From Candidatus Bipolaricaulota bacterium (lineage in GTDB: Bacteria > Bipolaricaulota > Bipolaricaulia > Bipolaricaulales > Bipolaricaulaceae): a stretch of 47,807 nucleotides of DNA. Below the pieces are notes generated by a model. It made no database searches. It had not been told where the DNA came from and saw only the letters and a list, made by a program, of their open reading frames with translations. Each line of letters starts with the position of its first letter. Position 1 is the stretch's first letter. Both the position numbers and the translations under genes were made by a program. Positions 1-47,807 of this stretch are shown piece after piece. The DNA lies in NCBI GenBank assembly GCA_026418075.1, contig JAOACA010000005.1, forward strand, positions 1 through 47,807. The letters run 5' to 3'.

Positions 1-86
1 CTCTGGAAGAGCCAACCCGAACAGCCCGCGAGGAGGAGGGACAGCCCCACCACGCCGAGAACCGCAACGACTGTCTTCCGAGTCAT
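1..86 (-). CDS. Lipoprotein N-terminus (partial, runs off window)
   Basis: Reverse-strand ATG at 86; reads MTRKTVVAVLGVVGLSLLLAGCSGWLFQ with a signal peptide and LAGC lipobox; GAGGAGG Shine-Dalgarno upstream. Confidence 0.75.
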   Translation of the reverse strand, partial: MTRKTVVAVLGVVGLSLLLAGCSGWLFQ

Positions 87-97
87 CCCTCACCTCC

Positions 98-1600
98 TCA
101 CCAGCCCCTTGTGGTGAACGTGAAGATTTCCCACGGAGTCTGCGTTGGGAACACCGTGGTGTAGCCGTTGTTCGTGGCGATGGAGACGGCGTTGGCCGTG
201 GTGACGTCGATGGCGAACGCCGCCCGCATTTCCCAGTGGTACATCCGGTGGGGCTGGAGGCGCTCCCAGGCGCTACCGGAGATCCCCGTGTACTGGGCGG
301 AGGTGGCGTTGAGGACGCGAATGACGATCCCCGCCGTGTCCCCGTGGGGCATGTCCCAGAAGGCGAGCTGGTAGAACTGGGTGGTCCCGACGATGGCCGT
401 GGGGGCCCAGGTGAATGTGGGGAAGAGGTCCACGTCCTTGGCCTCATCCGCGGGGGAGACGAGCCGCACGTCCCAGGTGGGAAGCGGGGTGCACGAGGCC
501 TCCAGCGGCGCCGATTCCACGTTGCCTCGGTAGGCCACGATGCGGTACGTGGCCGTGACCCCCACCTGAAGATCGGGGGTGCTGTCGCGGTAAAGGTAGG
601 TCGAGGCCCCTGGGGCGGCCACGGTGTAGAGGAGCCGGAAGTCGGCCTCGCCCGCAAGCTTGCGGTAGATCCGGTAACCGGTGATTGCTCCTCCACCGGT
701 GTCGCTGGCTGACCGCCGCCAGCGGAGCTCGACGTACACGTTGCCCCCGGCGGGGGCTGCCGTGGGCTCTAGGCCGTAGAAGGCCACCTTCTTGTTGAGG
801 GTCACCGCGAGGGCGGTCCGCGCCGGGATGAGCACCCCAAAGACAGCGTCGGTGAGGATGTTGGCCGTGGGCTCAAGGGGCGGGGCAATCGATACGGGGT
901 CGGAGGCAGGGGTTACGTAGACCCGGTAGATCACGTGGGTTCGGTTTTCGTTGTAGTCGTAAACCACGACCTCAAACGTCGTCCACCCCGAGACCCCATA
1001 GGTGGCGGGGTTGATGGTGAGCGTTCCTGTCGTGTAGGTGTTGGTGCGGAGCTCCCGCGGGGCGGTGAGAAGGCTTGCCCCCGGCATCTTCCCGAACGCG
1101 GCGTAGATGTAGAGGATGTCGTTGGGGCCCTGGGCGTTGATCGTCACGTTGACCGGTCCGGAGACCGTGGCCCCCTCGCTGATCCCGGTGATCGTGACCG
1201 TGGGCGGGGTGAGGGACCAGTTGGGGTTCACCACCGGCTTCTGGACGATGTCCACCCGGGCCGTGCTCGCCACCTTCACCCCCTCCACCCGGGAGGTGGC
1301 GTGGCCGTCCTTCCGTACCTCAAGGACGTAGAGGCCCTCGGGGAGCACGAGCCGGTAGAAGCCCCGCCCGTCCGTGACCGTCGAGGTCCCGTAGTACGGC
1401 GAGCCCACGCTGTACATGGGGTTGGCGCCGCCCAAAGGCCAGGCCTTGACCGTTGCTCCAGCCACGGCCTCGCCGGAGAGGTGATCCGTGACGTACCCTT
1501 CCACGGTCCCCGTGGACGGCGCGGAGACAAACAGACACCCCGCCAGGAACGCCGCCCCCAGGGAGAGAAGAGCTGCAAACACCACTCTTGTCTTGGTCAT
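98..1600 (-). CDS. Lipoprotein with carboxypeptidase-regulatory-like and Ig/fibronectin-like domains
   Basis: ORF track 98..1738; likely start is ATG at 1600 (MTKTRVVFAALLSLGAAFLAGC lipobox) with GGGAGG upstream; VEGYVTDHLSGEAVAGATV resembles a CarboxypepD_reg domain. Confidence 0.75.
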   Translation of the reverse strand: MTKTRVVFAALLSLGAAFLAGCLFVSAPSTGTVEGYVTDHLSGEAVAGATVKAWPLGGANPMYSVGSPYYGTSTVTDGRGFYRLVLPEGLYVLEVRKDGHATSRVEGVKVASTARVDIVQKPVVNPNWSLTPPTVTITGISEGATVSGPVNVTINAQGPNDILYIYAAFGKMPGASLLTAPRELRTNTYTTGTLTINPATYGVSGWTTFEVVVYDYNENRTHVIYRVYVTPASDPVSIAPPLEPTANILTDAVFGVLIPARTALAVTLNKKVAFYGLEPTAAPAGGNVYVELRWRRSASDTGGGAITGYRIYRKLAGEADFRLLYTVAAPGASTYLYRDSTPDLQVGVTATYRIVAYRGNVESAPLEASCTPLPTWDVRLVSPADEAKDVDLFPTFTWAPTAIVGTTQFYQLAFWDMPHGDTAGIVIRVLNATSAQYTGISGSAWERLQPHRMYHWEMRAAFAIDVTTANAVSIATNNGYTTVFPTQTPWEIFTFTTRGW

Positions 1601-1610
1601 CGTCGCCTCC

Positions 1611-2780
1611 CTAGAAGGTGAACGTCCAGCCCAGGGCGAGGCTCGCCGGCCCGCCCACGGTGACCCCGAGCACAAGGTCCAGCGTGAAGTTGGCCATGAC
1701 CGGGACCTTCGCCACCGCCTCCAGCCGCCGCAGGCCAAACAGGGACCCCATCGGCTGGAAGTAGGACGTCAGGGTCAACGTGTACTTCCCGCCGCAGCAG
1801 CCCGCGCCGCAGAACCCGAGCTTCAGGTACTCGAACTCCGGCCCCTGGAAGATGTCCTCCTCCAGCAGGGCCTCCAGCGCGGCCACGTTCAGCGCGGTGA
1901 GGAGCTCCAGGTAGTTGCACTCCCCAAGGGCGCAGCGGACCTTGAACCCGTAGATCGCGATCCCCTGCCAGGTGTTCCCGACGAACACCGCGTCCCCGTA
2001 CACCGCGAGGCACCCCTCGATCCCCTTCCACCGGGGGGTCACCGCCACCGTCTTCGCCGTCGTGGTGTACCGAACCGTGGTGTCGAAGGTCACCCCGCAG
2101 CAGAGGGGCACCCCCTTGAGGGTGAGGGAGAGGGCGTCAAACCCGGCCTTGGTGAACGTCAGCGCGCTGTCAAGGGTCACCCCACAACAGAAGGGGATTC
2201 CCGTGGCGTCGATCTTGAGGTTGGTGAAGGAGGACCCCCCCGGGAACGGGTCCACGGGGTAGGTCTTCGTGTACGTCCCGACCCCGGTGAAGGTGATCGT
2301 AAACGGGCTCAGGGACGCCCCGAACCCGGCGGCCAGGCTGACCTTCGTCCCCCCGAGGTCGGCCTTGGCCACGACCACCGCTCCCCCCGACGGGCCGCCG
2401 AAGAAGTACCCGGGGATCGTGGGCCCGACGTGGGCGGTGTAGAGGTCCAACTCCAGTCCGCCCCAGGAGAAGGTCGTCTTCCCCAGGGTGTACAGGTACG
2501 CGGGGGCCAGGGGGCCAAAGAGCACCGTCCACTCCGTCTTGGCCGGCCCGAACATCCCCCCGACCGTCACGGTCTGCCACACGTACCCATCCGTGCCGAA
2601 GAACTCTGCCGTCCCCCCCACCTTCCACCCGGACCAGTCCGCGGTCAGGGTGAGCTGGTTGTCGATGCTGATCGTGGGGAGGAGGTTGACTTTGGCCGAC
2701 CAGCTGCCGCTGAACGTCATCTGGGCAGCCGCCACGGCCGACACGCACACCACAAGCGAGAGCCACAACCGTGCCTTCAT
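1611..2780 (-). CDS. Exported cysteine-rich beta-barrel-like protein, paralogue of 44942..46105
   Basis: Signal peptide; IPFCCGV, VPLCCGV, LGFCGAGCCGGKY motifs; C-terminal LGWTFTF (terminal aromatic as in outer-membrane barrels). Confidence 0.8.
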   Translation of the reverse strand: MKARLWLSLVVCVSAVAAAQMTFSGSWSAKVNLLPTISIDNQLTLTADWSGWKVGGTAEFFGTDGYVWQTVTVGGMFGPAKTEWTVLFGPLAPAYLYTLGKTTFSWGGLELDLYTAHVGPTIPGYFFGGPSGGAVVVAKADLGGTKVSLAAGFGASLSPFTITFTGVGTYTKTYPVDPFPGGSSFTNLKIDATGIPFCCGVTLDSALTFTKAGFDALSLTLKGVPLCCGVTFDTTVRYTTTAKTVAVTPRWKGIEGCLAVYGDAVFVGNTWQGIAIYGFKVRCALGECNYLELLTALNVAALEALLEEDIFQGPEFEYLKLGFCGAGCCGGKYTLTLTSYFQPMGSLFGLRRLEAVAKVPVMANFTLDLVLGVTVGGPASLALGWTFTF

Positions 2781-2877
2781 CGTACCTCCTCGCCTCGGAG
2801 TTGAGACCTGAATCCAGCCTAAGCTGCAGACTCTCTTTCCGGTACCACCCCCCTTCCCATGGGCTAAGACGGCCCGA

Positions 2878-2907
2878 AGTATAGGGCGAACCCCACCCTG
2901 AGGTCAA
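2878..2907 (-). promoter_or_regulatory. Sigma70-type promoter for 1611..2780 operon
   Basis: Reverse strand TTGACC-N18-TATACT, about 98 nt upstream of ATG at 2780. Confidence 0.65.
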
Positions 2908-3003
2908 CAGAGGCAAGGAATTCCATCGATATCCGTTTTATTCTTTCTAGGTTAGGTTTAGAAATGCCCACTATTCTTGTTGACCCTGCGATTGCGTTGG
3001 GGA

Positions 3004-3032
3004 TTGGCGCTCGGCGTCGGGCGGCGTACCAT
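3004..3032 (+). promoter_or_regulatory. Putative promoter of amrS-like gene
   Basis: TTGGCG-N17-TACCAT, 10 nt before ATG at 3043. Confidence 0.45.
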
Positions 3033-3042
3033 GGTGTACGCC

Positions 3043-4053
3043 ATGCCGAGGGCGATCCTGTGGGAGCGGATAGGGGAGGAGCGCGTCCGGTGCGCCCTCT
3101 GCCCCCACCGCTGCCTCATCCCGCCCGGAGGGCGTGGGGTGTGCGGGGTCCGGGAGAACCGGGAGGGGACCCTCTACGCCCTCACCCACGGCCGCCTTGT
3201 CTCCCAGGCCCTGGACCCGATCGAGAAGAAGCCCCTATACCACTTCCTCCCCGGCTCCCTCGCCCTGTCCGTGGCCGCGGTCGGCTGCAACCTCCGCTGC
3301 GACTTCTGTCAGAACCACGTGATCTCCCAGTACCCCCGGGAGCACCCGGGGGCCGTCCCCGGCGAGCGGGTCCCCCCCGAGGCCGTGGTCCGGGCGGCGG
3401 AAGAGGCGGGCGCCCCGGCCATCGCCTACACCTACACCGAGCCCACGGTGTTCTTCGAGACGTGCCTCGAGATCGGGAAGCTCGCCCGCGCCCGGGGGAT
3501 CCGGAACGTGTTTGTGACGAACGGCTACATGACCGCGGAGGCCCTGGGGGAGGCTCAGGGGTGGCTCGACGGGGCGAACGTGGACCTCAAGGCGTTCTCA
3601 GACGACTTCTACCGCCGCTACTGCGGAGGATCGCTCCAGCCGGTGCTGGATACGATCGGCCGGATGGTCGAGGCCGGGATCTGGGTCGAGGTGACGACCC
3701 TCGTCATCCCCGGCCGGAACGACTCCGAGGAGGAGCTCCGCTGGATCGCCCAGTTCCTCGCCGGCCTCTCCCCGGACCTCCCCTGGCACGTTTCCCGGTT
3801 CGTCCCCGCCTACAAGGTCCAGGACCGTCCGCCCACGCCGGTGGCGACCCTTCGGCGGGCGCGGGAGATCGGGCGCGAGGCGGGGCTCCGGTACGTCTAC
3901 CTCGGGAACGTCCCCGGGGAGGGGGAGGACACGGCCTGTCCCTCCTGCGGCCGGGTCGTCCTCCGCCGGTACGGGTTCCGGGTTCTGGAGAACGCCCTTG
4001 TCGACGGCCGCTGCCCCGGCTGCGGGGAGGCCATCGCCGGCGTCTGGTCCTAG
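3043..4053 (+). CDS. amrS: AmrS-type (AmmeMemoRadiSam / PflA-like) radical SAM protein
   Basis: CALCPHRC N-terminus, GCNLRCDFCQNHVISQ radical SAM CxxxCxxC, C-terminal CPSCG..CPGCG. Confidence 0.85.
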   Translation: MPRAILWERIGEERVRCALCPHRCLIPPGGRGVCGVRENREGTLYALTHGRLVSQALDPIEKKPLYHFLPGSLALSVAAVGCNLRCDFCQNHVISQYPREHPGAVPGERVPPEAVVRAAEEAGAPAIAYTYTEPTVFFETCLEIGKLARARGIRNVFVTNGYMTAEALGEAQGWLDGANVDLKAFSDDFYRRYCGGSLQPVLDTIGRMVEAGIWVEVTTLVIPGRNDSEEELRWIAQFLAGLSPDLPWHVSRFVPAYKVQDRPPTPVATLRRAREIGREAGLRYVYLGNVPGEGEDTACPSCGRVVLRRYGFRVLENALVDGRCPGCGEAIAGVWS

Positions 4054-4469
4054 CGGCGGAGGGTGATCCGCCGCCGGTCCCCTCCCGCGTGCTCGAGGGT
4101 GACCCAGACTGCCCCCGGGGGAATTCGGTCGGGGATTCGGTCCGCCCACTCCACCGCCGTTACCCCCCGCGCGGGGGGGAGGAGCTCGTCCAGCCCGACC
4201 TCCGCGAGTTCCCGGAACGACCGGACCCGGTAGAGGTCGAGGTGGTGGAACGGGACCCGCCCCGCGTAGGAGCGGGCGAGGACGAAGCTGGGGGAGAGGA
4301 GGACGTCCTTCACGAAGAGGCCCCGGGCCAGGCCCCGGACGAACGTGGACTTCCCCGCCCCGAGCTCCCCCACCAGGGCCACGACGTCCCCGTCCCGGAG
4401 GGTGGGAGCGAGCTCGGCCCCCGCTTCTTCGGTCTCCTCGGCGCTGGCGGTGATGAGGACCCGTTCCAT
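4050..4469 (-). CDS. tsaE: tRNA threonylcarbamoyladenosine biosynthesis ATPase TsaE
   Basis: GELGAGKSTFVRGLARGL Walker A, SPSFVLARSYAG, HHLDLYRV, EWADRIPD. Confidence 0.92.
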   Translation of the reverse strand: MERVLITASAEETEEAGAELAPTLRDGDVVALVGELGAGKSTFVRGLARGLFVKDVLLSPSFVLARSYAGRVPFHHLDLYRVRSFRELAEVGLDELLPPARGVTAVEWADRIPDRIPPGAVWVTLEHAGGDRRRITLRR

Positions 4470-4470
4470 C

Positions 4471-6804
4471 TCAGGCCCGGATCCGAACCCCCAGGAGGCT
4501 CAGGCGGGCGAGGATCCGCTCCACCGCCCCGTCCACGTCGCCGGAAGCGAGGGTCCGCTCGGGGTCCCGGAACGCGACCTCGTAGGTGAGGCTGAGGTAC
4601 CCCTCGGGAAGCCCGGCCCCCTCGTACCGGTCGTAGAGGAACGCGCTCTCCACGAGGGGCTCCCCGCGGATCGCCTCGGCCACCCTCCCCGCGGGGAGGT
4701 CGCGGGGGACGAGGAGGGAGAGGTCGCGCTTGGAGGCCGGGGCCCGGGGGAGGGGGCGGTGCTCCGCCGGCCGGGCGAGCTCCCGCAGGGCGGTGAGGGA
4801 AAGCTCGAACGCGAGCACCCGCCGCTCCCCGGGGAGGTCGGCGGTGAGGGCGGGGGCGAGCTCCCCCACCCAGCCGATCCGCCCCTGGGGCCCGTGGATT
4901 CCGGCCCGGCGGTAGGGGTGAAGCCGGGGGTCGTCGGTGTCTCCCAGGGTGACCCCCTCAACCCGGAGGGCGGCGAGGAGGGCGTCGAGGACGCCCTTGA
5001 GGTGGGCGGGGGTGAACTCGTCCTTCCCCGCGAGGGGGATCCCCGGCCGGCCGGCGAGGGCGGCCGCGGCCCGGTCCTCCTCGAGCACCTCCCCGCCCCG
5101 GCGGAGGAACACCCGCCCGACCTCGAACAGGGCGACCCCGGGAGCCCCGGCCTCGAGGTTCGCCCGCACCACCGCAAGAAGCCCGGGGAGGAGGCTCGCC
5201 CGGAGGCCCTCCGCCCCCTGGGCTAGGGGGTTCCGGACGAGGACCTCCGCCTCCCCGGCCGGGACAAGCCCGGGGGTGCAGACCTCGAGGAGCCCAAGGG
5301 AGGATAGGATTTCCCGGACCCGGTCGGCAAACGCCTCCCGGGGGTCCTTCCTCCCCACCCGGGGCTCGACCCGGGGAGCGGAGGCCGGGATCCGGTCGTA
5401 CCCGTGGAGCCGGGCCACCTCCTCCACGAGGTCGATCTCCCGGAGGAGGTCCCCCCGGAACGGGGGAATCGCTGCCTCCCAGGCGTCGCCCCGGTCCCGA
5501 AGCCGCAGGCCGAGGCGGGTCAGGCCGTCCTCAACCTCGGCGGGCGGCACGGCGACCCCCAGGATCTCCGCGACGCGCCCCTTGCGGAGGGCGACGGTCC
5601 GGGGCCGGGCCGGGGAGGGGTAGACGTCCACCGCCCCCCGGAGGACCTGGACCGGCGCGTGGCGGGCGAGGACGGCGCACAGGCGGCGGGAGGCCACCTC
5701 GGCCATTTCTGGAGACAGCCCCCGCTCGAACCGGAGGCTGGCCTCGGTCCGGAGCCCGAGGGACCGGGCCCCCCGGCGGACCCGGACCGGGGAGAACGCC
5801 GCGGCCTCCAGAAGCACGTCCCGCGTCTCCGGGCCGATCTCCGTCTCCGCCCCCCCCATCACCCCCGCCACCGCCACCGGACGGTGGGCGTCGGCGATCA
5901 CCAGGACCTCCGGGGAGAGCTCCCGCTCCACCCCGTCCAGGGTCCGGATCCGCTCCCCTGCCCGGGCCCGCCGGACGACGACCCGCCCTTCCGCCAGGCG
6001 CCGGTGGTCGAAGGCGTGCAGCGGGTGCCCGAGCTCGAGGAGGACGTAGTTCGTGGCGTCGACCACGAGGGACAGGGGCCGCATCCCCCCCTTGAGGAGT
6101 CGTGCCTGGAGGAGGAGCGGGGACGGCCGGTCGTCCACCCCCCGCAGAACCCGGGCCACGTACCGAGGGCAGTCCCCCGGGTCCTCGATCTCCACCGCGG
6201 TCGCGCGCTCCGCCCCCGGCGTGGCCTCGGGGAACCCAAGCTCCGGCTCCCGAAACGGCGTCCGGTAGAGGGCGGAGATCTCCCGGGCGATCCCGAGGAC
6301 CCCAAGGAGGTCGGGGCGGTTGGAGGTGATCTTGAGGGAGAGGACCACGTCGGGGAGCTCCAAGAGAGGGGCGAGCTCGGCCCCCACGGGGAGCCCTGCG
6401 GGGAGGTTCCAGATCCCCGGGGACTTCGCCTCCAGGCCCAGCTCCTGCCGGGAGAGGATCATCCCCTCGCTCCGGACCCCGCGGATCGTGGCCTCCGACA
6501 GGGTCCCCCCGGGGAGGCGGGCCCCGGGGAGGGCGAGGGGGACGAGGCCCCCGGGGACCACGTTCTCCGCCCCGCAGACCACGGTCCGCGTCCCGGAGCC
6601 GGTGTCCACCGCGCACACGGAGAGGTGATCCGCTTTGGGGTGCCGCTCCACCCCTTCCACCCGGGCCACCACCACGCCCTCGACCGTCAGGTCCTCGACC
6701 CGCTCGACCTCGAGCCCGGCGATCGTCAACCGCTCGGCGAGCGCCTCCAGGGGGACCTCGGGGAGGTCCACGTACTCCGAAAGCCAGTTGAGCGAAGCCC
6801 GCAC
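4471..6804 (-). CDS. pheT: Phenylalanyl-tRNA synthetase beta subunit
   Basis: 777 aa; MRASLNWLSEYVDLP, HPKADHLSVCAVDTG tRNA-binding domain, B3/B4 and B5 regions, C-terminal FDX-ACB-like domain. Confidence 0.95.
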   Translation of the reverse strand: MRASLNWLSEYVDLPEVPLEALAERLTIAGLEVERVEDLTVEGVVVARVEGVERHPKADHLSVCAVDTGSGTRTVVCGAENVVPGGLVPLALPGARLPGGTLSEATIRGVRSEGMILSRQELGLEAKSPGIWNLPAGLPVGAELAPLLELPDVVLSLKITSNRPDLLGVLGIAREISALYRTPFREPELGFPEATPGAERATAVEIEDPGDCPRYVARVLRGVDDRPSPLLLQARLLKGGMRPLSLVVDATNYVLLELGHPLHAFDHRRLAEGRVVVRRARAGERIRTLDGVERELSPEVLVIADAHRPVAVAGVMGGAETEIGPETRDVLLEAAAFSPVRVRRGARSLGLRTEASLRFERGLSPEMAEVASRRLCAVLARHAPVQVLRGAVDVYPSPARPRTVALRKGRVAEILGVAVPPAEVEDGLTRLGLRLRDRGDAWEAAIPPFRGDLLREIDLVEEVARLHGYDRIPASAPRVEPRVGRKDPREAFADRVREILSSLGLLEVCTPGLVPAGEAEVLVRNPLAQGAEGLRASLLPGLLAVVRANLEAGAPGVALFEVGRVFLRRGGEVLEEDRAAAALAGRPGIPLAGKDEFTPAHLKGVLDALLAALRVEGVTLGDTDDPRLHPYRRAGIHGPQGRIGWVGELAPALTADLPGERRVLAFELSLTALRELARPAEHRPLPRAPASKRDLSLLVPRDLPAGRVAEAIRGEPLVESAFLYDRYEGAGLPEGYLSLTYEVAFRDPERTLASGDVDGAVERILARLSLLGVRIRA

Positions 6805-6816
6805 CGCGCCTCCTGT

Positions 6817-9450
6817 CTACAGCCCCAGGCCGAAGTAGAACACGGCCTCGCCCCCGGGGACGAGGGGCCATCCCACCCCGAGGATCACCTGGACGGCGGC
6901 GAGACCCCCGAGGAGCTCCAGGGTCGCCACCGCCTCCGCCCCGGCCTCGAGGTAGGCCGCGATTGTCTCCCCTTCCTGGCCCCTCTTCCACAGCCGGGCC
7001 CAGGAGAGGTACAGGCGCGGCCGGACCTCGGTCACCAGGGCTGCCCCCCCGAGGGAGTAGTCGGGCCGGAGGGGGGGAAGCCAGATTCCCAAGGAGAACA
7101 CGGTCTTCCGCTCCCCCTGGGGGAGGGCCTCCCCCGGCAGGGTCCGGAGCTCGGTGAGGGCCGGAAGGAGCTTTTCGGGAGCGCCGGGGCTTGCGAGACC
7201 GAACCGCGCCCCGAGGGTGAGGTAGGCGTGGGGAAAGAGCCCGAGGAGGTGGGTGTGCCCAAGTTCCGCGGCCCACCCCACCCCGGGCAGCCAGAGGAGG
7301 GACAGCCCGCCGGCGTGGGCCCGGGCCAGGTTCTCCCCCCAGGCGAGGTCGAGCCCGAGCCCCCACTCCGGCCGCCGGCTCACGGTGAGGGTAAGCTCCC
7401 CCACCCGCTCCCAGTACGTCCCCGGCGTCCCGAGGGTCGGCCGGTTCCAGAGGTAGCGGGTGAAGGACAGGGCCCCGAGGAGGGTCTCTCCGAGGGCGGC
7501 CCAGCCGGAGAGGGCCCCCTCCCGGCCGTAGCGCACCCACCCGGCCACGGCGAGGGCCTGGGGGAAGATCCCCCACCCGAACCGGTCCAGGTACTGGATC
7601 GTCATTCCCTCGCTTTCGAGGTCGGGCCGGACGAGGTAGGCGTCCAGGGGGAGGGCGTTCCGATCGAGGGCCACGGTGAACTTCCGCGGCCAGGCGTTGT
7701 TGAGGCGGTCCACGTCGGGGGCCCGCCCGTCGGGGTCAACCACGGCCCGCACCACGGGGAACGTCGTCCGGAACTCGAGGGTTGCCGTTTCGGCCTCGGC
7801 GTCCCAGCGCGCCCGCTCCCGCTCCCCCTTCGGGCCCTGGACCTCCACCGTCACGGGCATGGCCCCAGTCCCCCTCCGGGAGAGCTGGACGACCGTGACG
7901 TGCTCCTCCCCGTCCCGGGACCGGGTCAGCCCGAGGGCGGCGTAGTCGGCCCACGCCTCCCCGTACACCCACGCCGCGAAGAACGGCCCCCAGTCCCGTC
8001 CCGTCTCCCCCTCGAGGAGGGCCTGGAGGTCGGAGCTCCCGAACCGCCCGGCCCTCCACCGGGCGTGGGCCTCCCGGAGGACCCGGTCGAACGCGTCCTC
8101 CCCGGCGAGGGCGGCCGCGGCCCGGAGGACGAGGTACCCCTTGTTGTAGAGCCGGTCCCCCGTCGCCTGCTCGTAGCGGACCTCGGAAAGGGGCTTGGCC
8201 AAGGCCTCGTCAAACCCCGAAAACGCCCGCTCCATGTACGGAAGCTCGGTCAAGTGCTCCCGGAGGTTCAGGAACCCCAGCTCCCGCTCGACGACCTCCT
8301 CCCCCAGGCCCCGCCCCTCGAGGGCGAACACGTTCCCCCCCGTGGCCCCGTACCGGTCCTCGAACCAGCGGATCGCCAGGTACTGGCTCGTCCCCTCCGA
8401 GAGCCAGTTTTCGGCGTCGAAGTCCACCCCGATCCCGATCCCCCACCACAGGTGGGCGAGCTCGTGGGCGAGGATGTACTGCCCGTACCGGGAGAGAACG
8501 CCCCGTGCGGTGAGGTCCTGGCGGCGGAAGTACCACCGGGGGAGGAACACGACCCCGTCGGCGGTCATCGCCACGCCCACCTCGTTGGGGTGCTCCACGA
8601 GGAGAACCCGCCCCTCCGGGTAGGCCCCGTACCGCTCCCCGTAGTAGGCGAGGATCTCCGGGACGTAGGTCGCCATCGTCCGGAGCTTGTCCTCGTCCCC
8701 GGGGAGAGCCACCCCCTCCACGGTGACCCCGGGGAAGGAGAGGGTGAAGGGGCGGACGGACCCTTGGGGGGCGAGGAAGAGGGAGATGGAGCGCACCGGG
8801 CCGGCGAAGCGGACGGTGTACCGGGTTTCCTTTTCTACCCGCTCCTCCGCCACTTCCCCGGGCAGGGCGGCGATCCACCCCTCGGGGACGGTGAGGCGGA
8901 GCCGGTAGTCGTGGGCGGGGAGGACGAACGGCCACCGGCCGTCCGTTGGGGACGCGGTGGGAACCGGGTGCCAGCCGAACCGCCAGGTGTGGACGTCCCC
9001 CAGCCGCCCCGGCTCCCCAAGCCACAGGTGGGGAAACCTCGTCCGAAACTCGATTACGATCTCCCCGGGCCCCCCCGGGAGGGGCACCCGGAGGAGGACG
9101 TCCCCCAGGGAGTAGGTCTGGAGCGTGGGGGGCGCGGGGAGGAGATCGTAGGGGAGCTCCGTCTCCCCTCCCGGCGTCGCCCACGCCACCCGCTCGATCT
9201 CTGTCCACGCCGGGTCGAAGCCGGCGACGTACGTCCCGTCCTGGACGAGGGGGGAGACGTAGGGGTTGGGCTCCCGGCCGAGGTTCCCCAGGAGGGCAAA
9301 CCACGCCTCGGCCAAGGACCCCTCGACCGCGATCCGCATCGTCCCGGATACCGTGTGGTCCCCCGGAGAGAAGGCGGCCTCGATCGTCACCGGGGCCGAA
9401 GAAGCGGCCGCCGCCAAACTTCCCAATACGCACAGGATGAGGGTTCTCAA
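6817..9450 (-). CDS. Exported M1-family metallopeptidase with C-terminal barrel-like region
   Basis: Signal peptide; HELAHLWWGIGIGVDFDAENWLSE = HExxH-X18-E; about 300 aa C-terminal region of alternating beta-like segments. Confidence 0.8.
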   Translation of the reverse strand: MRTLILCVLGSLAAAASSAPVTIEAAFSPGDHTVSGTMRIAVEGSLAEAWFALLGNLGREPNPYVSPLVQDGTYVAGFDPAWTEIERVAWATPGGETELPYDLLPAPPTLQTYSLGDVLLRVPLPGGPGEIVIEFRTRFPHLWLGEPGRLGDVHTWRFGWHPVPTASPTDGRWPFVLPAHDYRLRLTVPEGWIAALPGEVAEERVEKETRYTVRFAGPVRSISLFLAPQGSVRPFTLSFPGVTVEGVALPGDEDKLRTMATYVPEILAYYGERYGAYPEGRVLLVEHPNEVGVAMTADGVVFLPRWYFRRQDLTARGVLSRYGQYILAHELAHLWWGIGIGVDFDAENWLSEGTSQYLAIRWFEDRYGATGGNVFALEGRGLGEEVVERELGFLNLREHLTELPYMERAFSGFDEALAKPLSEVRYEQATGDRLYNKGYLVLRAAAALAGEDAFDRVLREAHARWRAGRFGSSDLQALLEGETGRDWGPFFAAWVYGEAWADYAALGLTRSRDGEEHVTVVQLSRRGTGAMPVTVEVQGPKGERERARWDAEAETATLEFRTTFPVVRAVVDPDGRAPDVDRLNNAWPRKFTVALDRNALPLDAYLVRPDLESEGMTIQYLDRFGWGIFPQALAVAGWVRYGREGALSGWAALGETLLGALSFTRYLWNRPTLGTPGTYWERVGELTLTVSRRPEWGLGLDLAWGENLARAHAGGLSLLWLPGVGWAAELGHTHLLGLFPHAYLTLGARFGLASPGAPEKLLPALTELRTLPGEALPQGERKTVFSLGIWLPPLRPDYSLGGAALVTEVRPRLYLSWARLWKRGQEGETIAAYLEAGAEAVATLELLGGLAAVQVILGVGWPLVPGGEAVFYFGLGL

Positions 9451-10766
9451 CGGTTCTCCTTTGGTTCGCTTGGGCCCTCGCCCCGGGCCTCGGGGAGGAG
9501 GGTGAGGCGGAGGGCGTGGATCTCCCGGGCGCTCGCCCGCTCGACCGCGATCTCCGCCCGGCCCACCCGGAGGGTGGTTCCCGGCTCGGGGATGTCCCCG
9601 AGCTTCTCCAGCACGAGCCCGGCCATGGTCACCGCCTCGCTTTCCGGGAGATCGAGGCCCAGGGTTCGGTTCACCGTCCGGACTTCCGCGTCCCCGTCCA
9701 CGATCGCCTCGGTGGGGGAGAGGCGCCGGATGAGGGGCCGTGGCCGTCGCCGGTCGTACTCGTCCTCGATCTCCCCCACGATCTCCTCGAGGATGTCCTC
9801 CAGGGTCACGATCCCCGCCACCCCCCCGTACTCGTCCACCACCACCGCCATGTGGGACCGCTCCTGTTGGAACTCCCGGAGGAGAGCCCCGATGGGTTTT
9901 GTGGTGGGGACGTAGGACACGGGCCGGAGGAGGCCGGTCAGGCCGAGGTCGGTCCGGCAGGCGGCGAGGTGGGGGAGGAGGTCTTTCGCGTGGAGGATCC
10001 CGATCACGTTGTCCGGGGACCCCTCGTAGACCGGGTACCGGGAGTGACCGTCGGAGACGATGAACGCCACCGCCTCGGGCAGGGGGGTGGCCACGTCGAT
10101 CGCCTTGACCTCCGTCCGAGGGACCATGACCTCCTCGGCGGTGATCTCGTCCAGGGCGAGGATCCGCCGCATCATGAGCCCGTGCTCCTTGGAGAGAGCC
10201 CCCCGCTCCTCCCCAAGTTCAAGGATCGACACGAGCTGGTCCTTGGAGAGGGGGGTCCTCTCCCGGCGGAAGAACTCCACCCCAAAGGGCTGCACCAGGT
10301 GGGCCGCCGCCCCCCGGAAAAAGCGGACCACCGGGCGGCTCAGGCGCGTCAGCCGCCACACCGGCACCACCACCGCGAGGGCCACCGCCTCGGCTCGGTT
10401 CCGGGCCAGGTTCTTCGGGGTGATCTCCCCGATGAGGAGGAGGAACACGGTGAGCACCACCGTGGCCAGAAGCCCCGTCACGTAGGGGGGGAGGCTCGGC
10501 GGAAGAAGCCGGAGGAAGAGGAGGGTGGCCAGGCTCGAGGCGGCCACGTTCACGAGGTTGTTGTAGACGACAAGGCAGGTGATGAACTCGCCCGGGTCCC
10601 GGAGGAGGTGTTCAAGGGCCCGGGCCTTGGGGGACGATCCGGCCCGGCGGAGGAGGTGGAACACCCGCAGCTCAGAAATGGACGAGAGGGCCGTCTCCGC
10701 CGCGGAGAAGAACGCGGAGAGGATCAAGAGAAAAAAGAGGATGATCCCTTGCGATTCCGGACTCAC
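9447..10766 (-). CDS. CNNM/CBS-domain CorC-HlyC family transporter-like (hemolysin-family) protein
   Basis: N-terminal TM DUF21-like domain, VMVPRTEVKAID, CBS pair, GGVAGIVTLEDILEEIVGEIEDEYD; GTG start with GGAGG upstream. Confidence 0.9.
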   Translation of the reverse strand: MSPESQGIILFFLLILSAFFSAAETALSSISELRVFHLLRRAGSSPKARALEHLLRDPGEFITCLVVYNNLVNVAASSLATLLFLRLLPPSLPPYVTGLLATVVLTVFLLLIGEITPKNLARNRAEAVALAVVVPVWRLTRLSRPVVRFFRGAAAHLVQPFGVEFFRRERTPLSKDQLVSILELGEERGALSKEHGLMMRRILALDEITAEEVMVPRTEVKAIDVATPLPEAVAFIVSDGHSRYPVYEGSPDNVIGILHAKDLLPHLAACRTDLGLTGLLRPVSYVPTTKPIGALLREFQQERSHMAVVVDEYGGVAGIVTLEDILEEIVGEIEDEYDRRRPRPLIRRLSPTEAIVDGDAEVRTVNRTLGLDLPESEAVTMAGLVLEKLGDIPEPGTTLRVGRAEIAVERASAREIHALRLTLLPEARGEGPSEPKENR

Positions 10767-10786
10767 GCCTCCGTCACCTCGGCCGT

Positions 10787-10792
10787 ATTATA
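10787..10792 (-). promoter_or_regulatory. -10 element (TATAAT) upstream of CNNM gene
   Basis: Perfect TATAAT on reverse strand, 20 nt from GTG start with GGAGG between. Confidence 0.5.
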
Positions 10793-10842
10793 GGCCCTGT
10801 TTCACCTTTCGCTTCTCCCTGGGCGGTTCCCGCCGCGGGCCG

Positions 10843-10848
10843 TAGACT
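10843..10848 (+). promoter_or_regulatory. Putative -10 element of ffh (leaderless-type)
   Basis: TAGACT then 7 nt then GTG at 10856; no good -35 seen. Confidence 0.35.
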
Positions 10849-10855
10849 TACGCCC

Positions 10856-12157
10856 GTGTTTGAATCCCTGAGTGCGCGGCTGGGGGAGGTGTTCCGCCGG
10901 CTCCGGGCCCCGGGCCGGCTGACCGAGAAGGAGGTCGAGGCGGGGCTGCGGGAGATCCGGCAGGCGCTGCTGGCCGCCGACGTCCACTACGGGGTGGCCC
11001 GGGACCTCCTCTCCCGGGTGGCGGAGCGGGCGGTGGGGGAGCGGGTGGTCGAGTCCCTGACCCCGGCGGAGCAGCTCCTGGCGATCGTGCGGGCGGAGAT
11101 GGCCGCGGCGATGGGGGGCTCGGCGGCGAAGCTCCGCCTCTCCGGCCGGCCGGCGCTCGTCCTCCTGGTGGGGCCCGCGGGGTCGGGGAAGACGACGACC
11201 GCGGGGAAGCTGGCCCGCCACCTCCTCAAGCGGGGCCGGCGGCCCCTCCTCGTCTGCGCCGACCCCCAGCGCCCCGCGGCCGCGGAGCAACTGGCGACCC
11301 TCGCGGCTCGCGTCGGGGTCCCGTTCGCCTCCGCTGTGGACGACCCCGTGGGGGAGGTGGCCGCGGCCGCCGACCGGGCGCGGCGGGAGCTCCTGGACCC
11401 GCTGGTCGTCGACACGCCCGGGTTTCCGCCCGGCGTCCAGCCGGACCCGTTCCTTGGGGAGCTCGTGAGGGCCCTCGCTCCCGGCGACGTCCTCCTCGTC
11501 CTCGACGCCCTGGCCGGCCAGGAGGCGGTGCGGATGGCCGAGGCGTTCCTCCCCCTGGGGGTCACGGGCCTCGTCCTCACCAAGCTGGATGGGGACGCCC
11601 GGGGTGGGGCGGCCCTTTCCCTTCCCAGTCGGCTCGCGAAGCCGATCCTGTTTGTTGGGGTGGGGGAGCGGCCGGAGGACCTGGAGCCGTTTGAGCCGGA
11701 GCGGATGGCGGACCGGATCCTCGGGTTTGGGGACCTCGCGGGTCTGGCGGAGAGGCTCGCCGAGGCGGGGGGGGAGGCGGCCGCGGCGAGCGCGGCCCGG
11801 GTCCGGGAGGGGACGTTCACCCTCGAGGATTTCCTCACCCAGCTTGAGGCGATGGGCCGGGCCGGGCCGTTGGACCAGCTCCTCGCCCGAATCCCAGGCC
11901 TGGGGAAGGTGGCCCAGGAGGAGGAGCTGGAGCGGGAGCTTCGGCGGGCGCGGGCGATCATCCAATCGATGACGGTTGAGGAGCGGCGGAACCCGCATAT
12001 AATCGGAGCCAGCCGCAAACGGCGCATCGCCCGGGGGTCGGGGACCACCGTTCAAGAGGTGAACCAGCTCCTTTCCCAGTACGAGGGGGCGCGGCGCCTG
12101 GTGCGGGAGCTTGGGAAGCGGCGGCTCCCCCCGGGGTGGGGGAGCCCCGCAAGATGA
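10856..12157 (+). CDS. ffh: Signal recognition particle GTPase Ffh (divergent)
   Basis: GPAGSGKTTTAGKLA, ADPQRPAAAEQL, TKLDGDARGGAALS, SRKRRIARGSGTTVQEVNQLL; followed by rpsP. Confidence 0.92.
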   Translation: MFESLSARLGEVFRRLRAPGRLTEKEVEAGLREIRQALLAADVHYGVARDLLSRVAERAVGERVVESLTPAEQLLAIVRAEMAAAMGGSAAKLRLSGRPALVLLVGPAGSGKTTTAGKLARHLLKRGRRPLLVCADPQRPAAAEQLATLAARVGVPFASAVDDPVGEVAAAADRARRELLDPLVVDTPGFPPGVQPDPFLGELVRALAPGDVLLVLDALAGQEAVRMAEAFLPLGVTGLVLTKLDGDARGGAALSLPSRLAKPILFVGVGERPEDLEPFEPERMADRILGFGDLAGLAERLAEAGGEAAAASAARVREGTFTLEDFLTQLEAMGRAGPLDQLLARIPGLGKVAQEEELERELRRARAIIQSMTVEERRNPHIIGASRKRRIARGSGTTVQEVNQLLSQYEGARRLVRELGKRRLPPGWGSPAR

Positions 12158-12166
12158 GGTGATGGA

Positions 12167-12445
12167 ATGGTCAGGATCAGGCTCATGCGGGTGGGCAAGC
12201 GCAAGCAGCCCAGCTACCGGATCGTGGTGATGGACAGCCGGACGAAGCAGGGGGGGCGGACCGTGGCCACCTTGGGCCACTACAACCCGCTTTCCGAGCC
12301 GGCGGAGGTGACGGTGGACACCGCGGCGGCCTTGGCCTGGCTCCGGCGCGGGGCCCAGCCCTCGGACGCCGCCCGCCGGCTCCTCGCCCAGGCGGGGGTC
12401 CTCCAGGCGTGGCACGAGGCCCGGTCCGGGAAAGGTGCTGGCTGA
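12167..12445 (+). CDS. rpsP: 30S ribosomal protein S16
   Basis: MVRIRLMRVGKRKQPSYRIVVMDSRTKQGGRTVATLGHYNP. Confidence 0.97.
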   Translation: MVRIRLMRVGKRKQPSYRIVVMDSRTKQGGRTVATLGHYNPLSEPAEVTVDTAAALAWLRRGAQPSDAARRLLAQAGVLQAWHEARSGKGAG

Positions 12446-12650
12446 GCTCGCCCGCTACCTCCTCCGGGCGGTGACCGCCCGCCCGGCCGAGGCCCAGGTC
12501 GAACACATCCGTTCTGGCGACGTCGACTTCCTCTTCTTCCGCGCCGGGGGCTCCGAGAAGCTTGCCCCCCGAGACCAGGAGGCCCTGGCCACCGTGGTGG
12601 AGCGGATCGGGGCCCGGGCCGGGTGGACCGTGATCGCCGACTGGAAATGA
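12435..12650 (+). CDS. khpA: KhpA-like KH-domain protein (degenerate)
   Basis: Position between rpsP and trmD; N-terminal LAELARYLLRAVTARPAEAQVEHI resembles KhpA/YlqC; GxxG loop not recognisable. Confidence 0.65.
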   Translation: MLAELARYLLRAVTARPAEAQVEHIRSGDVDFLFFRAGGSEKLAPRDQEALATVVERIGARAGWTVIADWK

Positions 12651-13354
12651 GGTTCGACGTCGTCACCCTGTTCCCGGAGATGCTCGTCCCCTTCGCCTCC
12701 GAGGGGATCCTCCGCGGGGCGCAGGACAAGGGGCTTCTCGAGATCCACCTCCACGACCTTCGGCTCTTTTCCCCGGATCCCCGGGGCCTGGTGGACGACC
12801 GGCCGTTTGGGGGAGGGGCGGGGATGGTGATGCGGCCCGAGCCGTTCGTCCGGGCCCTGGAGGCCATCACGGGGGAGATCGGGCGGCGGCCGTACGCGGT
12901 CCTCCTCTCCGCCCAAGGGATCCGGTTCACCCAAGAAGTGGCCAAGGACCTCGCGCGGAGGGGGGCGGTGGCCCTCCTCTGCGGCCGGTACGAGGGGGTG
13001 GACGAGCGGGTGGCCCTCCTGTGCGACCTCGAGCTCTCGATTGGGGACTTCGTCCTGGCGGGGGGGGAGCTCGCCGCGGCGGTGGTCGTGGAGGCGACGG
13101 CGCGGATGGTGCCGGGGGTGGTGGGCCGGCACGAGTCGGCGGCCACGGACTCGTTCTACGCGGGACCGGTCCTCGGCTACCCCCAGTACACCCGGCCCCG
13201 GGTGTTCCAGGGGATGGAGGTCCCCCCGGTCCTCCTCTCCGGGGACCACGAGAAGATCCGGCGGTGGCGGGAAAAGGAGGCGTGGAAGAAGACCCTCCGG
13301 AACCGCCCCGACCTCGTGGGGCTGAAGACCCCTTCTTCGCCCCGCCCAACCTAG
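12647..13354 (+). CDS. trmD: tRNA (guanine-N1)-methyltransferase
   Basis: MRFDVVTLFPEM, DDRPFGGGAGMVMRPEP, LLCGRYEGVDERV, SIGDFVLAGGELAA. Confidence 0.96.
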   Translation: MRFDVVTLFPEMLVPFASEGILRGAQDKGLLEIHLHDLRLFSPDPRGLVDDRPFGGGAGMVMRPEPFVRALEAITGEIGRRPYAVLLSAQGIRFTQEVAKDLARRGAVALLCGRYEGVDERVALLCDLELSIGDFVLAGGELAAAVVVEATARMVPGVVGRHESAATDSFYAGPVLGYPQYTRPRVFQGMEVPPVLLSGDHEKIRRWREKEAWKKTLRNRPDLVGLKTPSSPRPT

Positions 13355-13369
13355 CTGTACTCCTCCGGC

Positions 13370-13867
13370 GTGCTCTGCGTCGCGAGGGGGGATCTGCAGC
13401 TCTTGGATCTGTACGTGCTCGTCGTGCGGCTTGTGGGCGTCTGGCTGGCGTTCTCCGGGGTGATCTACCTCTCCATGCTCCCTGGCGTCGGGGTGGACCT
13501 CCTGGCTGCCTGGGCGGTGTCCGTTGGGGTGTATGGGACCACGGCGTTTTTGTTGCTCCGCTACCCACGTGCCATCGCGCGGTGGCTGGCGCGCGAGGAC
13601 GGGGAGAAAACCCTCGCCCTCGGATTGGGGGCGGGCGATCTCCAGTCCGTTCTTGTGTTCGCGATTGGGTTCTACCTGATCGTCACGGGCGTTCCGTCCC
13701 TGGTGGCCGCCCTGGTCCCTCAGCCGTACCAACCGGGGAGCCGGTGGCAGGAGGTGGTGCGGCCCGGAGTTCCAATCCTCGTGGGGGTTCTCGTTCTGAC
13801 CCGGAGGCGGTGGCTGCCCGCACTGGTCCGGGCCGTTGAAGCATGGCGGAAGTCCCGAGAGGACTAG
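13370..13867 (+). CDS. Hypothetical polytopic membrane protein
   Basis: GTG-start ORF with about four hydrophobic segments; sits between trmD and ruvX; exact start uncertain. Confidence 0.6.
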   Translation: MLCVARGDLQLLDLYVLVVRLVGVWLAFSGVIYLSMLPGVGVDLLAAWAVSVGVYGTTAFLLLRYPRAIARWLAREDGEKTLALGLGAGDLQSVLVFAIGFYLIVTGVPSLVAALVPQPYQPGSRWQEVVRPGVPILVGVLVLTRRRWLPALVRAVEAWRKSRED

Positions 13868-14280
13868 CCCCGCCTCGTGCGGTCGAGCCAGGCCTGGAGG
13901 ATGAGGACGGCGGAGAGGGCGTCCGCCCGCCTCTTGCGGGCCCGCTGGGATAGCCCTCCCTCGCGCATCGCCCGCTCGACCTCCGCGGACGTGAGCCGCT
14001 CGTCCACGTAGTGAACGGGAAGGCCAGCCTCTTGGGCTATCGCCTCGGCGAGCTCGCGGGCCTTCTTCGCCTGATCCCCCTCCGTTCCGTCCATGTTCAG
14101 AGGGAGCCCGACCACGATCGCCTCCGCCCCGAGCTCTCGCGCCAGCCGGGCGAGGTGGAGGGCGTCTTCGGGGGGCGACCTCCGGGTGCAGACCCCGTGG
14201 GGGCTCGCGATCGTCCCCGTCTCGTCGGAGACGGCGATCCCCACCCGCCTGTCCCCGATGTCGAGGCCCAGGGCCCGCAT
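13864..14280 (-). CDS. ruvX: Holliday junction resolvase-like RuvX/YqgF
   Basis: MRALGLDIGDRRVGIAVSDETG, VVGLPLNMDGTEG, VHYVDERLTSAEVE. Confidence 0.93.
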   Translation of the reverse strand: MRALGLDIGDRRVGIAVSDETGTIASPHGVCTRRSPPEDALHLARLARELGAEAIVVGLPLNMDGTEGDQAKKARELAEAIAQEAGLPVHYVDERLTSAEVERAMREGGLSQRARKRRADALSAVLILQAWLDRTRRG

Positions 14281-14282
14281 CC

Positions 14283-14870
14283 CTAGCCCTTGGCGAGGAG
14301 GGAGAGGGCCCGCCGGATGAGCTCCTCCACCGAGGCGTCGGGGGCCTCGCGGAGGAGCCGCTCCACCGCCCGGCGGGCCTCGGCCTCGGGGAACCCGAGG
14401 ACCTTCGAGGTCAGGGCCTTCAGGACGACCTGGGCCTTCTCCCCCTGGGGGGAGGGCGCGGCGGGTGCCCACCGGGCGAGCTTCTCCGAGAGCTCGACCA
14501 TCACCCGCTGGGCGGTCCGGCGGCCGATCCCCTTGACCCCGTCCAGGGCGGAGAGGTCGCCCCGCCGCACCGCCGCCGAGAGCTCGGCGGGGGGAAGGGC
14601 GGACACGAGCCGGAACGCGAGTTTCGGGCCGACCTGGGGGACGGAGAGGAGGGCCACGAACATCTCCCGCTCCTCCCGGGTCGCAAACCCCCAAAGCTGG
14701 AGCCCGTCCTCCCGGAGGACGAGGTGGGTGTACAGGCGGGCGGCTTCCGCCCCCCGAAGCCCGGCGGCCGTCCGGGCCGGAACCGAGACCTGGAGCCCAA
14801 GGCCCCCCACGGCGAGGACGAGGGACTCCTCCCCCGCCTCGACGACCGGCCCCTCAACGAACTCGATCAT
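14283..14870 (-). CDS. ruvA: Holliday junction branch migration protein RuvA
   Basis: MIEFVEGPVVEAGEESLVLAVGGLGLQVSVP, VPQVGPKLAFRLVSAL, VKGIGRRTAQRVMVELSEKL. Confidence 0.94.
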   Translation of the reverse strand: MIEFVEGPVVEAGEESLVLAVGGLGLQVSVPARTAAGLRGAEAARLYTHLVLREDGLQLWGFATREEREMFVALLSVPQVGPKLAFRLVSALPPAELSAAVRRGDLSALDGVKGIGRRTAQRVMVELSEKLARWAPAAPSPQGEKAQVVLKALTSKVLGFPEAEARRAVERLLREAPDASVEELIRRALSLLAKG

Positions 14871-15637
14871 CCCACCCGCGGCGGGGGCTCCGTTCGGGCG
14901 AGGGAGGAGAGCTCGGAAAACGCCCGCTCCACGTTCTCCTCTTCCCCGACGAGGAGGAGGGTCACCGCCCCACTGCCCGGCCCCACGCCCCCGCTTCCGA
15001 GGTGGTGGGCCCGGACCCCGTAGAGGAGGGCGGCCGCCTCGACCTCGGTCACGACCGTGCCCACGAGGGGGAAGAGCCCCACCGGTCCTCCCATGGCGCG
15101 GGCCACCCTCCCGATCCCCAGTTCAGGGACGAGCTCGGACACGAACCCGTGGATCGACTTCGCGCACGAGATCGGGATCACGAGCTCCACCCCCCGGGCG
15201 AGGGCCGGAGCGATGAGCTTCCCCACCGTTCCCCCCGCCGGGGAGGCCATGAAGACGCCGCACACCCCGGACGGATCGAGGACGTTTGCCCCCTTGATGA
15301 GGATGTCCCCTGCCTTGAGCTCTGCCACGACCTCGTCCAAGGAGAGATCCACCGGCTCCCCTCGGCGGAGGACGAGGGGTTTCGCCTGCCGGTCGGGGGG
15401 AAGCCAGGCGAGGGCCTCCCCGATGTAGCCTGCGCAGAACCGCTCCCGCTCGATCGCCCGCCCGAGGAGCTCCTCGGCCACGTAGGCGTTCGTTGTCCCC
15501 AAGGTGACGACGATCACGCCCTCCCTCCGCGCCCGCGCGACCGCGGGGAGCTGGGCCACCCCCCGGGCGATGAGCCGCCGCGCCGCTCCCGGTGGCAGGA
15601 CCACAAGCGCCCTGGTTGCGTTCCCGTCCCCGCGCAT
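14867..15637 (-). CDS. Conserved-looking protein of unknown function in ruvX-ruvA operon
   Basis: 256 aa; overlaps ruvA start by 4 nt; motifs GTTNAYVAEELL, GDILIKGANVLDPSG, IPISCAKSIHG; family not recognised. Confidence 0.65.
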   Translation of the reverse strand: MRGDGNATRALVVLPPGAARRLIARGVAQLPAVARARREGVIVVTLGTTNAYVAEELLGRAIERERFCAGYIGEALAWLPPDRQAKPLVLRRGEPVDLSLDEVVAELKAGDILIKGANVLDPSGVCGVFMASPAGGTVGKLIAPALARGVELVIPISCAKSIHGFVSELVPELGIGRVARAMGGPVGLFPLVGTVVTEVEAAALLYGVRAHHLGSGGVGPGSGAVTLLLVGEEENVERAFSELSSLARTEPPPRVG

Positions 15638-15645
15638 GCTATAAC
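15616..15645 (+). promoter_or_regulatory. Promoter of acyl/acetyl-CoA synthetase gene
   Basis: TTGCGT-N18-TATAAC, about 40 nt before ATG 15685; -35 lies inside the start of the divergent 14867..15637 gene. Confidence 0.55.
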
Positions 15646-15684
15646 ACTAGCCAACGCGGCAACCTTCGGCAAAGGGGTGATCGG

Positions 15685-17304
15685 ATGGTCTTCACGCGCG
15701 AGCAGTACGAGCGGGAGCGGCGGGAGTTCCGGTGGGACATCCCCCCGGGGTACACGATCGCGGGGGCGGTGGACGGCCACGCCCGGGCCCACCCGGACAA
15801 GCCGTGCGTCCTGTGGGAGTCGGAGAAGGGGGAGCGGCGGACGATGACCTGGGGGGAGCTCTCCGAGCTCTCGAGCCGGTTTGCGTCGGTCCTCCAGGGC
15901 CTGGGGGTGCGGAAGGGGGACCCGGTGATGCACATCTTCCCCCGGATCCCCGAGGCGTTCGTGGCCCAGATCGGGACGTTCAAGGCCGGCGGGGTGGCCG
16001 TTCCGGGGACGGACATGCTCCGGGCCAAGGACATCGTCTACCGCTCCGAGACGGCTGGGGCCCGGGTGGTGATCGCCCATGTGTCGACGATCGGCGAAGT
16101 GGAGGAGGTGCGGGGGAAGTGCCCGCTGGAGCAGTTCATCTTGATCGGGGGCGAGAAGCCCGGGTGGATCTCGTTTGAGAAGGCCCTCAAGGACGCCCGG
16201 CCCACGGCCCCCGTCCCCCTCACCGCCCAGGACCCCCTCACGATCAACTTCACCTCCGGGACCACGGGGAACCCCAAGCCCGTCATGCACCGCCACCGCT
16301 GGATGTACGGGCACTTCCGGATCACCGCCCGCTACTTCTGGGGGGCGAGCCCCGACGACCTCATCTGGGCCACGACCGCCCCGGGGTGGGCCAAGTGGTA
16401 CTGGGCCCCGATGGGGGTCGGCCTGACCGTGGGCTGCACCCAGCTCATGTACCACGGCCGGTTCGATGCCGAGCGGTACCTCGAGCTCCTCGCCCGCTAC
16501 CCGGTGACGAAGCTCTGCGCCACCCCCACCGAGTACCGGATCATGATCCAGCTTCCGGACCTTGGGAAGCGGAAGGTGGCCCTGCGGGACGCGGTCTCGG
16601 CCGGGGAGCCCCTGAACGCCGAGGCGATCGAGGTGTTCCGGCGGGCGTTTGGGATCACGATCCGGGACGGGTACGGCCAGACGGAGTCGGTGTGTTTGGT
16701 CTGCAACCCGCCAGGCCTCCCGGTGAAGCCCGGCTCGATGGGCCTCCCCACCCCGGGCCCGAACGCGACCCCGATCGACGAGGAGGGGAACCCGGTGGGC
16801 CCCGGCGAGGTGGGGGAGATCGCCGTCCCGGTGGGGAACCCGGGGATTTTCGACGGGTACTGGAAGGACCCCGCCCTCACCGCCCAGGTCCTCTCCGGGA
16901 AGTGGTACCGGACCGGGGACCTCGTCCGGGTGGACGAGGACGGGTACTTCTTCTTCGAGGGCCGGGCCGACGACGTGATCAAGGCCTCCGGGTACCGGAT
17001 CGGGCCGTTCGAGGTCGAGGACGCCCTCGTCTCCCACCCGGCGGTGGTCGAGGCGGCGGTGGTGGGGGCCCCGGACCCCGTGCGGGGGCAGATCGTGAAG
17101 GCGTTTGTGGTTCTCGCCAAGGGGTACCAGCCCTCCGAGGCCCTGGTGAAGGAGCTCCAGGAGCACGTGAAGGCGGTCACCGCCCCCTACAAGTACCCCC
17201 GGGCGATCGAGTTTGTGACCGAACTTCCCAAGACCTCAAGCGGCAAGATCAAGCGGGCCGAGCTGCGGAAGCGGGAAATGGAGAAGGCCAAGGGGGGAGG
17301 CTAG
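15685..17304 (+). CDS. AMP-forming acyl-CoA/acetyl-CoA synthetase
   Basis: INFTSGTTGNPKPVMH, DGYGQTESV, YRTGDLVRVDEDGYFFFEGRADDVIKASGYRIGPFEVE, TSSGKIKRAELR. Confidence 0.92.
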   Translation: MVFTREQYERERREFRWDIPPGYTIAGAVDGHARAHPDKPCVLWESEKGERRTMTWGELSELSSRFASVLQGLGVRKGDPVMHIFPRIPEAFVAQIGTFKAGGVAVPGTDMLRAKDIVYRSETAGARVVIAHVSTIGEVEEVRGKCPLEQFILIGGEKPGWISFEKALKDARPTAPVPLTAQDPLTINFTSGTTGNPKPVMHRHRWMYGHFRITARYFWGASPDDLIWATTAPGWAKWYWAPMGVGLTVGCTQLMYHGRFDAERYLELLARYPVTKLCATPTEYRIMIQLPDLGKRKVALRDAVSAGEPLNAEAIEVFRRAFGITIRDGYGQTESVCLVCNPPGLPVKPGSMGLPTPGPNATPIDEEGNPVGPGEVGEIAVPVGNPGIFDGYWKDPALTAQVLSGKWYRTGDLVRVDEDGYFFFEGRADDVIKASGYRIGPFEVEDALVSHPAVVEAAVVGAPDPVRGQIVKAFVVLAKGYQPSEALVKELQEHVKAVTAPYKYPRAIEFVTELPKTSSGKIKRAELRKREMEKAKGGG

Positions 17305-17699
17305 TGGACGAGGCGGGGCTCGTTCAGGCAGCGGTTGCGGCCCGAGGGCGGGCCTACGCCCCCTACTCCCGGTTTCCTGTGGGAGCGGCGCTCCTCGCCT
17401 CCGACGGCCGGGTCTTCACCGGCTGCAACGTGGAGAACGCTTCCTACGGCCTCACCGTGTGCGCCGAACGGGTGGCCCTGTTCAAGGCCGTCTCCGAGGG
17501 AGCGCGGGAGTTCCTCGCCCTCGCCGTCGCCTGCGGGGACCGCCCCTGTTCCCCCTGCGGGGCCTGCCGCCAGGTCCTCCGGGAGTTCGCCCCCGACCTC
17601 CCGGTCCTGCTTGCCGATGGAGAAGGGAAGAGGTGGGAGAGGACGAGCCTCTCCCACCTCCTTCCCCGCAGCTTCGGACCCTCCGACCTCGGGTCCTAG
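17304..17699 (+). CDS. cdd: Cytidine deaminase
   Basis: AYAPYSRFPVGAALL, TGCNVENASYGLTVCAERVALFKA, PCSPCGACRQVLREF; GTG start overlaps previous TAG. Confidence 0.95.
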   Translation: MDEAGLVQAAVAARGRAYAPYSRFPVGAALLASDGRVFTGCNVENASYGLTVCAERVALFKAVSEGAREFLALAVACGDRPCSPCGACRQVLREFAPDLPVLLADGEGKRWERTSLSHLLPRSFGPSDLGS

Positions 17700-18823
17700 A
17701 GAACCTTCATTGCCAACGAGAGGTTCAGGTCAAGCGACCACCCCGGCGCGGTCGGGCCCTTGGCCAGCGCCACACCGATCCCGATCTGGGCCTTCCCCCA
17801 GGTGAAGGAGAGCTGGCCGCTTGCCGTGATGGAGTCCGCGGGGGCCTCCCCCGGCGCCTTCCGCCGCTGGAAGAGCACCTTTCCCTGGAGGGCCGCGGTG
17901 GGCCCGAGTTCCTGCTCATACGAAGCGGTGAAGCTCAAGGTGTGCTCGTTGGCGATGTTGAAGGGTCCCTCGGCGGCCGCCCGGAGGAGGAGCTGGGCCT
18001 CGGGGGTCGGGGCGAACGCTGCGTCGGCGGACAGGGTCAGGACCACATCCCGGCTACCGCCCGTCGGATCGAGGAGCTCGTAGCCCAGGCCCCCTTGGAC
18101 TGCCCACCCGCAGTAGCGCTCCTGGCCGGTGGCGAGGACGACGTCCTCGACCGCGAGGACCGTCCGCGGGTCCACGGTGGCCTTCGTGGCCCGCTGGACG
18201 AGGACCACGAGCGCCGCGGCGAGGTCCTTGGCCGCCTGCTCGCGGGTCTTGCCGGCCGCGTACTCCGCCCACTTGCCGATCTCGTTCCCCATCGCCAGGA
18301 GGTAGTCATCGGGCAGGTCCTGGGAGATGACCTTCCGGGCGAGGAGGAGTTTCTGGATTCGGAGGGCCTTCGCAAGGGGGGTGACGTTGGCGAACCGTCC
18401 GTAGCCGGCCCCTAGGCTCACCGTGGCCCCCAGCTGGGGCTGACCGGTGGCGTATCCGAGCTGGATTCCTCCGAACCCAAAGTACGGTTCCCCGGAGGCG
18501 AAGTAGTACCGCAGGGCGTGCGCAGCCTGGGCGGTGATCGTTTTGGGGACAAAGTTTACGAACCCCAGCTCGCCCAGGGCTGTGACGGTGTAGCCGAAGT
18601 TGGGCGAGTCCAGGAACCGGGTGTGGTCGAGGCCGATTCGGCCGGCGTTCACGTCCACACCGGGGGTGGCGGGGTCCTCGAAGTACCGGTACGTTCCGGT
18701 CAGCCACAGGCTGGTGAGGCTGGTCCTGGGCTGCCGGTAGTCACACAGGGTCACGGCCCCCGCCACGCTCAGCCCGACGAGGGCCACCCCCACCATGGTG
18801 CTGACAACCGCTCGCTTCAGCAT
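17696..18823 (-). CDS. Exported hypothetical protein, possible outer-membrane protein
   Basis: Signal peptide MLKRAVVSTMVGVALVGLSVAGA; beta-rich N- and C-terminal parts around a helical middle; AAGGAGG Shine-Dalgarno. Confidence 0.6.
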   Translation of the reverse strand: MLKRAVVSTMVGVALVGLSVAGAVTLCDYRQPRTSLTSLWLTGTYRYFEDPATPGVDVNAGRIGLDHTRFLDSPNFGYTVTALGELGFVNFVPKTITAQAAHALRYYFASGEPYFGFGGIQLGYATGQPQLGATVSLGAGYGRFANVTPLAKALRIQKLLLARKVISQDLPDDYLLAMGNEIGKWAEYAAGKTREQAAKDLAAALVVLVQRATKATVDPRTVLAVEDVVLATGQERYCGWAVQGGLGYELLDPTGGSRDVVLTLSADAAFAPTPEAQLLLRAAAEGPFNIANEHTLSFTASYEQELGPTAALQGKVLFQRRKAPGEAPADSITASGQLSFTWGKAQIGIGVALAKGPTAPGWSLDLNLSLAMKVL

Positions 18824-18870
18824 CGTTCCCTCCTTGTGCGTTCTTCCTGCGCTTGGATGCAGGGCCCCCG

Positions 18871-18876
18871 ATTGTA
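18871..18876 (-). promoter_or_regulatory. -10 element (TACAAT) for 17696..18823
   Basis: Reverse strand TACAAT about 47 nt upstream of ATG at 18823; weak -35. Confidence 0.4.
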
Positions 18877-18952
18877 CCAAGGGAAAGGCGCCGCGGGCCC
18901 AGAGGAGGCCCCGGGGTTCCCACCCCACGGAGGCCCGGGTAGCATGCCCCCG

Positions 18953-19753
18953 ATGGGGTACGTGAAGTTCCTCGGGACAGCCGGGGCGCGGTTCGTCGTC
19001 GCCCGCCAGCTCCGCTACTCGGCCGGGACGTGGATCGAGCTTGGGGGGACCGAGCTCCTCCTCGACCCCGGCCCGGGGACCCTCCTCCGGGCCCGGAAGA
19101 GCCGGCCCCCCCTCGATCCGTTGAAGCTCCAGGCCATCCTCCTCTCCCACAAGCACCTCGACCACTCGACGGACGTGAACGTGATGGTCGAGGCGATGGC
19201 CGACGGCGGCTATCGGCGGCGGGGAGCGCTCTTCGCCCCGGCCGATGCCCTGGAGGGGGACGATCCGGTGGTCCTCCGCTACGTCCGGCCGTTCCTCGAG
19301 CGGATCGAGACCTGGGACTGTGGCCGCGAGCACGCGGTGGGGGCCGTGCAAATTCGGCCCGTCCCCCACGGCCACGGGGCGGTGGAGACCTACGGCCTTG
19401 TCCTCGCCTCGCCCGAGGGGCGGGTGGGGTTCGTCACCGATGGCCGGTTTGACCCCCAGCGTGCCGCGGACTACGCCGGGTGTGACCTCCTTGTCCTCAA
19501 CGTGGTCCTCAAGGACTGGAAGCCGGACGTGGACCACCTCAGCCTCCCCCAGGCCGGGGAGCTCATCGCCGCCGTCCGGCCGCGGCTTGCGGTCCTGACC
19601 CACTTCGGGACGACGATGCTCCGGGGGAACCCCCGGGTGCTCGCGGCGGGGCTGGGGGAGCGGCTCGGGATCCCCGTCCTCGCCGCCGACGATGGGATGA
19701 CCGTGGACGCCTCCCGCTGGGGGGGCGGTGTTGCCCCTCCCACGGAGGGGTGA
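18953..19753 (+). CDS. MBL-fold metallohydrolase
   Basis: LLSHKHLDHSTDVNVM, VPHGHGAVETYG, TDGRF, THFGTTM; alternative ATG at 18944. Confidence 0.82.
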   Translation: MGYVKFLGTAGARFVVARQLRYSAGTWIELGGTELLLDPGPGTLLRARKSRPPLDPLKLQAILLSHKHLDHSTDVNVMVEAMADGGYRRRGALFAPADALEGDDPVVLRYVRPFLERIETWDCGREHAVGAVQIRPVPHGHGAVETYGLVLASPEGRVGFVTDGRFDPQRAADYAGCDLLVLNVVLKDWKPDVDHLSLPQAGELIAAVRPRLAVLTHFGTTMLRGNPRVLAAGLGERLGIPVLAADDGMTVDASRWGGGVAPPTEG

Positions 19754-19779
19754 CACAATGGCCCTTCAAGGAGGTACTG

Positions 19780-20427
19780 ATGAAGAAGAGCGTCGTGGGT
19801 GGGTTGGCCGTTCTGCTCCTGGGGCTGGGAGGCTGTGGGCCCGCGGTTCCCCCCGGGGAGGGGCCGGTGGCCCTGTGCATCTACTCCCCCGTCCAAGGGG
19901 AGGCCCCCCTCCAGGTCACGTTCGACGGGACGCTCTCCACTCCCCCCGGATCCCAGATCACGAGCCTCCGCTGGGACTTCGGGGACGGGGCGAGCGCGAC
20001 CGGGGCCGTGGTCTCCCACTGGTACCGGGAGGAGGGGACGTACTCTGCCCGGCTCACGGTGACGGATGCCCAGGGCCGCACGGGAACAACCGTGGTCCCG
20101 GTGATTGTGGGGATCTCCTACCCCCTGGACGTCCTCGAGTGGCGGGTGGAGGAGATCTACTTTGGGACGAAGGTCTCCGGCCGGGTGCGGAACATCGGGG
20201 ACCGGCGGATCAACGAGGGCCGCGTGGCGGTCCGGTTCTACGACAAGGACTGGAACCTCGTCCGCGAGCGCTCGAAGATCCTCGGTGACCTCGCCCCGGG
20301 CCAGGAACAGATCTTCGAGATCACGACCGACCTTCGCCCGGTGGAGATCGGCGGAACCCCCCACCACGCGATCTACACCGAGGTCATCCACACTGACCAC
20401 CCGCTGTCGGGGCTGGGAGGCCTCTAG
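19780..20427 (+). CDS. PKD-domain lipoprotein
   Basis: MKKSVVGGLAVLLLGLGGCG lipobox; PLQVTFDGTLSTPPGSQITSLRWDFGDG PKD motif; AAGGAGGT Shine-Dalgarno. Confidence 0.85.
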   Translation: MKKSVVGGLAVLLLGLGGCGPAVPPGEGPVALCIYSPVQGEAPLQVTFDGTLSTPPGSQITSLRWDFGDGASATGAVVSHWYREEGTYSARLTVTDAQGRTGTTVVPVIVGISYPLDVLEWRVEEIYFGTKVSGRVRNIGDRRINEGRVAVRFYDKDWNLVRERSKILGDLAPGQEQIFEITTDLRPVEIGGTPHHAIYTEVIHTDHPLSGLGGL

Positions 20428-20948
20428 GGAAGGGCGATCCCGCACTGGGCGAGGAGCTCGAGGAGGTGGGGGAGGTCGCGGATTGCCACGGCCCACACCC
20501 CGACCACCTTCCCCCGCTCGTCCACGAACGCGGTGAACGGGTAGCGGAGGTTGTCGGACCTCTGGTAGTGGCGGGTCACGGCCGCTCCGGGGTCGTGGAC
20601 GATTGGGAACGTGATCCCCCGCTCGGCGAGGGTTTTAGGGACCTCGGGCCACCGCTCCGGGCAGACCCCGACCACGGCGACCCGGTCCCCGTACCGGCGG
20701 TGGAGCTCCTCAAGCACGACGAGGTCGTGCTTGCACGCCCCGCACCACGTGGTCCAGAACGCGATCACCATCGGTCTTCCCCGGGCGTTGTTGGTGGAGA
20801 ACGCGCCCACCCCGGAGAGGGAGAACGCGGGGGCCTCCTCGCCCACGATGGGGAAGAGCCCCTCCCCGGGCCGGCCGCCCCGGGGGGTGGAGAGGAACGC
20901 CAGGACGAGGAACACGGCCAAGGCCAGGCCGAGGAGGCGGAGGTCCAC
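20424..20948 (-). CDS. TlpA-like membrane-anchored thioredoxin-fold protein
   Basis: N-terminal TM; GEEAPAFSLSGV, VIAFWTTWCGACKHDL (WCGAC active site). Confidence 0.85.
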   Translation of the reverse strand: MDLRLLGLALAVFLVLAFLSTPRGGRPGEGLFPIVGEEAPAFSLSGVGAFSTNNARGRPMVIAFWTTWCGACKHDLVVLEELHRRYGDRVAVVGVCPERWPEVPKTLAERGITFPIVHDPGAAVTRHYQRSDNLRYPFTAFVDERGKVVGVWAVAIRDLPHLLELLAQCGIALP

Positions 20949-23188
20949 TAGCCCCTCCCGCGGGCGGCCTGGGCGAGCTGGCCGAACGCCAGGCCCCCGT
21001 CCCCGGGCGGGACGAGGCGGTGGAGGAGGAGCCGGAGCCCCGCCCCCTCCACCGCGGACCGGACCGTCGAGGCGATCGCGTCGTTCACCGCCACCCCCCC
21101 GGTGAGGCCCACCGCCCCGATCCCCTCCCGCCGGGCCGCCTCCACCGCCAGCTGCGCCAGGCCCCGGGCAAGGGTGGCCTGGGCGGTGGCGGCGAGGTCG
21201 GGCAGGCTCGCCCCTTCTTCCCGAAGCTCGACCAGGCTGCGGAACAGGGCCACGGTGTCGAGGACGGGCCGCCCGCCCACCTCCCGGAAGGCGAGCGGAA
21301 CGTCCAAGGGGCTTCCCCCCGCGGCCACGGCCTCGAGCCGCATCGCCGGCTCCCCCTCGTACGTCCGCTCTCCCGCGATCCCCAGCCACGCCGCCACCGC
21401 GTCGAGGAACCGCCCCGCGCTCGTCGTGGGGGGGCAGTTCACCCCCCGCTCGATCTGGAAGAGGGCGGCTTGGAGCTCCTTGGGCGGGAGGCCTGCGGCG
21501 GCGGGATCGAGCCCCGCCGCGCGGAGGTAGCTTGCCGCCATCCGCCCCGGCCGGAGGGTCGCGAGGTCCCCCCCCGGCAGGGGAACGGGGGAGAGCGAGG
21601 CGGCCCGTCTCCAGGCGCCCCTCCGCCACACGATGACCTCCCCCCCCCACGCCGTCCCGTCCTCCCCGTACCCGTAGCCGTCGGCGGCGATCCCCACGAG
21701 CTCCTCCGCGCCGTGCTCCGCACCGAGGCCCGCGACGTGGGCGACGTGGTGCTGGATCGGCACCGCCTCCCCAAGCTCGCGGGCCAGGCGCGAGGTCGGG
21801 AACCGGGGGTGGAGGTCGCAGGCGATCCGCCGGGGGAGCGGGATCCCCGTGAGGCGGAGGAGGTGGTCCAACGCCTCCCGGAGGAAGTCCGCGGTCGCCA
21901 CGTGCTCGGTGTTCCCGATGTGCTGGGAAAGGAACGCCCGCCCGCGGGCGTAGACCCCGACGGTCACGTTGAGGTCGCCCCCCAGGGCGAGGAGGGGTTC
22001 CTCCCCAAGGTCCACCGGGATCGGCTCGGGGACCCAGCCCCGGGACCGGCGGAGGAAGGTGGGGACCCCGGCGGAGAGGCGGACGACGGAGTCGTCGCAC
22101 CGGGCGGCGATCCGCCGGTTGTGGAGGAGGAACGCGTCGGCGACCCCGGCGAGCTCGGCGAGGATCCGGTCGTCGTCGATGAGCATCGGTTCCCCCGGGA
22201 AGTTCGCGCTCGTCATCACCAGGGGGAACGGGAGCGCCGCGAGGAGGAGGTGGTGGAGCCCGGTGTAGGGGAGCATCACGCCTACGGTGTGGAGCCCGGG
22301 GGCCACGGACGGGGCGAGGGCCCCGGGCCGGGAGGGGAGGACGACGATCGGCCGCCTCGGGGAGCGGAGGAGCTTCCACTCCTCCTCCGCGGGGGAGGCG
22401 AACGCGGGGACCTGGTCCTCCCGGGCCATGACGGCAAACGGCTGCCCCGACCGACCGAGCCTCCGCCGGAGCTCGGCCACCGCCGCCTCGGCTGTTGCGT
22501 CGCAGGCGAGGTGGGTCCCCCCCCAGCCCTTGACGGCGACGATCCTCCCCGCCTGGAGCGCCCGCTGGGCCAGGGCGATCGGGTCCCCCTCCCGGAGCTC
22601 GCCGTCCTCCAGGTAGCGGAGCTTTGGGCCGCAGGCCGGGCAGGCGATCGTCTGGGCGTGGTACCGGCGGTTCAGGGGATCGGTGTACTCCCGGGCGCAG
22701 TCCGGGCACATCGGGAAGTCCCGGAACGCCGTCCGGGGCCGGTCGTAGGGGAGGCCTTCGATGACCGTGAACCGGGGGCCGCAGTCGGTGCAGCTCGTGG
22801 CCCAGTAGCCGTGGTACCGGCTTTTGGGGTTGGCGAGATCCCGAAGGCAGGGGACGCAGGTGGCGACGTCGGGGGGGAGCGCCCCCGCACCGCCCTCCCC
22901 GTCCGTGGAGGGGAGGATCCGGAACTCCCCCTCCCCGTTGGGGGGGAGGCCCTCCACCTCCAGGGCCTCGACGACCGCCAGGGGGGGAGCGTCGCGGCGG
23001 AGGGCAACGAGGAACTGCGCTACGGCCGCCGGGGCTCCCTCGACCTCGACTTCCACCCCCGCGTCCCCGAGGTTGCGGACGAACCCTCCAAGGCCGTGGC
23101 CGACCGCGGTCCGGTAGACGAAGGGGCGGAAGCCCACCCCTTGGACGGTTCCCCGCACGCGGATCCTCTTCCGGACGCGCTCCTCCAT
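20948..23188 (-). CDS. hypF: [NiFe]-hydrogenase maturation carbamoyltransferase HypF
   Basis: N-terminal acylphosphatase domain (GTVQGVGFRPFVYRTA), CVPCLRDL..CTDCGPRFTV..CPDC zinc fingers, YrdC-like and Kae1-like domains. Confidence 0.95.
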   Translation of the reverse strand: MEERVRKRIRVRGTVQGVGFRPFVYRTAVGHGLGGFVRNLGDAGVEVEVEGAPAAVAQFLVALRRDAPPLAVVEALEVEGLPPNGEGEFRILPSTDGEGGAGALPPDVATCVPCLRDLANPKSRYHGYWATSCTDCGPRFTVIEGLPYDRPRTAFRDFPMCPDCAREYTDPLNRRYHAQTIACPACGPKLRYLEDGELREGDPIALAQRALQAGRIVAVKGWGGTHLACDATAEAAVAELRRRLGRSGQPFAVMAREDQVPAFASPAEEEWKLLRSPRRPIVVLPSRPGALAPSVAPGLHTVGVMLPYTGLHHLLLAALPFPLVMTSANFPGEPMLIDDDRILAELAGVADAFLLHNRRIAARCDDSVVRLSAGVPTFLRRSRGWVPEPIPVDLGEEPLLALGGDLNVTVGVYARGRAFLSQHIGNTEHVATADFLREALDHLLRLTGIPLPRRIACDLHPRFPTSRLARELGEAVPIQHHVAHVAGLGAEHGAEELVGIAADGYGYGEDGTAWGGEVIVWRRGAWRRAASLSPVPLPGGDLATLRPGRMAASYLRAAGLDPAAAGLPPKELQAALFQIERGVNCPPTTSAGRFLDAVAAWLGIAGERTYEGEPAMRLEAVAAGGSPLDVPLAFREVGGRPVLDTVALFRSLVELREEGASLPDLAATAQATLARGLAQLAVEAARREGIGAVGLTGGVAVNDAIASTVRSAVEGAGLRLLLHRLVPPGDGGLAFGQLAQAARGRG

Positions 23189-23197
23189 CGATGGGGG

Positions 23198-23203
23198 AGT
23201 ATA
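23198..23203 (-). promoter_or_regulatory. -10 element (TATACT) of hypF, 9 nt from ATG
   Basis: Reverse strand TATACT-N9-ATG. Confidence 0.45.
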
Positions 23204-23266
23204 CCCGGCGGCACCGGGGCCCCCTCGCCGGCTCCCCTCTGTCCCTCAGGGCGCGGACGGGGGAGG

Positions 23267-23295
23267 TTGGCGGGGGAGGCCACGGGGGCTGGAAT
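23267..23295 (+). promoter_or_regulatory. Putative alr promoter
   Basis: TTGGCG-N17-TGGAAT-N9-ATG(23305). Confidence 0.4.
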
Positions 23296-23304
23296 CGGGG
23301 GCGC

Positions 23305-24381
23305 ATGGTGCGGGCCGAGGTGGACACGGGGGCGGTGCGGGGGAACCTGGAGCGGCTCCGGGGTTGGCTTCCCCGCCGGGTGGCGATCCTGTTCGTCGTG
23401 AAGGAGGACGCCTACGGCCACGGGCTCCTCCCCGTGGCCCGGGCGGCCCGGGGCCTCGTCGACTGGTTTGGGGTCGCCCACCTCGGGGAGGCCCGCGCCC
23501 TCCGCCAAGCCGGGTTCCCCGAGCCGATCTTCATCATGACCCCCCCCGTAGGGGCGGCCCTCGTCGCGGCGATCCGCGAGGGCTACCACCTCCCCGTGGG
23601 CGACAGCGGGATGATCCCCGAGCTTGAGGCCGCGGCCGCCCGCGCCGGAAAACGGGCCCTCGTCCACCTCGAGGTGGACACGGGGATGGGCCGGTTCGGG
23701 CTCCTCCCCGAGGAGGTCGACCGGGCCCTCGAGCTTCTCCACCGGGATCGGATCGAGGTTGTGGGGGTCTACTCCCACCTCTCCTCGGCCAACGGCCGGT
23801 CCCCGGAGGACCTCCACTTCACGAGGGCCCAGGTGTGGTGGTTCCGCCAGGTCCTCCAGGAGTGGGAGCGGCGGGGGGTCGAGATCCCCTGGCGGCACCT
23901 CGCCAACTCCGCGGCGGTGCTGGCGTTTGACGAGGCGACGGCCCCCCCTTTGAACATGGTTCGGGTGGGGACTGCGGCCTACGGGTACCCCGAGGGTCCG
24001 ACCGCCCCGCCCGTGCAGCTCGTCCCCGCCGCCCGGGCGTGGACCGAGGTGGCGGCCCTCCGGGACCTTCCTCGGGGCTGGCCGGTGGGCTACGGCCACA
24101 CCTACGTCACCCCCGAGCCCCGGCGGATGGCGATCCTCGCTGCCGGGTACGGGGACGGCCTGCGGCCCGAGCTCAAGCGGGTCGTGATCCGCGACAGGGC
24201 CGCCGAGCTCGTGGGGAAGCTGGGGATGGACAGCGTGGCCGCCGACGTGACGGGGATCGAGGGCGTCCGGCGGGGGGACCGGGCCCTCCTCTTTGGGCCG
24301 GGAGTCGCCGGCTACCAGGGCTGGGTCTGCCCTGTCCTCGTCCCGGTCCTCCGCTCCGCCCGCCGCCGCTGGCGCGGATAA
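23305..24381 (+). CDS. alr: Alanine racemase
   Basis: VVKEDAYGHGLLPVA PLP-lysine motif, HLEVDTGMGRFGL, AAGYGDGLRPEL, ELVGKLGMDSVAADVT. Confidence 0.92.
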   Translation: MVRAEVDTGAVRGNLERLRGWLPRRVAILFVVKEDAYGHGLLPVARAARGLVDWFGVAHLGEARALRQAGFPEPIFIMTPPVGAALVAAIREGYHLPVGDSGMIPELEAAAARAGKRALVHLEVDTGMGRFGLLPEEVDRALELLHRDRIEVVGVYSHLSSANGRSPEDLHFTRAQVWWFRQVLQEWERRGVEIPWRHLANSAAVLAFDEATAPPLNMVRVGTAAYGYPEGPTAPPVQLVPAARAWTEVAALRDLPRGWPVGYGHTYVTPEPRRMAILAAGYGDGLRPELKRVVIRDRAAELVGKLGMDSVAADVTGIEGVRRGDRALLFGPGVAGYQGWVCPVLVPVLRSARRRWRG

Positions 24382-24400
24382 GGGTGGTATACTGCCCCTT

Positions 24401-24784
24401 GTGGAGCGCTCCCGGGACTGGTGGACCCAGGCCCAGGCCGACCTCGCCCATGCCAAGGCCGCGGCGAGCGTGGGGCACTTCGACTGGGCTTGCTTTGCTG
24501 CCCACCAGGCGGCGGAAAAGGGGCTCAAGGCCGCGTTCGAGCGGCGCGGGGAGAAGGTGGGGGGGCATTCCGTCCGGTACCTTCTCTCCGCCCTCGGGGA
24601 GGGGGTCCCGCCCGAGCTTCTCTCGGCGGCCAAGGTCCTGGACAAACACTACATCCCCACCCGGTACCCCAACGGCTTGGCCCAGGGGGCGCCGACCGAG
24701 TTCTACACCAGGGAGGAGGCGGAGGATGCGATCCGCCGTGCGGAGGAGATCCTGCGGTTCTGTGACCGTCTACTCGCTGGATAG
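24401..24784 (+). CDS. HEPN-domain protein
   Basis: WWTQAQADLAHAKAAASVGHFDWACFAAHQAAEKGLKAAFE; LDKHYIPTRYPNG; overlaps downstream MNT gene by 23 nt. Confidence 0.85.
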   Translation: MERSRDWWTQAQADLAHAKAAASVGHFDWACFAAHQAAEKGLKAAFERRGEKVGGHSVRYLLSALGEGVPPELLSAAKVLDKHYIPTRYPNGLAQGAPTEFYTREEAEDAIRRAEEILRFCDRLLAG

Positions 24785-25127
24785 GGAGGCGGTCGAGGCG
24801 GCCCTCGCCCAGTGGGTGAAGGAGCTTGCGGCGCGGCCGGAGGTCGAGGCGGTCGTCCTGTTCGGCTCGTTTGCCTCCGGTCGGGCGGTTCCGGGAAGCG
24901 ACCTCGACCTCCTCATCGTCCTCCGCGAGGACCCCCGCCCGTTCCTTGACCGTCTCCCCGACTACATGCCCGACGACTTGCCCCTTCCCGTGGACGTCTT
25001 TCCGTACACGCGGGCGGAGCTCGAAGCCGGCCAGCCCCTCGGGGAGGACGCCCTCCGGACGGGGCGCGTCCTTTGGGTCCGCGGGGGGAGCGCATGGCCG
25101 GGGCGCCTCAGTCTGGCTAGCCCGTGA
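24762..25127 (+). CDS. MNT-type minimal nucleotidyltransferase
   Basis: VVLFGSFASGRAVPGSDLDLLIVL (GSxxxGxxxxxSDxDL). Confidence 0.87.
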   Translation: MTVYSLDREAVEAALAQWVKELAARPEVEAVVLFGSFASGRAVPGSDLDLLIVLREDPRPFLDRLPDYMPDDLPLPVDVFPYTRAELEAGQPLGEDALRTGRVLWVRGGSAWPGRLSLASP

Positions 25128-25497
25128 CTTCGTCCACCGACAGGCCGATGATTGCGAGTTCCCGGCCCTCGATGACCTCTGCCCGGCCCTCACACCGGGG
25201 GCAGGCGAGGATAGGGACTGCGAAGTGCCAGCCCTCGCCTGCGTACTTCACCGGCCCCTCGTACCCACACGAGCCGCAGCGGACCTTCACCGGGACCTTC
25301 TCCAGCCGGAGGGCGGAGCCGGCGAGGGGGGTCCCCGCGGTGAGGATCCGCCACGCCTCGGCGAGGGCCTCCTCGGAGAGGATGAGGAGCTCCCCCTTCC
25401 GGACGTGGACGGCCGTGATCCGGCCCGCGACCGGGTGCTCCCGGAGGTGGTCGGTCAGGCCGTCGAGGAGGGCGTGGGCCAGGGAGTACTCGTGCAC
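25117..25497 (-). CDS. hypA: Hydrogenase nickel insertion protein HypA
   Basis: GTG start giving [f]MHEYSLAHALL; zinc CGSCG...CPRC. Confidence 0.92.
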   Translation of the reverse strand: MHEYSLAHALLDGLTDHLREHPVAGRITAVHVRKGELLILSEEALAEAWRILTAGTPLAGSALRLEKVPVKVRCGSCGYEGPVKYAGEGWHFAVPILACPRCEGRAEVIEGRELAIIGLSVDEVTG

Positions 25498-26141
25498 TAG
25501 AGCCCCAGGGCGGCGAGGAGCTCCTCCACCCCCCGGCCGCTCCGGGCATCGGTGAGGACCACCTTTCCGTGGGGGTTGAGCGTGCGGTAGTCGTCCACGA
25601 GGACCATTGGGTCCACGCCGACGAACGCCGCCAGGTCCACCTTGTTCACGGCCAGGACGTCCGTCTGGGCGAAGATCTTGGGGTGCTTGCGGACCATGTC
25701 GTCCCCCTCGGTGACGGAGATCACGACGAGGTCCCCTTCGGTCCCCAGGGGGAAGTCGGCCGGGCACACGAGGTTCCCCACGTTCTCGATGAACAGGACG
25801 TCCACCTCCCCGAGGGGGAACTCCTCCAAGGTGTGGCCCACGCGGTGGGCATCGAGGTGGCAGGCGTCCCCGGTGTTGAGGTTGGCGGCGACGAGCCCTG
25901 CGGACGCGAACCTCTGGTAGTCGTCGTCCCCGGCCACGTCCCCGGCGATCGCCCCCACCCGGAGGCCCCGCTCCCGGAGCCGCTCCGCCATCCGGAGGAT
26001 GAGGAGGGTCTTCCCCGACCCGATCGCTCCCATCACGTTGAACGCCCGCACGTTCCGCCTCTGGAGGAGCTCGTAGTTGCGGGCGGCGAGCTCGAGCTGC
26101 CGCTTGAACACGTCTTCGGTCCCGACCCGGATGTCGTGCAT
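25497..26141 (-). CDS. hypB: Hydrogenase nickel incorporation GTPase HypB
   Basis: FNVMGAIGSGKTLLI, LNTGDACHLDAHRVGHTLEEFPLGEVDVLFIENVGNLVCPADFPLGT, VNKVDL. Confidence 0.95.
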   Translation of the reverse strand: MHDIRVGTEDVFKRQLELAARNYELLQRRNVRAFNVMGAIGSGKTLLILRMAERLRERGLRVGAIAGDVAGDDDYQRFASAGLVAANLNTGDACHLDAHRVGHTLEEFPLGEVDVLFIENVGNLVCPADFPLGTEGDLVVISVTEGDDMVRKHPKIFAQTDVLAVNKVDLAAFVGVDPMVLVDDYRTLNPHGKVVLTDARSGRGVEELLAALGL

Positions 26142-26150
26142 ACGGGCCCG

Positions 26151-26156
26151 ATGATA
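26151..26156 (-). promoter_or_regulatory. -10 element (TATCAT) of hypBA, 9 nt from ATG
   Basis: Reverse strand TATCAT-N9-ATG in hypB/mbhA divergent region. Confidence 0.45.
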
Positions 26157-26213
26157 CCCTCCGGGGAGGAGGGCGCGGAAGCGCGTTCCCATGGCTGTTG
26201 GTCGGGGAGGGGT

Positions 26214-26242
26214 TTGCGGGAGGCTGAGCCCCAGGCTATAGT
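26214..26242 (+). promoter_or_regulatory. Promoter of mbh operon
   Basis: TTGCGG-N17-TATAGT, 9 nt before ATG at 26252. Confidence 0.55.
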
Positions 26243-26251
26243 CCGTTCCCT

Positions 26252-26767
26252 ATGCGCCGGCTGGCGGAGCGGACGACGACCGGGGTCCTCGTCTTCGCCC
26301 TGTACCTCCTCTTCTCCGCGTTCACCGGCCCGTGGGGGGTGTGGGCCCCCGACGAGCTCCTGGCGGGCGGAGTCCTCGCCCTCGTCGTGGGCTGGGTGGC
26401 CGGCCCCCTCGTCTGGGAACGGGGCGGCTGGCGGCTCCTCTCTCCCCAGCGGTGGGCCCTCTTCCTCGTCTACCTCGTTGGGCCTTTCCTCTACGCGATG
26501 GCCAAGGCCAACCTGGACGTCGCCTGGCGGGTCATCACGGGCCGGATCCAGCCTGGGATCGTTCGGTTCAACCCTGAACTCGCGACCGACTTCGGCCGGA
26601 CCTTCCTCGCCAACTCGATCACCCTCACCCCGGGCACCCTGACCCTGGACGTGGACGACGCCACGGGGGACTTCTTCGTCCACTGGATCAACGTGACCGA
26701 CCCATCCCCAAGCGCAGACGCCGTGTGCGGGCCGTTCCCCGCGTGGGCAAGGAGGATCGCCGAATGA
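26252..26767 (+). CDS. mbhA: Mbh subunit A (MrpE/MnhE-like)
   Basis: MrpE-like TMs and ITGRIQPGIVRFNPEL..TLTPGTLTLDVD motif. Confidence 0.88.
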   Translation: MRRLAERTTTGVLVFALYLLFSAFTGPWGVWAPDELLAGGVLALVVGWVAGPLVWERGGWRLLSPQRWALFLVYLVGPFLYAMAKANLDVAWRVITGRIQPGIVRFNPELATDFGRTFLANSITLTPGTLTLDVDDATGDFFVHWINVTDPSPSADAVCGPFPAWARRIAE

Positions 26768-27024
26768 TCGTTCCGTTGGCCGCGGGGGGACTGGCGCTCC
26801 TTGGGGCGATCGTTGTGTGCATGGTGCGGCTCTCGATTGGCCCCACGGCGGCCGACCGGGCGGTGGCCCTGGACACGATCAACACCCTCGTCGTCGCGGC
26901 GATGGTCCTGTTTGGCGCGGCGTTCGACCTCGTCGTCCTTCTCGACGTGGCCCTCGTCTACGCCCTCCTCTCCTACGTCGGGACCCTGTACATCGCCCGG
27001 TACCTCGAAGGGGGGCTTCCGTGA
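26764..27024 (+). CDS. mbhB: Mbh subunit B (MrpF/MnhF-like)
   Basis: VRLSIGPTAADRAVALDTINTLVVAAMVLFG; 4-nt overlap. Confidence 0.88.
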   Translation: MIVPLAAGGLALLGAIVVCMVRLSIGPTAADRAVALDTINTLVVAAMVLFGAAFDLVVLLDVALVYALLSYVGTLYIARYLEGGLP

Positions 27025-27368
27025 GCGTCCTCATCTACGTGTTCCTTGCGATTGGGGCCCTGTTCAACCTCCTCGGGGCGGTGGCCCTCCTCCGCTTCCC
27101 CGACGTCTACACGCGGATCCACGGGGCGACGAAGTGCACGACCTTCGGCTCGATCTTCTCGGTCCTGGCGGTGGCCGTCTACGGGATTGCCCGGGGCGGG
27201 GGGGAGGGCGGCACGATGGCGATCCGGGCGTTCCTCGCCCTTGTGTTCCTCCTCCTCACGAACCCCACGGGGTCCCACGCCCTGGCCCGGGCCGCCCACC
27301 GGTCGGGGATCAAGCCGTTCCGGGCGGTGGTGGACCGGCTGGAGGAGGCCGGGAAGGAGGGGCGATGA
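27021..27368 (+). CDS. mbhC: Mbh subunit C (MrpG/MnhG-like)
   Basis: [38 protein letters not shown] start, 4-nt overlap. Confidence 0.88.
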
Positions 27369-27616
27369 CCCTCTGGGCCGCGATCCAGATCGTGATCCTC
27401 GTCCTCCTCGTCGCGGGCTCGGTCCTCGCCGTGTGGCTCAAGGACCTCCTGGCAAGCGTCATCGCCCTCGGGGCCTCGAGCCTCCTCCTTGCCCTGGAGT
27501 TCTACCTCCTCCAGGCCCCGGACGTGGCGATCGCCGAGGCCGGGGTCGGGGCGGCCCTCACCACGGCGATCTTCGTCCTCGCCCTGCGGAAGACCCGGCG
27601 GAAGGAGGAGGAATGA
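27365..27616 (+). CDS. mbhD: Mbh subunit D (DUF4040/MrpB-N-like)
   Basis: [50 protein letters not shown]. Confidence 0.88.
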
Positions 27617-27879
27617 AGCGCTGGGTCCTGCTCGCGGCGTTCCTCGTCGTGGCGGGGTCCCTCCTCCTTGGGGCGGCGCGGATGCGCCCGTTCGGCGCTC
27701 CCCGCCTGGACCTCATGGACCGCTACTTCAACGCCCTCTCCCAGGGCGAGGCGGCGACGAACAACGTCGTCACCGCCATCGTGTTCGACTACCGGGGCTA
27801 CGACACCCTGGGCGAGGCCACGGTCCTGTTCACCGCGGTGGTCGGCGTGGCCCTGATCCTCCGGAGGCTCAAAGGATGA
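27613..27879 (+). CDS. mbhE: Mbh subunit E (MrpB-like)
   Basis: [34 protein letters not shown]. Confidence 0.88.
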
Positions 27880-28325
27880 GCGTCGTCGTCCGCACGATCG
27901 CCCGGATCCTCGTCCCGGTGGCCCTCCTCTTCGGGGGGTACGTGATCCTCCACGGGCACCTCACCCCGGGAGGGGGGTTCCAGGGCGGGGCGGTGGCCGC
28001 CTCGGCGGTGGCCCTCCTTCTTGTGGCGTTCGGGACCTCCGCCGTGAAGGGGCTCAAGTCCCCGTTTGCGGTCCTTGAGGACCTCGGGGGCGTGGCGTTC
28101 GTCGTTCTGGGGTTCCTGGGGATCGGGTACACGTTCTTCTTCAACGTGCTCGCGGGCTCCGGCGGCCTGTTTGGGGCCCCGGTGGCCCCGGGCCCGAACC
28201 CCGGGTTCCTCAACACCGGGGGGACCCTCCCCCTCATGAACTGGGCGGTGGGGTTCAAGGTGATCGGGGGCCTGGGGGCGGTGGTGGTCCTGTTTGCCCT
28301 GTTCGGAGGCGGGGATGATCGGTAA
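27876..28325 (+). CDS. mbhF: Mbh subunit F (MrpB/MnhB-like)
   Basis: [32 protein letters not shown]. Confidence 0.9.
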
Positions 28326-28662
28326 CGTTCCGTTCGTCGTGTGCATGGTCCTCGTCCTCCTCGGACTTGCCGCCCTCCTCTTCCGGCGGAACCTGATCAA
28401 GGTCGTGATCGGGCTCAAGATCATCGAGAACGGGGTCAACCTGTACCTCGTGGCCACGGGGTACGTCCAGGGCGGGGTGGTCCCGATCTGGACCTACGCC
28501 CCCCCGGACGCGGCGATGGTCCTCCCCACCCCCCAGGCCCTGACCCTGACGAGCATCGTGATCGGGCTTGCCACCACGGCCCTCATGCTCGCCTTTGCCG
28601 TGGTGATCCACCGCCACAAGGGGTCCCTCGACGGACGAAAGGTGGTGGAGCTCTCCGGATGA
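28315..28662 (+). CDS. mbhG: Mbh subunit G (MrpC/MnhC/NuoK-like)
   Basis: LIKVVIGLKIIENGVNLYLVATGYV..PTPQALTLTSIVIGLATTALMLAF. Confidence 0.9.
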   Translation: MIGNVPFVVCMVLVLLGLAALLFRRNLIKVVIGLKIIENGVNLYLVATGYVQGGVVPIWTYAPPDAAMVLPTPQALTLTSIVIGLATTALMLAFAVVIHRHKGSLDGRKVVELSG

Positions 28663-30197
28663 ACCTCGCCCTCCACGCCCCGATCCTGGCGATCGCCGTC
28701 CCCCTCCTCGGGGGGTTCGCCCTGCCGCTGTGGGCGAAGTTCGGCCGGCCCCTGCGCGACCTCTGGCTCCTCCTCGTCTCCGCGGCGACCGCCTCCCTGG
28801 TGGGCCTCGTGGCATTTCAGGTCTACACGGGCGGGATCCAGGTCTACACCCTGGGCGCGGCCTGGCCCACGGACACCCTCGCCCCGGGCGGGTTCCCGAT
28901 CCGGATCGTGCTGGCGGTGGACGCCCTCGGGGCCCTCGTCGGCCTCATCGCGACCCTGGCGGCCCTCGTGGGCTTCGCCTACGCCGCGCGGTACCTCGCC
29001 GAGGAGGAGGGGAAGACCCTCGCCCTCACCCTGGGGACCCTTCTCTGGGCGGGGATGCTTGGGATGGCGTTCACCGGGGACCTGTTCAACCTGTTCGTGT
29101 TCTTCGAGGTGACCTCGATCGCCGCCTGCGGCCTCATCGGGTACCGGACCTGGACCTCCCGGGGCCCGGAGGCGGCGTTCAAGACGATGGTTCTCTACAC
29201 CGTGGGGGGCCTGTTCGTGCTCCTGGCGATCGCCCTCCTCTACGGGGAGTACGGGGCGTTGAACCTCGCCCACCTCGCCCGGCTCCTCCGGGGCTCGACC
29301 GTGGACCGGGTGACCCTGGCTCTCCTCCTCGGGGGGCTCCTGATGAAGGTCGGGGCGGTGCCCGTCCACATGTGGGCCCCGGACGCCTACGGCGAGGCCC
29401 CGGCCCAAGGGGTGATCCTCCTCGTTGCCAACACCCAGGTCTCCCTCTACGCCCTGTTCCGGATCCTGTTTACCCTCTACGGGGGCCTGGCCGACCCGGG
29501 GATCGGCTGGCTCGTCGTCGCGATGGGGACGCTCACCCTGCTCGTGGCGTCGCTGATGGCGGTGGTCCAGATGGACCTCGGGCGGCTCATCGCGTTCGGG
29601 GCCGTGTCCCAGATCGGGTACATGCTCCTCGGGGTCGGGGTCGGGCTCACCGTGCTGGCCTCCCGGCCCGCCTACGGCCTCCTCGCCCTCCAGGGCGGGA
29701 TCTTCCACATGCTCAACGACGCCCTGGCGATCGGGCTCCTCTTCCTCGCCGTGGGGGCGGTGGAGAAGGCCGCGGGGGGCCGGAACCTCGGGGCCCTCGG
29801 GGGCCTCGGGCACGACCTCAAGTGGACGGCCGCGTTCTTCTTCCTCGGGGCCCTTGCCCTGGCCGGGATCCCGCCCCTCAACGGGTTTGCCTCCAAACTC
29901 ATGATCTACCAAGGGTCGTTCCTCCTCTCCCCGATCCTCTCGGCCCTGGCGATCCTCGCCTCGATCCTGCTTCTTGCCGTGTTCGTCCGGGCGTTCCAGG
30001 GGGCGTTCCTTGGGCCGCGGATGCTCCAGCCGGAGCCGGTTCCGAGCTCGATGCTCCTCGCGATGGGGGCCTTGGCCCTGGGCGTCCTCGTCCTCGGGCT
30101 GTTCCCAGACCTCGTGGTGCGGCACGTCGTGGCCCCGGCGGCGGACGCCCTGTGGACGGGGCGGGAGGTCTACCTGCGGGCGGTGTTTGGGCGATGA
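28659..30197 (+). CDS. mbhH: Mbh subunit H (MrpD/NuoN-like antiporter subunit)
   Basis: 513 aa polytopic; FTGDLFNLFVFFEVTSIAACGLI, MKVGAVPVHMWAPDAYGEAP, AGIPPLNGFASKLMI. Confidence 0.92.
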   Translation: MNLALHAPILAIAVPLLGGFALPLWAKFGRPLRDLWLLLVSAATASLVGLVAFQVYTGGIQVYTLGAAWPTDTLAPGGFPIRIVLAVDALGALVGLIATLAALVGFAYAARYLAEEEGKTLALTLGTLLWAGMLGMAFTGDLFNLFVFFEVTSIAACGLIGYRTWTSRGPEAAFKTMVLYTVGGLFVLLAIALLYGEYGALNLAHLARLLRGSTVDRVTLALLLGGLLMKVGAVPVHMWAPDAYGEAPAQGVILLVANTQVSLYALFRILFTLYGGLADPGIGWLVVAMGTLTLLVASLMAVVQMDLGRLIAFGAVSQIGYMLLGVGVGLTVLASRPAYGLLALQGGIFHMLNDALAIGLLFLAVGAVEKAAGGRNLGALGGLGHDLKWTAAFFFLGALALAGIPPLNGFASKLMIYQGSFLLSPILSALAILASILLLAVFVRAFQGAFLGPRMLQPEPVPSSMLLAMGALALGVLVLGLFPDLVVRHVVAPAADALWTGREVYLRAVFGR

Positions 30198-30517
30198 CCC
30201 TCTTCACCGGCTACGGCTTCTGGAACCCGCTCCTCTGGCTGGCCGGGGCGGCCGGGGTCACCCTCCTTGGACTCCTCTTCTGGTCCCGGGGCCGGAGGGA
30301 CTACCGGCGCGGGGAGGGGGAGCTCCCGTTCCTCTCGGGCGAATCCGTCCCCGGCGCCCACGTCGGGGGTGGGCACCTCTACTGGGGGTTCGTGGAGGGG
30401 CTCCGGCCGTACGTCGAGCGGCTGCGGGGCGCCCACACCGGGCTTGTGAACGACTACGTGGGGTGGTTGGTGGTCATCCTGGCCGTGGTGTTCCTGATCG
30501 TCCTCGTGGGGGGCTGA
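30194..30517 (+). CDS. mbhI: Mbh subunit I
   Basis: Position; TM-PFLSGESVPGAHVGGGHLYWGFVEGLRPYVERLRGAHTGLVNDYVGW-TM. Confidence 0.82.
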   Translation: MTLFTGYGFWNPLLWLAGAAGVTLLGLLFWSRGRRDYRRGEGELPFLSGESVPGAHVGGGHLYWGFVEGLRPYVERLRGAHTGLVNDYVGWLVVILAVVFLIVLVGG

Positions 30518-30518
30518 G

Positions 30519-30947
30519 ATGGGCCTATCCTCGTTCAAGCGGGCGCTGTGGGTGTTCCACGTGGCGACGGGTTCCTGCAACGGCTGCGACATCGAGATCG
30601 TGGCCGCCCTCACCCCCCGTTACGACGTCGAGCGGTTTGGGATCCGGCTCGTGGGGACCCCCCGCCACGCCGACGTCCTCCTCGTGACCGGGCCCGTGAC
30701 GCGGCCAATGGCCGAACGCCTCAAGCGCGTGTACGAGCAGACCCCGGACCCCAAGGCCGTGGTCGTGGTCGGCGGCTGCGGCTCGACCTCGGGCGTGTTC
30801 TACGATAGCTACAACGTGGTCGGACCGGTGGACGCGGTCATCCCCGTGGACGTCTACGTCCCGGGGTGCCCGCCCCGGCCGGAGGCGATCGTCCACGGGG
30901 TCGTGACCGCGGTGGCGAAGCTGGAGAAGGTGGCGGAGAAGCGATGA
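30519..30947 (+). CDS. mbhJ: Membrane-bound [NiFe]-hydrogenase small subunit (NuoB-like)
   Basis: GSCNGCDIEIVAAL, VVGGCGSTSG, VPGCPPRPEAIVHGV (four cluster cysteines). Confidence 0.93.
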   Translation: MGLSSFKRALWVFHVATGSCNGCDIEIVAALTPRYDVERFGIRLVGTPRHADVLLVTGPVTRPMAERLKRVYEQTPDPKAVVVVGGCGSTSGVFYDSYNVVGPVDAVIPVDVYVPGCPPRPEAIVHGVVTAVAKLEKVAEKR

Positions 30948-31462
30948 CGGCGGACGAGGTGGTGGCGGCCCTGCGGACGGCGGTGCCCGACCTTGCGGTC
31001 GAGCTCCGGCCCCGGAAGGCCGGGGTCCGGGCCCCCCTCGAGGTCCCCGAGCTGTGGGCGACGATCGGCCGCGACCAGCTCCTCCCCGCCGTCTCCGCCC
31101 TCAAGGGAGCCGGCCCCTTGCACATCTCGATCATCTCCGGCCGGGACCTCGGGGAGACGATCGAGCTCCTCTACCATTTTGCCGTCGGGTACGGAACGCC
31201 AGGGGGCGAGGTCGTGGTCACCCTCCGCGTCCCCGTCCCCGCCTCCGACCCGACCGTCCCCTCCATTTGCGGGATCCTTCCCGGGGCGGAGACCACCGAG
31301 CGGGAGAAAATCGAGTTCCTCGGGGTCCGGTTCACCGGGATCCCCCGCTCCGACCACGTGTTCCTCCCCGATGGCTTCCCCGGCCACCCGTGGCGGAAGG
31401 GCGATCCGGAGACGGCGAAGCTTGTGAAGCGGACCGTGGAGTGGGAGAAGCGCGATGGCTGA
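30944..31462 (+). CDS. mbhK: Mbh subunit K (NuoC-like)
   Basis: LGETIELLYHFAVGYGTPGGEVVVTLRVPVPASDPTVPSICGILPGAETTEREKIEFLGVRFTGIPRSDHVFLPDGFP. Confidence 0.9.
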   Translation: MTADEVVAALRTAVPDLAVELRPRKAGVRAPLEVPELWATIGRDQLLPAVSALKGAGPLHISIISGRDLGETIELLYHFAVGYGTPGGEVVVTLRVPVPASDPTVPSICGILPGAETTEREKIEFLGVRFTGIPRSDHVFLPDGFPGHPWRKGDPETAKLVKRTVEWEKRDG

Positions 31463-32708
31463 GGCGCAGAAGGTGTACGAGATCCCGATTGGCCCGATCC
31501 ACCCGGCCTTGAAGGAGCCGATCCGGTTCACGTTCCAGGTGGAGGGGGAGCGGATCCGGGGGGTGGACGTCCGGCCTGGGTTTGCCCACCGGGGGATTGA
31601 GTTCATGGGGCTCAAGCGGAACCTGATCCAGGTTCTCTACCTCTCCGAGCGGATCTGCGGGATCTGCTCGATCTCCCACCCGATCGCGATCACGCTCGCG
31701 GTGGAGCGGGCGGCGGGGATCGAGGTTCCGCCAAGGGCCCAGTACCTGCGGGTGATCTTCTCCGAGCTTGAGCGGATCCACTCCCACCTCCTCTGGGCCG
31801 GGGTTGCGGCCCATGAACTTGGGTTCGACACCCTCCTCCACCTCACGTGGAAGGTGCGAGAGGAGGTCCTGGACGTCCTTGAGGAGCTCTCGGGGAACCG
31901 GATCGACTACTCGATCCCGATCTACGGCGGGGTCCGGCGGGACATCGCCCCCGAGCAGTACCCCAAAGTGGAGGCGATGATCCGCCACTACCGCGGGCTT
32001 CTTGAGGAGCTCCTCGACGCGTTCCTCCGCGACCCGTCGGTGGCGGCCCGGACGCGGGGGGTTGGGGTCCTCACCGCCGAGGAGGCGGACTCCCTGTGCG
32101 CGGTCGGGCCCACGGCGCGGGCGTCGGGGCTCGCGAAGGACGTGCGCCAGGACCGGCCGTACCTCGTGTACGGGGAGCTTGGAGTCCGGGCGATCACCCC
32201 CCGGGACTGGGGCCTCGAGCCCCGGGGCGACGTGTACGACAAGGCCGTGGTCCGGCTCCTCGAGATCGGGCAGTCCCTCGACCTCATCGAAAAGTGCCTC
32301 CACGAGATGCCGGACGGGGAGATCACCGCGTTCCCCAAAATCCCGGCGCTCCTCGCGTTCCTCAAGAAGGCCGAAGGGGAGGGCCTGGGCTGGCACGAGG
32401 CCCCCCGGGGGGAGGTCATCCACTACATCCGCCTCGAGGCGGGGGTCGAGGAGCCGGTGGCCTGGAAGGTGAAGGCCCCCACCTACTCGAACCTCATGAG
32501 CTGGGTCCCGATGTTCCGGGACCAGGAGGTGGCCGACATCCCGATCATCGCCGCCTCAATTGATCCCTGCATGTGCTGCATGGACCGGGTGCACGTGGTG
32601 CAGGACGGTTCCCCCTCGACCCTCCTCAAGGAGGAGCTCCTCCGGCTGTCCCGGGCCAAGACCGAGCGGGTTCTTCAGGGACTGTCCCGTGTCGGGGGTG
32701 GGGCATGA
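31455..32708 (+). CDS. mbhL: Membrane-bound [NiFe]-hydrogenase large subunit (NuoD-like)
   Basis: ERICGICSISHPIAI (L1) and DPCMCCMDR (L2) NiFe ligand motifs. Confidence 0.95.
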   Translation: MAEAQKVYEIPIGPIHPALKEPIRFTFQVEGERIRGVDVRPGFAHRGIEFMGLKRNLIQVLYLSERICGICSISHPIAITLAVERAAGIEVPPRAQYLRVIFSELERIHSHLLWAGVAAHELGFDTLLHLTWKVREEVLDVLEELSGNRIDYSIPIYGGVRRDIAPEQYPKVEAMIRHYRGLLEELLDAFLRDPSVAARTRGVGVLTAEEADSLCAVGPTARASGLAKDVRQDRPYLVYGELGVRAITPRDWGLEPRGDVYDKAVVRLLEIGQSLDLIEKCLHEMPDGEITAFPKIPALLAFLKKAEGEGLGWHEAPRGEVIHYIRLEAGVEEPVAWKVKAPTYSNLMSWVPMFRDQEVADIPIIAASIDPCMCCMDRVHVVQDGSPSTLLKEELLRLSRAKTERVLQGLSRVGGGA

Positions 32709-33697
32709 GCGGACTCGGGCTCCTCTGGCAGGGGGCGGCCGTGCTCGTCGGGGGCGGGCTCCTTGGGCTCGTCTACAAGGGCCTGGACCGGAAGCTCGCC
32801 GCCCGGATGCAGGCCCGGATCGGGCCCCCCTTGCGGCAGCCGTTCCTCGACCTCGGGAAGCTCCTCGTCAAGGAGACCGTCGTCCCCAAGGACGCAGTGG
32901 GGTGGCTGTTCCGGGCGATGCCGTTTTTGGCCCTCGTCGCCTCGTTCACGGTCCTCCTCTACCTCCCGTGGGGCCCGTTCCCCGCGGTCCTTGGGCGGTA
33001 CGGGGACGCGATCCTCGTCCTCTACCTCCTCGCCGTCCCCGCGGTGGCGATGGCCCTTGGCGGGTTCGCCTCGGGCTCGCCCCTCGCCGTGGTGGGGGCC
33101 CAGCGGGAGATCGTGATGCTCATGTCCTACGAGTTCCCCCTCGCCGTGGCCGTGGTCGGCGTGGTGTGGCGGCTTTCAACCCTCGGGGTCGGTCCCGCGT
33201 TTTCCCTAGGGACGATCGCCGCCGCGCCCCTGTGGGGGCAGGTTGGGCCCCTCGGGGTGATCGGCCTCGCGATCCTCGCCGCGTGCCTCCTCATCGTGAC
33301 CCCGGCCGAGCTCTCCAAGATCCCGTTTGACATCCCCGAGGCGGAGACGGAGATTGCGGGCGGGCTTCTCGTCGAGTACTCCGGGACGTACCTCGCCCTC
33401 TTCTACCTCGCCGATGCGGCGAAGACGGTGGCCATGGCCGCCCTCGTCGTGATCCTGTTTGCCCCCTACGGGATCGCCGGGGCGTTGGGGCTTACAGGCG
33501 CCGGTGCCCAAGCCGTGGACCTCCTGTTCCACCTTCTGAAGATCTTCGCCGTGATGTTCGTTGCCGTGACCACCGTCCGGGTGGCGATGGCCCGGCTCAA
33601 GATCGACCAGGTGGCGCGGGGGTTCTGGCTCCAGATCACCGCCGTGGCCGTGGGGGGGCTCGTCCTCCTCGTCCTCGATCGGATGGTGGTCGGATGA
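32705..33697 (+). CDS. mbhM: Mbh subunit M (NuoH-like)
   Basis: MQARIGPPLRQPFLDLGKLLVKE, QREIVMLMSYEFPLAVAVV, IPFDIPEAETEIAGGLLVEYSG. Confidence 0.93.
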   Translation: MSGLGLLWQGAAVLVGGGLLGLVYKGLDRKLAARMQARIGPPLRQPFLDLGKLLVKETVVPKDAVGWLFRAMPFLALVASFTVLLYLPWGPFPAVLGRYGDAILVLYLLAVPAVAMALGGFASGSPLAVVGAQREIVMLMSYEFPLAVAVVGVVWRLSTLGVGPAFSLGTIAAAPLWGQVGPLGVIGLAILAACLLIVTPAELSKIPFDIPEAETEIAGGLLVEYSGTYLALFYLADAAKTVAMAALVVILFAPYGIAGALGLTGAGAQAVDLLFHLLKIFAVMFVAVTTVRVAMARLKIDQVARGFWLQITAVAVGGLVLLVLDRMVVG

Positions 33698-34086
33698 TCC
33701 TCAAGACCCTGTTCTCCCAGCTCCTCACGCGGCCGCCCACGAACCGCTTTCCGGCCAAATACATGCCGAAGTCGGTCCTGGGGTTCTTGGGGAGGGTGAA
33801 GGAGGGGAAGGCGGAGCTTGTCCCGCCCGTGCCCGTCCCGCCCCGGTTCCGGGGGAAGATCGCCTATAGCCGGGAGAAGTGCATCGGCTGCCAGCTCTGC
33901 ATCCGGGTCTGCCCGGCCAAGGTGATCGAGTTCCTGCCCGAAGTGAAGAAGATCCGGATGCATGTCGCCCGGTGCACGTTCTGTGCCCAGTGCGTGGACG
34001 CCTGCCCGGTGGGCGCCCTCTCCGAGAGCCCCGAGTTCCTCCTCTCCGACACCGACCGCCGCTCTCCTGCCCTCACGGTGGAGTAG
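33694..34086 (+). CDS. mbhN: Mbh subunit N (NuoI-like, 2x[4Fe-4S] ferredoxin)
   Basis: CIGCQLCIRVCPAKVIEF and CTFCAQCVDACPVGAL. Confidence 0.93.
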   Translation: MILKTLFSQLLTRPPTNRFPAKYMPKSVLGFLGRVKEGKAELVPPVPVPPRFRGKIAYSREKCIGCQLCIRVCPAKVIEFLPEVKKIRMHVARCTFCAQCVDACPVGALSESPEFLLSDTDRRSPALTVE

Positions 34087-34092
34087 GGCTCC

Positions 34093-34827
34093 TCAGCGGG
34101 CGCCGGGGGGGAGCCGGGCTTCCACCCGGAGGACGGAGGCTCGGGTTCGGGCCTCGACCTCCGCGGGGGGGAGGGGGTCGCCCGCGAGGGAGATCTCCAC
34201 GGGGACCCCTAGGCTCCTGAGCCAGGCGGCGGCCCGGGAGGCGGGGGTGGCCACCCCGAACTCGTCCCCTCCCGAGGCCACGTTTCCCGTGACGATCCCA
34301 ACCACGTGGCCGGACGCGTTCACCAACGGCGCACCGCTTGAGCCCTTCGCGAACGGGTCGGTCGTGTAGACCGCCCCGCGGGCCCCGGACCCGCCGACCC
34401 CGGCCACAGCCGTCCACCGGGCCACGGGCTGGGAACTGCCATGGGGATACCCGACGGCGACACCCCGTTCCCCCACCACCGACCCCGGGGCCCACGGGAG
34501 GGGAGAGAGGCTGGGGAGACCCTCGACCCGGAGGAGGGCGAGGTCCTCTCCCGGGTTCACCGCGACGGAGGTGGCCGGGTAGCGGCGGCCTTCCCGGTAG
34601 ACCGCGATCTCCCTTGCCCCCTCCACGACGTGGGCCGCGGTGAGGACGTAGCCATCCCCCACGACGAACCCGGTCCCGGATCCCGTCCCCTCCCGGGGGA
34701 GGAGGCCGGGGATGAGAAGGGCGAGCAGGGTCCCGGCGACGAGGAGGGCGACCGCCGGAATCCACCACCGCCGGGGCCGCGGCCTCTCGGGAACTTCCTC
34801 CTCGAGCGGGATCTCCCCTTCGGGCAC
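34093..34827 (-). CDS. Membrane-anchored trypsin-like serine protease
   Basis: N-terminal TM; TAAHVV, EDLALLRV, GSSGAPLVN triad motifs; no PDZ seen. Confidence 0.85.
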   Translation of the reverse strand: MPEGEIPLEEEVPERPRPRRWWIPAVALLVAGTLLALLIPGLLPREGTGSGTGFVVGDGYVLTAAHVVEGAREIAVYREGRRYPATSVAVNPGEDLALLRVEGLPSLSPLPWAPGSVVGERGVAVGYPHGSSQPVARWTAVAGVGGSGARGAVYTTDPFAKGSSGAPLVNASGHVVGIVTGNVASGGDEFGVATPASRAAAWLRSLGVPVEISLAGDPLPPAEVEARTRASVLRVEARLPPGAR

Positions 34828-34833
34828 GGGGCC

Positions 34834-35985
34834 CTACCGCCGCCGGCGGCGGACCCGCCGCTCGGCGGGCGGGGCTGCCCGCTCCCCGGGCACGAGGAGC
34901 GTCCGGAGGAGCTTCCGGTACGCCGCGGCCGCCTTCTCGAGGTCGGCAAGGAGGACGTTCTCGTCGGCCTGGTGGGCGAGGGCCTCGTCCCCGGGGCCGT
35001 AGCCCACGGTGGGGATCCCCCGCCGGGCGCACGACTCCACCCCGTCGGTGGAGAACCGCCACACCCGCATCGGGGGCGAGCCGAGGGCCTCCCGGGCCCG
35101 GACGACCCACGGGTGCTCGGGGTTCATCCACCACGCCGGGAAGAAGCAGTCCGCACCGAACTTCTCCCCCGTGTACGCGGTGAGCTCCACCCGCTCGATC
35201 CGCGCCTCGAGCTCCATCCCCTCGTAGGGGGCGAGGACCGACTCCGGGGTCTCGTCCCGGGAGATCCGGCGGTCGAGGAGGACCCAGCACGCCTCGGGGA
35301 CCACCGGTCCCGCGGCGGGGGTTCCGACCGCGATCGGGGTCGCCGTCTCCTCCCCGAGGAGGGGGTCGGTGGGGAGGAGGACGTCGAGGGCGGGGGGAAG
35401 GGCCTCCACCATCTTGAGGATCGCGTTCTCCCCAAGCTGGGGCATCGCGGCGTGGGCGGGCTTTCCCCGGGCCGTGAGCCGGACCACCGCCCGTCCCCGG
35501 TGGCCGATCCCGAGCCGGAGGTCCGTGGGCTCCCCGAGGACGACGAGGTCGGGCTTCCCCACCTGATCCAGGACCCGCGACAGGACAACCCCTTCCACGA
35601 TCTCTTCGTAGGGGACGTAGACGAGGAGGAGGGTTCCCCGGAGGTCCCGGGCGGCCGAGGCGGCGGCCGCGATCTGGCAGGCGATCGCCCCCTTCATGTC
35701 CACCGCCCCCCGGCCCCACAGCCGCCCCTCGGCGATCTCCCCGGTGTAGAGCCCCCGGGTCCAGGCGTCCTCGTCCCCCCCCGGAACCGTGTCCAGGTGC
35801 CCTTCAAGCATCACCGTGGGCCCCTCCCCCCGGGACACCCGGGCCACCACCGCCCCGAGGGGCCCCCGCTCCACTTCGGCAAACGCCCCCAAGGTGGTGA
35901 GGAGGAAGTCCGCCAGGTCCCCCTCCGCCCCCGAGGGGCTCGGGATCCGCACAAGCTCCTGCGCCAGTCGGATGGGGTCGGTCAT
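34834..35985 (-). CDS. M20-family metallopeptidase/deacylase (ArgE/DapE/YgeY-like)
   Basis: [73 protein letters not shown]. Confidence 0.87.
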
Positions 35986-36965
35986 GCGAGGTGGATCTCC
36001 ACGATGTCCTTGTCCTGGACCACGTGGTCCAGGGGGGCGTGTTGGCCGTCAAACCGGCCCGAGCCCCACAGCCGCACGTACCGCAGTCGGCTCACGAAGT
36101 CCTTGTGAATCTGCTCCACCACGTTGAGCACGGTTGCTCCTTCCCGAATCGTGTAGGGTTGCGCAAGGTCCGGGGGATGGCCGGGTTTCTTCGTGTACAC
36201 CCGCACGACCCCTGAGCTGCGGAAGATCGCCCGCTTCACCTCGTCCAGGCCCTCCCCGGTGGCCGTGGACGCCACCGCGGCCGGGAACCGGCCTTGGGCC
36301 CACGCCTGGAACGCCGCGATCCGCTCCCCCCCGAGGTCGGCCTTGAGCCCAAGGGCCACGGTCCGCTTCTCCACCGTCCGCCAGTCAAGCGGGCGGCTGG
36401 GGCCGGAGGTGAGGATCGTGTGGCGCTCCCCAAGGAGCGCGAGCACTTCCTCGACTTCTTCCTTCCAAGTCTCACTTTCGAGGCTCACGCACAGGGCCAC
36501 GGCGTCGGCCTGGCGGACGAGCCCGTATACCCATCCTTCGGTGGCGTCCCGGGCGATCGGAGGGAGGTCCACGAGCTGAATCTGGATGTCCTCGTAGGGC
36601 ATCATCCCCGGGAGGGGGCGGAGGGTGGTGAACGGGTAGGGGGCGATCTCCGGGGTGGCCCGGGTGAGGGCAGCCAGAAGGGAGGACTTCCCCGCGTTGG
36701 GGGGGCCAACGAGGGCCACTTGGGCCGCCCCCTCCCGGGGGACGTGGTAGGTGGCTCCCCCCTTCCCCGACCGCCGCTGCTGCTCCTGCTTCTCCTTGAG
36801 CTTGGCGATCCGGCGCTTGATGTCCGCCTGCATCTTCTCCGTCCCCTTGTGCTTGGGGATCGTGGCGAGCATCTCCTGGAGGGCGTCCAGGCGCTCCTCA
36901 TCCGTCTTGGCCCGGTTGAACCGGTCCCGGGCGGCGAGGAACGCGGGGGTCAGGTTGGCCGGCAT
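35982..36965 (-). CDS. DRG/Obg-type GTPase with C-terminal TGS domain
   Basis: [41 protein letters not shown]-like [29 protein letters not shown]. Confidence 0.87.
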
Positions 36966-36973
36966 CTCGGCTG

Positions 36974-36979
36974 ATTGTA
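36974..36979 (-). promoter_or_regulatory. -10 element (TACAAT) of GTPase gene, 8 nt from ATG
   Basis: Reverse strand TACAAT-N8-ATG(36965). Confidence 0.4.
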
Positions 36980-37024
36980 GTGACGCGGCCAGTCTCGTTC
37001 ACACCGAACCCGCGAGGGACGGGA

Positions 37025-37030
37025 TATAGT
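37025..37030 (+). promoter_or_regulatory. -10 element (TATAGT) of mutS2, 7 nt from GTG
   Basis: TATAGT-N7-GTG(37038). Confidence 0.45.
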
Positions 37031-37037
37031 ACCTGCC

Positions 37038-39350
37038 GTGGGTAACCCGTTTCCTGAACCGGCGGTCGCGAACCCCCGCACCCGGCGGGACCTCGAGCTC
37101 GACAAGGTCCTTGGGGCGGTGGCGGCGTTCGCCGCCTCGACCCTTGGGGCGGAGGCCGTCCGGTCCCTCGCCCCCCGGGCCGACCGGGAGGCCCTCGCGC
37201 GGGAGTTCGCCCTCCTCCGGGAGATGGACGAGGCGATCGGGGGCGGCTTCTCCCTGGGGGGGATCCACGACCTCGCCCCTCTCCTCGAGTCCGCCCGGGA
37301 GCACGGGGTCCTCGCCCCCGAGGACTTCCTCCCTGTGGCCGAGACCCTCACCGCCGCGGCCGAGGTCCGGCAGGCCCTCGCGGGATCGCGCCTTCCCGGC
37401 CTCAAGGCCCTCGGGGAGAGGCTCTCCGACCAGGCCGACCTCCTCCGGGCGATCTGGCGGGTGGTGGACGAGCGGGGGGAGGTCCGCCCCGACGCCAGCC
37501 CCCGCCTCGCCGCCCTCGGCCGGGAGAAGCGGGACCTCACCGCCCGGATCACCGACCTCCTCCGCCGGTACCTTGACCAGAACCGGGACCTCGTCCAGGA
37601 CCCGGTGATCACCCAGCGCGGCGGCCGCTACGTCGTCCCCCTCAAGGCCGGGGCGAGGGGGCCCGGAATCGTCGTCCACGAGACCTCGGGGAGCGGCCAG
37701 ACCCTGTTCGCCGAGCCCGCTTCCGCCGTTGAGCTCAACAACCGGCTCCGGGAGTGCGAGGAGGAGATCGGGCGGGAGGTCCACCGGATCCTTACCGAGC
37801 TCACGGGGAAGCTCCTCGGGGCCGAGAAGGACCTCCGCCGGGACCTCGCCCTCCTTTCCCGTCTCGACTCCCTCTACGCCCGGGCCCGGTGGGCCCAGGC
37901 GGTGGGAGGGGCGATCCCCGGGCTCGCCGACGACGGGCGGGTGGAGCTTGTGGACGCCCGCCACCCCCTCCTCGGGGACCGGGCGGTCCCGGTCTCGATC
38001 CGGCTTGGGGGGCGGAAGCGGGTGGCCGTGATCACCGGCCCCAACACGGGGGGGAAAACCGTCCTCCTCAAGACGATCGGCCTCCTCACCCTCCTTGGCC
38101 AGTGTGGGATCCCCGTCCCCGCCTCCCCGAAGACCGTCCTCACCGTGTTCCCCAAAGTGCGGTCCGACATCGGGGAGGAGCAGTCGATCGAGCAGAGCCT
38201 CTCCACGTTCTCGTCCCACATGACGAACATCGTCGCGATCCTTCGGGAGGCCGATGAGCGGACCCTCGTGCTTCTCGACGAGCTTGGGGCGGGGACGGAC
38301 CCCCAGGAGGGGGCGGCGCTGGGGCTGGCGATCCTCGAGCGGATTTTGGAGCTGGGGTGCACGGCGGCGGTGGCCACCCACCTCACCCCCCTCAAGCACT
38401 TCTCCGTCTCCCACCCTGGGGTCCTCTCCTGCTCGATGGAGTTCGATCCGGAGACCCTGGCCCCGACGTACCGGGTCTTGGAGGGGGTGCCGGGGCGGTC
38501 CTGCGCCCTGGAGATCGCCGCGCGCCTGGGGCTTCCGGGGGAGCTCCTGGAACGGGCGCGGGGGGCCCTCTCCGGGGGGGAGGTCCGGGCCGAGGAGGTC
38601 ATCGCGGAACTGGAGCGGGAGCGGGGGGCGGCGCGGAGGCTCCGGGCGAACCTGGAGCTCGAGCGGGAGACCGTGGCGGGGCTCCGGGCGGAGTACGAGC
38701 GGCGCCTGGCCGCGCTCAAGGAGAAGAAGGCCGAGGCCCTCGGGCGGGAGCTTGCGCGCCTGGAGGAGGAGATCCGGGCCGCCCGGAAGGAGCTCGCGGC
38801 CCTGATTGCCCAGGCCCGGGAGGCGGAGGCGGCCGAGGCCCGGCGGGAGGTCCTCCGGAGGGTGGAGGAGCTCGCCTCCTCCCTGCCCACCCTGCCTGCG
38901 CCCCCTCGGCGGCCGGCGAGGGTCGAGGTGGGGAGCCCGGTGCGGGTCCGGTCCACGGGGGCGGTGGGCCGGGTGCTCGGGGTCGAAGGGGACCGGGTCC
39001 TCGTCGAGGTCCGGGGGAGGAGGATCGAGCTCCCCCCGGAGGAGCTGGAGCTGGCGGAGGAGGTGCCCCCGCCCCGGGCCCCGGCCCTCCCCCTGGGCGC
39101 GGTCGGGCAGGTGAGCCTGGAGATCTCCGTCCGGGGCCTCACCGCCGCCGAGGCGGAGCGGGAGGTGGCCTCGTGGCTCGACCGCCTCCTCCGGGCCGGG
39201 ATCTCCTCGGGCAGGATCGTCCACGGCAAGGGAACCGGGGCCCTCCGGGAGGCCCTCCACGCCTACCTCCGCCGCGCCCCGTACGTGAAGGGGTTCCGCC
39301 TCGCCCCTCCCCAGGAGGGGGGGGACGGGGTCACGATCGTCGAGCTCTAG
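37038..39350 (+). CDS. mutS2: MutS2 family protein with Smr domain
   Basis: ITGPNTGGKTVLLKTIGLL, LVLLDELGAGTDPQEGAALG, C-terminal IVHGKGTGALREALHAYLRRAPYV. Confidence 0.95.
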   Translation: MGNPFPEPAVANPRTRRDLELDKVLGAVAAFAASTLGAEAVRSLAPRADREALAREFALLREMDEAIGGGFSLGGIHDLAPLLESAREHGVLAPEDFLPVAETLTAAAEVRQALAGSRLPGLKALGERLSDQADLLRAIWRVVDERGEVRPDASPRLAALGREKRDLTARITDLLRRYLDQNRDLVQDPVITQRGGRYVVPLKAGARGPGIVVHETSGSGQTLFAEPASAVELNNRLRECEEEIGREVHRILTELTGKLLGAEKDLRRDLALLSRLDSLYARARWAQAVGGAIPGLADDGRVELVDARHPLLGDRAVPVSIRLGGRKRVAVITGPNTGGKTVLLKTIGLLTLLGQCGIPVPASPKTVLTVFPKVRSDIGEEQSIEQSLSTFSSHMTNIVAILREADERTLVLLDELGAGTDPQEGAALGLAILERILELGCTAAVATHLTPLKHFSVSHPGVLSCSMEFDPETLAPTYRVLEGVPGRSCALEIAARLGLPGELLERARGALSGGEVRAEEVIAELERERGAARRLRANLELERETVAGLRAEYERRLAALKEKKAEALGRELARLEEEIRAARKELAALIAQAREAEAAEARREVLRRVEELASSLPTLPAPPRRPARVEVGSPVRVRSTGAVGRVLGVEGDRVLVEVRGRRIELPPEELELAEEVPPPRAPALPLGAVGQVSLEISVRGLTAAEAEREVASWLDRLLRAGISSGRIVHGKGTGALREALHAYLRRAPYVKGFRLAPPQEGGDGVTIVEL

Positions 39351-39377
39351 CCCTTTCCCCCCTTGCGGCGGGCCGGC

Positions 39378-39383
39378 TATCAT
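39378..39383 (+). promoter_or_regulatory. Putative -10 element (TATCAT) of xpt, 5 nt from ATG
   Basis: TATCAT-N5-ATG(39389). Confidence 0.35.
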
Positions 39384-39388
39384 TGGGC

Positions 39389-39994
39389 ATGGCGACGGGC
39401 GAGGTTTGGGACGAGGCGGCGGAGATCCGGGCCTGGATCCTCCGCGAAGGGGTGGTCCTGTCGGCGGACTTCCTCCGCGTGGACAGCTTTCTCAACCACC
39501 GGGTGGACCCGGGGTTCGTGGCCCTGGCCGGGGCGGCGCTGGCGCGGGCCTTCTCCACGGCCGGGGTCACGTGCGTGTTCACCGCCGAGGCGGCGGGGAA
39601 CGTGATCGCCTACGAGACGGCCCGGCGGCTCGGGGCGGCCGCCCTCTACGCGAAGAAAGGCGCGGCCAGGACGATGGCCCGCGCCCTCACCGCCCGCGTT
39701 CGCTCCCCCACAAAGGGATCCGAGGGGGACCTCTGCGCGAGCGCCGACTACCTCCGCCCCGGGGAGCGGGTCCTCGTGGTGGACGACTTCCTCCACCAGG
39801 GGACGACGAGCGCGGCCCTGGCGGGGATGGTGGCCCAGGCGGGGGCCGAGCTTGTGGGGTTTGGGTTCGTGATCGAAAAGCGGCCAAGCGGCGGCCGGAG
39901 GGTCCTTGAGCCGTTCGGCGTCCCCATCGTGTCCCTGGCGATCATCGACGCGATGGACCCGGCGACGGGGCGGATCGTCTTCGCCCAGGGATGA
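39389..39994 (+). CDS. xpt: Xanthine phosphoribosyltransferase-like protein
   Basis: DSFLNHRVDPGF, FTAEAAGNVIAYETAR, VLVVDDFLHQGTTSAALAGM PRPP motif, coupled to guaA. Confidence 0.85.
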   Translation: MATGEVWDEAAEIRAWILREGVVLSADFLRVDSFLNHRVDPGFVALAGAALARAFSTAGVTCVFTAEAAGNVIAYETARRLGAAALYAKKGAARTMARALTARVRSPTKGSEGDLCASADYLRPGERVLVVDDFLHQGTTSAALAGMVAQAGAELVGFGFVIEKRPSGGRRVLEPFGVPIVSLAIIDAMDPATGRIVFAQG

Positions 39995-41505
39995 GCGTCG
40001 TCGTCCTCGACTTCGGGTCCCAGTACACCCAGCTCATTGCCCGCCGGCTCCGGGAGCTCCGGGCGTTCTCGGTCATCGTCCGCGGGACCGCCCCGTGGGA
40101 GGACATTCTGGCCCACCGCCCCCAGGCCCTCGTCCTCTCCGGATCCCCGGCATCGGTGGTGGCCCCGGACGCCCCCCGCCCGGACCCCCGGGTGTTCGCG
40201 AGCGCTCTTCCGATCCTGGGGATCTGCTACGGGATGCACCTCCTCGCCCTGGCCGGCGGGGGAAGGGTGGTCCCGGGCCGGGCCCACGAGTACGGCCGGG
40301 CCGCGCTCGTCCACGGGGGCACCGGCCTGTTCGCCGGGCTTCCCCAGCCCCTCCCGGTGTGGACCAGCCACGGGGACGCGGTGGCCGATCCTCCCCCGGG
40401 GTGGGAGGTCCTCGGGTCCACGGCCGAGTGCCCGATCGCGGCCCTGGCCTCTCCGGATGGGCGGAGGGTTGGGCTCCAGTTCCACCCCGAGGTCGCCCAC
40501 ACCCCCCACGGGAAAGAGGTCCTGGGGCGGTTCCTCGACCGGGCCGGGGTGGACCGGACCTGGACCCCGGAGAACGTGGCCGAACGGCTCGTGGTTGAGG
40601 TCCGGGACCGGGCCCAGGGCGGGCGGGTCCTCCTCGCCGCCTCGGGGGGAGTGGACTCCTCGGTTCTTGCCCTCCTCCTCGTCCGGGCCGGGGTGGACCA
40701 CAAGGCCGTGTTCGTGGATCACGGCCTCCTCCGGGAGGGGGAGCGGGACGAGGTGGTGGCCGCCCTCCGCGGGCTGGGGGTCTGCCTCCACGTGGTGGAC
40801 GCGTCCGACCGGTTCCTCCGGGCGCTCCGGGGGATCCGGGATCCCGAGGAGAAGCGGAGGGCGATCGGGGCCACGTTCATCGCGGTGTTCCGGGAGAAGG
40901 CTGCGGAGCTCGGCCCGTTCCGGTTCCTCGCCCAGGGGACCCTGTACCCGGACGTGATCGAGTCCGGGGAGGGGGCGGGGGCGGCGAAGATCAAAAGCCA
41001 CCACAACGTGGGCGGGCTCCCGGCGGAGCTGGGGTTTGAGCTCCTCGAGCCCCTCCGGCTGCTCTTCAAGGACGAAGTGCGGGAGGTGGGGCGGGTGCTC
41101 GGCCTCCCGGATTCGATCCGGCTCCGGCACCCGTTTCCCGGCCCGGGCCTCGCGGTCCGGGTCCTGGGGGAGGTGACGCCGGAGGCCCTGGCGATCCTCC
41201 GCCGGGCCGACCACGAGTTCGTCTCCGCCCTCCGGGAGGAGGGGCTGTACGGGGAGGTGTGGCAGGCCCTGGCCGTGCTCCTCCCCGTGCGCACCGTGGG
41301 GGTGACCGGGGACGGCCGGCGGTACGGCCACGTCGTGGCCCTCCGCGCCGTGACGAGCGCGGACGGGATGACCGCCGACTGGGCCCGCCTCCCCCCCGAG
41401 TTCCTCGACCGCGTGGCCGCCCGGATCACCCGCCGCGTCCCCGCGGTGGGCCGGGTGGTCTACGACATCACCGGCAAGCCCCCGGCCACGATCGAGTGGG
41501 AGTAG
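39991..41505 (+). CDS. guaA: GMP synthase (glutamine-hydrolysing)
   Basis: VVLDFGSQYTQLIARRLRE, GICYGMHLLA, LAASGGVDSSVLALLL, SHHNVGGLP. Confidence 0.96.
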   Translation: MSVVVLDFGSQYTQLIARRLRELRAFSVIVRGTAPWEDILAHRPQALVLSGSPASVVAPDAPRPDPRVFASALPILGICYGMHLLALAGGGRVVPGRAHEYGRAALVHGGTGLFAGLPQPLPVWTSHGDAVADPPPGWEVLGSTAECPIAALASPDGRRVGLQFHPEVAHTPHGKEVLGRFLDRAGVDRTWTPENVAERLVVEVRDRAQGGRVLLAASGGVDSSVLALLLVRAGVDHKAVFVDHGLLREGERDEVVAALRGLGVCLHVVDASDRFLRALRGIRDPEEKRRAIGATFIAVFREKAAELGPFRFLAQGTLYPDVIESGEGAGAAKIKSHHNVGGLPAELGFELLEPLRLLFKDEVREVGRVLGLPDSIRLRHPFPGPGLAVRVLGEVTPEALAILRRADHEFVSALREEGLYGEVWQALAVLLPVRTVGVTGDGRRYGHVVALRAVTSADGMTADWARLPPEFLDRVAARITRRVPAVGRVVYDITGKPPATIEWE

Positions 41506-41506
41506 G

Positions 41507-42808
41507 CTACTTCACCTCGACCCAGATCGGGTTCGTCCACGCCCCATCCCCGTCCGTGGCCACCACGCGGACGATGTACCACCCGCTCGTGGTCGGCCGA
41601 TCGGTGAAGGTGATCGTGGCCTCGGGCTTCCCGTCGAGGGCGAACTCCCGCACGACCGCGCCGTTTCGGATCACCTGGAGGAGGGAAAGGCCCCGCGGCC
41701 CGTCCCGGGGGGCGACGACGAGCTCGGCCCGGAGCCGGAGCTCCTCCCCGGGCTTGAGGGCGACCGTGTCCCCCGGCCGGGCCGCCCCTTGGGCGGTGAG
41801 GTTCACGAGGGGCCCGTAGGTCACGAACGCCCGGCCCCGCCCGAGCGCGTCGAGCCACTTCTCGACCGTGAACTCCCCCTCCACGTGGACGTAGGTCCGC
41901 GGCCGGCCGTAGGGGTCGGCCGGGTCCTTCCAGTCGTGGGCGTCGCTTGCCCCCACGGCCACGTAGCGACGCCCCTCGTTCCAGAACTTGAACATCTGCT
42001 CCACGGCCCGGGCGTCGTCGTCCTCAAACGGGCCGTTGGCGATCTCCACGAGCTCAAACCCGGGGTCGAAGAACGGCTTCCCCAGGGCCTCGAAGTACGG
42101 GGCCCCCGACCAGTAGGGGTGGTTCGCCTGAACAAACCGGGCGCCCTGGGCCCGGGCCTCGGCGAACGTGGGGGCAGGGGACCCGACCCCCATCCACACC
42201 ATGGGTGGGATCTGGGGGACGTAGGCCTGGACGGGAAACGCGTTCCAGTGCCAGCGGAACGCGGTGATTTCGATCCCGAGGACGACCGGGAACCCTCGGT
42301 TCGCCGCCGCCGCGGCGTAGGGGGCGTGGCCGTCCCCGGTGTTGTGGTCGGTGAGGAACCCCAGATCCAGGTCCGCGGCGAGCTGGACCGCCACGAGCTC
42401 CTCGGGCGGGGTTTTGCCGTCGAAGCTCGCGCTGGAGTGGGCGTGGGGGTCGCCCCCGTAGTAGCCCCAGGCGCGGGGGGAGAAGCCTGTGGGGAGCGCC
42501 ACCTCGAGCTCGACCGCCCTCCCCGCCTCCACGGTCACCTCCCGGAGGACGGCCCCCCGGGTGAACCCCGCCCCCCGGTCCACGACCAGGGTGTACGTCC
42601 CCGGGGGGAGCGGGATCCGCACGAGCCCCGGCGCCGCGGCCGGGCTGTAGTGGACCCCAAGCGTCTTTTCCCCCTGGCGGACGACGACCTTCACGTCCGC
42701 CGGCCTCCCGTCCAGGGTCGCCCGGACGAGGACCTCCCCTTGGGCGAGGGCGCTCCCCGCCAGGGCCGCCACGAGCACCAGTCCGATCAGGCGTCCTCCG
42801 CGCACCAT
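41507..42808 (-). CDS. Exported CehA/McbA-type PHP-like metallohydrolase
   Basis: Signal peptide; YYGGDPHAHSSASFDGKTPPEEL, DLGFLTDHNTGDG, GIEITAF, ANHPYW, GASDAHDW; AAGGAGG Shine-Dalgarno. Confidence 0.82.
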   Translation of the reverse strand: MVRGGRLIGLVLVAALAGSALAQGEVLVRATLDGRPADVKVVVRQGEKTLGVHYSPAAAPGLVRIPLPPGTYTLVVDRGAGFTRGAVLREVTVEAGRAVELEVALPTGFSPRAWGYYGGDPHAHSSASFDGKTPPEELVAVQLAADLDLGFLTDHNTGDGHAPYAAAAANRGFPVVLGIEITAFRWHWNAFPVQAYVPQIPPMVWMGVGSPAPTFAEARAQGARFVQANHPYWSGAPYFEALGKPFFDPGFELVEIANGPFEDDDARAVEQMFKFWNEGRRYVAVGASDAHDWKDPADPYGRPRTYVHVEGEFTVEKWLDALGRGRAFVTYGPLVNLTAQGAARPGDTVALKPGEELRLRAELVVAPRDGPRGLSLLQVIRNGAVVREFALDGKPEATITFTDRPTTSGWYIVRVVATDGDGAWTNPIWVEVK

Positions 42809-42944
42809 CCTTGGGCCTCCTTCGTGGGATGTGGAGGGGAGAAGATACCGAAACGGCCGGGGGCCACAAGGCCGGGAAGCGGGGGGCAGGGCCGGTAGAA
42901 TCCCGGGGTGAACGGACGGGAACCTGCTGCGGAGGCGGTCTAGG

Positions 42945-44735
42945 ATGTGCGGGATCTTCGGGATCGTGACCGACCGGGAGACGGCCCTCGGCCCGACCCT
43001 CGTGGAGGCCGGGCGGCGGCTGTCCTACCGGGGCTACGACTCCGTGGGCTGCGCCACCCTCCGGCCCGACGGGACGATCGACCTCCGCAAGGACGTGGGG
43101 CGGATCGACGAGGTGGCGGAGCGGCTCGGCTTTCGCGAGATGCGGGGGACCCGGGGGATCGTCCAGCTCCGCTGGGCCACGTTCGGGGCCCCCTCCCAGC
43201 TGAACGCCCAGCCCCACCTCGACTCCGACGGGGACCTCGTGGGGGCCCACAACGGGAACGTGGTGAACAACGTCGAGCTCCGGGCGCAGTTCCTCGCCGA
43301 GGGGATGACCGTGCGGTCCACGAACGACGGGGAGACGTGCGTTCACGCTGTGGAGCGGTACGTGGACCGGGGGTACCCGATGCTCGAGGCGATCCGGCAC
43401 GCGTACCGGGACCTTCAAGGGGACTACGCGTTCGTGATCGGCCGGGTCGGGGAGGAGCGGCTGTACGCGTTCAAGAAGGGGTCCGGCCTCGTGGCCGGGA
43501 TCGCCGACGGGGCGGCGGTCGTGTCCTCGGACCTCCCCTCGATCCTCCCCCTCACCCGGCGGGTCCTGCGGGTCGAGGACGGGGAGATCGTGGTCCTCGA
43601 GCCAGGCCGGGTCGAGCTCCGGCGGGTCGAGGACGGAAGCCTCGTCTTCCGGGAGGTCGAGACGGTGACGGAGTCGATGGAGGAGGCCCAGAAGGGGGGC
43701 TACCCCCACTTCATGCTCAAAGAGATCCACGAGCAGCCCGAGCGGGCCCGGGAGCTCCTCCACCTCTACGACGCCTCCCCCCACGTGGAGGCGATGGTGG
43801 CCCGGATGAGGGCGGCGCGGAACCTGTACCTTGTGGGGTGCGGGACGAGCTACCACGCCTGCCTGCTGGGGGCGGTGTACCTGGCGCGGCTCGCGGGCCG
43901 GCCGGCGATCCCCGTGCTGGGGCCCCAGTTCATCCCCCAGTGCGTTCCGGCCGTGGGGCCGGGGGACGTCGGGCTGTTTGTGAGCCAAAGCGGGGAGACG
44001 AAGGACGTCCTCCTCGCCCTCGAGGCCGGGGTCGCCCGGGGCCTGGAGCCCCTCGGGCTCCTCAACGTGATCGGCTCGACCCTCATGTACAAGAGCCGGG
44101 TCTACCTCCCCCTGGCCTGCGGGTACGAGATCAGCGTTCCAGCGACGAAGACCTTTTTAAACCAGGCCCTCGCCTTCCTGTACCTCGCCCTCCGGATGGG
44201 GGGACACCCCACCGCCTTCCTCCAAGGGCTCCCCGATCTTCTCGCGGAGACCCTCCGCTCCGCGGAGCCCTGGGTGGAGGGCCTCGTTGCGGACCTGGCC
44301 GGCCGGGACGACCTCTACTGCCTGGGGTACGGGCTGACCTACCCCATCGCCCTCGAGGGGGCGCTCAAGATGAAGGAGGTCACCTACGCCCACTGCGAGG
44401 GGATGCTCTCCACCGAGTTCAAGCACGGCCCGCTTTCGGCCGTCCACGACGGGTACCCGGTGCTCTTCGTCTGCGGGCCGGAGGACGTCCCCCGGATCGT
44501 GAGCGGGGTGAACGAGGTCACGTGCCGGGGGGGGCGGGCGATCGCGATCGGGGAGGAGGACGACCGCCTCCGGGCGAACGTCCACGACTTGCTCCCCCTT
44601 CCGCGGGCCGGTCCCCTCCTCAACCCCCTGCTCGCCGTGGTCCCGTTGCAGCTTCTTGCCTACAAGCTCAGCGTGGCCCGGGGGATCGACCCCGACTTCC
44701 CCCGCAACCTGAGCAAGACCCTGACCGTGGACTAG
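42945..44735 (+). CDS. glmS: Glutamine-fructose-6-phosphate aminotransferase (isomerizing)
   Basis: MCGIFGIVTDRETALG, LSYRGYDSVG, CGTSYHACLLGAVYL, SQSGETKDVLLAL, C-terminal NLSKTLTVD. Confidence 0.96.
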   Translation: MCGIFGIVTDRETALGPTLVEAGRRLSYRGYDSVGCATLRPDGTIDLRKDVGRIDEVAERLGFREMRGTRGIVQLRWATFGAPSQLNAQPHLDSDGDLVGAHNGNVVNNVELRAQFLAEGMTVRSTNDGETCVHAVERYVDRGYPMLEAIRHAYRDLQGDYAFVIGRVGEERLYAFKKGSGLVAGIADGAAVVSSDLPSILPLTRRVLRVEDGEIVVLEPGRVELRRVEDGSLVFREVETVTESMEEAQKGGYPHFMLKEIHEQPERARELLHLYDASPHVEAMVARMRAARNLYLVGCGTSYHACLLGAVYLARLAGRPAIPVLGPQFIPQCVPAVGPGDVGLFVSQSGETKDVLLALEAGVARGLEPLGLLNVIGSTLMYKSRVYLPLACGYEISVPATKTFLNQALAFLYLALRMGGHPTAFLQGLPDLLAETLRSAEPWVEGLVADLAGRDDLYCLGYGLTYPIALEGALKMKEVTYAHCEGMLSTEFKHGPLSAVHDGYPVLFVCGPEDVPRIVSGVNEVTCRGGRAIAIGEEDDRLRANVHDLLPLPRAGPLLNPLLAVVPLQLLAYKLSVARGIDPDFPRNLSKTLTVD

Positions 44736-44736
44736 T

Positions 44737-44758
44737 CGCCCGCGGGCCCCCGCGGGCG
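44737..44758 (+). terminator. GC-rich hairpin downstream of glmS, no U-tract
   Basis: CGCCCGCGGG-CC-CCCGCGGGCG perfect 10-bp inverted repeat immediately after stop. Confidence 0.5.
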
Positions 44759-44785
44759 ATGGTGACGGCCGTTACACCGAGGGTC

Positions 44786-44814
44786 TTGACAGGGGACAGC
44801 CGTCTCGCTACCAT
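44786..44814 (+). promoter_or_regulatory. Strong sigma70-type promoter of 44942..46105
   Basis: TTGACA-N17-TACCAT; predicted 5'UTR about 120 nt. Confidence 0.65.
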
Positions 44815-44941
44815 CGGCCGCGTATCCTGGCAAAGAGGGAGGTGGTGGACCGAACGAGGAGACCGTTGTGCGTGCGGGATATCGGGATCCCGAAAGGCAG
44901 TACAACCGGAATCTGAGTAAGGAACCAAGGAGGATGGAACG

Positions 44942-46105
44942 ATGAAGCGGGCTCTCGCGATTGCTGTTGCGCTGTGTACGCTTGGGTTTGCGGGCTTCTC
45001 CCAGATCGCCATCAAGGGGAGCTGGACGGCCTCCGTGTGCCTTGTCCCCTCGACGACCCTCACGAGCACCCTCAACCTGACCTACACGGTCGCCGGGTTT
45101 GACATCACGAGCATCACCGGGTTCGGCGCGGCCGGGATCACGTCCCAGCGGTTCACGTTCAAGGGCGTGTTCGGGCCGTTCTCCGCGTCGGGGAACGTGT
45201 GGTTCCAGCCCTCGCCGGCCGCCTACCTCGCCGCGGACGCGGTGACGAGCTTTGACTTCGGCGGGATCGCGATCGGGGCCACGGTCCGCCACTGGACGCC
45301 GGGGAACTTCCGGACGACCGAGTGGGCGCCGGACAGCGACCCCTGCGCGACCCAGACCCCGCCCGGTGTCGGCTACCTCCAGTACATCTTCACCGGGACG
45401 ATCTCCCCGCTTTCGATCCGCGCTCGGTTTGCGGACTGCTGCACCGGGGCCTCGTTCCAGGACCTGCGGATCTCCCTCACCGGGGTCGACCTCTGCTGCG
45501 GGATCAAGTACAACGCGGTTGTTGACTTCACGAAGGCCGGGTTCCAGAGCCTGACCCTCTCCGGGATCAACATCCCGCTCTGCTGCGGCGTGTCGTTCGA
45601 CCTCTCGATCACCTACTCCGTCGCCGCCAAGTCCGTGACCTTCACCCCGAAGTTCGCCGGGATCGCCGAGGCGTGCTTCACGGTGTGGGGCGGGCCGGTC
45701 TCCGGCGCGACGACCAACATCTGGGAAGGCCTCCGGATTGACGGGTTCCGGATCCGCTGCACGATCGCCGACTGCAACTACCTCGAGTACGTCCACGCCT
45801 TCGCTCCGACGGCTGGGACGATCCCGTCCGCGATCCGCGCCAAGTTCCTCGCGGCCTGCCAGGAGAACGAGTACCTCGAGCTCGGGTTCTGCGGCGCCGG
45901 CTGCTGCGGCGGGAAGTACGAGGTCAGCCTCCGGATCCTGTGGTCCACGACCCTCACCAACCCCGGCCTCTTCGGCGTGACCCGGTTCGTCGGCTCGGCG
46001 AAGATCCCGGTGATGGCGAACTTCACCCTCAACCTCGACTTCGTGATGCCGGCCGCGGCCTGCGCTTCGGCCAGCTTCTGCTTCGGCTGGACGTTCACGT
46101 TCTAG
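44942..46105 (+). CDS. Exported cysteine-rich beta-barrel-like protein, paralogue of 1611..2780
   Basis: Signal peptide; FADCCTG, VDLCCGI, IPLCCGV, LGFCGAGCCGGKY, C-terminal FGWTFTF; AAGGAGG Shine-Dalgarno. Confidence 0.82.
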   Translation: MKRALAIAVALCTLGFAGFSQIAIKGSWTASVCLVPSTTLTSTLNLTYTVAGFDITSITGFGAAGITSQRFTFKGVFGPFSASGNVWFQPSPAAYLAADAVTSFDFGGIAIGATVRHWTPGNFRTTEWAPDSDPCATQTPPGVGYLQYIFTGTISPLSIRARFADCCTGASFQDLRISLTGVDLCCGIKYNAVVDFTKAGFQSLTLSGINIPLCCGVSFDLSITYSVAAKSVTFTPKFAGIAEACFTVWGGPVSGATTNIWEGLRIDGFRIRCTIADCNYLEYVHAFAPTAGTIPSAIRAKFLAACQENEYLELGFCGAGCCGGKYEVSLRILWSTTLTNPGLFGVTRFVGSAKIPVMANFTLNLDFVMPAAACASASFCFGWTFTF

Positions 46106-46126
46106 TCGAGCCGCTGCGCTTACACG

Positions 46127-46159
46127 GCGGGCCCTGGGAAACCAGGGCCCGCTCTTTTT
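46127..46159 (+). terminator. Intrinsic terminator of 44942..46105
   Basis: GCGGGCCCTGG-GAAA-CCAGGGCCCGC followed by TCTTTTT. Confidence 0.9.
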
Positions 46160-46262
46160 CCGCTCGGCCGCCGATCCCCTCTTCCTACAGGACGTTGCGG
46201 AGACCGAGAGGGCCTCGCGGCTGCGGATACGGAAGGCGCGGGGAGGATTCCCGGGTAACCCC

Positions 46263-46413
46263 ATGGAGCCGTCCGGCCCGTTCCAGGTGTCCCGCGAGGG
46301 GGCCAACGAGGCCCTGCCGATCGTGACGGTGCTCCCCCTCACGGGTGCGGCGGCCCGGATGCCGGGTTGACCCCAGCGAGGTGCTCCTGACGGCGGGAGC
46401 GGCCGATCGTGGG
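46263..46413 (+). pseudogene. Frameshifted remnant of MazF/PemK-family toxin
   Basis: Frame 1: SGPFQVSREGANEALPIVTVLPLTGAAARMPG-stop; +1 frame: RVDPSEVLLTAGAADRGR; together resemble the VVSxDGANxxLPxVTVLPLT...VxPSEVLLPAG stretch of MazF. Confidence 0.5.
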
Positions 46414-46471
46414 CGGGGGATAACCCCAAGTGCGCCTCCCAAGTTTCACCCTCTTCCCCGGGATGGGAGGG

Positions 46472-46500
46472 AAAAAGAAGGCCCCGGCGCGCCGGGGCCT
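46472..46500 (-). terminator. Intrinsic terminator of 46524..47807
   Basis: Reverse strand AGGCCCCGGC-GC-GCCGGGGCCT followed by TCTTTTTC. Confidence 0.85.
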
Positions 46501-46523
46501 CCTCCCTTGGGTTCTCCGACCCC

Positions 46524-47807
46524 CTACGGGGCGTCCCCCTCGAGCTCCCGGATCGTCCCCGTCACCACGTGGAACCCCAAGGTCCCCTGGGCGATCCGGA
46601 AGTCGTGGACCGGGAGCACGGCCCCGATCGCCTCCACGGGCTTGAGGAACAGCATCGGGTTGTAGGGCGGGGAGACCTTCTTGGAGCGGAGGAAGGCCAT
46701 CGCCCGGGCGTCGGCCGGCGTCCGGGGGGTGGGGTCCCCGTCGCCGTCGAGGTCGAGGTACAGCTTGAGCTCGAGGATCCAACCGGCGTCCGTGAGCTCG
46801 AACTGGAGGTCCACCCACCCGGACCCGATCGTCCCCTGCCAGAGGAGGTTCCGGTTGTTGTTCGTGAGGGTGGGGGCCGGGCCGGAGCTGGGGGTCACGG
46901 CCACGTTCCGGAACTGGCCCACGGTCCCAAGCTCCACTTGGAACGGGCGGGGGCTCGTCCAGGTCGCGCTCCCAGCCACGGTGACGTGCCACCGGTACTG
47001 GGGGTCGCCCCACACGTAGATCCCGGGCTTGTCAATCGTCGGCATCCCGGGGAGGCTCGGGGGCGGCGGAGGCGGGGTCCCCACGGTGATCGTCCGCGTG
47101 GTCGTCCCCGTCGCCCCGAGGTTGTCGGTCACGGTGAGGGTCACGGTGTAGGTTCCGGGGGCGGTGTAGCGCTTCTGGATCTGGGGCCCGGTGCCCGTGG
47201 CCCCGTCCCCGAAGTTCCAGCTCCAGGCCACCACCGCCCCATCGGGGTCGGTCGAGGCCCGGCCGTCGAACGTGATCCACTGGTTCACCTGGGGGTTCGC
47301 CGGGGAGAAGGTGAACGAGGCCGTCGGGGGCTGGTTGGGAGCCGGTTGGATCGTGTACGGGGCCGATCCTTCGGCCCACGCCCCGGCCGGGACGTTTGCG
47401 GAAAGCCACGCCCGGACCTGGGAGAGGAACAGGGGCCCGTTCGTCGAGAGGATCGGGTACCCGGCGGGGTAGCTCGTCGGGAAGAGGGGGATCGCCCGGT
47501 CGGCGGCGAAGGCCACGATCTGCTCCGAGCCCACCGGCTCGGAGGTGATGAAGGCGTAGGTCGCGTTCCGCGGGAAGACGGTCGTCCCGGCGGGAACCGG
47601 AAGCGCCGCGTCTCGCCAGTTGGGGAAGAGGAGGATCGCCCGGCCAGCGGCGTCGAGCTCCACGAGGTAGAGGTGGCTCGCCCTCGACAGGGTCACCGTG
47701 ATCCGCACCGCCTCGCCCACGGTGTAGCTCCCCTTGTCCGTGGCCACAGCGAGCGCGAGCGCCGGCGCAGTCAGGGTGAGCTGGGCGGTGTTGTTCCCCT
47801 CGTCGGA
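46524..47807 (-). CDS. Multidomain exported protein, partial: CARDB-like end, DUF4384-like domain, PKD domain, C-terminal domain
   Basis: Frame is open to window edge (SDEGNNTAQLTLTAPALALAVATDKGSYTVGE); DUF4384-like YTVGEAVRITVTLSRASHLYLVELDAAGRAILLFPN; PKD WSWNFGDGATGTGP; polyproline linker. Confidence 0.75.
   Translation of the reverse strand, partial: SDEGNNTAQLTLTAPALALAVATDKGSYTVGEAVRITVTLSRASHLYLVELDAAGRAILLFPNWRDAALPVPAGTTVFPRNATYAFITSEPVGSEQIVAFAADRAIPLFPTSYPAGYPILSTNGPLFLSQVRAWLSANVPAGAWAEGSAPYTIQPAPNQPPTASFTFSPANPQVNQWITFDGRASTDPDGAVVAWSWNFGDGATGTGPQIQKRYTAPGTYTVTLTVTDNLGATGTTTRTITVGTPPPPPPSLPGMPTIDKPGIYVWGDPQYRWHVTVAGSATWTSPRPFQVELGTVGQFRNVAVTPSSGPAPTLTNNNRNLLWQGTIGSGWVDLQFELTDAGWILELKLYLDLDGDGDPTPRTPADARAMAFLRSKKVSPPYNPMLFLKPVEAIGAVLPVHDFRIAQGTLGFHVVTGTIRELEGDAP

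Follow-up and report, generated by a model that had tools for sequence, protein, structure and literature searches.

A cysteine-rich protein family of Bipolaricaulota is a likely outer-membrane beta-barrel and probable counterpart of Thermotoga Omp-beta

What does an exported protein with four pairs of adjacent cysteines and an aromatic C-terminal strand do in the envelope of an uncultured bacterium? The question is raised by a gene near one end of a 47,807-nucleotide stretch of Candidatus Bipolaricaulota DNA (the window), which an initial annotation had described as copy 2 of an exported, cysteine-rich family with an open reading frame (ORF) of about 388 aa. The frame of copy 2 runs uninterrupted from its ATG to a stop codon (387 aa), and we recovered every motif listed for it, namely FADCCTG, VDLCCGI, IPLCCGV, FCGAGCCGG, IRCTIADCNYLE, and the terminal FGWTFTF. 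The designation copy 2 is apt, as a true paralogue (copy 1) with 38% identity to it (E 7e-62) is encoded elsewhere in the window (Table 1). Copy 2 contains 18 cysteines, which make up 4.7% of its residues as compared to 0.8% across the other long ORFs of the window, and shuffling ruled out chance as the origin of its CC pairs (four against 0.76 expected, p = 0.003). The frame is kept in a sister genome with 82% protein identity; the ORF is real, and the observation is not due to chance. By inspection, the start of copy 2 (MKRALAIAVALCTLGFAGFSQ) is a signal peptide, which bears out the claim of export, and nearly all relatives begin alike. Anchoring as a lipoprotein was ruled out, there being no proper lipobox at C12.

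Table 1 Features of the window that relate to copy 2. Strand numbers (S) are those of the AlphaFold2 (AF2) model.
Feature	Position	Strand	Remark
Cysteine-rich outer-membrane beta-barrel (Omp-beta-like), copy 2, likely	44942..46105	+	About 22 predicted strands (AF2)
Signal peptide of copy 2	About residues 1-21		By inspection
Paralogue copy 1, 389 aa	1614..2780	-	Mature protein with only the ten conserved Cys
C166-C167; forms a variable Cys module with C135 (predicted S7-S8 and S9-S10 loops), present or absent jointly	45437..45442	+	
C185-C186 vicinal pair, predicted S10-S11 turn	45494..45499	+	C185 covaries with C273, C186 with C245
C214-C215 vicinal pair, predicted S12-S13 turn	45581..45586	+	CCG[VI] unit, second copy
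C245, core Cys	45674..45676	+	Retained across the phylum
C273 and C278 (IRCTIADCNYLE), predicted S16-S17 turn	45758..45775	+	
C317 and C321-C322 (FCGAGCCGG), predicted S18-S19 turn	45890..45907	+	CC retained in most members
C-terminal GWTFTF strand	46085..46102	+	Resembles BamA beta-signal (G-x-x-aromatic-x-F)
Secreted subtilase, C-terminal part (S8 + CARDB + DUF4384 + PKD)	46524..47807	-	N-terminus beyond the window

The initial annotation had proposed an outer-membrane barrel and a Foldseek search with a predicted structure. An AF2 model of copy 2, built with six sequences, contains approximately 22 antiparallel strands at moderate confidence (pLDDT 70, pTM 0.48); that of copy 1 was poorer (pLDDT 55, pTM 0.42). 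When the copy 2 model was compared with the PDB, the 44 top matches (E ≤ 0.001) were almost all outer-membrane barrels (BamA, BtuB, OprD-type, porins, and an autotransporter), with TM-scores of at most 0.49. TonB-dependent receptors and BtuB-like 22-stranded barrels have a strand number near that of copy 2 (best TM-scores 0.41–0.49), whereas copy 2 lacks a plug domain and its loops are far shorter. Because model confidence is moderate and the TM-scores reach at most 0.49, the strand number and the position of the cysteines at a rim are uncertain. Hydropathy alternates along the strand residues of 43 relatives (2.50 versus 1.18 ± 0.18, a value reached by 0 of 5000 shuffles), and the family ends in GW[TV]F[TS]F, with a terminal F in 39 of the 43 members. 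BamA/Omp85 is encoded in the window's own genome, and POTRA domains were found in five of five genomes tested. These findings agree with the proposal made initially and indicate that copy 2 is likely an outer-membrane barrel, with a topology that is predicted. Sec would export the protein, and BamA would insert it by way of the aromatic C-terminal strand.

The family had not been recognised initially, and our searches of Pfam, NCBIfam, and PDB sequences likewise returned no match; no relatives were found in the viral_contigs scan. The closest named relatives are Candidatus Bipolaricaulota MAGs. The protein query had a match in 72 of 100 relatives, and a profile search, which supplies the phyletic survey suggested at the outset, found the family in 94 of the 100 Bipolaricaulota genomes, frequently with 5–14 copies per genome. 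Copy 2 thus belongs to a new family of cysteine-rich outer-membrane barrels that is specific to Bipolaricaulota as far as searched, other phyla having been covered with short peptide patterns only. The cysteine-rich form is that of the window's own taxonomic family, f1; in more distant members it is chiefly C186, C245, and C321–C322 that remain. Some paralogues (L004:409-2238 and L061:4152-6035) carry about 220 residues, with no Pfam match, inserted between predicted strands S7 and S8. The family barrel also forms the C-terminus of some DUF11/CARDB giants (L044:20-3487, L060:4696-8544, and L052:3-7577); in these giants a single reading frame continues beyond both a second signal-like segment and a membrane helix to reach an InlB-type repeat followed by the barrel, and the products may be cleaved polyproteins.

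C185, C186, C245, and C321 are conserved in 43 of 43 family members, C214/C215, C273, C317, and C322 in 40–42, and C278 in 38. In the secondary structure of the moderate-confidence AF2 model, nearly all conserved cysteines lie in or beside hairpin turns. The ten with the highest conservation occupy every other turn, which puts them on one predicted rim. Vicinal cysteines at the surface, as envisaged in the initial annotation, fit these placements, although the confidence of the model leaves their position uncertain. Six model strands separate C185 from C273, its putative partner.

Presence and absence of the cysteines follow a pairwise pattern. Linkage of their presence across 57 representatives was strongest for C278/C317 (phi 0.96), followed by C214/C215 (0.89), C185/C273 (0.76), C245/C321 (0.70), and C186/C245 (0.69), and of 43 members, 32 have C135 together with C166 and 11 have neither; such counts are inflated by relatedness and reflect few independent changes. 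On a tree built without the cysteine columns tested, changes coincided above chance for 278/317 (p 5e-7), 185/273 (3e-4), and 214/215 (1e-4), and also for 215/278, in a test that assumes equal branches and has 3–4 shared changes underlying its result. This pairwise gain and loss (278–317, 185–273, 214–215, 135–166/167), read from sequence, is better explained by a network of disulfides than by a single metal cluster. Because the cysteines vary pairwise, a single shared cluster is disfavoured, and the metal or cluster binding put forward initially finds no support here. A simple scheme in which all cysteines pair is not supported by parity: copy-1-type proteins mostly have exactly ten mature cysteines, but only 14 of 37 mature proteins have an even number and 23 an odd one. 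Many copy-2-type proteins are among the latter, and at least one of their cysteines is therefore unpaired or intermolecular; such odd cysteines could cross-link subunits. Most likely, the 10–19 exported cysteines would form intramolecular disulfides across neighbouring turns that stiffen the barrel rim, with C185–C273, C186–C245, C278–C317, C135–C166, and the vicinal C214–C215 and C321–C322 as candidates. Chlamydial MOMP, a porin of about 40 kDa with 9 cysteines and both intra- and intersubunit disulfides (PMC549562), is likewise cysteine-rich; the Bipolaricaulota barrel differs from it in its vicinal CC pairs and cysteine pattern.

A rather unlikely alternative is that the conserved cysteines are not oxidised but coordinate soft metal ions (C186, C245, C321, and C322 might form one such site), which would make this a metal-binding or metal-uptake barrel. 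Searches with named Pfam families detected DsbB in none of 25 and VKOR in none of 7 f1 genomes, which are part-complete (two of them single-contig), and DsbA-like matches in five of 25, for the most part partial or weak; organisms so equipped would fit reduced cysteines, as would the persistence of the four core cysteines in most distant members. Cysteines also tend to be excluded from exported proteins in obligate anaerobes (PMC12453122), so that keeping ten needs a reason. What speaks against metal binding is that the cysteines vary pairwise rather than as one block and that conserved His or Asp companions are absent near the CC motifs; nor did we notice a metal-handling gene beside the barrel gene, although the neighbours were not searched for one. 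The exported proteins of f1 are cysteine-rich although neither DsbB nor VKOR was detected, which raises the question of how ten conserved exported cysteines are kept, paired or metal-bound, in anaerobes lacking both detectable enzymes. We entertain, tentatively, that a deep-branching anaerobic phylum builds its outer membrane from a phylum-specific barrel family held together by a disulfide network, several of its bonds vicinal, that arises in the absence of both DsbB and VKOR; if the cysteines are instead reduced, the rim would have thiolate metal sites. To our knowledge, thiolate metal sites on the rim of an outer-membrane barrel would be new.

Copy 2 lies after glmS in the window, which also encodes an exported CehA/McbA-type PHP metallohydrolase (41507-42808, minus strand). 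On its other side lies the subtilase gene, which is convergent with copy-2-type genes in many genomes; a further example is at L100:2525-6229 (minus strand). This conserved neighbour, together with the giants that end in the family domain, could be taken to mean that the barrel anchors large secreted proteins at the surface and is no general channel. We consider that improbable, since most copies listed are solo barrels, the subtilase gene is convergent and so not co-transcribed, and in the giants the membrane helix and second signal-like segment split passenger from barrel.

Other conserved neighbours, overlooked by the initial annotation, suggest a role for the family. A search for SLH domains located a small Omp-alpha-like tether gene (G000:C29:10317-10796; L133:1240-1722, minus strand) encoding 160 aa with a signal peptide, an SLH domain, and, by inspection, a short coiled coil and a C-terminal membrane helix. 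Genes of this type are present in 47 of 60 relatives. In 13 genomes (families f1, f2, and f5) such a gene precedes a family barrel gene by 114–543 bp in the same orientation, and in five further genomes tether and barrel are divergent and 1.5–2.7 kb apart; in the window's genome the tether gene is on a separate contig from the barrel. The tether-linked barrel is not always cysteine-rich, having fewer cysteines in f2 and f5 and, in G018, no CC. Our literature search found no paper joining Bipolaricaulota and SLH.

This arrangement is reminiscent of Thermotoga maritima ompA1-ompB, a two-gene tether-barrel layout (PMC3387000) in which, as in the 13 Bipolaricaulota genomes, the barrel gene (TM0476, OmpB/Omp-beta) lies directly downstream of the tether gene (TM0477, OmpA1/Omp-alpha). 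Like copy 2, TM0476 is an exported beta-rich protein of about 400 aa that ends in F, and the Bipolaricaulota tether matches the domain order of Thermotoga Omp-alpha (PMC9388160), although its coiled coil is much shorter (the whole protein is about 160 aa, as compared to a coiled coil of 316 residues). Both lineages are deep-branching anaerobes, and both are listed as having an outer membrane that detaches at the poles (PMC10665443). The Bipolaricaulota family differs from Omp-beta in having many cysteines and multiple copies, and Pfam and PDB sequences provide no bridge between the two barrels; the likeness is one of gene layout and architecture. OmpM and SlpA also combine an SLH tether with an outer-membrane barrel for attachment and uptake, but do so as SLH, coiled coil, and barrel in one chain, an architecture that does not fit here, where the SLH domain is encoded by a separate gene and is absent from the barrel.

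By analogy, the family would be the Omp-beta-like half of a Thermotoga-type envelope. We think it likely that copy 2 is an exported barrel, the counterpart of Thermotoga Omp-beta, that makes up the outer membrane's protein shell and its channels, with its cysteines most likely in disulfides. The family barrels probably build this protein shell in uncultured Bipolaricaulota, and the separate tether protein would tie the outer membrane to the wall. That copy 2 is instead an exported beta-rich surface or S-layer-like protein and no membrane barrel, as the moderate confidence of the model, least certain in its cysteine-rich middle, might allow, is very unlikely in view of the Foldseek matches, alternating hydropathy, terminal F, BamA, and tether synteny.

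The first closed genome of Candidatus Bipolaricaulis left undecided whether the organism is mono- or diderm (Hao et al., PMC6092417). A phylum-wide barrel family, an adjacent SLH tether, and BamA now offer named proteins with which to test for one membrane or two. Prosthecae at both poles have been reported for Bipolaricaulota (Acetothermia) (PMC6092417), and the parallel with Thermotoga suggests that these polar extensions may be a toga-like outer membrane.
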